This document shows, in pieces, positions 1-64,000 of a stretch of DNA of 64,000 nucleotides. The notes beneath the pieces were generated by a model. The model saw nothing but the letters and a program-made list of their open reading frames with translations, was not told the DNA's origin and ran no database searches. The stretch is taken from the NCBI GenBank assembly GCA_963971405.1, contig OZ020488.1, positions 25,997,089 through 26,061,088 on the forward strand, read 5' to 3'. The position numbers and the translations under genes were made by a program. The first letter of the stretch is position 1, and each line of letters begins with the position of its first letter. This DNA comes from Psococerastis gibbosa. Lineage: Eukaryota > Arthropoda > Insecta > Psocodea > Psocidae.

Positions 1-41
1 CCCAAGCTAGCGCTTATTTGGGACAAAAGGCTCATACAGTG
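1..41 (+). repeat. Tail fragment of an interspersed repeat (copy 1)
   Basis: The first 38 bases are nearly identical to 605-642, both containing GCTTATTTGGGACAAAAGG. The copy is cut by the window edge. The second copy ends in an ATA-rich microsatellite, which suggests a LINE 3' end, but the family is not identified. Confidence 0.6.
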
Positions 42-351
42 CTGCTAAACAAGGCTTAATTATTTATTTTTGTTATTTATTTATAAAGTTTATTTTATTT
101 GTATATTTATTTTTACTTGTTATTTTAATGTTAATAGTCCTTGACCAGTAACCCCGGATAAGGTGCATATATTGAGAAAAACAATTTGTTATTAATTAAC
201 ATTATCACGCTCAAGCGTCCCCTTATCGAGCTATCTTAGTGCAGTGGCAGTGCAAGATATAAAATATAATTAATAATAATAAACCATTATAGAGTACTCA
301 CTCTAGCCTTCTGGCAGCGAATGAGATCCTTCTGAACTCTGAAGGATGATA

Positions 352-418
352 TTGTTATATATATAATAAAATTTATATATATAATATATAATATATATAT
401 ATATAATTATATGTAGCC
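352..418. repeat. AT dinucleotide-rich simple repeat
   Basis: Almost pure alternating TA/AT runs between the two copies of the tail fragment. Confidence 0.8.
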
Positions 419-424
419 TATAAT

Positions 425-668
425 AAAATGGCTAATAGTCTCCAATTGAAATTAAGTATTTTTTTTATATCTTTTTTTATTTTCCCTACTTTGTTCAATT
501 CTTTTAGTTTAAGTATTCTTTTTCTTTCTTTTCCTTCTCCAGTATTCCCTGGACAAGGAGCATATATTAAAAAAATACAATACATAATAATACCATCCCG
601 CATCCCCAAGCTAGCGCTTATTTGGGACAAAAGGCTCATACATAAGTCTTAATAATAATAATAATATT
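425..668 (+). repeat. LINE-like 3' end with (TAA)n tail (copy 2)
   Basis: A pyrimidine-rich stretch is followed by the 38-bp block shared with positions 1-38, then TCTTAATAATAATAATAATATTT. A 3' block ending in a short microsatellite is typical of non-LTR retrotransposon 3' ends. The 67-74 aa ORFs here are low-complexity translations and not genes. Family unknown. Confidence 0.45.
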
Positions 669-1218
669 TAACAAAAGGTTACTTGGACTTGTATTGCCTG
701 TTGTGTTAATAGAAGCTAGAAACAGGGGCCTCACAATTAACGAAAAATTAGGGCGGAGCTCATTGTCAGGAGAAGGGGGCTCAGTCCTAATTGTTCGATG
801 ACTGGGAGGCCCACCTCTAATGACTATTAACACAGCAGGAAATGTAAGTTGTACATTATTACACCATTGCCATTAACGTTTAGCAATTAATAATTATACT
901 AACGGGGGGCTCAGCCAGACAAATATCTTGGAAGGCATCTTCAACTCCCAAAGTACCAGATTGAACCCGACCGCACTCCACGCAAATATAAAGAATACAG
1001 CATTTTTCTCTTTAAAAAAAAAAAATAGCATTTTCATATCATTTTAAATTTGCATATCAATTTCAGCGAGGGCTCTGGCTCTACGTGGGTGGAAAAGTGG
1101 TACGTTTTCGTATTTCACAAAGGAATATTTTTCATTATTCCAGTCTCAGCAACATTCAATCAATCAGTTGCTACGTGACATGGCCGGTAAACCATTCAGC
1201 CACTAATGTGCGGCAGTC

Positions 1219-1437
1219 TTAAATAGCTTTTTTACTGTTTTTTAAAAAATTATGAAGAGCAAAATATATTGTTGGGCTGGATGTTTCTAAAATTGAAAGT
1301 AGATTGAAAGGTCTGACTATGGAATTTGGGAGGCAATTAAGGAGGACTGTACGTTGTGCTGAGTGTGATGGGCATTCTAATATAATATGCTGTAGGGTTT
1401 CAGTTGACCCCGGACAAGTGTCGCACATGCCACATAT
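1219..1437 (-). pseudogene. Non-LTR retrotransposon ORF2 C-terminal zinc-finger fragment
   Basis: The minus-strand translation contains a CGMCDTCPGSTETLQHIILEC segment (given here in outline: CxxC, then ETLQHI, then EC, then H and R). This matches the CCHC-type cysteine/histidine motif that follows the RNase H-like region in ORF2 of many Jockey/R1/I-group LINEs. The open frame starts around 1437 and ends at a stop at 1219. There is no reverse transcriptase core nearby, so this is a short relic. Confidence 0.6.
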
Positions 1438-2205
1438 GGGTCTATAATGCTCCCCGTGCTGTTTGTTTCACTACCACAGGCATTTCATGTATTCTCAATA
1501 GGCAATATTATGCGCAGTTCGGCTTCATTACAGCATATAATCGCGACCAGTGAGGCCACTAACTACACGTTGATTTCATCGAGCTCCATACAGTTGCAAT
1601 TACAATCCACAGACAAATCAATGTGAAACAAGGGGTCACGGATCCCTCCGATACTCTCTGAGTGGAAGAGAGGGGTTGATAACCGTAACTTCGTTACATG
1701 GGATGAACAATGGAACAGAAAGTAATGATTTATGTATTTATTATGGAAGACCAAAAGGGCAAAAGAGCAGCATTATTACTTTTAGACACAATCAACCGAA
1801 TATTTCGATAATCTCTTAGGACTAATTGCAGGCATCAAGCAACAGTCATTACGATTTAGCGTATTTTCGATTGATGGTTAAAAGCGGGTCACGTGGGTTT
1901 GGAGTGTGACGTCATTTTCATGTTACCCCTGTCTGTTGGAGTTTTGGCTCATGTAATCCACAGCCAAAAATACTTACACAATTTATTTATTTTTTAATAT
2001 TTTAATCTTATTAAAAAAAACATGCAAAAAACACAATGTATTATTTTTGTTAATCTATTAGCTGCCTTTTCTAGCATATTCTATATTTTAGTGTTACAAC
2101 TATTAAGTAGCCTATTAATGGGAAAAAAATTCAATATATCGCAATGCATTTTGTATCGTTATTATTCAGACGTTCCGTACTCGGCATACAGCCACTTTTG
2201 CTTAC

Positions 2206-2481
2206 CAGTCTGACTTGGTTGCCGGCCCTTTTCAAGGCATCTACAGCTGCGGCATGTGGTACGTCCACCACGGAGACCTCGTTGACCTGGAGGATGGTGT
2301 CGTTGACGCGTAGCCGGCCGTCGGCGGCGGCGGCGCCCCCAGGGATCAGCTTGGTGATGTAGATGGCGGTGTCGTTGCCAATGTGCGGATTGTCGGTGCC
2401 ACCGGCGATGCTGAACCCCAGCCCCGCTCCGCCCCGCTCCAACGTAATGTCCTCGTACTCCCAGTCATCCTCGCCGTTCAC
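2206..2481 (-). CDS. dlg1: dlg1 (discs large MAGUK) exon encoding PDZ domain 1
   Basis: This exon spans 276 nt, or 92 codons in phase 0-0. It follows a strong acceptor (TTTTGTAATGTTTTCAG just above 2481) and ends at a GTAAGC donor (2205 downward). It starts [18 protein letters not shown] and contains the carboxylate-binding loop GLGF, then [29 protein letters not shown], and the [13 protein letters not shown] helix. These are hallmarks of PDZ1 in Dlg-family MAGUK scaffold proteins, which organise septate junctions and synapses by binding C-terminal peptides. In Dlg proteins PDZ1 is followed by PDZ2, PDZ3, SH3 and guanylate kinase domains; those exons would lie below position 1, outside the window. 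The ORF continues 75 nt past the donor into intron. Family assignment is firm; the symbol rests on similarity to arthropod Dlg. Confidence 0.93.
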
Positions 2482-2544
2482 CTGAAAACATTACAAAAGT
2501 TGAAAATAATACTTATTTTCTTCCTGTCTTATTATTGGTTTCCA

Positions 2545-3440
2545 ATTTATACGTAGTATAAGGAAAGCTTTGTGATGGTCGAAATTTCCGATTCTGAGAT
2601 TTCAACGGGTTTACACGTTTTGAGGTACCAGGAGCCCAAAAAAACGTGGTTTTTACGAAATGTCTGTCTGTCGCTCTGTCTGTCTGTCTCTCTGTCTGTT
2701 CATCGATTTCCGGGCAAATTACTCGGTGGATATGGATGATATTTGGCATATAGGTTCACAAAAATCATACCTCAGGACCATTTTATTTTTATTTTGGGGA
2801 AACTCAATTTGGGGGGGAGGGGGTTATTCTCAAAGAACTCCAAAAAAACGTCTGAAAAAATTTATTTATCAAAAACGGCTCCAACGATTTCTTTTAAATT
2901 CACACATATTGTAGTCGTTATTAATGTCAATAAAATACGGGGGGTCGCTTGCCCCTTGATAGTTTGCTTCTGGGGGTAAAAAAATAAAAATAACTAAATT
3001 TTAATGAAAAATGACTAAAAAATAATTTTTCCGCGAAACCTTTCTATCGATGATTTCTACCTTCTGACATGTTTTAGGTGTTAAATTGAGTAACGAAACC
3101 GGACAGGTTGCTTTCCCAAAAACTATTTGGTTTTGTGCAAAAAAAATTCATTGTTTTCAAAAAATGCGAGAAAATTCACGCTGAAATGCATTGCGTGCCC
3201 TCCCATTATTACTGTGTGGTAATGTGTTGGTCTGACCTATCTAGAATTTACCTCACCTCCAGTGACGTCAGGTGAACAACCCCCCCCCCCCCCCCCACCC
3301 CGAGATATCCGAAATTTAACCATTGGGAAATTATTTACTATGAAATTACTCATTTTCTCTATCTACTAATTGATAAATTGGAAAGCATGTACGAGTAAAC
3401 TCGGACCGGTTCTTTACAATATTGATCAGTCAGAGATTGG
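2545..3440 (+). repeat. Interspersed repeat family A, longest copy
   Basis: The copy begins near ATAAGGAAAGCTTTGTGATGG and ends near GGAAAGCATGTACGAGTAAACTCGGACCGGTTCT. The same blocks occur at 13795-13962 (3' part), 38390-38665 (minus), 52425-53065 and 57825-58045. It contains a (CTGT)n microsatellite (2657-2700) and a 17-base C run (3280-3296). No protein-coding segment or clear TIR was found. It is probably a non-autonomous transposon; class unknown. Confidence 0.7.
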
Positions 3441-5584
3441 TTATTAACAGGTTATCTGAACGCAAATATACTGTAAACAATAAAAAACAATAAAATAAAA
3501 ATGGAAAGTGCATAGCATCAGATTACCAATATCGATTGTGAATTTAAGCCCCTACCCCATTCGCAGCACTCATGTTATTTCTGTATGTACAAATATTCAA
3601 TTTCATCGCTGAAACGCATTGCTGGTTAGGAACGCTATAAAACATGCTATTGCACATTTCCTATATATTTTCCAATTTCTTCCCAAAAGGAGGGTGTCAC
3701 AGGACCTGAGCTTTCGGTCGACTGTTATGAAAATGAAGACGGCTAAAGAACCTTTTAGACCGTAAACAGTAGACGGGAGGAGGCGCCAAAATGGGAATTT
3801 CCCTCGCCCTGTAAGCAATAGTAGCATACCAGTGGATGTGTGGCCCGCTAGTAGGAATAGGTTTATAAATGTGGCCCGTTGGAAAAAAGGTTGAAGAACG
3901 CTATTCTAACCTACTACGAGCAGATCACAAGATCAAAGGAATTTGTTGGTCGGCTGAAACCGTTCGACATCTCCTTCAGTCAGTGGCGTATATTGGAAAT
4001 GGGAAAATGCCTTACGAAATTAACTAATGTTGTAATGCGTAATTTACCGGATCGATGTTCGGGTCAACAGTGAGCGATAAGCAGCATAAAGTTGATAGCT
4101 GGAGGCGATCAGATCGCCACTACCTTCAGCGTTACTTTCGTTTTAAATTTTTAACCACCAGTAGAGTGACTTTTTACGGTCTAAATTGCTAATACAGCCG
4201 CAGCATACAGTCCAATTCCTGCTAACGGGTATAATCAGGCGGGTGGTTCTCGCCATATGGGCAATGCAACAAAATCGTGCCCCCAAGGTCGCACTAGCAG
4301 TAGACAAATTTGGTTTGCACGGAACATTCGCAGAAAGAAATGAATTCTACCGAGTGCATTGGCATTAATTTAATTTAAAAATTACTTTGGACCGTTTTTT
4401 ATAGTTATTTCCTGCTTTTTACACATTTTTTAAAGTTTATTTTATGCATACTGCAAACTCTTGCCATGCAGAGGGTGGTGGCCTTGGGGCACGCACTTGG
4501 TGAATGGAGGTAGCTATCCATTTATATATTCGTATGTATGGAGATCAATGCGGATAATAGTGGAGTCCGGTGGATGTATTAATACCAGGCGGGCATCCGG
4601 AGCGCAGTCACTCAACAATTTTGTGGTAGTCTCCTCATGTAAGCTGGTGAACTCGCCATAACCCAATACCGTCAAAAGCAAGCTAATTAGATTGCGAGTT
4701 AAATACGCAGAGACTTACTGCGCCTGTTGAATTGTTGATTCGTTTTCCTTTAGCAACTATTTTCTTTTTTTATGTCGGAACCCTACACTTCACAAACGCT
4801 TCCTTCGCTGTTTGAACCATCGCGAGGTTGTCAGATTTCCACACACGTTTCACCGCAATCGGCAATACTTAGATTATAGCTTGGCACCATTTATTCCAGT
4901 TTATTATTGTTGATTTATACTCGCAGTTGTTTTTTTTTCAGGACTGTAATAGCGAATGACGAAAAAATTACAATATACGTATTTTATGAAACCTCAGTTG
5001 TCGAAAAATTGAAGTGTTCACCATTATTACATTTTTCATTCCGCTGCAACACAACCGCCCAAAACATGTAAATATATCAGTAAAAATGGTAATTAAAAGG
5101 GCATGACAGGTATCAGGCCGAACGATCGCTGAACAAGCGGTCCCCACGTATCCAAATGACACCTCCCCACCTCCTGCCCCAGGATAAACGTATTTCCCTA
5201 AACGACTGTTAGCAAACATCGCTGGCCGTGTATTAACCCTTTTTTGATGAATACCCCGAGACGAGTTGTTACCGCCGAGTCCCCAAAGATTTACGGGAGT
5301 GGCCGTATGCTGTCCAACAGGCAATACTCATGTCTCTGATTTATAGACCTGCTATGTGTGTGGGAAATTGCTGCGAACCCAAAATGTCGAGTAAGGGTGA
5401 AAAACATTTAAACACGATAATGGCTGTTATATTGTCTTTTGTGCAGTAAAATGCCTTTTGTTGAACAGTGCTGTATTGTACTATTTGTATAAGCATATTG
5501 TACATATATATTTTATAAGTTTACTAATTCAGACCAGAATTAGACTATTTACGAAAGTAGCACGACGATGTTCATATTTCTTTA
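3441..5584. other. Gene-free intron-like stretch
   Basis: No convincing coding frame. Around 3840-3905, GTGGCCCG and GGTTGAAGAACGC resemble the ends of degraded hAT-type MITEs, but no partner end or target duplication was found. The remainder is unassigned. Confidence 0.5.
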
Positions 5585-5699
5585 GGCGGGGTTTCCATTG
5601 ACCTCGTCGTGGTAGCAGACATTGAAGACTGTCTTTAATGTCTGCTACCACGTCAATATCACACTCACGCTAAAAAACGAGGTCAATGGAAACCCCGCC
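5585..5699. mobile_element. FB1 foldback MITE, copy a
   Basis: This 115-bp element has inverted ends GGCGGGGTTTCCATTGACCTCG and its complement (the left end begins at 5585), flanked by TTA on both sides (5582-5584 and 5700-5702). The centre holds the family signature GTGGTAGCAGACATT followed by its complement AATGTCTGCTACCAC. The 3-bp TTA/TAA duplication and G-rich TIR suggest PIF/Harbinger-type mobilisation (inference). Confidence 0.85.
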
Positions 5700-5975
5700 T
5701 TAGCAATATCGGTATATCCCGTCTAGTTCGTGAAAACAATATTCCAGCTAAGAATGGACATAGCCATTTGACATTTCCAAAATACAAATTATTAGCTTCA
5801 GTTTGTATTAAAACTGCATCTTTAAAAAAAATGAGCTTATTATCGTTTATGGAATTTGGGTTACAAGTTGCAGTAAATAACGATGAAAGTAAAATGTTGT
5901 AATACTTCTTGAAATTAGTAATAACACTCGACAGACGGTCCACGTCCAGTCTAGGTAACTTAACTTTACTTAACT

Positions 5976-6153
5976 TTCTTTAAAGGTTAATCGCATACAA
6001 ACAATTTAATGAATGCATCCGATTAACCTATTTAGTCGTTTCTGTAGGTTAGTATCCGTGTTGAGTTACGACACGTCTCTGATCAGTCTGATCGCATGGC
6101 GTGTAGACTCGAACAAGTACAAGCAAGCTAGCAACTTGCCATCGAACGGACAC
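5976..6153 (-). mobile_element. tRNA-derived SINE-like element S2, copy 1
   Basis: The minus strand shows TGGCAAGTTGCT (like a pol III A box) and, about 20 nt later, TTGTTCGAGTCT (like a B box). An unrelated body of about 110 bp follows. The whole block recurs at 48372-48532 in the same orientation with about 85% identity by eye. This is consistent with a tRNA-headed SINE. Target duplications are not clear. Confidence 0.55.
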
Positions 6154-6983
6154 TAAACTACCTGCTCTGAAATTATACACAGACAATTCATTACAAATTT
6201 CATTTGTAGGAAAGCATTCAAAGGGTATTTAAAACCGGCGAAAAAGAAGAAACCTTAATTGAGAAAAGAAAATTAAAAACCTTCAGAAAGCTACACTCCC
6301 ATCCGCTCTTAAATAAATTAAGAAGAGCTGAAAAAAATTCAAAAGAGCTTAAATATTTAAATGATTTATAACGCAGGAAGTTTGCAGCGAGGAACCTTCT
6401 GCACTTTCTGTTCCACTAGATTGGCTATAAGACTGTTGGTTATTTTTCTTTTTGTTAATAAATACCCAGAACATGGCAAATATTATATGGGAATAAAGCC
6501 CAGTTAATACCAAACTTTTTCTCTGGATTTTTTTAAAATCCTAACAAGTCATTGTAGAAATGAACTTCTCTGGAGAATTTTATAGACTTACTCGGTTAAA
6601 GCACTCAGCAGCACTCATGAGAAAACTTCCAACTTCCGAATAATAAAATCTTCTTTGTTCTTTATTAAATATGTATATGTATTAGAAAGGGTATTAGCAT
6701 CATTAGGATTAGCATCTTTCATATAATCCAAACTTCCATTAAGGAACATCTTCGTTATGTGCAAATAATGTAGATGTCCCCAAATAATAATATATTTGGA
6801 GTAAAATGTAGAGTAATCTTTATTACATGAAAAAATCATTTTACAATTAGTGATTCAAATGGGCAACGTTACGATTTTCTTAAAAACAAATATAAAAAAG
6901 ACTAACTTATTACAAATAAGGTAAACAAACAGTGCAATTGTATTGCAAAAGAGTAGAAAATATTTATTGTAAAAGCTACTTAC

Positions 6984-7019
6984 CTGTCTAGCATCACCGG
7001 AGAGTAGAGGTGTATGAGC
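6984..7019 (-). CDS. dlg1: Candidate dlg1 36-nt microexon (upstream of PDZ1)
   Basis: A strong acceptor (TTTTCTCCATTTTGTTTCAG) precedes this block and the donor GTAAGTAGC follows it. The exon is exactly 36 nt and is phase 0 on both sides, encoding AHTPLLSGDARQ. It joins in frame to the VNGEDD start of the PDZ1 exon 4.5 kb downstream, and to the other 36-nt exon at 41062-41097. In Dlg-family genes the stretch before PDZ1 is known to be split into alternatively used short exons. The gene assignment is inference from strand, phase, position and splice quality; no transcript was available. Confidence 0.6.
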
Positions 7020-7549
7020 CTGAAACAAAATGGAGAAAACATTTAGATAAGTGTGATCTCAGAAACGAGGAATTTAATTTGTTAGCGAACATCTCGTAAA
7101 TGGCACTTTGTTTACCAACTACCGGTATCTACTCTGGTATATCAATATCAGAGGCGTAAAGTTTTAGAATGATGGCGGGGGCAAAACTTAGTAGACCTTA
7201 TGACGTCAACGTCATCAGGCAGGATAAGGACACATTGAAAATATAAGAGCAAAGGGTTTTACGCATTTTAATAGTAGTAATATCCAATTTCAGTAAGGTT
7301 GGGTTTGGACCCCTATTATTTGACATCGTGGTTGCCAAGTTTGCCCATATCTAGGATATATAGTATAAGATAGTATAAGCAACCATACTGAATGTTTTGA
7401 GCATGGTTTTGGCGTCTTAAGAATTGTACGGCTATTAGTTACACCATAATTCGCTTTTCTAAATGAATACGGACAAGATAGTCAAATCGACGGCAATGGA
7501 ACCAAAATTGTAAGGAGATGCTTGAGTCCAACCGATTTACTACAATATA

Positions 7550-8059
7550 GGGGTCTTCACAATGTTGGTGTTATCGAGTTACATGTGCTATCCAAGTTAG
7601 CACACAATCGTGAGTGGACCGCGGGAGTGAGTTATCATGCTATATCGACAGAGTAAACAACGTGGTAGTAGTCAGTCGTTCGTGGCACGGACTTAAAGAA
7701 AGTGGCAGAACTCTATTCTAGTGCCACATTTGTTTATATTTTTTGTTCATTTTGGTTATTATAATTTTAAGTATTTACGGTAATTGCTTGTGATAATAGA
7801 TTTGCCAAATAAATTTAAAAACTACAAAATTTTAAACGCGTGTTTCAAATCAATCAACAAAAACAAAGATCGCGGCGGTCAAACTTGAGCTATCGATCGC
7901 AGGGCAAGCTAAATAGTTAAATAGCACGTTAACCAACTTGGAAGTGCGTTTAGGATAGCACGCTGGTTATCTTGGCTATTATATATGTATTAACTTAACT
8001 TAATATAACACACTTTACTAGGTATAACAGCACGATAACACGAACAATGTGAAGACCCC
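7550..8059. mobile_element. 510-bp non-autonomous TIR element
   Basis: The left end GGGGTCTTCACAATGTTGG and the complement of the right end GGGGTCTTCACATTGTTCG match over about 28 bp, including GTGTTATCG further in. The interior is non-coding. Flanks are TATA-rich (CAATATA and TTATATAT), so the target duplication cannot be defined. Superfamily unknown. Confidence 0.65.
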
Positions 8060-8855
8060 TTATATATGCAACTGAATTTACTTTATGATTCCCGAATTGA
8101 AGAATTAAAAAAATATATTTGATGACGTCACTTCTGTTTACTAAACATGCGTATGCACAAACTTTAATAAATTGCAGTATAGACCTAATAATACAATAAT
8201 AAAAATATCAAAAGGAAATACATGTGTTACTCGTATGCTTGCATACATTTGAAGTTTAAATTATAAAATATTTAATTTCATTGCAATCATCAGGCACATG
8301 GTGTAACCACACCTACAGTACTCGTTTTAATCTCAAACAAAGATGGTTTTTCGATAATGACAACAACGATTTTGAAAGGATTCCAATGGATTTGGTTCGT
8401 GAAAGTTCGCTGCGGTTTAGCATTTTAATTGCACAGTTTCCTTTACGGGGCTTTCATTGCTTGTGTATGCAAAGCCACTGCTGATAACGCTGAGGTACGT
8501 AACGGGGGCCGGGTCGGGGTTATTAGGTTTCCAAAATGGGCCTTGAATGCCGCCCCTTCCTCTCTCCACCTTTCCACTCATATTACTGACGATTGTGTGA
8601 AATCTGGTGAAATACATTGTGCTTAAGGTGAAGTTGTCGATTTTATATGGGCTTACATTGATTGTAAAATTTCCTCGTGATATTGGAGTAATGGTGACTC
8701 TCGCCCCAAGTATGGTATAATGGGGAAATCCCGGCAAAATTCAATTGTCAATACGAGCTTAGCAGTTGATAGCTGGTGTGGACTCCAAGACCCCTTACTA
8801 TTCAGAGCCAAATTCCCTTGGTTAATAAATTTAACTTATGCCTATATTTCACTTA

Positions 8856-9236
8856 GGCGCCCATTCCATCGACCGGCTAGGGCTATTTACAAAAACGGTG
8901 ACGTGGTAGCAGACATTCAAGACTTAGGTGGCGTTTCCACCGACCTCGCATTGCAGAATGCAAATGACATTGACGGAAATTAGAATTTGTCTTTTTATAG
9001 AAATCTATTAAAATTTGTACTTAACATATCCCATGACGACATTTTTTAATTTTAGTTTGTTTGTTTGTGATTTTACTGTATGATCATTGATAAATTTTAA
9101 CTATAGCATAGAGGAAATAAACATTTCCGTCAATTCTGCAATGCGAGGTCGGTGGAAACGCCACCTAAGTCTTGAATGTCTGCTACCACGTCACCGTTTT
9201 TGGAAATAGCTCTAGCCGGTCAATGGAATGGGCACC
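8856..9236. mobile_element. FB1 foldback MITE, copy b (composite, outer element)
   Basis: Outer inverted ends GGCGCCCATTCCATCGACCGG and complement lead inward to the family signature GACGTGGTAGCAGACATTC on both arms. At the apex, where simple copies fold back directly, a second complete FB1-like element (8927-9165) is inserted. TTA lies on the left, TAC on the right. Confidence 0.8.
8927..9165. mobile_element. Inner FB1-like element nested in copy b
   Basis: This 239-bp element has TIR GGTGGCGTTTCCACCGACC (about 40 bp of inverted match, running into GCATTGCAGAAT) and a non-coding AT-rich core containing TTTAGTTTGTTTGTTTGTG. It is flanked by TTA and TAA at the apex of the outer hairpin. It is closely related to the inner element at 9835-10077. 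Confidence 0.8.
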
Positions 9237-9763
9237 TACGTAGCAATTATTGTGAAATTAGCTGATAAATAGAATACATTTCTAGTAAATAACCACCATC
9301 TCGTGAATTTAATTAAGGCCAGAAAAATGAAACATACTGTACTTTCAGACACAATATATCAGCTTCTGTCAAAAACCCTAATTTTTTTCAAAATTGAAAC
9401 AGAAAGACCGGTTGCATCCTATACCTCATTTGGAAAGTAAACATTACTTTCACCATTGAAATGTGCCGGTATTGTTGTTGACAAAAAATATTGTCCCCGG
9501 AATGTGAGCCAGGGTTTTTATTAATCTCATATTTAGACATTTTTTCATTCCCCTGAGTCACTCGAGCAGAATGAGAGCAATTCCTAGCAACGCATTCCAG
9601 TGCACCTTTTGAAGAAAGAATTCAAAAAGAATATTTCATTTCGAGGATAGATTTTCATTCGTGCTGAAAGAATTGTCATCAAGTTACTAAAAGCTATCCT
9701 TTGAGTAATGGAATATGCTACGAGGAGTGAGATTATACTTTCCTCGCCCTGTTCATGTACTTA

Positions 9764-10132
9764 GTCGGGGTTTCCACCGACCTCTCATTGCAGAATGCAC
9801 ATACGTTGACGTGGTAGCAGACATTCAAGACTTAGGTGGGGTTTCCACCGACCTCTCATTGCAGAATGGAAATGACATTTGAATTTGAATTTTTCTTTTT
9901 ATAGAAATCTATGTTTGCACTTAACATATCCCATGACGCCATTTTTTAATTTTAGTTTGTTTGTTTGTGATTTTACTCTATGATCATTGATCAATTTTAA
10001 CTATGGCATAGAGTAAAACAAAAATTTCCATCAATGTCATTTGCATTCTGCAATGAGAGGTCGGTGGAAATCCCGCCTTTATTAATAATATCTGCTACCA
10101 CGTCAACGTATGTGCATTCTGCAATGAGAGGT
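9764..10132. mobile_element. FB1 foldback MITE, copy c (composite, right end truncated)
   Basis: The left arm starts GTCGGGGTTTCCACCGACC after TTA and runs through CATACGTTGACGTGGTAGC. The right arm repeats this in inverted order but stops after GCAATGAGAGGT, so the last ~16 bases are missing. A second FB1-like element (9835-10077) occupies the apex, exactly as in copy b. Confidence 0.8.
9835..10077. mobile_element. Inner FB1-like element nested in copy c
   Basis: This 243-bp element has TIR GGTGGGGTTTCCACCGACC running into CTCTCATTGCAGAAT. Its core contains the same TTTAGTTTGTTTGTTTGTG segment as 8927-9165. The two inner elements are clearly sister copies sitting at the equivalent point (CAAGAC, then TTA) of their outer hairpins. 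Confidence 0.8.
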
Positions 10133-10221
10133 GCTTTATGTTGTTATACTTCAATTCGTCTTTATGATTAATATCCATTATATTGCACAATAGTACCGAT
10201 ATAACTTAGTACAAACCATTT

Positions 10222-10469
10222 GAAGACCACAGGCTAAAAACGTGCTTAGTCACAAAAAGTTTAATTTCTGTAAATCGCATTTAAAGTGGACAAAACCCCG
10301 TTTTTCCCATGTATAACATATTTTCCCAAGCCAATAACACGGGACCTATTTAGTTTTTAGCTGGTACGCCTTGCCCAAATGATAAGAGTTTGTTAGCAGC
10401 TCCACAGCCATGTGGTTAACTCAAAAAATATTTTTCTGTGACTTAGCACGTTTTTAGCCTGTGGTCTTC
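10222..10469. mobile_element. 248-bp TIR element
   Basis: The 37-bp inverted ends start GAAGACCACAGGCTAAAAAC with only two mismatches. They are flanked by ATTT on both sides, a possible 4-bp target duplication. The interior is AT-rich and non-coding. Superfamily not assigned. Confidence 0.7.
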
Positions 10470-10727
10470 ATTTGGAAAAAAAGATTTAATCATGAAAACA
10501 AGTCATTTGTCTCCTAACAAAATTGAACCTGGCATGAGCTTAAGGATAAGTAGAATCGCTAAGTATACTTATGAAACAAAGTACTGTTAGGTATAACTGT
10601 ATATTTGTATGCAACAATGTTTAACTTTTAATGAAGCTTTAACTTTTAACTAAGACTGCGCCACATTTTCTCATTGTTCATTGGACTTACAGCTAATGTG
10701 GGTCTATAGAGCCGTTATGTTAATGTA

Positions 10728-11033
10728 TCACGTGACGGTGTTAAAATATGCGTGGGAAATTTAAATTAATAAATTATTAGAATACAAGATAATGATTGCA
10801 TTGTTTAATAATTGAAGGAAATACTAATTAACATTCAAATGTACTAGTAGAATTTTGAAACATAATAATAATTTTAATTAATGTGTCTACATCTAAGGGA
10901 GAAAAAATTAAAAACTCACCAAAACTCTTAATTTATCAATTTGAATTTTCCCCGGATTTTGCACTCATTTCTTTAAAACAATTGAATAAACACCGGTATT
11001 ATAATAATCCCAAATCGCCATGATCGGGCTGCA
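10728..11033 (+). mobile_element. MITE family M1, copy 1
   Basis: This copy shares about 290 bp with 34353-34643 in opposite orientation, including GTGTTAAAATATGCGTGGG, TAATAATTGAAGGAAATAC, and the terminal CCCAAATCGCCATGATCGGG. The left terminal repeat is missing here, so the copy is truncated. Non-coding. Confidence 0.7.
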
Positions 11034-11918
11034 GATGGACAGACAGGCATATGATGTAACGCCGAAATTGTAAACATTTTCCATTAAATTTCCTAGGCAC
11101 AGTACTTTTCAAATTCTATAAAAATACCTCAAAGCACAGGAAATTAAAGAAGCCAAAGGGAAATAGGCCTCAAGATGGTTCCGCGGTAAGAAAACCAGTC
11201 GAGATAAGGTAAATAATGAAGAGGGCAACAAAGGGCTTTGTTAAGAGGGGAGGGGGATGGGATTGGGAACTGGCCTAAACCATTATCACCCCAACTTTAT
11301 TGTTATTTATTATTTCCTCGGTATCGGGTCCCTTTTCCCCACACAATTCCTATTACCGCTATTTCTTACCCTCTTTAAAGCTCCCGGGCACGACTTTGAT
11401 TATTTTAAAAGAGAACATTTATGCGGCTAGGAGCAAGTGGAACTAACCTTCTCATGGATAAGAAAATTATTTTTAATTATATTATATTTATATTACATAC
11501 AGTATATAACTATTGTATATGAAAAGCCGGGTTCGTATTGGCGGTACCTACGCCCGGTAGTTCAATTTACAGATTGTCCAAAATGGCTGCAGATGGAAGG
11601 AACATTTTTTTAAATTTTGAAGGGTCAAAGTTTCAGAAAGTGATAATAACCGGGTAGATAAGTTCTATAAGATTATAGATAGTAGTTCAATAATTTTTTC
11701 ATTCATTAAATGAATTAGTTAAAGGCTACAAACCAAATATTTTGCTGTTTTATTTTCAATATCCCCCACAGTATAAACAGTCATGCTATGCTGTCACCTC
11801 ACCAGGATAAATTGATGTATTGCTAATTGCCTTTTTAAAACTAGAGAAACTAGAGAAACAAGCGGCCGTGGAAAATTCGAGTTTTCTAAAAAGAAACTGC
11901 CAACATTGGATGGATATC

Positions 11919-12163
11919 TCGCTCCTTGATTTGCCAACTGTTCTAACTGCAAAATACTAACTTTTTAGGAGAGTGTTCCAAAGTTTTTTCCGGTGGTTTT
12001 AATTTATTATCTCCTACATTACAACCAAAAAAATTTTTTTACAGTCTTGCAGATACGACGTTTTGGATTGGACGTAAAAAAAGAGAAAATAAAGAAATTA
12101 TTTGATGTAGGTAATAAATAAATAAAATTTTGCAGTTTCAACAGTTGGCAAATCAAGGAGCGA
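11919..12163. mobile_element. 245-bp TIR element
   Basis: Inverted ends of about 40 bp (TCGCTCCTTGATTTGCCAAC and complement, extending into CTGCAAAAT) bound an AT-rich non-coding core. No clear target duplication is visible in the flanks. Confidence 0.65.
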
Positions 12164-13626
12164 TCTGTAGAATATTTTTCTCAGAGTAATTACACTAGTT
12201 ACATTAAGTTAAATTACATTATTGCCTGAAAGGTTGTCACACCCTCCAAAGCCCCACGCGGGGGAAAGGCACGAGCGAAAGTGCTCCGAAAACTTAAGTT
12301 AACACGATTTTACATAGGCGCCCACAAAAAGAACTTGGCAAAGTTGAAAGTGTTTCACGGGAGCTCGCAAGAAAAGCTACCACCCCAATGGTTTTAAGAA
12401 AGGGGTGAGCTGAAGACGGTGGGTAACAATACTTCATTCACCATTTGTTTAGGCGAGAGAAAGAGCGGTCCCCAGGGCACTCCCTTTCCCCCAGAATACT
12501 CCACATTGTTCTTCATCCTTTTCAGCACTCCATTGTTATCTCGTTATTCAACGTGGGTTATCGACAAACTACAAGAGGAGCAAATCAATGTGAAAAAGGT
12601 TCTCAGCGAACGGATGGATGGAGCCGTTAAAAACTGACCACATACCTGCGAATTTTATACGGAGAGAATTCCGAATTCTGAAAAAGTTGGAGCCCATTAG
12701 GTACTTGGATATTCACTATCCCAGCGAAACTGGGAAAGCGGAAACTCAGTGTGAATATGTGATTTTGTACAAAATATATATATTATGTATATGTATTAGA
12801 TTAAATGAATGTATTAGAGGGGCAGTAGTCGTAGCCATTTTATGGCGACGTTCCAATCATAATATGAAAACACTAGCCGTATGTACTCCTCTTCTTCTAC
12901 TACAGATATTGTACTATGTTTACATCCACTTATTTTGGCCTTTACCTTGATTGTAAAGTATATTCTATAAAGTAACCCGAAAGGCCACAAAACGGCTACG
13001 GCTACAGTATTACCAACAGTGAGGAGCTTGTCCAGATGCTAACGATTATGGTAGAATTTAACATTTAATTAAAATTCCCCCTGAAAAATGTTAAAACAAA
13101 ATGCATTATAAACGATAAGAAAAACAAGGGATTACCCGTTCCTGCACATGAAAATAACATTTTGTAGCCTCGAAAAATTGGAAGAGGAACGATACATTAA
13201 TTGGATTAACATGAAGCGTGGCAAACATGGAAAAGGTATTATAGCCTGTTAAATCTTGAAATTGGACGAAGGGGATTTGCATGCTTTGACGCGCCCATGA
13301 ACTAAGTAAATTATTTGGAACCCAACATTGTGTGCCTTTTGCAAATAAAGCTGCAGGTTTGCGGGTATTCCTTCGCCAGATTGAGCAAACAAACTAATCA
13401 TTCATTAGCTCCGAGTGTTGGATCCAAAAATTTTCCACACCATTTCCCAAAAGTTTTAACGCGGTCACTCTGGTGTTTTAAATTTTTCATTACCGGTATT
13501 ACTAACTTGCAGACACAGCCGGTTCCACTCAGTCAATTCCCATCTGCTGACAATCAATACGTAATACGGATAGATTACCACCGGCATACCTTTTATTATC
13601 GACTTGTAGTAGAACCTTGCCCTGCC
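12164..13626. other. Gene-free intron-like stretch
   Basis: Only short open frames without recognisable domains or paired splice signals. No repeat shared with the rest of the window was noticed. Confidence 0.5.
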
Positions 13627-13765
13627 AACGACCCCGGACATTATTGGTATAGTTTCCGAATGAAGTTCTAGCCATTGGCAAGCAGGTTCACTCCTCACTA
13701 TCAACCCAACCACACCGACTGCAAGTGCCAATGGTCAAATTCAGACATGCTTACTACTGAAAATG
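13627..13765 (+). repeat. Interspersed repeat S3, copy 1
   Basis: This block contains GACATTATTGGTATAGTTTCC, GAATGAAGTTCTAGCCATTGGC and GGTTCACTCCTC. Diverged copies occur on the minus strand at 31935-32125 and 57085-57290. It is a SINE-sized family without an identified pol III promoter. Confidence 0.5.
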
Positions 13766-13794
13766 TCACGGGCGTTAACACAACTTAATAATTC

Positions 13795-13962
13795 AGTGCT
13801 TTGGGATAGGGAAAGTCGAGGCAACCGAAACTAACCCTAGGACAATTATTTACACTAGAAATACTCAAATTATCTATCTCGATACCTATACAACTATAAT
13901 AGATACATAGGAAAGCATGTACGGGTTCACTCGTACCGGTTCTTGTATTGTTTGTTTCTACA
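13795..13962 (+). repeat. Repeat family A, 3' part
   Basis: GGGATAGGGAAAGTCGAGGC, CTAGGACAATTATT and GTTCACTCGTACCGGTTCTT match the end of the copy at 52425-53065, and the GGAAAGCATGTACG block matches the end of 2545-3440. Confidence 0.65.
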
Positions 13963-14508
13963 GTTTTTTAATTTTCTAGATGACGTGCAAGTGCATTGAT
14001 AGTAGTCTTAATCTTTTAGTAATGTTGCCGTCACCTAGTACTGTATCTGAATGTCTATGAACGAAGAACCCAATTCAGAGAACAAAGAGAGGGTTCGTTG
14101 GGGGTAGGGGGAGTGTACGTGTTTCCTGAAAGTGTCAGTGACTGATGATGATGGTGATGGTCGGTACACAGGTCGTAAATGCCGTGTAGCCACCGCGGTC
14201 ACTGGCCCGCAACCACCGTGTCACAATACCTTTACATGGCCATCCACAGTATGTGAAACTCCACTTGTAGTAGGTTCAAATTAGAGTTCTATATAAGAGA
14301 AATGGGACATCTGAAAGCGCCAATTTTTTTTGGAATCCTCGGGTCACCTGGTGAATTTTTTCATTGGCTGGTAATTGGAGACGTGGCATCAGGTGGCCAC
14401 GGTATTTAAAAAAATATATATGGCGAACTCGAATGTCCCATCTCTCCTATATATTGAACTCTAGTTCAAATCTTAATAAATTAATAATGATTATAGTTTT
14501 TTCACTAA

Positions 14509-14650
14509 GGCGGGGTTTCCACATACGTCAATGGTCAATGATAAATGTGGTATTGACGTTTTAGCAGACATTAAAGACATACTAAATATGTCTGCTACCA
14601 CGTCAAAACCATATTTATCATTGACCATTGACGTATGTGGAAACCCCGCC
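14509..14650. mobile_element. FB1 foldback MITE, copy d
   Basis: This 142-bp near-perfect hairpin has ends GGCGGGGTTTCCACATACG and complement, with the apex signature TTAGCAGACATTAAAGACA. TAA lies directly on both sides (14506-14508 and 14651-14653), giving the clearest 3-bp target duplication in the family. Confidence 0.9.
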
Positions 14651-14651
14651 T

Positions 14652-14866
14652 AAGCCAACATGGAAAGCAAAAGCAGCAGGCAAACGATGGGAACCACTTC
14701 TGTCGAAGACCATCCCCAGTTCTTTGCGCCGGGACATCGCTTTAGTAGCGTTCCGAGTGGACACAGGACACGACTACCTCAAGAGCTACCTCCCTAGAAT
14801 AGCTATCGCCAAGGCCGTGCCCAGAAGGGTGGTCCAAGGGGTCCGAAATAGAAGGGCTGTACACTG
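14652..14866 (+). pseudogene. Non-LTR retrotransposon ORF2 fragment (RNase H-distal region)
   Basis: The plus-frame translation contains RRDIALVAFRVDTGHDYLKS and YLPRI. This resembles the R...FR..TGH..L..HL.RI segment that precedes the terminal zinc motif in R1/Jockey-group LINE ORF2. An inverted short copy of the next block (AGCTATCGCCAAGGC) sits at 14930-14955, so the locus is rearranged. Relic only. Confidence 0.5.
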
Positions 14867-15224
14867 AATAGAATGGACTATCATTAATAAGATACGTAAA
14901 AAAAAAATTGGACCCCCTCCGAAACAAAAACCTGGGCACGGCTTTGGCTATCGCTGACTCATCCGAATGCCTCCTACGTTTGCATTGGGAAGGAAACATC
15001 GGTCACCTACTGAGTTCCAGAGTCCTGGAGGCAGACAACCTTATTACGACGCTGGAGGGAAAAACACTGCTTTTACTATGCGGCAAAATAATCAATCAGC
15101 CAAGGACTGGCGTTGGCTGAAGGAAGAAGTACATAAGATATAAAGCCCTCTAATACACTCAACTAGGAAAACCCGGGACCTCCTGTATTACATGCATAAC
15201 CCCCCCCCCCCACGCAAAAAAATA

Positions 15225-15302
15225 CAGCAAGCATCGGACTCGAACAAGCAATCTGTTGGGTGAGTTAGCGGCGCCATACCACTACTCTACATGTCCTGAC
15301 TA
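15225..15302 (-). mobile_element. tRNA-like SINE head
   Basis: The minus strand carries TAGAGTAGTGGTATGG (A-box-like) and, 30 nt on, TTGTTCGAGTCCGATGC (B-box-like). The acceptor arms do not pair, so this is not a functional tRNA gene. A T/G-rich tail (TTTTTTTGCGTGGGGGG) follows. Confidence 0.5.
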
Positions 15303-17684
15303 TCCTGCCCCTTCCTGTTTGCCAATTTATTCAAGGTTGAATAAAAGTGGATATCTGGGGTAAGTGCCAGTATACCAATGGTCAATCAGCGAGGAAAACG
15401 CGATTGCATGCACCTGAGCAGTAAACATTGACACAGGGCATAGAGCTATGCTTCAATGGGATATAGGCAAGCTAACAATCGCGTGATAGAAGGCATTCTA
15501 TTAAAAAAGTCATAACACTTCGGCACAATGCATATATATATGCATACCTTCCTTAAGGGTTTACACAAATGCACCTATTTGAGAATGTAATGAATTAATT
15601 CTAAACAATACCTGCATTACAATTTATATGAATTATTTGTAACAAACTGTTATTACAAACAAAACGACGTGAATTTAAAGATTTAACCACCCGCCCTTTA
15701 CGTGAGTAGTCTACGAAGATTTCATATGGAAGATAAGGCTCTAAAATACTAAAATAAACCAGCCCCAAACACATAAATCTACGATAGACGATTGGGAGGA
15801 TATTTATTCTTACTGAAATAAAAAAAACTAAGCTCAAGAGCTGAAAGCATTATAAATGAATGGGCTCATGTCGATAATAACTATTTATTGTTCGCGAGTA
15901 TCCGCTCATTGTTATTTATTTATTGTTAGCATCAAGACAATCAGTATCCCCCCTCCCCTCCCTCGACCAATCGTTTATCACAATTTTTGCTTTACTTTAA
16001 AAGAATAAAATGTTTTGAACTTGACTGTCCTGGAGCATAACCTTAATGTAATGGGATTAACAAAACTTTAACTATGGTTAACAATTTAACAGTGATAGAA
16101 ACAGGTTTCGTAAAGAAACCCGGCTATATATTTGCCATAGGGCACAGAGAACCATTTTTTATCGGCAAATGTACAAGACGTGTACAGCAAGGCAAAGTAG
16201 TAAGTGACCAGCAAATCTCAATTGCCACCACAAATTCCAGAATAAAATTTATGTCACAGAAACCGAAAAAACAGTTTCTAAACATTTCCTTTGAATTTCC
16301 CCTAGAAAAAAAATAAAATTTCGACGTTATAGATGATTTAAATGAGGCAAAACATGGCTTTGAAGAGAAAGCCAAACGATCACCAGCCATGCGGAGTTTG
16401 CCAAAAGAGCGTAAACGTCAAGTGCAAAAACCGTTCAAATTGGCGATTTATTAAGAGCCAAGACTAGCACTTTCTTTCCATTGATCTCATAATGAAGCGA
16501 GAATATTGGGGAATGAAAGGAATGGTGGAGGGGCGATAAATTTCCAAAAACCAACTGATAAATCATCATTCTGCACAATTCTATAAATCAATGGAACAAA
16601 GCAAACCCACGACAGTTTAGCCCACGAGGTTGCCAAAGGCACGGCACAAACTGCGAAATAAGACAGATCGCAGCCTATTGATTTGCAGAAAAATAGTTTG
16701 GCACTAGTACTTGAATGTTATGGAAATTATTTTTAGGACGAAACAGAATAGCGTTGATTCGAAAACCGAACTGAACCCGGTCAACATTGTCCTTGCTTCA
16801 TCATATTACAGTATATATGTAAGTACCGTACAGTCATACGTCTTACCGTAAAAATATCAAAAATGGAAGCAATCCTTTTTAATGCCCCTTCTGTATTCCT
16901 CGGACGTTTCTTCTTCAATGACATTGTAGTTGTATTGTGTGCTTAAATGTACCTTCGTCCTTTGAGGGTCCCTACAAACATCAATGTCAAATTCCAAAAC
17001 TGCTCATTATAGAGTATTAAGGCCCACCATGGAAACATTTTAACATTAGCTGCCAAAGATGTGGCTTAAGACAGAGTTTTTTAAATATTTTGTAAACTAA
17101 AAAGGCTTGGCATTTTTGCAGAAATGAATTGATTCCTCGTTCCACAGCTGCAAAGATATAATAATGGTAATAATAATAATTATGAAACATTAATTTGTAT
17201 TTCCGAATATACTACAAAATCAGTTAAATGCAGTGCTAATGCCAACTTCCAGTAGGAATTGGCCTAACATACAAGCATCTAATATTGATATTTAGGCATA
17301 CATTAATACACAGGTTGCTACTAATAATATCTAATGGTAATGTGGTTTAAGAGGAAGTTTCCACCCAAAGCCTTCTGTAGAACACCAACACCAAGTACGA
17401 GAGGGGAAACATGAGAATTTTTCATAAGAGAAATTACCCATATCTTTGTGGCTGTGACCCAGGCAGTTGATTAATGTTGTCAAAAACCCCTGGGCCTCCT
17501 TTGTTAAAAAAAATATTATGAAATAACAAATGTGCTCCATGCACCTGATTATTCTTATAGGCAGAATTCTACAAAAATAATTCACCGCAATCATTGAAGC
17601 CAAAGGATGCCATCATCCATTAGAATAGGAAAAACTATGGCTTACATAAATAATTAGATTACTCGTGATTTCGTGGTATTTCAT
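15303..17684. other. Gene-free intron-like stretch
   Basis: Several 60-90 aa open frames lack family signatures. A short palindrome TGCATATATATATGCA lies at 15530-15545. Nothing else can be supported. Confidence 0.5.
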
Positions 17685-18067
17685 TTTAATAAACAAAATA
17701 TAACAAAAACTTAGAGTTTTAGAAAAACTTGTTATAACAACCCGAATTAGTAAAACCCAAATAATCGTTAAGAAATTAACTTTCTCTAAGAAACCCACTT
17801 GTGTAGTATCAAACCCTGAGCGCTTTCGGCAAGAACTGCCATCTACAGAGGGAAACCCACTAGCACAGTTACACCTTATCTGCGATTTGAGACTTGCTCA
17901 ACTCGAGGAGAAGATGCAAATGTGACTAGGGAGAGGAAACCTTGGTTTATATAGGACTGGGAGCGGGGGGAGGAGGGGGTGGGAGGGGGCGTGGCTGGTT
18001 ACCTATTCCTAACCTACTAGCTAGATCTATTAGAGGGGATGATTGTGTGAATGTTATGTCGTTTGTT
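17685..18067 (-). repeat. Left inverted terminal repeat of the Penelope-like element
   Basis: Its reverse complement matches 20484-20858 over its whole length with few differences. Outside the match (TTTTAATAAAC outward) the sequences diverge at once, and inward they diverge after GTCGTTTGTT. Confidence 0.9.
17801..17867 (-). ncRNA. Hammerhead-ribozyme-like motif, left repeat
   Basis: On the minus strand: helix I strand CCCT, core CTGTAGA, helix II GGCA/TGCC around GTTCT, GAAA, minimal helix III GCGC, TC, then helix I partner AGGG. An outer helix GTG-TAG pairs with CTACAC. The order matches a type I hammerhead. The core has U where the consensus CUGANGA has A6, plus one extra U before helix II, so activity is doubtful. 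Confidence 0.5.
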
Positions 18068-20643
18068 GCTGAACAACTCAAAATCTATAGGAAACTTAAA
18101 GAAAAATTCGCCATTGCTTCACTTAACCTCAAATTTAACCAAGATTGCAAAAGACTTAGAATCACTCCTGAATACATCCAAATTAAAACAGCAACCTTTT
18201 CCACACAATCCAATAAAGCACTTAGAATCGCCCAGAAAGTCTGGCTAGCAGAAGAAATCAAAAAATGGTTCTAAATCAGAGACAGCATAAGCCTTTACCT
18301 TAAAGTTTTACATTCAGAATTACCTTTCAAACTTCACTTTTTAGAATGGACCACCTTCCAAGATCAAATATACGCAAAAATTAGTGGCATAACTTACAAA
18401 AAATGCACAACACTAAATAAAAAAATAAAAGAACTGAGTCAAAACCAAAATAACAAATCCAACGGAATACATCACACATCACATCGCGACACGAAACATC
18501 AGATGCGCGAGACGCACGTGAGTTCCCGGTCTAACCCCCTTCATCGATCGATGCAGACTGGGGTAGGTCAGGGCCTCACGCCTTCAGCGCAGACACTCAC
18601 TACACTACCCATCACAACACATAAATTCTATCCTCGTACCGTCAACTTATCTAAGACGATTTTCAACACAAAAGAAATGGAACTTCTCAACAAGGGCCTC
18701 AAGTATTGCCCCGATATAGGTCTAAACAAAAACACGTTAACCAACTTAATGTCAGACACTGAATTTAGCCTAAAAAACCGCAATAATGAAAAACACATAG
18801 CAGCAGATATTCTGAAAAACGTCAAACTTACACACAAAAACTATGATACTAAATCTATAAAAAAGAAACTAGCCCAAGATAGCCTTACACTCACCAAGGC
18901 GGATAAAGGAAATTCTATTGTCATCTTACCTACCCAAGATTATGTTTCTAAAGTCTTAGACCTCATTTCTGACGAATCCACATTCGTAAAACTTAAAGTA
19001 GACCCCACAAACAAATTCCAAAAAGCAACCAAAAAAGCCATTAAACAAAGCTCTAATACGATACCTCAAGATATAGTCTATAAATTTACCAACATGAACC
19101 CCGTAGCTCCTTCATTTTTTGGTCTGGTTAAACTTCATAAACCCAATCAACCTATCCGCCCAGTAGTTTCGTATAACAGTGCCCCAGCCAGCAAAGTAGC
19201 TAGTTTTCTCAACAAACACATTCGTGAGCTATCAAACTTCACACCCCGCCACAGCGTCAAAAACTCATTCGAGCTGGTTCCCCGCCTTAAGCACCTTTCC
19301 TTATCCAGCAATGCCAAACTCGTCTCTTTCGATGTCAAAAATCTGTTTATTAATATTCCCGTACCCGAAGTACGTAAATTAGTTGCCCAGTCACTCTATC
19401 ACAATAATACCTCGAACAGCCTTATTTCGGAGACCCTCCTTCTATTAGACACATGCACTCATCAAAACTATTTCCGTTTCGAATCCGACTACTACCAACA
19501 AAAAATAGGCCTACCTATGGGTTCTTCCCTTTCTCTCCTTCTTGCTGAAATTTTTATGGATAACTTCGAACACAAACTTCGACTCAATACTGTATATCTT
19601 TCTGGACAAGGTATGTGGATGATATCTTCTGCATTTGGACAGGAAGTAACAGACAACTAGACAATTTCTTAAGTTTTATCAACACAATTCACCCAAAAAT
19701 CCAATTTACAATGGAAGTAGAAGAAAACAACTCCCTGAACTTCTTAGACCTCACCATCACCAAAAATAATAGTACCCTAGACTTCAAGATATTTCGTAAA
19801 GAAACCCATAGCGATAATATAATCCTTGTTGATTCTTCTCACCCATTCCAGCACAAACACGCAGCATTCCATAGTATGATTTTTCGACTCCTTAACATCC
19901 CTATGAATGAAACCAACTATAATAATGAATTAAATACAATAAAACAAATTGCCCAAAATAACAATTTCAATCTCAATCTAATAGACATAATCCTACGACA
20001 TCACAAAATCAAGCACAACCTCAAACAAATTTACCCCCCAGAGAGCTTAAACCCGGAAACCAATAAATCATATTTCAGGATACAATACATAGAAAAAATC
20101 GCAGAAAAAATAAGTAACATCATTTCTTCTACAACAGACAAAACACCAGCCCCATACAACCGCAACAATTTAGCCAATAAACTCATGAACTGCAAAACCA
20201 AACCAGAAAAGGAAAAAGGCAATGGAGTTTATCGTCTAAATTGTAACGATTGTAACGCAATTTATATAGGCCAAAGAGGCAGAAGCCTTAAAATTAGGGT
20301 CAGAGAACATATAACAGGTATAGGAGACAACACCAACAGCACATTCGCGAAACACCTTAACTCGGAAAATCACACATTCGATCCTCACAATTGGAGAGCC
20401 ATACACAAAATAAAGAAAAGTTACACTTTAAATTTTTTTGAAAATGTTGAAATCAAAAGAGCTTTACACAATAGGGAAAAATTAACAAACGACATAACAT
20501 TCACACAATCATCCCCTCTAATAGATCTAGCTAGTAGGTTAGGAATAGGTAACCAGCCACGCCCCCTCCCACCCCCGCTCCCAGTCCTATATAAACCAAG
20601 GTTTTCTCTCCCTAGTCACATTTGCATCTTCTCCTCGAGTTGA
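18056..20643 (+). pseudogene. Penelope-like RT / GIY-YIG polyprotein (broken)
   Basis: The natural start is probably ATG 18056 (MSFVAEQLK...), just inside the left repeat. The frame is interrupted by TAA at 18272-18274, continues to about 19600, then shifts by one base before the catalytic box. RT signs are KADKGNSIVIL, FFGLVKLHKP, SFDVKNLFINIP (motif A), QKIGLPMGSSLS (motif B) and YVDDIF (motif C, 19612-19629). The C-terminal endonuclease shows GVYRLNCNDCNAIYIGQRGR with R and EH downstream (about 20224-20310), including the CxxC between GIY and YIG that is usual in Penelope-like elements. The stop at 20643 lies within the right terminal repeat. The element would copy itself by target-primed reverse transcription, but this copy cannot make a full protein without recoding. 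ORF length without the lesions, about 860 codons, fits the class. Confidence 0.92.
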
Positions 20644-20858
20644 GCAAGTCTCAAATCGCAGATAAGGTGTAACTGTGCTAGTGGGTTTCCCTCTGTAGAT
20701 GGCAGTTCTTGCCGAAAGCGCTCAGGGTTTTATACTAACACAAGTGGGTTTCTTAGACAAAGTTAATTTCTTAACGATTATTTGGGTTTTACTAATTCGG
20801 GTTGTTATAACAAGTTTTTCAAAAACTCTCAGTTTTTGTTATTTTTTGTTTATTAAAA
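20484..20858 (+). repeat. Right inverted terminal repeat of the Penelope-like element
   Basis: It contains the last ~50 codons of the ORF, a GC-rich box (GCCCCCTCCCACCCCC), a TATATAA at 20588-20594 and the hammerhead-like fold. It matches the left repeat in inverted orientation. Confidence 0.9.
20675..20741 (+). ncRNA. Hammerhead-ribozyme-like motif, right repeat
   Basis: Same order as the left copy: CCCT, CTGTAGA, GGCA-loop-TGCC, GAAA, GCGC, TC, AGGG. The outer helix GTG-C-TAG faces CTA-A-CAC. The left copy has CTACAC here, and helix pairing is kept in both. Hammerheads are known in terminal repeats of Penelope-like elements. The predicted cut would follow the C of GCGCTC near 20722. Confidence 0.5.
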
Positions 20859-21894
20859 CTATGGTTGCTTTCTTCGGGTTCCATTATCCAAACCTTTACC
20901 AACAACCGTGGGAACCACCCTAAGGCATCAAAGGCCAATCAGTAGGTTTCCCGATATTAAGTGGATTCGAAAGATACTGCACACCGTTCTAAACAAACTG
21001 TGTGTTTGTCTTGATGTACCATATATTCAAATCCATTGCGAATGACTGAGAGTGGCTCCCACGATTGCTTGAAAAGTCTCGGTAAGGACTACTGTACGGC
21101 ACCCCCTGTTCCAATTCATGGCGGAGCTGTGCAGTGTGCCTAATCAAGACTTTCAAACGATCGGAGACATGGTTTTGAGATCAGAGCCACGCGGGAAAGT
21201 CTCAAAACCATTATTTAGGAAGTCAGTATGGGCGAGTCTCATCTTATTATGATAGCAGACAGGCACACAGTCGCTGTGGAAATGACGATGAAGACCTACA
21301 ACTGTGATGCGTTAAATTACACGCCCTTGGTTTACGAATGCCCTTAAATGTAATATACCAATCACATATACGCACAGACACACACTAACACCGCAATAAG
21401 GTAAAAACCGAGTATGTTGTTGATGACGGCACTAAAACCAGGTATATGAGTACAGGCAACAGAATTCCGCGATAACAGAACCGTATCTGAAAGCTGACTG
21501 TTAAATAAAAGAAAGAAGTGTGAGTCATGATTACCTCCTACATTAATTTAGCCCTTCTTGCTAATGAATGCCAGTTAACGCTTACATATCTCCATTATGA
21601 TTACCAACATAGATGGGGCTCCTCTTTAATTGGACCAAAAGATGCCATTGATGCATATGTTACGCAACTGGCCTCCAGAGCTATTATTACACTGTCAAAA
21701 ATCATACCAAATATATATAACATAAATAAAATAGATAAGGAGGAAAATGGATAAAATAGGAGAAGCCCAAATATCGGATATGCTGGGACCGGGGACGCTA
21801 CGTCTAATAAAAAACACTAGCCCATGTTTGGCTATCCAGATTACAAAGCTTATGATCAAATCTGAGTACCCCCTCTATGCGTTTTTGTACAAAG
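20859..21894. other. Gene-free stretch
   Basis: No recognisable coding frame or shared repeat. Short open frames only. Confidence 0.5.
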
Positions 21895-22276
21895 TTGTTT
21901 TTTTGTTTGTTTGTTTCCCAACGCCGGCTTCCAGCATTTCTGCTTCAAGCAACCCTGTCAGCCCGGCGGGGGGGTTTAGGCTGTCTTAACTTGAGGCACC
22001 CTAAGACACCTTCACCTTGACCCCAGGGAGAAGGGGACTTGACTGACAGTGTGGATTTCCTGATTATAGTACATAGATTCCAAACCACTTGGGAAATATA
22101 GTAAAGTCACACGATTAATTCAAATGTGACCAGGACTCGACAAGCATTTAGACTGACTGGCAGTCTCAGCGCGTTATCATGTCCCACCATGTTCCCCCGC
22201 GAACGCTGTGCACACTACCGCTCTGTTCGGGTGGATTCAACTCTTTTTTTATGCACAATGTTGTTACAATTTGTTC
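21895..22276 (-). mobile_element. SINE family S1, minus-strand copy
   Basis: On the minus strand it runs from near 22276 through GTGTGCACAGCG, GGAACATGGTGGGACATG, CCCAAGTGGTTTGGAATC and ends in an (AAAC)n tail at 21897-21912. TGTACAAAG flanks both sides (21886-21894 and 22277-22285), a likely target duplication. Same family as 30780-31069 and 34655-35025. Confidence 0.7.
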
Positions 22277-23470
22277 TGTACAAAGGCATTATGAATCGTA
22301 GAACCGTCAAACAAAGCCTGTTGAATTAGTACCATAAATGCTCCTCTACATTTCGATACATGACATGTTACCTTCCCGAACACAAGTTGGCTACAGTTCT
22401 TGCACTCTAACCTCGGGACTACCACACCGATCGTTTCCTGTACATATAAAATTCAATTACTGTGGCCAATCTATGATAGAACCGTTTCAAAATGCTCCGA
22501 AAAATTTCGCCTGTTTGTCCTGAAATTTCTCCACGATTGATATTGCAGGATGTATTTGTTTTTTTTTTACAATTAGAAGGCTTTCCCCCTAGGACTCTAC
22601 GCGAACTAAACGCCAGCAGTCCATCTCTCCATATTTCATATTCTTTTGGCATGACTTATGCACAACTTTTGCACAACTGGTTCTAAATTTAGTGTTAGCA
22701 ACCTGTATGGCAAACTGTGGTTAACATTTATCTTGTGTAAGAAAACCTTGCAATTCATTAGCTAAGTATTGGGCAAAGCTATACAGTCTCCAATCATCCT
22801 ATTGTAAATTGCAATCTATTTCTTTGGGGCAACCACAGAGGCCTACTTAACACAGAAACCAACAACATCAGCAGGCGTTTTAAAACCATGGACCTACAGC
22901 CTATGCAGTATGCCTACCATACCTTTAGGCTCTATCACAGTCTACTCCTAAAAATAGATATTGTAAGTATGTAGACATGCAATCTATGTTGTAGCTGTCA
23001 CGCGATTGTCATCAATATTCCCTGCTACATCAATAGACTTTTCCAGCGAGTGAAATAGGACTTCCCTAAGTAGGCCAGCACAGAATCAACAACACAATGC
23101 TGCATTATAAAAAGCTTCAAAATTTAAACAACAATTGATCAAAGACAATGCATGACGTACGATAGGTTAGGCATATGCAAATGTTAAGTAAAACACAAGT
23201 ATCGACAGAGAAACGTAAAATAACGTGTAAATTTCAGAGAAATTCACAGAAAAGGCGGCCATGTTTCAGACCCTCCCACATTACTAGCCACGAAGATAGG
23301 TTGGATTACCTTAATTTTCCGATGTCCAGGCATTCCAGACTCCTTCACAAATAGTACACATAAAATAACATTGGTTTCCGGTCAATACCGAAACTAGTTA
23401 TGGAGATCAAATTGAAGGCATAATTGATTTTAAACAAATTTTCTAAGCACAATAACACAAACAACATTAA
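22277..23470. other. Gene-free stretch
   Basis: No coding frame with recognisable domains. No repeat structure noticed. Confidence 0.5.
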
Positions 23471-23572
23471 TACGTACCAGGGCTGCCAAATGACTTCTGC
23501 CGTATTCCTCGGAAATTGTTAAATAGTTCCTCAGAATACCCCGGAATTTTTTTTAAATGTTGGTCCCCTTTA

Positions 23573-23711
23573 GATGCATATTCCACCAACGTCAATAGTG
23601 ATAGTAAATGTAGTATTGACATGGTAGCAGACATTTTTAGACTGTCTTAATGTCTGCTACCACGTCAATACCACATTTACTATCACTATTGACGTTGGTC
23701 GAATAAGCGCC
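23573..23711. mobile_element. FB1 foldback MITE, copy e (nested in the hAT element)
   Basis: This 139-bp hairpin has a decayed outer end (GATGCATATTCC) but a near-perfect inner stem ACGTCAATAGTGATAGTAAA and the apex signature GGTAGCAGACATT. TTA lies on both sides. It inserted after the hAT element. Confidence 0.85.
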
Positions 23712-24294
23712 TTATATATGATTTTTTTCATTCACCAAGGATGTTACAAATTAAACTGGATATAAAGTTTGTTTTCATGTAGTATGCTAAGCATAGGCGG
23801 ATTTTTATTATTTTTGAGAGTATCGACTGCTGTTCGTCACCATGCCTACTTCACCAGTTTTCATCTTTTAATCTTGCTAATTTTCAGAAGCTAGAGCAGT
23901 ATAGCATAGACAACAGATAACTAGACTCGTCACCGGGATAGGGATTCAGTTCGCGATAGCAGCGCCACGCCGCGCAGCGGAAATTTTTTCTCCGTCCACT
24001 TTCCTTGAACAACAGAGCTCAAGTTAAATTCTTTTGTAAATATTTAAATATCAAATTAAATATTCATGGGAATAAAATGTATTTTAAAAATTGTAATGAT
24101 TTTTTTACAAATTCTAAAACTATCACTAAAATCTCAATTTGAAACATATTTTCAAAAAGATAGTCCAAAATCAAGGACTGAAGGACGCACGCCATCCAGC
24201 CTACCAGCCAAAAGCCATTACTGTCACTGACATTGTTTTGTTTACATTTTCAACTGGGCACTATTATATTTTAGATTTTAGTTTTAGTAGAAAA

Positions 24295-24402
24295 ATGCCG
24301 AAAGCTAGCAAAAGAAGAGTCCGATATTGCTCGGTTGTGGGCTGTTTCAATTCAATTAATATGCCAGTCAAAAGGGTGATAAGTCCTAGGGAGAAGGAAT
24401 AG
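24295..24402 (+). pseudogene. Short THAP-like N-terminal fragment
   Basis: The frame from ATG 24295 encodes MPKASKRRVRYCSVVGCFNS and stops 15 residues later. The spacing C-x4-C followed by N matches the start of THAP zinc-finger domains, which occur in host factors and in transposases of P and related elements. The rest of the domain is absent. Weak evidence, from one motif. Confidence 0.25.
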
Positions 24403-25439
24403 GTAGTAGTGGGACGACCACGGATGCAATGGCTACAAGGCATCGGGGTAGCTGTGGCTTGCCTAGTAGACCAAGGTCGTTCATGGGTTTCAGTTTTGAC
24501 TTGGTAATGTCATTCATACGACTATGCTATGTTTATGCACATTTTGTCCATGTTGAGCATGGCTCATTCTCTCATCGTGTCCATTATCCCTCGTATAGTA
24601 GATAGCATAAGTTGACATCGAAGACGTTTAACGGATTGCTAATGGAAAAAACAATCAATTTTGGTCGTTGGTATTAGGCATTCGACATAGGACGAATGGG
24701 TTACTAATAATAATCTAGAGTAATAAACAATGTGCTACGTACGGGCTATGAAAAAGTTTTTTAGGACATTACGGGCTCTAGACTGTAGCGCCAAAGAGTA
24801 AAAATAAACTACCGTATTAATGGGAATGTTCAGTACAGTATAAAAGTATATGAATAAAATTGAAATGTGGAAATTTAACGTTTGAACTGCAATTGACTAA
24901 CGCTGCTTACTGTATTACCGATACTTATCTACTTATCATGCGTAAGCTTATTAGACTTTACACTGCCAATGGCACATTACATAATATAAGCGTTGTAATA
25001 CAGTCAACTGTCATTATAATGGAATATAAAAAAAATAATATTAATCTCCATTGGAATATGGCAACTAAAATGTTACAGACCAAAATTTGAATTTAAGCGG
25101 GAACGCTGCAAGCGCCGCGGTGCGGAAAAAATAATCTCCGTCCACTTAGCAGAAGACGGTTCTTAGTGGAAGAAAGGCAAAATTCCATTTTATACAGCGT
25201 TGACAGCCCCCTGCAGTATAGTCTAAGGCTCCTAAGCTACACCCACGTATACCATAAGTAGGTACCTTTAATTGTGGCAAATTCAAAATTGGCAGTTGAC
25301 AATTAAAAATACTTGGAGCGCTGAGAAAAGCATTATAGGGGGCTGCGTAACCTTCTGGAGACTGGAGGGGGGGGGGCTAGGTTGTTTGGGTTGTCATTAT
25401 CAGATCTAAGCTGTTCTCCGTGAATCCAAACCATTAATG

Positions 25440-26081
25440 TTATGGTAAACCTGAATTAGTGAGGTTTTACACATTTTATCCCCTGGAGAAGGGGGCGCAG
25501 CAGTCTCCCCTGCAGAAAAACAAAATGATAAATGGGCCCAAATTAATGAGGTTTTTCGCATTTTATACCCTGGTGATAGGTGGGCCCGGGGGTCTCCCCC
25601 GTAGAAAAAATTGATAAATAGGCCCAAATTAGTGAGGTTTTACGCATATTAAACCCTGGAGAATGGGGGGCCGGGGGTTTCCCCCGAAGAAGGAAAATTG
25701 ATGTATATAGGTCCAAATTAGTTAGGTTTTACGAATTTTGCAAGCAGTACAGTTGAGATTGTACCGACAAATAAACCTACCACTGAGGGGGCCCGGGGGT
25801 CTCCCCCGAAGAAATAGCTTGAAAAAATAGGTCTGAAATAGGCCTATTGGGATCTTAAGCATTTTGAGTAATATATTTTTGTGAAAATAAGTCAATGTGT
25901 TGATTTTTTCATGATGTCTTTCATGTAAAATAAGCATACCAGTATCAAGAATTAATTTCCCTTTCGTTATTGTGGATACTATGCCTTTCGCCTCCATAGC
26001 GTCTTTGTCACCAGAAATCCTGGAGGGGGGGGGGCCTGCGGGCTTAGCCTCCCCCCCAGGACCCCCCTATTTACGCCAATG
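25440..26081 (-). mobile_element. GC-hairpin element (relative of 39019-39997), nested in the hAT element
   Basis: Read on the minus strand it starts CATTGGCGTAAATAGGGGGG, as at 39019. It contains TTCTGGTGACAAAGACGCT and then several ~88-bp units, each with GGGGGAGACCCCCGGGCC-type inverted G/C runs and CCTCACTAATTTGGGCC. The far end is not clearly defined (possibly near 25331), and no target duplication could be confirmed. Confidence 0.7.
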
Positions 26082-26774
26082 CATGTATGTATAAACTTAC
26101 AAACCTTTCTTGAAATAGGTTTGTGATGGAAATAATGCAATAGGCTCCCATGATTTAATCATTTGATTTGACTTTTTTCTCACCCTCACACTTTTATAGG
26201 CTGATATGAAATTCCCGGCATCTTATTTCAGGTTCATCTAAGTTTTATTCATTATACAAAGCTGAAACTACTCAAGCTAGTAAATTTTTAAAAACATGCA
26301 GAAATCTAGAATAATTTTTAGTGCGCTAGCGGCGGGAAATACACGACAGCTAAGTCGTAATAAATAGCTGACAATTAACTGTCATAACTGCCATAAGATA
26401 ACTATTGAGTTTCATTTGACGCGAAAATTTTAGGCCAAAATATGGTGGACTTTCGATTGGTCCCCTGCTTCAGCATGCAAATCATATGGAGGTGTAGGGC
26501 GCGGGGTGGAAATAGTGTTTATATTTTTTGAATTTTTGCGAAAATTTTATGAAACCGCGAGAGAATCAATGGTCATTCGACAAAATTCTTAAAAAATAAA
26601 ATAAAAACAAATTTCCCTAAAATCCCACAGAAAAACCTCAAAAATTGTTGACCCCGGAAATTATTCGGAATAAAATTATTTCCCACGGAATTCCGAGGTA
26701 AACCACGGAATGTGGCAGCCCTGATACGTACAGGTGACCGGTGACCGAACTATCCCGAAGTGACTGCCGCGTAC

Positions 26775-26869
26775 CTGAACTGACTTTCACAACATCCGAG
26801 CTCCTCATTCGGGTGGAGCTCAGGCACCAATCTCTCGATCAGGACAGTATCCAGCTTTCCAGCATTCAT
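26775..26869 (-). CDS. Candidate first exon or short ORF of unknown function
   Basis: A minus-strand ATG at 26869 opens MNAGKLDTVLIERLVPELHP, followed by NEELGCCESQFR. A possible GTACGC donor lies at 26774 downward; without splicing the frame stops at 26750. Composition looks like protein rather than random AT-rich DNA, and the base content is higher in GC than the surroundings. No family is recognised. It lies just outside the hAT element's target duplication. The donor is weak and there is no independent support. Confidence 0.25.
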
Positions 26870-27124
26870 AGTCTTCTACTAGTCTACTACCTACATGAAT
26901 AGATCAAATCTTTGTAACTTACGTGTCAAATTAAAAAAATATATATAACGTAACCGATTTTGACGGGATCTAGGGATGGCCAATATCTACGGTCTACAGC
27001 TTCCTCTTAAATAGGCGTTGACTTTATGAATATTATGATAAACTACGTTAATATAGTTATAGTTATAACGTAGTAGCCTATTTACGTGGGAGCCTACTAC
27101 AATATAAATCCTGATGTTCTAGAC

Positions 27125-27450
27125 CAGGGGTTCCCAACCGGTGTGGACAAATATCAGGTGGTCCTCGGGCCAAAGTAAGAAATAAGATGATAAAACAGCT
27201 CAGTTATAGAAAATTTTATGAAATTCGGTAATTCTTGGCACTAATTTTTAAATCCGACCTATACAAGTTCTTAACTTTTAATTACATACTGTTGTAGTAT
27301 TGAATTAGCACGTCATTGTAGACACAAAATACTAGACATTGATCCTAGAATTCAACGGTCTGTCTGTCACAACCATGGTGGCCTACGGAAAATAAAAAAA
27401 AATAAAAAAAATCTAGGTGTCCACAGACCAAAAAAAGCTGAGAACCCCTG
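27125..27450. mobile_element. 326-bp hAT MITE with 8-bp target duplication
   Basis: The ends are CAGGGGTTCCCAACCGGTG and complement of AGCTGAGAACCCCTG. TTCTAGAC is duplicated exactly at 27117-27124 and 27451-27458. CAGGGGTTCYCAACC ends are typical of Charlie-like hAT MITEs. Non-coding. Confidence 0.9.
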
Positions 27451-28187
27451 TTCTAGACCCTAACAATGGCAATTCAACCTGCAATAGTGCGGTTAATAGC
27501 CTGGGGTTTTGTATCCGTTACCTCACCCGGTCACCATCAAATTTCAAATACATAAGTAGTAGTCAGACTCGCCCCATCAACCAAAATACCATGACAAACA
27601 TCTTATACTATGGCAGTACGGCAGAGACATTTCATACGTGGAGAAGAAAATGAATTAGTTACGGTAGGTGCATCATCTACCTCTCTCTTTGTTATTTATG
27701 TAATACGAATAATAACATTATTGTATACCTAACCCAAGGTCATACAAATATAATACTACTACACTATGTGGTAGTCACCACTCACTTCCAGATAAATTTC
27801 TGCAAAAATATACTTATGCAACCATGTCAACTTTTACAGTACGTTGAATGTAGTATAACACTGTGTTATAATATTCAATGGTCTAAGCAAGCTATTGAAT
27901 TGCACGTGAACCAAATTATGTCAGTTTTTACCAATCAAAGGGTCAGTCTTTAACGTCTTAATTAGGATTATGACATAATGTCCCTTTTTTAACTTTGGCC
28001 TGTAGCCCTTTACTATTCCAACACAGCCACAAATATCAGGGAATAAGAATTTAACAAACGTTAGTACTGTATATGGGGAAAACGACGGAAAGTACCTTAA
28101 AACTTCAAAGTCTACCGTAGGAGTGTATTCCACTGGTCAATATTCCGTCATTTGTGATGAAAAAAAAGCTGAGATTTTTGTTTTAAT

Positions 28188-28231
28188 GAGACTATTATAA
28201 TAGATAAGTTAAGTATCTATATAATAGTCTC
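28188..28231. repeat. 44-bp AT-rich hairpin
   Basis: GAGACTATTATAATAGATA pairs with TATCTATATAATAGTCTC around AGTTAAG. Function unknown; possibly a tiny foldback insertion. Confidence 0.7.
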
Positions 28232-28377
28232 CTTCTAACAACTTAGGAAGACGAAATTCATATTCTATCCGCATGACGCAACAAATATCCTCAAATTAGA
28301 AATAAGTGGGAAACAAACAGTCTGGATATATTTTGGTCGGAACGCGGTTTTAGAGAGCAATAAATAACGCTTGTTAC

Positions 28378-28521
28378 TGATCTGTTTGTCTTAAGGTGGC
28401 GGTTCCACCAGGTGGTAGGAACTCCAGGATCGTCTTGAATAACGGCGGTCCTGTCACATTTGTCTTCAGCCAGCAGAACGTCCTCCCAGAGGGATCCTCT
28501 TTGCGATTCACTGGCCAACCA
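28378..28521 (-). CDS. Candidate 48-codon exon of unknown function
   Basis: On the minus strand a frame reads WLASESQRGSLWEDVLLAED, then KCDRTAVIQDDPGVPTTWWN and RHLKTNRS. A pyrimidine-rich stretch ending TTTCACGGAAG could act as acceptor and GTAACA as a weak donor, giving exactly 144 nt in phase 0-0. The frame is open for about 300 nt. The composition (tryptophan pairs, D/E, few repeats) looks coding, and local GC is raised. I do not recognise the family. It could be a decayed transposon or retrocopy fragment rather than a host exon. Confidence 0.3.
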
Positions 28522-30765
28522 CTTCCGTGAAATAACACCAAAAGGGGCAATGATTTTTAACGAGGGTATTGCCGTGAATACATTACTCGAATGGCAGGTA
28601 AGTCGTACTCGCCTTCAAACTAGACATCATCAATTATTATACTGGATCGTACAGTCGCATACTCCACTGTAATTCATTGCACGGTTGGGCAGATTTTATA
28701 TTTGCGTAATATGTTTCGGTCAGGGACATGCGTAGATATATTCTTGACTCTCCTATAGTCACCATTTAAATATTGGCGCCAATCCTATCATTCGTTGGAG
28801 ACTCGTGCGCCACCTACGTATGTTTAAACTATCACTTTTCTAACTTCCAAGTTCTCACTTATCTAACTTTTCACATCTGCAACCAACTGACAGTGTTTTT
28901 TATAATCTTTATGTAAGTTCTAACTAAAATACCAAGTCTTTAATCAACTACTACTGTACCACTACTTACATCCATCAACATCTTACTCAAGAAAGAAAAC
29001 TTCCCAACCGAGCTCGGGAAAGACTGAACCATCAAGTAAGAGAACAATTAACCATGTAAGTACAAAATCATCTTTCACCAACCCTAACTATATTAATTAA
29101 ATACCTACTCCTTAAGTTGCCATAGGCTAGTTAAGTTGTCAAACGAGTGGAATTGTGGTTTATCGGGCGTGCATTTTTTAAAGACAGTCAAGGTCAAAAT
29201 GGTTTTAAAAAAACTGTTAAGATTCACGATTTAGCTACTTATACGATATTGATACCGTTCAATAAGAGTTTCCTTACCTTACCCACTCCCACTCTATTTC
29301 AACAATATATAGTTCGCACTTCACAGCTTCAGAGTAAGACTTAAAATTCGGGATTTTTGTTAACAGCCCTATTGTTTTTAATTAAGATACTTAATCTGGT
29401 GAAACCCAAAATGAAGCTACTTGTCAATTCAATAATAACCAGAAAGGCATCCAATATCATCAAGCATTTCAACATAAAGTTAAACCACAAGATATTTCAA
29501 AGGGTTCATGGCCAGTCAATTTCTCGAAACCAATAAAGCCGTATACACGGTGGGGAGCGATGGTACGATTCGCTGCCTTGAATTTTCAACGTGACGGCAC
29601 AATCACCCCGTCCTTAAATATTGTAATATAAAGAGAAATTGGTACAAAACGTGAGCTCTGGCAGTGACGGCAGAATATGAAGTCAGCTCCATCAAAGGGT
29701 TACAAACGAATAGAGGGGAGAGACACGGCAGGCTGGGCCCGTGCCAACGGCTTAAGTGCCGGGCAAATTGGTACAACCCCTAACACGGCTCATAAATCCT
29801 TTCGCGTTTTTGACAGACAAGAAGGCTTTAGACTTCTAGATTCTCAAAGAAGTTTCACAAAATTCAATTTAGTCAGATCGCGTACAAGCGGAGGTAATTT
29901 CGGTTTGTTGGGTAACCAACAGGTTGGAAGAAATGAGAAGAATTTTTGATAATGCTTTGGATGGAGGGCAGAATTTAAAATTGTATCATCATTCGTCAAC
30001 CGCAGTGCCCTGCCAACCGTACGAATACAATGAAAAAATAATATCATTTTCATTCCTTTGAGATTAAATACTCACCTTTTACAATAGGTGAAAAAATTGT
30101 TTGAACATTCAGTAAAGAGTTTTGACGGGCGTTAGAATTAACTTAAGAGCAAGCTCACCTTCACTCATCCAAAATGTAAGCGCGAACAAACTTGGTTGGA
30201 TATATTCCATCCAGTCATTATTATCAAGAAAACTTGTATTAATATTAACGGTTTTTATCGACCCTCGTTGGTGATGATGGAATGCATCCTCTTCCAACCA
30301 TGTAAATAGGTGTAATAGATAAGGTACGTGTTTTATCCCACGTTATTCTATACTAAAGACAGCACCTCATGCTATACCTATAGGTGGCCAGAAACCACTG
30401 ATTTGCATTACAAATAAATAACAGGGTACCAAAAACAAACAAACAAAAATTGCTAGGTGAGCCGAACATCCCTTGACATGCGAATTTAAATTAATGGATT
30501 ATAATGCAACATTTTATAACGGTATTTTATCCCCAAACCCCCAATTAGAATAACTAGAGGTATTTTGTGAATTGATATTGAATTCGCCTGCAAATGCATG
30601 ATTATGCAACTGAGCACGTGGTCTCTCAAATACATAGAATCATTACTTTTTAATATGGAGATTGCCAGAAAGGATGATTCTGTAAAATTTTAATTGTTTA
30701 GTCTGAAATAACCTATACAAGCTTTTACTCGTTGTTCGGCAGCCTACATATTTGGTTAATCCCAG
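28522..30765. other. Gene-free stretch with isolated splice-like sites
   Basis: Strong-looking single sites occur, for example CAG/GTAAGT at 28595 on the plus strand and GAAG/GTGAGC near 30157 on the minus strand. None pairs with a recognisable exon. Confidence 0.4.
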
Positions 30766-30779
30766 TACACACGGACGAT

Positions 30780-31069
30780 AGCCGGCCGCCAAACCAAGTT
30801 GAATCCAGCGGACCAGAGCAGGTTCAAAGCTGCAGATGACTTGGTTGTGTGCACAGTGCCGGTAGGGAAACATGGTAGGACTTGTCCTGGTCACCTCCGA
30901 ACTAATCGTGTGACTTCACTGTGTTTCCCAAGTGGTTCGGAATCCACTATAATCAGGAGGTCCACTGTCCTATGGGCTGGCATAGGACAGTCAAGTCGGG
31001 GTCTCTCTATGGGCCCAAATTTGAGGTCTAAGTCGTTATTAACCCGACGAACACTACTACTACTACTAC
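30780..31069 (+). mobile_element. SINE family S1 with 14-bp target duplication and (CTA)n tail
   Basis: TACACACGGACGAT is duplicated at 30766-30779 and 31070-31083. The 290-bp body contains GGTTCGGAATCC (B-box-like, 30934-30945) and ends in a (CTA)n tail. A terminal microsatellite plus a variable-length duplication indicates LINE-driven retrotransposition. Confidence 0.85.
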
Positions 31070-31934
31070 TACACACGGACGATTTTCGCGGTCCCGATTT
31101 TCCGACGTCTTTTCCTTTGTAGCCATAGGACCAGCAAAAGATTTCTTGTCGATTTCGGAAGCTGGCGTGAAGCCAACCACAAGATATTACACGGTTTTCC
31201 CCAGAGACGCCAGATCATAGAAATCTTCAGAAGTAGACTCTGAGGGTTTGTACCACCCAACCATTCACCAAGCCCTATCCCGAAAATGGAAAAGACGTCA
31301 GCAAATCTGAGAGAATCGCCCCCGTGTGCACCAGGCCTAGGCCTAACATTGAATTTCCGCAAGAAAGTTTCGGCTTTCTAATGCCTTGATTTGTCTAGAT
31401 AACCACGGCAGCATGTGTGCGGTCAAAAGCAGAAATAAGAAGAAGTTGAAAACAAATGGGTAAAGAGTTTGCTGATAATGCCACAAAGGGGGTAGGGAGT
31501 GGGACGCAGTCATCTCTCGGGACCTTCAATCCAAAAACCATGTCCGTGAAATTGCGTTGTGCTCCCTGAACCTCCCTAAACACTGATTTTTGTCTGCTCC
31601 CGCCTTCAAAATTTGCTGCATCATACATGATACCCACATGACTGAGATATTTACAGCAACATACAGAATAAATTTGAACTAGCTGTCCACTCACAAGGTT
31701 TGAGATGTTACTCCTACATAAAGTAGAGTATGTAAGGTCGACGTCAAGTATGACATCAGGTTTAAATTATTTTATTTTCAGTTTTACAGTCACATTGTCC
31801 CACCCTACAACGTATCGAATAATAGTACTTATTTTATGTTTTGTTGAAATTCTATACTGTCCAATAGTTCCCAAAACAACAAAACAACAAGGACAATGGA
31901 TAATTTTGGAATATGGAACTTTCGGACAATAAAG

Positions 31935-32125
31935 CGTTCTAGCTGTCGGTCTGACTCGTTCCCATACTTGGTTAAGTCGAGCTAACACCTGTGCTTAGCA
32001 TGTCTGAGCTTGCCCATTGACAATTGCAGTAGTAGGTGTAGGTTGACATCGAGAAGTGAACCAGTTAGCCAATGGCTAGAAATTCATTCGGAAACAATGC
32101 CAATAATGTCTGGGAACCATAGACC
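31935..32125 (-). repeat. Interspersed repeat S3, copy 2
   Basis: The complement matches 13627-13765 and 57085-57290, sharing AATGAATTTCTAGCCATTGG and CTTCTCGATGTCAACC-type blocks. Diverged. Confidence 0.5.
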
Positions 32126-33209
32126 TACAGGTATAGGGAGACTATATTGAAAATGAGTAGTGAACCCGGTGAACTTTGTATCACCCTTTGTTTGTTTGTT
32201 TACTACACTTTCAATTTATTGCACTTTAGATTGATACTAATTTACTTTAATTGATGTATTTATAAGTCCCTGCAGGAGCGTCCCCAGAACACTGGGGTCA
32301 TTTTTATAATAGAGTTCGGAAGAGATCTAAATAATTATTAAGATCCATTTTTACGATTAAGTGAATATGAATTAATTCCATCTACTAAACCAGAAATCTC
32401 TGAAATGTAATTATTATATTTCACCATCATAGAGACAGCAATCAGCGCTACAGAAATTACTGCTATAAGGTCTTGTAATATAACATTAATTTCGGAGAGA
32501 AAATATAAATGTCACACAAATGACAATACGTGGAAATTGTACAGGTGGGATCTCGTGACAATAGGGGAAAGAGAGGGGGGGGGGTATGCCGGCAACAACA
32601 ATAACGCCCCAAAGTCCTACTCCCCATTCGTGCGTTCTCTATTCGCTCGGCTCTAATTAAGAAACTGTTTTCATTAGGAGCTGGCCGATGCCCCCCTTTC
32701 TCCAGTGCAAAGGATGATACAGCCAAATGGACATCGCGTGGTTGCCTACCTTATGGTGGATATTTCTCTCGCCGCTGAATGAGCTTCATTAGTAGTTTCC
32801 ATTGTGTAATGGTATTGGAAAGATAACTTAAAAATTATAATTGAAAGTACGCAATTGTGAACTTCGGGAGTTAAGAGCGCAATATCAGGTTTATATTTTT
32901 ATCGCGAAGAAAATGAAAAGCAAATTGTCTACCCAATATAAAATTGCAGTAAAAACTTTTCATTTGACATTGGAACGAATAGTTTTATAGCTTTATATAG
33001 CAAGCTTAAAAAGTTGTTTGTGAATTACAAGTTCAGCTCAAGAAACAAATTATAGATGAAAGCATGAATTTATAATAATAAAAACAACTTAAATTTAAAT
33101 TTTGTATTGAGATGTAGGTAGTTTCTATGCTAACTCTGCTCTTAGGAGTAGGCAAGCGGCCTTGGAAGCACAATACATAATAGTTACTGTCTTGTAATTA
33201 AGACACGAC

Positions 33210-33395
33210 AATCTGGTCAACACCATCATTGAGGGCACAGTGGAAAGAACCAACAGAAGACGGCGGCCGAAGAAGATATTCATGTATCAACTGAAGGAGG
33301 ACGCAAGAGTTCGAAGGTACCAAGAGCTGAAGAGGAAGGCGCAGGATCGAGAGAGCTGGATGAAGATTTTCAGGGTGCTACCAACAAATCATTGA
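33210..33395 (+). pseudogene. LINE ORF2 C-terminal fragment
   Basis: A 61-residue frame ends at TGA 33393-33395. It reads NLVNTIIEGTVERTNRRRRP, then KKIFMYQLKEDARV, then KAQDRESW. It fits the C-terminal pattern of many LINE reverse transcriptases: H/N-I-I-x-G, a basic GRP-like box, then DRxxW near the end. No upstream RT core is present. Confidence 0.6.
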
Positions 33396-34352
33396 GATTG
33401 TGACCTCAGAAAAAGACGGTTTTGCATGATTTTGAATTATATTCAAGTGGTTGTACAATGGATATTATACAGAAGTAAGTGCCTTCTTCACATACAGGAT
33501 TCAGTAAGGGAAGATATTGGTCCAGGGGTAGGGTAGATAATTCATAGATGACAGACAAGGCATTAAACTTCTGGCAAAGAAAGTTTGGCTATTTGCAAAG
33601 AGGATAAATTGTTCAGTGATCATGAAAGTGAAATTGATGGCACCATTAAAAAAATTCTACGAATATTTTCGAATGGTGCTGTCTAATCGCAAGTCGACGT
33701 GCTCTTCTACATGAATGCCCTTTTTTCCTCATCGCCAATCTTAATAGCTGAATAATGTCTTCAGAGCTTGTCCTATCTCTGATCCTTTAAAAAGTGGGCA
33801 ATTTACCAGGATTCTTTTATTGCGAAAACGCCAATTATAGCTAATAAATGGTAGGGCGGGTAAGCCTGGGACGTCACGTACACCGGAAAACGTTAGCTTG
33901 TGGATATTGAAATATAAGTCATCGCGGCTACGTGCACAATTATTGCTTTGCTCCCATAAAAACTGCAAGGCTTTTCTTACAAAACTACTTCTTATCTTTT
34001 ATACAGGTAAAACTTGGCGATATTTTTGTTCAGGAACGTAGAACTTCACTGTCCGTCGAGTGTCGAATCGCGCTGTTTTGCATTAGCAACTTAGTACCAT
34101 TCAATGCTGCGGCCTATTATTAATTTCATTTTAAGCGCGAAGCTCATAAATTTAGGTGTTTCTACGCAACGCCTAAGCCACCCACCAACTGGTGTTTAGC
34201 CAAGAAGTACTTCGTTGTTATGGCAACGCTATACCAATTCTAGCTCCCCTGTTATGGACTTAACTACATTCTATATGGCGGAGGTAGTCAATTTCCTTTT
34301 ATTTGTTTGTCATTTCAGTATTTATTAAATAAATAATGACTGTTATATTTCT

Positions 34353-35070
34353 GCAGCCTGGGATTTGGGATTATTATAATCCCGGGGTTTATTCAATTGT
34401 TTTACACAAATGAGTGCAAAATGCGTGGGAAATTCAAATTGATAAATTAATATTTTTGGTGAGTTTTAAATTTTTCTGCCTTATATGTAGACACATTAAT
34501 AATTTAAAAAATCTAAGTATATTTCAAACTTCTACCTGCACATTTTAATGTTTATTAGTATTTCCTTCAATTATTAAATGTATTCTAATAATTTATTAAT
34601 TTGAATTTCCCGCGCATATTTTAACACCGTCAGGTGACATCTTACTACCACGGTTAGGTTGCCAACGGCCTTACCATGTTGATTTCATTAGAGCAGAGCA
34701 TGTTTCAAACTGCGGCAACTTGGTAGTGTGCACAGCGTTGGCAGGGGAACCTGGTGGGACATGATAACTCGCTCAGGCAGTATAAGTCAAGTTCTGGTCA
34801 CCTCCGATTTAATCCTGTGACTTTACCATGTTCCCCAAGTGGTTCGGAATCCACTATAATCAGGAGGTCCACCCTGTTAGTCAACTCCCCTTTCCCCGAG
34901 GTGAAAGAGTCTGCCCTTAGGGTGCCTCAAGTTAACAAACAGACTCACTCCCCCCGCCAGGCTGACAGGGTTGCTTAAAGCAGAAATGCTGAAAGCAGGC
35001 GTTAGAAACAACAACAACAACAACAACTACCACGGTAAAAAAAAATCCCAAATCGCCATGATCGGGCTGC
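34353..35070 (-). mobile_element. MITE family M1, copy 2, interrupted by a SINE
   Basis: Ends GCAGCCTGGGATTTGGGATT and the complement of AATCCCAAATCGCCATGATC form a TIR. The body 34370-34640 matches 10728-11020 in inverse orientation. A SINE (34655-35025) splits it near one end. Confidence 0.75.
34655..35025 (+). mobile_element. SINE family S1 with 11-bp target duplication and (AAC)n tail
   Basis: ACTACCACGGT is duplicated at 34644-34654 and 35026-35036. The B-box-like GGTTCGGAATCC lies at 34843-34854. The tail is ACAACAACAACAACAACAAC. It inserted into the M1 element. Confidence 0.88.
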
Positions 35071-36756
35071 TGACTGCTGCTGCAATCTGGCAGAGTCAAT
35101 ATATTGAGAGATGGGACTCCCTCCCACCAAGAATATAATTTTTTTTCTCAGGCGTCACTTCGATTATCAGAGTGGTCGAAAAAGACGTAGCAGGTGCCAC
35201 CAGAAATTCAAGGAGCTATAGTTCGGTCTATATAGCCCCATTTTGCACTCAACAAGACGCCCAGGTTTACATGGTCAGAAAATAGTGAGGGACTAGAAAC
35301 AACAAACTTTCGGATAATATGAAATCCTAAAACGAATTGAAATGAGTAACAATATGAACTGTCACATGCACTGCAGGTACACGTACAAAAGTAGAAACTA
35401 GACCATGTCAGGAACAATTTTACGAAAATGCCAGGGATAGAACGTACAGGGACGTGGAAATTCTCGGATTACCTCCACAAATTCCCGTGAAAAACAAACG
35501 AGCTATGCAAATTTCAAGATTTAAAATTTAAATTTATGATGAATTGCCGCGCCCACCAATTCAATGACAACATAGTGTATTGACTTAAAAATTAATTAGA
35601 ATTTGCAGAGAGGGAACTAGAATTAAAACAGAATTGGGGCGATCCAGCTGAATAAATTTCCCTAATGTAAAATGAAACAAAATTACCATGAATCAAATTG
35701 TTATAGCAGAGTTTTTCACACAAACACAAAACAAAGCACATATTACGTATCAAAGTTGGCTGACCTGACCAATATTAATTGTTGGCAGCTCCTAGAATCA
35801 CCTCGCAAATTAATAATTGTCATACAAAATTTAATTATTTACTCAACTTGCTTTAAATGAACAGTTTTTGTTTAAATTACTCGCATTTAAAAATCTACTA
35901 TAGAGAAGAATGCATTTTTCGAAGTAGGCTACGATGCAATGATTGTCTTATCAAAATTTACCAAATTATACGAATATTAATCGTGAAAAATAGGTAAACA
36001 TATTATTATAAATAACAAGACTTTATTGCATTGTATTCCCTAGTAGAAGCACACACAAAAATCGTATTGCAAAATTAATAAAAAACACATAAAAAAATCC
36101 TAAAACTTAGCGGATGACAAAAAGATGAAGATAAACTCTAAAGTAGAAAGACTTAAATTGCCAAGATCCGAATAAAGGGGAAACTATATGACTTTTCAAA
36201 TGCAACTGAAAAGTCGAAGAGAAAATAAACTTGGGGAGTGAAAACTGAAAACAACTCGGCAATTTCGCAATCAAAAGATGGAAAAATGATTTACGGTTGA
36301 ATCGGTTCAGATTTTCTAACTCAGCGTATCCAAATCTTCTCGATCTTTTTTATGTGAGTCATATAAAATGGAAGTTTAGAAGTGGATGAGTTGTCTGAAA
36401 TTATTTCCAGAAGTTCACAAGTATGTTTTTGTCTTTCTGCGGTTCATTACTTTCGCGATAACATTCAAAAGTTATTTATAAGATAAGGTACTTTTAGAAT
36501 CATAACAGGCTGATATGGTAAACAGTGTGCTCCATTCGACATTATATGAAATTTTAACACAAGTACAGTACAATGTTTTCCATTATGAATATCTATAGTT
36601 GTTCATAAAGGTTTAAACTGTAACTATATAAAAAAATCATTAATGCTTCCTTATTAATTTCAGTGAACCTAATCATGCCACCTGGTTTTTTTCAATGAGA
36701 ATTAAGGATACGACATTTTTAGATGGTTCAGTTAGACCTCCGTGTATCAGTTAGCA
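35071..36756. other. Gene-free stretch
   Basis: AT-rich, with no recognisable coding frame or repeat relationship noticed. Confidence 0.5.
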
Positions 36757-37471
36757 ATCTGGCAATAAGTTCATACAAGCGTCAGCTGGCTACCGATCGT
36801 TGTAGTGGTCACATCAATTGTTCCATGTGAGTCGGTACAGTAACCCGGTGCAAGAAGAAAAAAAGCTTACGCTTGAGCAACGGATGGCGATCTAGTTTTG
36901 TGTATAATTGGAAAAGAGTGCTGCAGAAACCATTATAATGTTGAAGAAGGCTTTCGGTGACGATTGCCTTTCGGGTAGGCAAATTTTCCGGTGGCACAAG
37001 GCCTTCGCAGAAAGTCGGGAAGACACCAAGGACAAGCCCCGCGCTGGACGACCATCAACCTCCACTACCAACGACAATATGCAACATGTGCGTGACTTGT
37101 TGAACACTGATCGACGTGTAAGTGTCCGTTTGATTTCCGATAAATTAAACATTACTAAAACCTTCAACAGACAACAGTAGTGGAGGCTGATGGCCGTCCA
37201 GCGCAGGGCTTCCCGACCTTCTGCGAAGGCCTTGTTCCACCGGACAATTTGCCTTCCCGAAAGGCAATCGTCGTCGAAAGCCTTCTTCAACATTATAATG
37301 GTTTCCGCAGCACTCTTCTCCAGTTTTACACAAAACTTTACCGCCATCCGTTGCTCAAGCGAACGCTTTTTTTCTTGCACCGGGTGACTGTACCGACTCA
37401 CATGGAACAACTGATGTGACCACTACAACGATCGGTAGCCAGCTGACACTTGTTGGAACTTGTTGCCAGAT
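36757..37471. mobile_element. Inverted-duplicated mariner 5' end (foldback)
   Basis: Two arms (about 36757-37067 and 37180-37471) are inverted copies of the same sequence around a loop of about 110 bp. Each arm holds the element end (ATCTGGCAATAAGTTC), a GTTCCATGTGAGTCGGTACA block and the start of a mariner transposase gene. The left arm has an extra ~14 bp (ACACCAAGGACAAG). Catalytic DDD and the 3' half are absent. Confidence 0.85.
36908..37170 (+). pseudogene. Mariner transposase N-terminal HTH fragment
   Basis: The translation EKSAAETIIMLKKAFGDDCL followed by SGRQIFRWHKAFAESRED, DKPRAGRP and RVSVRLISDKLNITK matches the paired helix-turn-helix DNA-binding region of mariner transposases (Tc1/mariner superfamily). 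The GRP linker between the two HTH units is visible. The reading frame ends in the palindrome loop. The minus strand of the right arm encodes the same N-terminus again. No catalytic domain is present. Confidence 0.85.
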
Positions 37472-38054
37472 CCCCCACCAAAATCTGAGCCAGTAAAGCA
37501 CGCGCTTGCGCGTACAGTCTCCGTAAAAAAAAAATCACTGACATTACTTTCCGAACAGACCCTGTATTGCCATATTGGACTGCGAACTGAACATGTGTGG
37601 CGATTCCTGCGATTCCTGAAGATCAAATGATATTTCTGCGTAGTACGCCTGCGCAAGACTTGTTTTTGTTGTTCCCAAAGAACTTCTAATATAATACACT
37701 AGAAGAACCATTGGCGCTATTGTCGCATGGACATTTGAAAACCCAAATATCCGCCATATTTATGTCTTCACAGCAGGGGGTACTATGTATTTTATTTAAA
37801 AATTAAGAGAAAATTCCTTTTTGTTGCCCTTATTATTGCCTATAATTTAATTTTGTATTTGCTACATTTGAAATTTCATAGGGTACAGTTACTGTTTTGG
37901 ATGATTGAACTTATTTGATGCTATTGTTTCTTTTTAATCCACATAATTATCAGCTATTTTGGGAAAGCATATTTATCATAATAATAAAGTTAGACAGCCT
38001 AAATATTTAATAAAGACACATTTTTTTTAGTTTTAAAAATCTTAGGTGAGGTAC

Positions 38055-38170
38055 CATAAGAAAACTATTAAGTTTCATTTGGCGCGAAAGTTTCAGGTCT
38101 AAATATGGCGGTTTTTCTATTGGTCCCCTGCTTCCGGAAGCAAATCATATGGAGGTGTAGGGGCTCGGTT
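38055..38170 (+). repeat. Fragment shared with the 3.2 kb hAT element
   Basis: It shares GGTCCCCTGCTTC, GCAAATCATATGGAGGTGTAGG and AGTTTCATTTGRCGCGAAA with 26400-26510. It is a solitary remnant without ends. Confidence 0.65.
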
Positions 38171-38389
38171 GTTCCGTACAGAGCCAAATCATTGTTGAGT
38201 GAGGAAGTGTATTGGTGATTGGTCAAAAGGGTTGACTTTAGAGATCATCAAGAATTATCGAGAATGTTTTTGCCCCTACAACCAAGCTATCAAGGGAGAA
38301 CGACCTAACGGGTGTTGTGGACATCAATGACCACTACAATATATACTGTAAGTGATTTTAAAATAAACCATTACAGCAGTTTTTTAGAA

Positions 38390-38665
38390 AGATTGGTTAT
38401 TTTTTTTTGGGGGACTAAAACCCTCAAAATTGAGTTAGCCCAAAATATAAAAAAAATTGTCCAAGACATGATTTTTGCGAACCTGCATGCCCAATTTAAC
38501 CATAATCGTAATTTGCCCACAAATCGACGGACCGATAGACATTTATTAAAAAAAAAAAAAAAAAACACTTTTTGGGGTTACTGGGACATCAAAACGTTGA
38601 AACCTCGAAATCAAAAATTTCGACCATCGAAAATCTTTACTTATACCAACTTATACATAGGAAAG
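38390..38665 (-). repeat. Repeat family A, minus-strand copy
   Basis: The complement contains GTCGATTTGTGGGCAAATTACG-like and TTGAGGTCCCAGTAACCCCA-like blocks shared with 52425-52680 and 2545-2850. A run of 17 A lies at 38551-38567. Confidence 0.65.
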
Positions 38666-39018
38666 CAAAAATAATAACTGTACTGGTTAGTTGCAGAACT
38701 CTTCTAGGGCAAGTGAAAAAATTCAGGGCTAAAGTACTTTCCTTAAGAACTCTTTCTTCGTTGGATGAATGCCAAGCAGAAGCAATAGTCTTAATTGCCT
38801 AAGGGCTAGTCGGCAGAGGTTGTAAAAGGGGGGTAAAATTTCATTCTTGGCAACAAAACAAAGATAACGCGAAATACTAAGTAGAGGCATCCATTCATTT
38901 AACGGAAAACATATTCCGCACAGTAGTGCCAAATTATGTAATTAACTGATTAACTTGTTATTCTTTAATTTAGAATAGTTTGCAAAACCAACTTATAATC
39001 CAACTTCATTGTATTTAT

Positions 39019-39997
39019 CATTGGCGTAAATAGGAGGGTCCTGGGGGGGGGGGGCTTACACCCCCCCCCAAGTCCACCCGTAGCCCCCCCCCCAGGATTT
39101 CTGGTGACAAAGACGCTATGGAGGCTAAAGGCATAGTATTCACAATAATGAAAGGGAAATTAATTATTAGTATGCTTAAATTACATGGAAAAAAATCATA
39201 TTGACCATATTAACCAAGTACTTCCACAAAAAATGTATTACTCAAGATGCTAAAACCTCAATACTTTAGAGCTATTTTTCCAAACTTTTCTACGGGGGAG
39301 ACCCCCGGGTCCCCCTCAATGGCAGGTTTATTCGTCGTTATAATAAAAGAATTGTACTGCTTGCAAACATTGGCGTAAATAGGGGGTCCTGCCCCCAGAA
39401 GCACCCGTAGCCCCCCCCCCCCAGGATTTCTGGTGACAAAAACATTATGGAGGCGAAAGGCATAGTATCCACAATAACGAAAGGGAAATTAATTCTTGGT
39501 AGGCCTATGCGTATTTCACATGAAAGACATCATGAAAAAAATCAACATGTTGACCAAGAACTTTCACAAAAATGTATTACTCAAAATGCCTAAAACCTCA
39601 ATTTTTCAGACCGATTTTTTCAAACATTTTCTTCGGGGGAGACCCCCGGGCCCCCCTCAGTGGTAGGTTTATTCATCTGTTAAATCGCAACTGTACTGCT
39701 TGCAAAATGCGCAAACCCTCCCTAATTTGGGCATATTCATCAATTTTTTCTCCGGGGGAGACCCCCGGGCCCCCCTTTCTCCGGGATAGAATATTCGTAA
39801 AATCTCACTAATTTCGGCCCAATTATCACTTTTATTTCTCCAGGGGTGATCCCCGGGCTCCCCTTTCTCCAGGGTATATATGCGTAAAACCTCACTAATT
39901 TGGGCCCATTTATCGATTTTTTTTTCTCCGGGGGAACAAGGTCTTGGGGTCCTAAAGCCCCCCCCCCCCCCAGAAATTTTGGGAATTTACGCTAATG
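39019..39997 (+). mobile_element. 979-bp hAT-like element made of GC-hairpin units, 8-bp target duplication
   Basis: The ends are CATTGGCGTAAATAGG and the complement of GAATTTACGCTAATG. GTATTTAT is duplicated exactly at 39011-39018 and 39998-40005. The left ~350 bp is repeated internally from 39368. The right part is a tandem array of ~85-120 bp units, each with CTCCGGGGGAGACCCCCGGG-type inverted G/C runs and CCTCACTAATTTGGGCC. Non-coding. The nested element at 25440-26081 is a relative. Confidence 0.85.
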
Positions 39998-41061
39998 GTA
40001 TTTATTTTCAAATCCTAGCTGCTCGGTTGACAACTTCAAATAAAGCTCAGCTGGGGAGATGTGATCTACTGTCTGTATGTACATTTCTACCCACCCTTAT
40101 CTAGGTTTTCACATTTTCAAGTTTTTAATTAGACATTTAGTTAGAAATAAAAGTGCTGTACAAATCAATTTAGAACAACAAATAGACTGAACCAACAGGT
40201 ATGGAAAAAATTAAAATAGCTGAGCCATATACCCACCCAGTAATATTTTTCAGATGCTCAGATTCGACCAAAAGTTTGCAAGACGTCGCACTTAAATAAA
40301 AAAGACGTAGACAAATAAAAGGCAATACAGGGATCAGCACGAAATTGATAAAACTAAGAAGGTGTCTGTTTTTTTTCCTTCAATCAGTATCAATAAAATC
40401 AAAGCAAGCATCGCTGGGAAAAGGAATCAAAAGCTAATCAAACTACTTCCGAAACCTTCAAATAAAAAGGAAAAATCCAGGAGAAAGTGCCTCCAGAATC
40501 AAATAGTTACAACGAAAAAGGTTTTTGAAGTTGAAGCATGTTTTTTGCTTGAAATAAAAATCAAATCTAGACAATTGGCTTCGTGCTTCAACGTCTAGAA
40601 TCAATGGCGCACTGTACCGTGAATTATTTTCTGAGGAGATCGCAGGAATTGCCCTCAGTAAAAAAAACAAAATGAAAAAAAAGATAGATTCATTTTAGGT
40701 CTCCTAAGAAAGTCAACATTGCCAATTTAGCTCAACATCGAACTTACCACATATTGCACACCCCTGCCATCATTTAGTGTCAATTGTGTCATCATACTCC
40801 ATAACTATAGTTGCCGTATGCTTACTGTACATACTATATGTATGCTATACTTAATACTACAAATTAATTTTTCTAATAAAATGTGAAAAGCATGCGGCCC
40901 GCGATGGTTTCTGACGAGACCCGCCCATGACAAATGATAAAAAAAATACATACCTACATACATCATTATCGATTATTGTACAATACATAAAGGAAATAAC
41001 CCTTTTGAAAATACAATTCTCTTCAAAGTTTCAACGAAGAGGGGAAAATATTTTTTCTTAC

Positions 41062-41097
41062 CTGATCATTGTCGTGAGCCTGCCAACTGTCACTGCT
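41062..41097 (-). CDS. dlg1: Candidate dlg1 36-nt microexon (5' of the other)
   Basis: The acceptor TATTATCTTCTTGTTTCAG, with a TGCTGAC branch-point-like sequence 25 nt upstream, and the donor GTAAGAAAA bound a 36-nt block. It is phase 0-0 and encodes SSDSWQAHDNDQ. Length, phase, strand and ending residue (Q) are the same as for the exon at 6984-7019, with which it would splice in frame and then to VNGEDD of PDZ1. Placement in dlg1 is inference; a nested gene on the same strand is the alternative. Confidence 0.55.
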
Positions 41098-41605
41098 CTG
41101 AAACAAGAAGATAATACCTGTCAGCACATGTCCCCACAAAATTAATTCCCCCTTCCTCCTCTCCCACCCACCAAGCAAACACACACAAAATTCAATTTAT
41201 ACTTCCATGATTCTATTTCCGAGCGTCAGAGAAGGAAATTGACGACATTGATTCCACCTGGCGGGGACTTGGAGCAAAAGGGTTAGTAGGGAAAAATGGG
41301 GGTTCCGCGAAGGAAACCATGGCTTTAAATCAATCACTCATATTCCTGGATTTATCGCCAGGATGAACAATTCATTTTGACTGTGCGAACCGTTTGTGAT
41401 TTACTCAGTTCAAACATATTAAAGGAAACTCAGTCCCGTTTTGTGAGTCGCCCCTCAACAGCCAATCTAACAAAATTGGGTTGATCCTAGTAAATACTAC
41501 TGAGCGGGATTCATGAAAACAAAGTAAAGCCTTTTACATCACCAATTTGGAGCAAGCGGAGTTTGCTTCTCGGAGTAAAATGTGGTTTGTACTTAGATAT
41601 AGCCA

Positions 41606-41658
41606 CTGTCCTATGGGCCCACACCGTGGCCTGGGACTGTGTTCAACCATACTACTAC
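41606..41658 (+). mobile_element. Ultra-short truncated SINE with 12-bp target duplication
   Basis: Only 53 bp (CTGTCCTATGGGCCCACACC to an ACTACTAC tail) lie between exact copies of TAGATATAGCCA (41594-41605 and 41659-41670). The CTGTCCTATGGGC start and (CTA)n tail match the 3' part of the S1 copy at 30780-31069. Confidence 0.8.
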
Positions 41659-41967
41659 TAGATATAGCCAAAACGGTTACGAACACCTTTTCTTTCTTTT
41701 TTCTTGTAAATTTCACTGTTAAAGCAAGTAAGTACATTTTTTTTATGAATTCCACTGAACATTTCCATTGCATTGGTATGAAGAAGTTTAGTTTAGTTAT
41801 TACTCGTACGAACTAGTTAATACTCTTACTAAAGTTGAACTGCAATGAAAACAATCAGTTCAAACATTAAATTTGCTACTAGATGTTTGAAATAAAAAAT
41901 TCTATGACCCGTCATTAACGGCAAATCACTGATCATAAGCCATATTTCACGTCACAGTTGACGTGAC

Positions 41968-42238
41968 TTAATTAGGCGCGATCAGCCCAGGGGGACTTTT
42001 GGCCGCTCTGACGATTTCCCTCCATCTTTGCCGATCCTCAGCAGCCGCTGTCCAATCTGCTGCCTCGACGCCAACTCGAAGGAGGTCCTCCTGGAACTGG
42101 TCCGCCCATCTTCGCCTTGGTCTTCTTCCGCGGGGGATTGCTTCCCACACGGCCTTTGGGGGTCTGTGGTCCGGCATCCGGTGCACATGTCCTATCCATT
42201 GTAGCCTTTTTGCTCTAAGATCGTCAATGACGCCGAGG
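41968..42238 (-). pseudogene. LINE ORF2 C-terminal fragment
   Basis: The minus-strand frame reads LRAKRLQWIGHVHRMPDHRP, then RGRRPRRRWADQFQEDL and AAEDRQRWREIVRAA before a stop at 41968. This is the widespread LINE C-terminal signature: RLxWxGHVxRM, a GxRPRxRW box, then DRxxWRxxV. High GC against AT-rich surroundings marks it as recently inserted. The RT core is absent, so it is a 5'-truncated copy. Confidence 0.75.
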
Positions 42239-45200
42239 GCACGTCACAGTATTTAGTTCAATTATTTTTATGAATTACCCATTCCGTAAAACAAAGAATT
42301 TCGTCATTTTCGGTTAGAATATGACACAATTTCCGGCTTAGCAAAAGAGGGAAACTCACAAAAAAGAAGTTGCCACTTAAGGGAAGAGAAAATGTCACCT
42401 CTTGGGGTCTCCTAACTGCTGACGTCTTCAAGGGAATATTCCTTCATCAAGTAAAAGTTACGGACGAAATCACGTTTCATTTTTTAGGCCGATTGTTATT
42501 TTGCAACACAGCACTTTTGAAGGTTCGAAAATAAAGGATTTAGGGTGGTCTTCCAGTAAATAACAAACGGGCGAATAACTAATTGTATGGAAAATATACA
42601 GTATAAGCTGCATATTCTCGATACGAAAATTATTTGACGTTACTACTTAATGGTATCCAATGGGGCCTAAGCCATTGTATTGATTTTAAACATCAATCAA
42701 TTTGTATGAAAAATAACAATAACAAATTTATGTCCATACATTGATATGGTATTCAGATTGCACGATTTTTCAATTGATTTTTGTCACAAACCTTTCATTG
42801 GATGTGACACAAAAAAAAATTAAGCTGAATTTTGCAAAGAAATACCAAAGCAGAAGAAGTGAAAGATCTAAACAAGTTCCAGGGGAAGTTCATCAAAGTG
42901 TACTTTACAATTTTGAAAAGTTTTTTAAGATGGAAACAAATCAATATTCAGAACTTTGGCAATAATTTGCTACCAGGATTGACACAGAATGGAAGCGTCA
43001 AGTTTTTCAATAACGAGTTAAACGCTTGCGCAGAGGCAATAAAATCTTCTCACGCGATGTTCAAGCAACGAAAATAGAACTTAAGACCCTGGAGATAGAG
43101 TTGAACGAAGTAGGTGAATATATTGCAAAACTTTGAAATGAATCTTCGACTTTGACAAATATTACGAAAACAATATACAATACATAAATTTACCTTTGAA
43201 AACCTACTGCAGTGTAGATAACTCAACAGGTTATTTCAATTTTCAAGGTGTCGAAATGAAAAACGTGATTGGCCATAGCGTGTGGAAACCCAATGCCTCA
43301 AGTTGACACTTGACATGACATGCAGCGGACACGTCAAGGGAGCAAAATGAACCATGTGTGATATGATCAATAACCTCAATGATTCTGTAGCGTACTTCCG
43401 TACTGGGATTGTCAAGAACCTGTCAGAAGGTAAACACTTCTTCGTATTTGATAGATTTGCATTGGCAGGAGTGTGTAGGACGGTTATTGAATGATGAAGC
43501 AGTAGAATTAGACGTATTTTAACCGTAAAATATAGGTAATGAAGTCATACAAGTACAATAACTCAATATTTGAAAAAAAAAACGTTGGCACAAGAAATAA
43601 AAATAGGGTAGATTAATCCAAGAACGTTTAATACCTTGTGGATAATTATCAACCGACAACCCTAGCTTTGCTCGCAATGAACGGGCAAATGTTGCAGTCT
43701 GGATCGAATATTGATCTTCATAATGAGAGCAAACATTGCATGATTAAGCCCTGAAACTTGATTGGGGGTATTTAGCTTGAATTATTTGATGTTCGAATTC
43801 ATGTATAGCTTACTAGCAGATTGCAAGGCATACCAGGTGACATCTATAAAAAGGGTTATACTTGTTTGACCTTGCTCCTTATTTTCAAGGAAGGGTTGAA
43901 AAAATGGAAATATTTAATATAAAACCTCTCAGTTCATTCAAATTTCCCTAAGAGTTCAAAGCATAAATTCCGCTTTTACATCACGATGTCTTTCCTATAA
44001 AAACTTTTTTCGTTTGATATACTGTAGCTACTTAAATTGCTTACAATTAATCTGATTTCAGTTTATACTGGGTGAGTTTCTATGTAAAAAAATATTGGTA
44101 TGAAATATAAGACGCCACCACAGCTTTAGCCGTGCGTTCCTCATTGCAGAGCCGGTCTTAGAAATATCTTAATATATATATTTCGACTGTCCGTGTGTAT
44201 GTTCCGGGCCTCCTCTCAAACGACTGGACCGATTATGATGAATATTGTTGTGTGTGTTCAAGGAGATTCGAGGATGGTTTAAATTAACACTTTCGTCCAC
44301 TGGAGAATGTTTTTATAGTTTGCTTTTGGAATATTTTACATTGGTGCGTCTACATGGCTGCTGATACTGCCGACATCAACCGACATTTAGCGGCAGACTG
44401 AGCTACACTTAAATTTCGTTTATCCCAACAGTTGGCGCTACCATTAATTTTCGTTTATCCCGACAGTTGGTGCTGCGTGTGTGTTGTGTGTGATCACAAT
44501 TAATTTACATGAGCAGCGACTGCGAGGCCGAAGGCTGCAGTCGCAAGTGGTGGAGGCAGCAGCCGAAAACCGCTTGTACAGGTGTATATATAGACAAACC
44601 ATTACACGATCATTACCCCAGCTGTTAATTATTTAATTAATTAATTCGAAATTTGCGTGTGTGTGCTACTGCGCCTGCCGATTTTGCAACATCATTGAAC
44701 AACAGAAATAGCAAGCTGTCAATAGAGCTGTTATAAGCAAATGACAAGATCCGTCAGATGTCCGTTATCTAGGCAGCTCTATACAAAGTCTGGTGAGGAC
44801 AAGGTGACACAAGGTTATGTAGATTTAAGGAACCGGGGTGGAAACGTCGATAACGTCGAAATCAACTGTACCTGAATGCTTCATCGCCTTCGTAAACAAC
44901 AGAAGGTCCTTCTTCCTGTCTCTTGCCCTCCTTGTGAATTCCACTGGGGTGGAATAACTCTTTGAAAACAACCAACGCCTTGAGACTTCGACAAATACGA
45001 AAGACGGGGGGAAAATTGCAAAGAAAAAGAGTCGACCGACAATGTTGTCCCCATAGAAAGGTGGAAAAAGGGCAATGATTTCAAAAGTTTTGTAAACTTC
45101 CTTCTCGTTAAGACCATTTGTAGACAGTAGTAACTTTCTTCTGTGATTTTTGTTTTAGTTTTACACTACTTGCAAATTATAGCTAATTTCTTACATTGTG

Positions 45201-46634
45201 CTAGTGGATAATAATCATTGCTGTTGAGTTATTGTAAGAAAATAGCATATGCTCGGCTGAATTTGCATGCTGTAAAAAATTAGCAAATTTGATTTTGACT
45301 TTAATATTTGAAGTGAAGTCTTGCTTTAAACCTTGTGACCACTAACTGAAACAGCAGTACTACAGGTGCATCAAATGTAGTACGTAATCGCAAAAACAAC
45401 TCTATAGAAAAGAAAAATAGGAAACCAATACCCATAATCCCATTGCATAGCTGTCATAAGAAAAATGTCAAATTCTGTCGGAATAGGCGTACTGCCACGA
45501 GAACAATAGCAGAGCACAAATGTGGGGTGGTAAGGTATGGATGGTGAGGTGGTAGCATTCCACACGCTGCAATTAATTCTGCAGTAGACAAGCGGATGTA
45601 ATCAACTCCCCCCCCCCTCTGATCTACCCCCAACCTATCTCACCACCACCACTTCCGCCCCAGACTGCCTTACGTGCGACGGAAACTTGGTGAAGTAGCT
45701 ACCACCGGAAACAACCAGGTTTCCCTCGCTTCTCCGACCCCTTCGAATCTTTAAGATGCGAGTTTATAAGGAATAAGTTGCTAATGAGTTTCATTCAACA
45801 GTGAAAGTAATTCAACTCAACGTTCCCTCATGCTCACACATAGGTACTCTATTATACATTTAAAAAAATTTTTTTGCTTATACGATGTGGATACCTTTCG
45901 CTATCATTGTGTGATATCCTCATTGTTATTTTAATACATTTCGAATGTCAAGGAAATCTGACGGCAATTAGTGCAACAATCAAACACAGTTACGCGTCTA
46001 ATTGCATTGAATGCATTCTGCTTTTACAATGAAATTATATTATAATATTAGTCTCAATATTTTATTGAGTAGAGACTTATGATAAAACTACGATTAAGCA
46101 GAAGCAAACCTTACTGTGAACACAAGCCCAAACAAAGAAGCGAATAAAGACGAAAAGGGTGCAAAGTCAGAAGAGCTCTCAAGTAGAAAAGGTTCAACTC
46201 ATCTCAATACTTATTTCACAATTTGGGTCCGGGACTTTCTGCCGCAGCAAACACCGAAAGTCTTGGTCAAGCTGGAAAATAAGGGCCGTGATTCCCAAAG
46301 TAAAAGCTTTTTGGATCAGCCCCAGATCTTTTGTTCTGCAACTGATTTATTGTACATGGCTGCTGCAAGAGGACCAATATTGAGGAAAATTAAAGTTTTA
46401 TTAACCTTCGCAAGTGCATGTACCGTATTTATCAGAGCACCAGTAAAATTAAGTAAATTTTAACTAATTAAATGGTCGATCCTACAAAAAGTCCGGTAAG
46501 CACCGGGCAAAACACAGGCAAGTACAATGTAAGATAACGTAGCAACGAGCTTGCATTCCTGATGGATTCTGTGTTACGGCTATTTACAATAATATCCAGT
46601 TTATAAGCTGTACGTAAGAGATACATATAGCTAA
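42239..46634. other. Gene-free intron-like stretch
   Basis: No recognisable coding frame. Around 44150-44600 a GC-richer segment contains CGACTGGACCGATTATGATG and two copies of TTTCGTTTATCCC followed by a CAGTTGG block 50 bp apart. Such text is common in non-autonomous transposons. Its boundaries could not be found. Confidence 0.45.
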
Positions 46635-46796
46635 GGCGGGTATTCCACATGCGTCAATCGTCAATGAAAAATTGAAAAATGACGTAACAATGACGTAAAT
46701 TGACGTGGTAGCAGAATTTTTAGTATGTTTTTAATGTCTGCTAAAACGTCATTTTTCAATTTTTCATTGACGATTGACGTATGTGGAATACCCGCC
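46635..46796. mobile_element. FB1 foldback MITE, copy f
   Basis: This 162-bp hairpin has ends GGCGGGTATTCCACATGCG and complement, with an inner stem ATTGAAAAATGACG and the apex signature GACGTGGTAGCAGA. It is flanked by TAA on the left and TTA on the right. Confidence 0.85.
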
Positions 46797-48371
46797 TTAG
46801 ATAGACTCTCATATCTCATATTAAGTGTCATGGAATAAAGGTGTAAGACCTCAACGACCCGCGACCTAATATTTCCATTTATAATTCGTTTTTACCATAA
46901 TGAAGGGCAAATGATGTACTCTGAGGAAGTTTTACATTGGTAATTAGCTCATGCTGTTAAAGTTGCCTGGTTAAAGCAATTTTGTCCAAATATGACATGA
47001 CACATTATATGAAGGGAACTTGTCATAAAAGGTTTCTAAAAATTGAATAATCAAGTGGCATTGGACATTAGACATTTGGCATCTTAACTGTTCTTGAGAT
47101 AGAATAATATGAATGGGGGAAGATTCAATCTAGATATCAACTTGCCGACATTCCAGATTAAAAGGCATGATAAAACAGATAGAAGAAAAAGAAAAGTACA
47201 TCTTTAATAAGAGATGATTACTTTTTTATCATAAATAAATGTCACAAACTAATCCAAGCTTTTCTTTTTTTTCTGTTGAGAGCAGAGCAGATGGTACAAA
47301 TTAATATCTCTCACTCGCTGTCAGCTCTCCATTTCATTCTCTTGTTTTTATCTGATGTTTTTTTTTTCAACGAATAACGCTGTATACAGAGCAATGGTAA
47401 ATCTATAGGTCTGGAGGAAACAAGGCTGTATCATTCGCAAATGGAGGGAGCCTAAGTCCGACACAGCTCTGAAAAATTTAGCCTCCAAACTATACTCACC
47501 GCATCAAGCAGAACCTTGACACCTAAACACTACTCTACCATCCCCGAGCGTTTCGGTGTTTGATTTTAAGCGAACATGCCGATTTGAAATACTGCATGTA
47601 CAAGCTGTATTAAGCCAATAAACCAATAAAACATTCATTAAATCATTCCAGCGAGTTTTAAATCGATGCAACGCAAATAAAAAGAACTTTACAATATTTC
47701 CTAATAAACGGAAAAATCCATCAACCGGACGAGGGAGCTAAATATCCAGCAATCAGATGCATATTACCCTCCAGCCGTGTATTTTCCAACCATCATAGCT
47801 TCGGCAGATCAACAGCTGCTGTTGTTTAATCAAAATATTCCATTTGAAGAGCCGAGTTATGCCAATTTCAGTGGAAAATTTCATCACAAGGGAATCGAAG
47901 ATTTAACATTTTGGATTTCAGAGAATTACATAAGTAACTAAAGTTTATAACTCGATAAAATATGATCAACCGACCAAGATGATAAATACTTCAAGTACTT
48001 TAAGCACGATGATGTTATTCATTGAAGTTGACGAGCGCTGTAACATGCTTAACTTTTGAACGTTGTCGAACGTAGGCTCTATGGGAACGCTACCCACAAA
48101 TTTGCGTCTAACCTTTCTCTCTCTCAACCAGAAGACAATTTTACTTTGAAATTTTGTACAATGAAAGGCAAGGTCCGTAAAAGCGGAACTTTTGAAATTA
48201 TTGTTAACATTGAATAAGATTTTTAAATTACTTACAGTTAATTTAGTTGAGTTGAAACGCAATAGTAAAGTAAGAATAAATGTGGACGGGCGTTATTAAC
48301 GTAGTCGTCCTGGTGATAATATTGAACTAATTTCGCATTGGTCAAGTATAACATTTATTTTATTTTTTTGT
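46797..48371. other. Gene-free stretch
   Basis: One GCG/GTGAGTATA donor-like site lies at 47508 on the minus strand, but the upstream sequence has stops in all frames. Nothing else seen. Confidence 0.45.
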
Positions 48372-48532
48372 AAAGGTTAATCGCAGACAAACAATTTAAT
48401 GAATGTATCCGTAACCTCTTCAGTCGCCCCTGTAGGCTAGTACCCGTGTTGAGTTACGACACGTCTCCGATCACACGGCGTGTAGAGACTCGCACGAGTA
48501 CAAGCACACTACCTTGCCATCGAAGTCGATAA
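48372..48532 (-). mobile_element. tRNA-derived SINE-like element S2, copy 2
   Basis: Same block as 5976-6153: GTGTTGAGTTACGACACGTCT and CAAACAATTTAATGAATG are shared. The B-box-like segment is mutated here (TGCGAGTCTC). Confidence 0.55.
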
Positions 48533-49667
48533 AACATCTGTCATACATACATATGTATATAGCCATTTGTGTTTCACTAACTAATTGTAACTCCCTTATG
48601 TACATTCTCCCTTCCCTCCCCATGTCCCTAAACATTAACATATACGTAACCACCAAAAACAAATCATTAGTTAAAATGGAAAGGGGTAACACGTATTGAC
48701 AGAAGCATATGGGTAAACATACATTGGCTGTACCGTATAATCAATATCCTACAAGACATGACTCCATAATTCATCGAGTAATCAACGCTGAGGGTAGTTG
48801 GTTCATTTTTCTCGCAGTTATCTTCAGCCTCAGCAGACTACCCCCACTCGATGTCAGTCGGGACTCAGGAAATTCTGCTTTATCAACCCCTCTCGCCTCC
48901 CCAGCTAAAACGGAAATGGTTTCTGCGACAATGCACCCGCTATCATTTTCATCTCACGTTATTTCCTGTCAGGTACTCATTACACTTCAGCCAACTTGTA
49001 CTCGTAATAGAAAGAGTGACCGTTGTGCTATAATCACAACTAAATGTTTTGTATTAGTCGACGGGTATATGATAGGTAGTTGGCGTTGGTAGATGCATAA
49101 AGAAATAATTTCATTTCGAAATTCGTAAGTAGGACATGCTACTCTGTAACTGCTGCGGACCAGATCAATAACGTAATACTGGTAACCATACTGGTCTCTA
49201 CAACAAACTATAGACACGAATACACCAATTTCTACATAATTGTAGTAATGCGGAATTCAGGGTAGTTCAGGAGTGTACTTGTCAGCTCAAACGAGATCTA
49301 TCAATGTCGTAGCCACAAGTCTTACTCTACCACTAGCTAAGACTATTGGGTCTTGCATCAGCCAAAAAGGAAGACGAAAATATTACCAGGGCTGATGATC
49401 AAGACTTTCTCCTAAATGTCTGTAAATGTGGGTTTTCACCCCATGATTGGGACAGAGACCCGCACATAGCTTCCCATTGCCAAACCATCAGTTTAAGCTT
49501 TTAGTTATCAAAATGGAGGAAGCACAACTTCAATGGTCTTTTTGGAAAACCTAGCCTAAAATATCAAAATATTAGGACTCGCAACAATCTGACTTCAACT
49601 ACCAGTTGATTTTTTAAAATAGCGAAGTCTCTCGACAAATGCTCACCATTTTCTTCATCATCGGTTG

Positions 49668-49723
49668 AAAAAAAAAAAAAAAAAAAAAAACAAAAAAAAA
49701 AAAAAACAAAAAAAAAAAAAACA
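49668..49723. repeat. A-rich simple repeat
   Basis: Runs of A broken by single C bases at three places. The lysine-rich translation is not a gene. Confidence 0.85.
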
Positions 49724-49950
49724 ATTCCCTAACCACACGGTTTCTGCCGAACTGCGTCTGGTCAATAACAACTATTATTTTTCCCTAAACGTCACCCTCT
49801 CGAAAGGTGAAACAACTGGATTTGTAATTAAAAATAGATCGTGTAGAAATTCATTAATTTGACGTCTCATTGAAAAAAAATCGTTAAGTACACCAGAAAC
49901 TACAGTTCAAGTGCCGAAAACATGCATTCCTAATTTTACATAAGTAAAAG

Positions 49951-50036
49951 CATTGAATATATAACACTAGTGTTATATGTGTTATATAACACTAGTGTTA
50001 TATATGTTATGTAACACTAGTGTTATATATTCAATG
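49951..50036. mobile_element. 86-bp triple-palindrome insertion with 7-bp duplication
   Basis: Three copies of the palindrome TAACACTAGTGTTA, spaced 27-30 bp, sit inside an overall inverted repeat that starts CATTGAATATATAACAC and ends in its complement. GTAAAAG occurs directly on both sides (49944-49950 and 50037-50043). Confidence 0.75.
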
Positions 50037-50043
50037 GTAAAAG

Positions 50044-52424
50044 TCAACTAATCTCATTGCCTTTTCGTTATGGCGAGGAGTGCAGTCAAAATAATAATCT
50101 CTACAAGACTAGCCCCACAACGTTCATATTTTTTTTTGTACAAATAAGGCGGGTGCGGGTCATTGCCACGTGCGGGTCATTATACATGTACATTAAGCTC
50201 GGATGGAATTTTCAAAATTCAGCAGCAAATATTTTTTGAAAAATTTTGACTAGTTAACTGAAAAATATTGGAGGTTTCATAAAACGAGGAAAGTAATTCG
50301 TACGGTAAGAAGAATATAATAATATAATATATGGCACACAGCCTAGTTTATTTTTCAATCAAAGAATAAAAAGTACCTAGTACAAAAATTGTAGAAACTA
50401 TGAGAAAAATAATGCATAGCCACGCATTGTATAATATCGTAGTGGTGTATAAGCAGAAAGCTTCATGTCAAGATACAACAAATGAAAGCAGAGGGAAACG
50501 AAAAGGGAAAGTTTCAGAGAACATACTGTAATGGAAATACCAGGTTATGTTTTATTCATAAACAAAAAGGACTTTTTGACTTTAGATGTCTTTTGTTGGG
50601 GGAGGGGGGGGGATGAAATAAGACACGATCCTTTGTGTTCCAGAGTACGAAACTCGGATTAAGTATAGCGTTGACTATAGGAAACATTTTATATTGGTTA
50701 TGATAGAAACACGAGAGAGAAATGGACACCAATTTGGTTGAGGGTGGTTTGAATTTATCCTTATCGCAAAATTTAATTCAAGTTTTTCCCTAACAATAAG
50801 TAAATAATTAAATAATTATAACCAAACACGAATTATATAAGCAAACATGGTTACTAAAAAAAAAATTGTGATCTCAAAGATAGTCCAGAAAATATGACTA
50901 TCTTGACCATTATACAATACTTTACTTACTTTACCTTCATTTAAGGAGTAGTTTTGTGCTTGCTTGGTGAATATACGTGTTCATACTGCCATCTACAGTT
51001 TTCTTTAACCTGTTTAATCCGATTTGGTAAGACAAAATGCTATCTATGAGGTTGCCCAGGGACCGTCTGCAGAAGTTAAATATGACATGAATACAAAAAT
51101 ATGAGATTATAATATGTGAACACTGTTTTTTAAAAATTAAAATATTATAAATGATAAAAATGCTTTATGGGACTACAAAGATATCAAATTAACATATTAT
51201 AAAGCAGCTAAATTTCACAATTTGTAAGAGAGAGAGAGACAAAAATCCGTTTATGAGGGTAACGGAATATCGTGCATGTGATAAATTGCAGGGCAGATCT
51301 ACTAGATTGTACTGTATACTGTATGTGATGCTGTATCAGTTTCCAAAACGGTTCCCAGATTTACAGGGTTAAACGCAACAAAATCCGAGTTTTCCTCTAA
51401 TGTTGGATTAGCGAGAAAGCCTTAGAGATTACCGCGTAATGGAGAGAATGAAAGATAATAGGGGAACAAATCCTTCTACCAAAATGTACGATACACAGTA
51501 TCGATTCTTCTGTAAAATGTCCTCCAAAATGTCAATTTCAACACACACTACTGTGGAACTACTGATAAGTGCGCAGAACTAGCCGCTCCTGTATTGTGCT
51601 GTCAGCCTTACTTGAATTGTTCATTTGTTTTTCTATTAAATTGAAGGAATCCTACAAGCCCGGTAACATTTCCGTACCATATCAGCCGTGCTTAACTTAA
51701 GGTTAGTATCCGCCATCTATTCTCTTTGGTCACAATATATAGTACCTTTTTCCACCACAACAAATACATCTAAATGACACGCTTTACCTGCTTCATTTTT
51801 AAAATTGAATTCCTCAGGAAATATTAATCGTATAGCCATCATGTCATAAGTTACTGGTTAGAAGAAATGTCCCTATACACTTACAGATTATGCATACGAC
51901 CGTCAGTGTTCAATAACACCGACTGGCTACATTATGGAAGGCGTAGGGAGTGCAACCATTTTCACTATTCAAACTTCTAAGGATACTGTCAATATTACCT
52001 GTTTAATTTAATTGAAACATAGCCTACAACAGGTAAAGCTTATCACTTGGTCTACTAAGTCCAACTAAACCATTTTAAGTAGGTTTTGGTGTCTTTATCA
52101 ATTTTATACCACCACGAGTCTCATTCAACAGGGTATGTGCAGTATGTGCATACTATAGAGAATGTATTCTACTTGACATGACATGCAGATTGTGTGAAGG
52201 GACAATACAGGAATGCTATTAGTGTCACGGTGCACAACATACAGTATACAACATTGCTTTCAACACAATTTCAGATTTTCCATTCACGAGTGCAGTACAT
52301 TTGTCATGCAAGTTGCAACAGAAGGAACTACATATACAATAGATTCGTAGATCTATATAAAATTGTATGTATTGTATAATGAATGGTTAATTAATACACC
52401 TGTCTTTTTCTTTCCTACTTATAC
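50044..52424. other. Gene-free intron-like stretch
   Basis: AT-rich, no recognisable coding frame. A 15-nt match to the Penelope-repeat core (CTGTAGATGGCAGT on the minus strand near 50985) stands alone and is probably chance or a tiny remnant. Confidence 0.45.
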
Positions 52425-53065
52425 GTTCGTATAAGGAAAGCTTTGTGATGGTCAAAATTTCGATTTCGAGATTTCAATGGATTTACACGTTTTGAGGTCC
52501 CAGGAACCCAAAAGTGTTTTTTACGAAATTTTAGTCGATTTGTGGGCAGACTACTCGATGGATTTGGATTAAATTTAGCATGTACACAAAAATCATACAT
52601 CAGGACCAATTTTTAAATTTTAGGCTAACTCAATTTTGGGGGTTACCCTCCAAAAAACGCAAAAAAGGCCATACAAATTATTTTCCTGAAAAATGACAAA
52701 AAAAAACAATTTCTGTGGAATCTTTCAATCGCTGCTTTCTATCTTCAGGTATGTTTTGTACGGGTATGTTATATAGAGTAACAAAACCGAATAGGTTGAT
52801 TTCCCTACAAAATTTCGATTCTAAATAACAAATTAATTTTTGAAAAGTTATGGAAATTACCCAATACATAGCGTAGCCACTATTTACTGGGTTGCGTATT
52901 ATTGGTCTCGATCAATTCAGTGTTTTGTGATAGGGAAACCCGAGGCATCAGAAATTTATCCCTAGAACAATTAATTGCTAAGGAGCTATTACAGCCCCTA
53001 TCCTAATTGACAAATAATTTGTAATAAATTATAAATAATTTGTTCACTCGTACCGGTTCTTATGC
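52425..53065 (+). repeat. Repeat family A, second long copy
   Basis: It begins ATAAGGAAAGCTTTGTGATGG as at 2560 and runs through TTACACGTTTTGAGGTCCC. It shares the GGGTTGCGTATTATTGG and TTCACTCGTACCGGTTCTT blocks with other copies. Confidence 0.7.
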
Positions 53066-53544
53066 GGCTGTCTGAAAAGCTAGCTGCTAGAGGAACGAAA
53101 TTTTGCACATTTCTTGACGGGATCAAAACAAAATTAGGTTAGGGTGTACCAGGGGGTCGACAACGCCGATTTTACGGTTTTCTATGATAAGAGATTAACT
53201 ACCTTGGTAGCGCATGGATTGAGGTTGCCTGAAACACTCAATTGTTGTTTTATCGTCTTTGGGGTGATGTCGGGGAACTTGGCAACGCGCGTTGATACTG
53301 TACTAGTGCATAAAATAGCATTCCTTGGAATAACACGAATTTGTTTGTAACTTCCCAAACATGCATAACATAGGTACAGATACGATACTTAATCAATTTT
53401 AGCACCTGGTCTTAGCCAGCGCGCGTCTCCAGCGGGGTCTTATCCGGATGACAAATAGTTTCCTGTACTTATCATTTCTATCTTACTCATCTCTTACTCT
53501 TAACTCAGCGTCTTACATCCAGATCCAGCTACGGTCGACTTTCA

Positions 53545-54551
53545 AATACAAGAACAAGACTGGGTGGAGGTACAGCGCTATATAACAGAGGATTTACAAC
53601 GCGTAAACACTTGATTTCAAATGCATGGTCTGACAATAAATGTGGCTAAAACCTGCTATCCCCCCTTCAATCTAAGAGCAGGATGCATAGAAGAGCCACT
53701 TGAAGTTAGATGCCACGTGTATAACTGTAACTTAGAAAACCCTATTTGCCATTGCCCAGCTATCACGAAAGCATTAACAACTAAATACCTTGGCGTCCAT
53801 TTCGATAGTGACATGAAATGGAGCTGTCACATAAAATCTATTAACGGTAAATGTCGAAATTTTTTAAAACAACTGTTTAACCTTCGCACTGTCTGCCCAG
53901 AAAACATTTTAATCCAGCTATACCACTCGCTGTGTGAATCTAGGCTTGCCTATGGGATCCAAGTGTGGGGTTGGACTTACATCACTAATTTAAGGTCACT
54001 TATAGTTACGCAAAAATATATAATTAGAACAATAGCCGGAAAACCAAGGATGTGTCCTTCACTTCCCCTCTTTGCGTCACTTGGTCTATTCCCGCTAAGA
54101 TACCTTTACCTATACAAAACTTTAAAAATATTTTATTCCATCAGTGGCAACATGGTACAGAGACTGAGGCCAGTAAATACCAGACAAATTGAGCACTTCA
54201 CAGTACCTAGAGCATATACAACAATTTTTATAAAGGCCTACCAATACCTAGCGCCAAAGACATTTAATCAACTAAAATTACGGCCTGGATCTCTGACCAC
54301 AAATAAATTTTCAAAATTTATTCGGGAATGGCTGATTGGACGGGAAGAGGTGGAATCTTTGTTTCAAATTATGGATTAAAAAGAATTTTTTCTGTGGACC
54401 TGTTATTAGCACGTAAGTTAATGTTAGTCGTTTTTTCAAGGGTTTAAAATATTGTTGTTAATTAATTTATTTTTTAGTCTGTTATGGGCCTTCTGGCCCT
54501 ACAGTATTGTGTATTTGTATTTTTCTAATACACCTTTTGATTGATTGATTG
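53545..54551 (+). pseudogene. 5'-truncated LINE, end of reverse transcriptase ORF plus 3' UTR
   Basis: A 252-codon frame (53621-54379) follows a TGA (53612-53614) that interrupts the homologous frame just upstream (EVQRYITEDLQRVNT before it). MHGLTINVAKT, TTKYLGVHFDSDMKWSCHI and YHSLCESRLAYGIQVWG are the typical post-catalytic RT region (N..KT, YLGV..D....W..H, L....YG...W) of non-LTR retrotransposons. The catalytic box lies upstream of the truncation. The 3' UTR has a small hairpin (GGGCCTTCTGGCCC) and ends in TTGATTGATTGATTGAAAAA, a short tandem-repeat tail as in CR1/L2-like LINEs. Clade not certain. Confidence 0.82.
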
Positions 54552-57084
54552 AAAAAAAGAACAACTTGAAAGTCATGCATAGGCATACTTTAAGTATCAA
54601 AGGTCTGAGCTTAAAATACCAGCCAGAGTTACTTCTTTAAAGCAGCGAAAACAAAATAGACGGCTTTTGCGGAAAATAATAAATTCTCTCATGGCTTTTC
54701 TAAGCTTAGTTTAATAAATTGAGCGCATTAGGCATCAACTCACTGGAGCGCAAACAAGACGTATGTTTTGTTTCAGATACACAGTTTCTCCATCTGAATA
54801 TTAGCTTGGTATAGAAATTTCCACTCTGAATTCTCAAGTCAAGAGTACTTTTAACAAAGAAGCCACGAGGTGAAGGCATCTACAGAAAACAAACAAACCC
54901 CACCGAGACATTTAATTGTATGATATTTGTATTGAATTCCGGCTTAGACATTGTTCTACGTATGAAACACACAACTATAATATCAGAGCTGTCTTTGCTC
55001 AGATAAGTCTCAGGCCCAGCAAAGGTAGGTTAACGAAGACAAGTTTTTGGATAGGTAGGTCGTATTCCCCAAATGCCTAGCAATGGATTAAAATGTGTCT
55101 GATATTGCACTGTTCAACCAATACAGATTACAAAGTAAGGAATTTATTATATGTATTCATAAAAATGCGTTACGTAGAGCATACGCAATGAAAAAAAATT
55201 GTAGCCCACTCTAACTGACAAGGTAGTAACTCAATGCGGACATAGGAAAGTAATAACTCACGATAATAATAAAACTAAAAGAAGAAGAAAAGAAAGACGG
55301 ACAAAAAAAATCTGCAATACTAATCAAATACAGTACAATACTGAAGCATATATCTTTGATATGTACAGTTAGGTGTAAGAGAGGGCCCTAATCTCGCTGC
55401 ATCTACATATTTTTTTTAAAAATAAAGACTTTATTATTATTATAAGCATTAAAAGTATGGGGCATGTCGAACAGTAAAGGAAAGTACAACCAGTATTCTA
55501 ATATCTGTATTCTTTCTTGCCACGAATTCAAAAAAAGCACAGACAAAATTTATTATCATAACTTCCTATTCCATGGGCATGAAGGGATATTTCAGCCCAA
55601 ATGTTGTTCCCTAATAAATGGGCAGTGCTGCCTGAGATCCATTCTCCTGACGCCAACCGGCCATTTCTCGAAATTCCCATTAAGATGTTTTCGATGAGAG
55701 AATGGGGAGAACAAGGCATAGTTTCATCTCTAAGCTATCCCCAACCTTTTCCATTTCTGTCTCATCCCATCTTCCTTTACCCCGTTACTCAAAGCTTTTC
55801 GTCGGATTAAGGGTTCTATACCAGGGAACAGTCAGCATTAATTAGCCCTGCCTTAATTTTTCTGCTTTGATATGTTTACATTCTTCAATATACACTTACA
55901 TGTAGAAATTAGTCGGTCAGAGTAAACTTATTGTAGCTGCAAAGCAACACTCAAAATCAAATGAGAAAGCACCCCCTCACAAATCTTCCAAGCCGAATGG
56001 CATGTTTTCTCATGCGCTGGTGAGTTTCTGCATGGAAATCGTTGGAGAATCTACATAGTATTCCCAATGCTCTTGCAGGCTGGAGGCAACTTCCCCATTA
56101 CGGCTAGGGGTGACCATGACCAAACCTGTTTATGAAGCGTAAACTTACGCCATCAAGCGCTTTCAGCAAGCTCATGTGCACTGGCCCTTAATTCCCAATC
56201 CCCGTTAATTAACGGACGCGTTCAGTTTGAATTTGAAGCCTGAATAAGCTTTTAGTGCCTTTCATTTAATACATCCAATTACTGTTAGTTTAATTTCTGC
56301 TTTTACAGACATATGTAATTAAGGAAGTTAAGTGATAAGTTATATAAAAGAATTTCGCTGACGACGGCTCTGTGTAAGAATTGCAATAGCTGTACAAAGG
56401 TAGCAAACAATAGCTTTCGATCTAGCCCAAATTAAACGCATGGAACAAACTATAGGTAAATCAATTTAGCTGCGAAAGGTGAACGCAGTAACTAACTAAG
56501 CAGTCTGCAAATTTTGAAAAGCACGCTCGGCTATCAAATGAAGTACAAACAATAAACAGACCCCAATTAAATATACAATAGTGTACACACAAGAGTTAAA
56601 ATATTTGTTTGCAACCCACAAATACAGCGCAAATGTTGAGGGGAGTTACAAGTTTTATTTTAAACGTGAGAAATGGCGAACTGGAGTTGCAAATTTGCAT
56701 CTACAAAGTACAAGTAGCCTCTATCTAATTGTTCACAAAAAAGACGAAGTTAAGCTCAAACTATACAAGGATGGCTTGAAAAACAATCAAGAGGTCAGAT
56801 CTGAGGAATGTTACATGAGGAAACTAGGTATATACTGAACACAGCTGTATTTGGGATGTTGTGGTCAGAAACATGCCCAATAACCGCGTTTCCCCCTAAT
56901 TGTTAATGTACTCATTAGGGTTGGGTGACTTTTGCCTTGGCCCCAGTGCCGTCGGAAAACATTTCCTTTTACGTAGAGTCTCCACCTTACTGTCCATAGT
57001 CCAGTTCTATCTAACAGGGCTACACCTGGATTACATCATACAGCAGACTGAAGAATGACAATAACTTTTAAATTAAATGAAGAT
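54552..57084. other. Gene-free intron-like stretch
   Basis: No recognisable domains in the 60-85 aa frames. No shared repeats noticed. Confidence 0.5.
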
Positions 57085-57290
57085 AAAGTTTGAGACTCGT
57101 ACCCGGACTTTGTTAAGTGATGCTTACGCCTGTTACATTGGGTCAACGGTAAACAAGACTGGGTTTGTCCATTATCGCATTAAGTCAGTGTAGATTGGCA
57201 TCGAGAACATGTACCAGTATGCCAACGGCCAAAAATTCATGCAGAAATAGTACCAGTAATGTCCTAAAATCCAAGGGGTCATAGGCATTG
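57085..57290 (-). repeat. Interspersed repeat S3, copy 3
   Basis: The complement matches 31935-32125 (TGGCATCGAGAAC, GCCAACGGCCAAAAATTCATG, AGTAATGTC blocks). GAGACTCGTACCCGGACTT at 57091 is B-box-like but not perfect. Confidence 0.5.
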
Positions 57291-57824
57291 GGCATTTTCA
57301 ATGGGTTACTTAAAGTAGGCCTATGTTCATAAAAAGCCTTTCAAATAATAAAGATAAGGTTTAATGAGTGAAGAAAATTTTGTAATGCTAAGATTATAAT
57401 CAGTTTTTATCAGTGAGACAATTCAACGCCAAGATTAATTATGAAATAAAATAATTTTCTGGTGGAAATAAAGTCTTTCTTTGGAAATAAAGAAAACGGA
57501 TGCGTTTTGCTTCTGAGAATTTAGAAAATACGTCCGCAGTTAATTGATGGATCGTTCCCTAGGGTTGGTTCCACAGAAAAGTGAAAACTGCGTGAAAATA
57601 GAAACCGCATTGGAGCATCAATATTAAAGTACTTGCTATTTAGGGTACATATTCATTTATCATGATCTTAATATAATATAATTCTAATCTAAATAAATTA
57701 TATAATAATCGTATTGCATATGCAAGGGATGGATCCAGGAGTAGGAAATTTTAGTTTGCTAAGCCAAAAGTCAAGTTTTTCACTAACAGTACGGTAAAAA
57801 GTAGTATTTTTTTCAAATCAATTT

Positions 57825-58045
57825 TCTTTTCGTCGATTTGTGGGCAAACCACTCGGTAGATTTTGATTAAATTTGGCATGTAGATTTGCAAAAATCATAC
57901 CTCGGGATTTGTTTTTTTTTTTTTAATTTTGGGCTAATTCAATTTTTCCTCTAAGAAGTAAAAACTAAAAAAATTGTTTAAAAAATTATTTCTCAGAAAC
58001 GGCTCCAACGATTTCTATTAAATTCGCATTTATTCCCTTCGTGAA
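57825..58045 (+). repeat. Repeat family A, internal fragment
   Basis: CGATTTGTGGGCAAACCACTCG, ATTTGGCATGTAGATT and AAACGGCTCCAACGATTTC match 52540-52600 and 2870-2895. Confidence 0.65.
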
Positions 58046-58780
58046 AAAGGCTACAACTAGGTCATACAATTAATTATAAACTTGGCTCTTCAATTACAAG
58101 CGCCCATAATACACCGTATGCAAATGGGTAACGGAATCTTTTACGTGCCTTCGAAATTCAATATAATAGGATAAATAAATACCCAAAAGCATATAATGAA
58201 ACCGTTTGCAAACATTCCCCCTATTAAAACTGATCAAAGCTTTGAGGAATAAATAAAACAAAAAATTGCAGTCAGCAGCTCTCTAAACCGCTTAAGTCAG
58301 TCGCTTTCAAATTAAGTTAAAAAGAGGGACATAAATCCGAGCGAACAAGGTAGATGTGCTGTGAACTCTCGTAAACCTCTTAAACTTTTCCATTAGGCTA
58401 ACATTTACTTCATCTGTATGAAAACCAGAATCAAGTAATTGGATGAGCTGACTGGTTGTTTTCTTAGCGGGTCAGCTTTATTTTGCCTCCAATCTGCCCT
58501 ATTTTTATAGTTTTTAGCCAGCGGTATAATGAAATTTTTATGGCGGGAGACGTTAAACTCACCGACTGACTCTATTAACTGACGAGTGAACTTGGGCAGT
58601 AGGAAACCGTTTCCCATTACAACTTTAGTTTCTTAGCAAATATTTGCAATATATTTTCATGTTTCGAGTATTATTTTAAAGGATTAAACATATAAAATAT
58701 TGTTGGAAGGTACATCAAGGTGAACTCATAGTATATTGTAATAGCAAAGGTAGGGGGACAATTTGGCAATGGCATTTTTT
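58046..58780. other. Non-coding flank of the BEL/Pao block
   Basis: No LTR could be recognised by eye in this flank. The expected 3' LTR of a minus-strand element is not apparent here. Confidence 0.45.
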
Positions 58781-61700
58781 TTATAGGTTTAATAAGACTA
58801 GACGCGACTGGGCGGTTTTAGCCAAGAAAATGTTAGGCAAAGAATGAGAGGGGGCAATAGGCACGTTGCCCATTATGACGTAACCAAACTGAGTGAAGAT
58901 GGGCTTAGGCCATTGCTGGGGGAAGTTTGGAACCTCGGGGGGTGGGTTTGACGACAGGCATAAGATGTCCATAGTGCTTGCGGCACTCAGAAGCATATGT
59001 ACTTCCTTAGTGGCAAAAGGGCGGGGGTCAGCTAAATTTAAATGGGACAATTTAGTGACAAAATCAGGGTGTACGGCAGTAGAAGGTAAATTATTAGTAA
59101 TTTTAGGCAAAATACTGGCAGTAACAGAGTAGCGAAGATCAGCGTTGGCGCGAGATTGTAGCACAACAGTGACATCACCAAGAGTACGGAGCTTGGTATC
59201 AGCAATACCTGCAATTTCAGATTTGCAAGCATTGGAGACATTTAGCCCAAGACGGTTAGCAGTAGGCAGAGAAATCAGATTCTTTTGACTTCCGGTGTCA
59301 AGCAAGGCATTCACTTCATGTATGAAGCCAGCACGATCAACAACATGACAGACAATGGTACCCAGCATAGTGGTATACACAGCTGAGTCAGCAGGAGCGG
59401 GAAGAGCAGAGGTGCATGTCATGGTAGGTGCAGGAGCAGAGGCGGTAGCCATGTGTATGGCAGCAGAGGCGGAGGGCGCCCGTGGCGGCCCTGGCACAGC
59501 GGCGGTGCAGAGAGCAGGAGCAGAGGCGGAACCATTGGCAGAGTAGGGTGCCATAGGCGACGCAGCAGAGGTGGGTTGTCCGCGGTTGGGACACAGCAAG
59601 GAATTGTGATTCTTCCCATAGCAGTAGATGCACTGTCTAGTGCTTTTACACTCTGTAATAATATGAGAGTGAGAGAAACAAGCAAGGCAGCGATTAGCAG
59701 ATTTTACCCAGTTAGTACGATTAGGTAAAGACAGCGGTAGAAATGTAGGGCAGTGGGTAATTTTGTGAGCAGTAGCGCTACAATAAATGCAAGCAAATTT
59801 AGCATTAGTAGATTTAACATTAGCAGGCACGGGTTTAGAGGTAGCGGGCTTTGGTTGCGCTTCGGGCGCAGACTTTTCGGCCTCAATCAGCGACATGGAG
59901 TGCTGAGTTTTGGATACAAATGCTATAAGATCCTTGAACTGTGGAATAACATGAGCATCAAGTTGGTTCTCAAACAATTTACGCGTGTACGTGTCGAGAT
60001 TGCGTAGAGCTAGATTAAGCAAAATAAAATCACTTAAATCAGTAACACTAGCGAGGATTTTAGCGGGTTTCAACTCCAACAGTTCATTAGTAGGTAAATT
60101 AAAACTGGGGTTTGTTAAAGGGGGAAAGTTTTCACGGAGAAATGATGGGCCGTGAAACCACATTTCACATTTCAGCAGATCAGAAGGATGTAGGCCACGA
60201 CTGGCCGCATCAGCAGCGTTATCCTGGGAGCTACAGTGCTGAAATACAACGTTGAGGTTTTTCGTGCGTTCCAAAATGTTGGACACACGGTTGGCTGCGT
60301 AGACTTTTAGCTTATGGCAGGGTATTTTCAGGTATGAGAGCGCAATGGTAGAATCTGAAAATAAATAGGTACGCTGGATGCGATAGGGTAGATTGCCTGA
60401 AAAGAACCAAGCAATTAGGTTCGATGCTAGCTCAATGGCAGCCAGCTCGAGCTGTGGGATGGTGCGTTTTACACGTTGTGGGGCTAGCCTGCTCCGGCTC
60501 ATGAGTAGATTGCTGGAGCAGCAGCTGGAGTCTGGTACGTCAGAAGACACCAGATAGGCGCAGCAGGCTATGCCATTTTCGGATGCGTCGGCGAAAACGG
60601 TTAGCCAGTTTTTACCCTCGGGGGCCGCAATGAAACGGGGAATATCCACAGAAGACAATGAGGGCAAAAAATTAACAAAATCAGTCCACTCAGACAACAG
60701 ATTAGCAGGCAGAGGGGTGTCCCAACCAAGAAGGGGATGAACACACCACAGTGATTGGATAAATTTTTTCATGTAGAAGATACATGGATGCAGGAGACCA
60801 AGGCTGTCATAGGTTTTAGCCAAGTAGCTGGTGCATGTGCGGCGGGTAATTGGGCCTGAAAATGGCTCAATTTTGAAGCAGAAAACGTCAGCAGCAGGTT
60901 TCCAGTACAGACCTAGTACGGGAATAGAAGCAGAGGACACAGATGGATCAACAATTTCAACCTGAGAGGCTAAATCCATATGTGATATCCCTGAAAGAAT
61001 GTCGGGATGAGAAGCAGCGAATTTGCGGAGTTTGAAGCAACCTTTGCTGAGAAGCTGAGTCAGCTCAGAACGCAGCTGAGAGCATTCATGCAGGGTAGAA
61101 GCACCGGCCCAAACGTCATCAATGTAGGTATCTTGACGCAGAGCTTTGGATGCTAGAGGTAAGGTGTCAGCATTTTCGTCAGCGAGTTGCTGAAGGCATC
61201 TGAGGGCAACAAAAGGGCTACATTTTAGACCATAGCATAGGTGAGTGATTTTGAGTTCACACACGGAGCCTTCGGGACACACACGGCCGGCAGAGTCAAT
61301 GCGAGCGAGTATGTGCATTTTTTCGGCGTCGGAATCGCACATTTTGATGGACCTGTAAAATGTTTCAATGTCAGCTGTAAAGCAAAACCGGTTCCAGCGA
61401 GACGATAGCAGAATGTAGTTGATGTTGCGTTGCAGGGGTGGACCACACATCAGTAGGTCGTTGAAACTAGCCGAATGATCAGCAGCTTTCAGCGTGGGAT
61501 CGAAAACTAGCTTTGGTTTACCTGTGGATTTTTTGAAAACAACGTGGCTGTTGAATAAGAAATCATTAGACACAGCAGAGGGCAGGATTTGATTTTTGTC
61601 AATATAATCTTGCAGGGACGCCTGGTACACAGGGTAGGTACCTGAAGGCTTTAAAAGTCGGGATTCCAGAGCGCGAAAGCTAGCAATGGCCCGGGTTGGT

Positions 61701-61933
61701 GGGTGGGGTGGGTTCGGAACGAAGGGTAGCGAGACAATGAATCTACCATCAGAGTCACGTGTGTGGGTAGAGAGAAAATGGTTTTCAATAGCTAGGTACT
61801 CAGGATCAGGCACAGCATATTCCATTGTAGGTTCAGGCATCGATTCCCTTTCGAATAACTGTTCCATTTCGAGAGTTAGGGGTTGAACGGGGGTAGCACA
61901 AGGGGACCGCCTACGAGGAAACTCGCGGGACAT
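58781..61933 (-). CDS. BEL/Pao RT-RNase H fused to gag zinc knuckles and protease
   Basis: One uninterrupted 1050-codon frame. Residues 18-70 match the pre-RT segment (LTLEMEQLFERE, THTRDSDGRFIVSLPF). RT motif A is FTADIETFYRSI (D188) and the catalytic box is YIDD (270-273). RNase H acidic residues lie in FADAS (about 449), QLELAA, LFSDST (about 527) and DNAADAASRG (571). From about 632 the protein becomes gag-like (DLSDFILLNLALRNLD). It then has three CCHC knuckles (715-728, 749-762, 768-781), an Ala/Pro-rich spacer and an aspartic protease with ALLDTGSQKNLIS (DTG 879-881). In known elements gag and protease come first, so this fusion is inverted in order. No stop or frameshift is seen. It starts at ATG 61933, 15 nt after an in-frame TGA, overlapping the integrase frame. 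Confidence 0.92.
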   Translation of the reverse strand: MSREFPRRRSPCATPVQPLTLEMEQLFERESMPEPTMEYAVPDPEYLAIENHFLSTHTRDSDGRFIVSLPFVPNPPHPPTRAIASFRALESRLLKPSGTYPVYQASLQDYIDKNQILPSAVSNDFLFNSHVVFKKSTGKPKLVFDPTLKAADHSASFNDLLMCGPPLQRNINYILLSSRWNRFCFTADIETFYRSIKMCDSDAEKMHILARIDSAGRVCPEGSVCELKITHLCYGLKCSPFVALRCLQQLADENADTLPLASKALRQDTYIDDVWAGASTLHECSQLRSELTQLLSKGCFKLRKFAASHPDILSGISHMDLASQVEIVDPSVSSASIPVLGLYWKPAADVFCFKIEPFSGPITRRTCTSYLAKTYDSLGLLHPCIFYMKKFIQSLWCVHPLLGWDTPLPANLLSEWTDFVNFLPSLSSVDIPRFIAAPEGKNWLTVFADASENGIACCAYLVSSDVPDSSCCSSNLLMSRSRLAPQRVKRTIPQLELAAIELASNLIAWFFSGNLPYRIQRTYLFSDSTIALSYLKIPCHKLKVYAANRVSNILERTKNLNVVFQHCSSQDNAADAASRGLHPSDLLKCEMWFHGPSFLRENFPPLTNPSFNLPTNELLELKPAKILASVTDLSDFILLNLALRNLDTYTRKLFENQLDAHVIPQFKDLIAFVSKTQHSMSLIEAEKSAPEAQPKPATSKPVPANVKSTNAKFACIYCSATAHKITHCPTFLPLSLPNRTNWVKSANRCLACFSHSHIITECKSTRQCIYCYGKNHNSLLCPNRGQPTSAASPMAPYSANGSASAPALCTAAVPGPPRAPSASAAIHMATASAPAPTMTCTSALPAPADSAVYTTMLGTIVCHVVDRAGFIHEVNALLDTGSQKNLISLPTANRLGLNVSNACKSEIAGIADTKLRTLGDVTVVLQSRANADLRYSVTASILPKITNNLPSTAVHPDFVTKLSHLNLADPRPFATKEVHMLLSAASTMDILCLSSNPPPEVPNFPQQWPKPIFTQFGYVIMGNVPIAPSHSLPNIFLAKTAQSRLVLLNL

Positions 61934-63030
61934 AGCAGTTCCAGCGGGTCAGTAGTGTCAGCAGACGGCGGTAAGTAGGGTCGCGAATTCATTAACGACT
62001 CAACCCTGGAGAAAACAGTGCAGAATTCTTCAAAGTACAAAGGTTTCAACAACAATGGCTTCAACAACCTTTTGACTTGTTTGATGAGAGGTTCCCACGA
62101 ACCAAACCAAGGTGCGTATACGGGAATGTGCGAAAATTTAATTCCGCGTTGAGCAGTAGCAGACAAGATGATGTCTTTCTCTCTCTCGAGAAACTGAGCA
62201 CACTCAGAGAGATGCTTGGCGCCAGCAGAGAAATTACCAGCATTGTCAGAGCGAATAAGCCTAGGTAGACCGCGGCGAGACGTGAAGCGATCAAGAGCAG
62301 CGAGGTAATCTTTAGCAGACATGGAGGAGATAGGTTCAATGTGAACAGCACGGGTATTTTCGCAAACAAACAGCAGAGCCCAAATTTTTTTAGTAGCAGA
62401 GTTGCGGCGAGCAGATAACTTTGCAGCATATGGCCCAAAAGCATCAACTCCAACAACGTCACGAAATGGAAAGCACATTTCGGTTCTGAAAGAAGGTAAG
62501 TTAGCTTGTTGCGGGGAAGGTTTGCGGGGGTGCAGCTTAGCGCAAAGCACACACTTTCGGATAGTTGACCGCATGATAGAACGGCCGGAGATTATCCAGA
62601 AGCTTTGCCTAGAAAGTGAGAGGCTTAGAGACGAGCCGCCGTGACCTGCAAGGCTGTGAAAATAACGGCACAACATTAGTGATAAGTTGCATGACTTAGG
62701 TAGAATCAGCGGGTGACGAGCTGAGTCAGCGATTGGTGCTGACTGCAGGCGACCTCCCACACGAAGAAGACCTTGTTGATCAAGGTACGGTGTGAGTGCA
62801 GAGAACTCTCGGCTGAGTTGCTGACTTTTTTGCAGTTTGACGATTTCTTCAGGAAAGCTAACACATTGCTGTTGCTTGACGACAGCAATAGTAGCAGAAT
62901 GCAATTCATTAACAGTTAGTGGGCAGCACAATCGATTAGTAGCGGGTTTGCGACAATTAGCAATAAATCGTAGAACATAGGCAGTGATGCGGCGTAGTTT
63001 ACGAAAATCAGAGCACTTATTAGTAAGCAC
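61876..63030 (-). CDS. BEL/Pao integrase, separate upstream ORF
   Basis: 384 codons. The N-terminal part (RITAYVLRFIANCRK) is the segment that normally links RNase H to integrase. The zinc-binding HHCC domain shows H125, H130, C160 and C163. The catalytic core has GVDAFGPY (D196), LIRSDNAGNF (D262) and FGSWEPLIKQVK (E313), so the DDE triad is complete. It ends FLVGGPLVLPPFNP, short of the usual C-terminal extension. Homologous sequence continues upstream of the ATG to about 63066 and then stops abruptly. The last 58 nt overlap the RT ORF in a different frame, so translation of RT would need reinitiation or frameshifting. It would insert cDNA into chromosomes. Confidence 0.92.
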   Translation of the reverse strand: MLTNKCSDFRKLRRITAYVLRFIANCRKPATNRLCCPLTVNELHSATIAVVKQQQCVSFPEEIVKLQKSQQLSREFSALTPYLDQQGLLRVGGRLQSAPIADSARHPLILPKSCNLSLMLCRYFHSLAGHGGSSLSLSLSRQSFWIISGRSIMRSTIRKCVLCAKLHPRKPSPQQANLPSFRTEMCFPFRDVVGVDAFGPYAAKLSARRNSATKKIWALLFVCENTRAVHIEPISSMSAKDYLAALDRFTSRRGLPRLIRSDNAGNFSAGAKHLSECAQFLEREKDIILSATAQRGIKFSHIPVYAPWFGSWEPLIKQVKRLLKPLLLKPLYFEEFCTVFSRVESLMNSRPYLPPSADTTDPLELLCPASFLVGGPLVLPPFNP

Positions 63031-63066
63031 AGAGATGACGTTAGGTTCAGGTACAGGTACCGGTAA

Positions 63067-63424
63067 GCGTCACCTACACGTCGCAAGGTAAGCCACAGTG
63101 CTCCTGCACCCCCTTCTAGCGCCCAGTCGCGTCTAGTGGTCCTTCTAGCCTTCCACCCCTGTGGTCTACACCCCCTTTTCCTGTGTTCCTGCTGCTCCCC
63201 GTTGAGCCCCTGTTCCCTACTCTTTTCTTATTGTATTATTCTTATTTTTTTTCACACGCTTGTGTTGAGTTAAGCATTTTATTGTTTGGTATTAAAAAAA
63301 AAAAAAAAAAAAAAATCGTAAACCAAATGCACACAATCTCAGTGAGTTTACTTTAAGTAGTGTTTTGCACTTTTTGTCGTGTACAAACTTGCCTTTGTCT
63401 ATTTTAATTTTTTTTTCGTTCATT
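63067..63424 (+). other. Probable leader or LTR-derived sequence before gag
   Basis: Pyrimidine-rich sequence containing the 18-bp CGCCCAGTCGCGTCTAGT, an A run of over 20 at about 63293-63315 and AT-rich DNA up to the gag ATG. It sits between the end of the integrase homology and the oppositely oriented gag. LTR ends and a primer-binding site were not identified. Confidence 0.4.
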
Positions 63425-64000
63425 ATGTCAATGGACGAAATTGCGGAGAATCGTGTATTTCTTCAGCGTTTTGAAGACCTGTTTGCTCGTGCCACTAGGG
63501 CTCGAGACCAGGTAAGTAATTATTCTAAAACGAAAGTTTCCTTATTCCAGGACAAGCTTGTCCTTGTTAGGGCCCTCCGTGACGAGGTCCCCGCCATTCA
63601 GGATTCCATATATCGGAATAATGCGGTTATCCCTAACGCATCTGATCGTCTGGATATTTCTAAAAAGGTTACCGCTTTAGATGACTTAATTGAGTCCATC
63701 GCTGTAAAATACTACGAAGCTGTTGACTACAGTCAATCGTCGTCCGCCGCTGCTGCTGCCGCTGCTGCACCCCCCGCCCCTCCTACCTCTGTTCACGCCG
63801 GGGTGAGGCTGCCGCACATTCACGTACCTCCATTCACTAATGATGTGAAAAGCTTCCCATAAGTTCTTTCGTTTGTTTGAAGCTGTATATGGTAAAAACG
63901 CTCAGCTCACACACGTAGACCGTTTCTACTATCTACAGTCTCTGTTGTCCAGTTCAGGTCTTGCCTTTAAGCTCACGCGTTTACCTTTACATATCTCTAT
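63425..64000 (+). pseudogene. BEL/Pao gag N-terminal half (frameshifted, cut by window end)
   Basis: It starts at ATG 63425 (MSMDEIAENR). Helical, charged N-terminal ~90 residues are followed by an Ala/Pro-rich linker (SSSAAAAAAAAPPAPP) and LPHIHVPPFTNDVKSFP, the usual entry to the BEL/Pao gag core. The frame hits TAA at 63860-63862. The homologous reading then continues one base off with FFRLFEAVYGKNAQL and RFYYLQSLLSSSGLAF to the end of the window. So a single-base indel lies near 63858. Gag forms the particle shell. It is on the opposite strand to the other modules. Confidence 0.85.

Follow-up and report, generated by a model that had tools for sequence, protein, structure and literature searches.

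The window, the whole 64,000-nucleotide stretch of Psococerastis gibbosa DNA analysed here, carries toward its right edge a retroelement with two open frames, both on the minus strand: one of 1055 codons (58781-61948), covering reverse transcriptase-RNase H (RT-RH), gag zinc knuckles and protease (PR), and one covering integrase (IN; 61876-63069). Pfam matches stand above curated cut-offs for Peptidase_A17 (PF05380, E = 3.8e-36) and Integrase_H2C2 (3.3e-6) and below them for rve (9.1e-6), DUF1758 (0.0072) and RVT_1 (0.019); the zinc knuckles and the DTG and DDE motifs were called by reading the letters rather than from a model. The original prediction, made from the letters of the sequence, assigned the domains to the BEL/Pao type, and the Pao-type peptidase A17 domain bears this out. 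It also read the minus strand as IN, RT-RH, the C-terminal half of gag, PR, an order that frames, Pfam matches and alignment to relatives all show to be real. The BEL/Pao order given in an excerpt of PMC3118150 (protease, RT, integrase) is present in relatives and absent from the window copy. The likeness to a permuted Copia-like order is coincidental, a product of the reversal of three blocks (C-B-A). As for the long in-frame run, the RH|gag joint is indeed in frame, which gives the 1055 codons, but IN does not share a frame with RT: the initial 17 or so codons of the long frame are unlike the RT of relatives (the match begins at codon 18) and are integrase DNA in the wrong reading frame.

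The feature had been delimited as 58781..63066, and it continues on the plus strand (R-U5, PBS, leader, gagN and a second LTR piece) to 64184. The insertion as a whole occupies 58799-64184, reaching 184 bp beyond the window edge, with its ends set by LTR termini and a target-site duplication (TSD). Along the plus strand it consists of the reverse complements of 16 bp of U5, of gagC-PR, of RT-RH and of IN, then sense R-U5-PBS-gagN and LTR 66-303. The left TSD copy, AAGAC (58794..58798), borders the left terminus TAGACGCGACTGGGCG (58799..58814, minus strand), the LTR's final 16 bp (U5 end) in reverse complement. Four nucleotides (58815..58818), judged by eye to be filler or imperfect annealing, separate it from block A (58819..60051, minus strand; gag C-half with zinc knuckles plus protease, about 3021-4266 in the canonical coordinates of the reference relative, L012). 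Block B (60040..61894, minus strand) holds RT-RH, canonical 4269-6132, and block C (61889..63056, minus strand) the RH-IN spacer and integrase, canonical 6136-7303. The polarity of the element flips at an R-U5 part of the LTR (LTR 224-303; 63056..63135, plus strand), beyond which lie the leader and the gag N-terminal part (63136..63950, plus strand), recognized by DNA match to relatives as far as canonical 2798, and within them the putative PBS TGGTCCTTCTAGCC (63137..63150, plus strand), so called from its position right after the LTR end and its TGG start. The right terminus is LTR 66-303 (63947..64000, plus strand, and on to 64184 outside the window), ending in TCTA and followed just beyond the window by the second AAGAC (64185-64189).

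The insertion thus has U5 ends on both sides, flanked by a perfect 5-bp duplication, and has no terminal LTR pair in the same orientation (a 16-bp inverted U5 end on the left, LTR 66-303 on the right), so that it cannot be dated from LTR divergence. It contains one partial core in pieces, with both its internal and its terminal LTR pieces truncated, and no further copies of any block were found elsewhere within the window. The claim that every motif is intact and free of stops holds for the minus-strand blocks but not for the element as a whole: gag is divided between both strands, the gagN frame (ATG at 63425, plus strand) meets a stop after 145 codons (63860-63862), and canonical 7304-7821, after integrase, is missing, as are canonical 2799-3020 and LTR 1-65. 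Early stops in gagN occur in several relatives too, and the gagN part gave no convincing Pfam match. No LTR piece is positioned to drive the minus-strand frames, and, judged by its anatomy, the insertion product lacks a promoter from which its frames could be expressed and was probably dead on arrival.

Relatives were sought across the 409-Mb assembly (68 contigs), where a six-frame search gave at least 46 matches. Places above 90% identity comprise the window copy and nine relatives (L011, L012, L013, L014, L042, L043, L045, L046 and L047), each examined over 10 kb. Seven are collinear with L012 across blocks A, B and C (although L013 lacks its 5' part and gagN is gapped in L043), and L045 is a truncated canonical copy. 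In a motif-order check of eight copies gag comes before RT in the seven where both motifs were picked up; the check overlooked RT in the remaining copy and IN in every one. The reference LTR measures 303 bp (TAGTTGAG...GCGTCTA), and the TSDs read by eye in four relatives (CTGAC, TCCAC and GTCAG in L011, L012 and L014, CATAT in L042) are 5 bp, as is AAGAC. L042 (C19:31553500-31563499) is itself an asymmetric-LTR copy: its 5' LTR is full, its 3' LTR (8179-8270) includes only 211-303, and CATAT is its TSD. The best copy differs from block to block (A, L012 at 97.6%; B, L013 at 98.4%; C, L011 at 99.6%; gagN, L014 at 98.8%; the second LTR piece, LTRb, L042 at 100%), each coding block differing from its best copy by 0.4-2.4% with gaps counted, and therefore none of the copies examined can be its sole parent. 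The element may stem from mixed RNAs or from a parent outside the sample.

The original prediction had placed two of the five joints correctly, near 60040 and 61890: RH|gag, at 60040..60051 (minus strand), is a 12-bp microhomology with one mismatch and 8 contiguous matching positions, and IN|RT, at 61889..61894 (minus strand), is a 6-bp microhomology (ACCCCC). Together with gagN|LTR 66 (63947..63950, plus strand; 4 bp, GTCC), they give exact microhomology of 4-8 bp at three of the five joints; among 200,000 random pairs from the reference copy, matches of at least 8, 6 and 4 bp have frequencies of 0.000175, 0.002 and 0.0185. At the central joint (near 63056) the exact match is a single base pair, or 5 bp including one mismatch if the other strand is read (by eye); the 4-nt filler lies at PR|U5. 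Splicing was considered as the origin of the gagN|LTR 66 joint and rejected, there being no GT-AG at any shift of the common bases (by eye).

The minus-strand blocks do not overlap in canonical coordinates; they abut. Between canonical 4266, the last position of block A, and the start of B, within 4269-4275, 2-8 nt are lost; B reaches 6132 at most and C begins at 6136 (3 nt lost). When three random intervals of the block lengths were placed in 500,000 trials for each condition, abutment within 10 nt at both borders arose with a chance of 8e-6 for the canonical order (4 hits) and 4e-5 for any order (20 hits). Taken in the direction of cDNA synthesis, A to B to C, every later copy ends at an earlier copy's start. 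RNase H removes already copied RNA during reverse transcription, and we infer that later blocks stop where earlier ones began because RNase H had taken away the copied RNA.

Polarity changes just once along the element, and both arms begin exactly at the LTR end beside the PBS, which is where tRNA priming starts. We consider it quite likely that the locus is one insertion of an aberrant reverse transcript, from a BEL/Pao family that is canonical in its other close members, made through successive template switches on RNA that RNase H had already consumed, after which two minus strands fused and the product integrated. A first tRNA-primed minus strand would have copied only 16 nt of U5 before switching to the protease region, copied A downwards, and then jumped by microhomology to the RH end; B would have been copied as far as the start of A, where the template gave out, and C, after a jump to the IN end, as far as the start of B, RNase H having destroyed the RNA that was missing. 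A second minus strand, also primed by tRNA, would have run through U5-R to LTR 66, switched to gag, and continued through gagN, leader, PBS and U5-R to about LTR 224. The 3' end of one strand would then anneal to the other near 63056 and be extended into a linear duplex that has a U5 end on either side, and integrase would join both U5 ends to the target. The order of the switches and the RNase H step are inferred. Since U5 termini stand on both sides with AAGAC flanking them, the scramble most likely preceded integration, and a linear molecule carrying two U5 ends was most likely what integrase inserted. Counting against this reconstruction, copying through PBS-U5 requires RNA with its U5 still unconsumed; and because different RNAs would fit the block-wise best relatives too, the step with a single consumed template is weakened.

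Among the suggestions in the original prediction, a scramble by template switching finds support in the microhomology of three joints and in the abutting blocks. Breakage of double-stranded cDNA in the particle or nucleus, its fragments rejoined by microhomology-mediated end joining before integration, would explain the abutting, non-overlapping blocks and the 4-8 bp of microhomology equally well, and is compatible with the differing best relatives of the blocks. We nevertheless regard it as rather unlikely. The final 16 bp of U5 occur three times within the element, which exceeds the supply of one finished two-LTR cDNA, so that end joining requires a second molecule; a U5 end must moreover be cut at 16 bp and then rejoined as an outer end; A, B and C all share the same polarity from the U5 end; and a second insertion, on C15 (described below), has strong-stop sequence joined to itself. 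Rearrangement of a canonical copy after its insertion, by several inversions or nested insertions, invokes events frequent in repeat-rich DNA, but it predicts a U3 end on one side, and to leave exact U5 termini with a matching TSD it needs a coincidence with odds of about 1 in 1000, repeated on C15; this makes it distinctly improbable. Simple autointegration would be expected to leave an internal joint at a processed LTR end, and all five joints lie away from LTR ends.

An assembly error joining unrelated copies, also raised in the original prediction, would appear very unlikely given exact LTR termini with a perfect 5-bp duplication on both sides, 18.5 kb read without any N, and flanks whose only full-length matches, among 40 scored of 793 candidates, are the element's own two. 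No empty site elsewhere in the genome was present among the same 40 scored of 793; a repeat of about 60 bp was also seen for the right flank. The proposal of a new lineage with permuted order draws on the in-frame RH-gag joint and the open frames across 1055 codons, yet it is the least credible reading of all. A permuted autonomous lineage should carry its joints in multiple copies, and the genome-wide search that had been suggested for RH|gag and IN|RT, which took in these two of the five joints, found each at one site in the 409-Mb assembly, that of this element, with up to 3 mismatches allowed. The relatives are canonical, the minus-strand frames have no LTR placed for them, and gag lies on both strands. 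Unique joints beside canonical relatives are what the original prediction itself had said would refute a lineage; in this genome the lineage is refuted by them, and another genome might differ.

The LTR's final 16 bp, searched for exactly, occur at 57 places genome-wide (36 plus, 21 minus; 0 for the reversed control). Opposed neighbours with U5 ends outward and within 12 kb number three: one is the window element, and the others lie on C15 (32492455-32492577 and 32492903-32493025). The C15 pairs go back to a single insertion that was later duplicated together with its flanks (351-bp unit, 98.6%); the sole inward-facing pair is located between both C15 copies. The C15 insertion (L015) is 123 bp, the reverse complement of the LTR (303-255) followed by LTR 226-303, with an ACTTA duplication on both sides. 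Its LTR break position, 226, is nearly equal to that of the window element, 224, and it looks like two strong-stop cDNAs joined end to end. No additional opposed pairs were seen by eye among 100 listed of 118 sites with up to one mismatch, and opposed U5-U5 pairs were absent from three related families, with 0 among 50 (by script), 39 and 9 (by eye) exact ends. In the same family there were 0 opposed U3-U3 pairs among 28 exact U3 ends, a small sample, and 2 U5-U5 against 0 U3-U3 is by itself no demonstration of a U5 bias. Two events make up the U5-U5 class, and no rate can be derived from so few.

By our own count, 31 of the 57 U5 ends are without an exact U3 partner: three in the window, four on C15, one in L042, two in L043, one in L044, and 20 that were fetched, which proved to be 18 diverged LTRs (full or near-full length) and two odd cases. 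One of these (L040/L039, with L040 at C21:1395000-1404999; 6915-7281) has gag 2889-3023 joined to LTR 66-303, with no clear duplication at its left end. The other (L041/L028, with L041 at C12:16296500-16306499; 4838-4860) is the LTR's final 23 bp, the U5 end, alone amid other repeats, and no partner was found for it. Certain switch points recur: LTR 66 in two cases (the gagN joint of the window and C21) and LTR 211-226 in three, the latter region being one that may contain the RNA 5' end. A 12-bp perfect palindrome, ACCGGTACCGGT, covers LTR 221-232 and is whole in the element only at 64102-64113, beyond the window. Both U5-U5 joints (LTR 224 and LTR 226) fall inside it, and it could conceivably allow pairing of RNAs or cDNAs.

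The evidence leaves it evenly balanced whether U5-U5 insertions constitute an unrecognised class, in which two tRNA-primed minus strands would be fused near their 3' ends and integrase would accept both U5 ends, with a minimal form in the strong-stop dimer (the 123 bp on C15) and an elaborate form in the present scramble, whose run-offs would record template removal by RNase H. We found no report of insertions ended by U5 on both sides in the open-licence literature, from which subscription papers are mostly missing; as far as that literature shows, U5 at both ends is new, and template-switching insertions are known in kind. Autointegration products (an excerpt of PMC2644782) are likewise self-inflicted rearrangements of cDNA in which inversions are possible. 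The complex LTR retrotransposon insertions that Sabot and Schulman (2007, PMC1950507) described in grasses are collinear dimers whose outer LTRs are highly similar and which carry a third LTR internally; they share with the window element an aberrant structure ascribed to reverse transcription, flanking 5-bp TSDs (here too around the whole rearranged unit) and ordinary integrase action. Unlike those dimers, the window element has U5-U5 ends, one polarity flip and a reversed block order, and in place of an internal LTR with two complete cores, bounded by near-identical outer LTRs, it has one partial core in pieces and truncated internal and terminal LTR pieces.

HIV-1 proviruses with asymmetric LTRs have deletion joints ascribed to minus-strand synthesis followed by integration, according to excerpts of Joseph et al. 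2022 (PMC9278108), in which a figure legend marks inversions as well. L042, with its 3' LTR of 211-303 only, is a copy of this type; two U5 ends and reordered blocks, as in the window element, go without mention in those excerpts. Gmr1, a Ty3/Gypsy lineage whose order is Copia-like (Goodwin and Poulter 2002, as cited in an excerpt of PMC2774666), is a precedent for altered pol order in a heritable lineage, whereas the window element is a single insertion. A single copy with an odd domain order, in other words, need not be a new lineage. If the proposed class is real, it would offer natural sequence evidence that two U5 ends can be joined by an integrase of this group and that failed reverse transcripts, strong-stop-sized ones included, can enter a genome; U5-U5 insertions would then be readable records of template switching and of RNase H progress in particles. 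Tools that require paired LTRs in the same orientation are expected to overlook them.

Other features of the window include a reverse transcriptase (18275-20643, plus strand; PF00078, E = 1.4e-7), followed by a frame for which Pfam gave no match and which we take to resemble the GIY-YIG end of a Penelope-like element. A PDZ domain exon (2131-2490, minus strand; PF00595, E = 1.8e-21) presumably resembles that of discs-large. Tandem arrays with an 86-88-bp unit lie at 25454-25739 and 39707-39935 and appear by eye to be one repeat in inverted versions.
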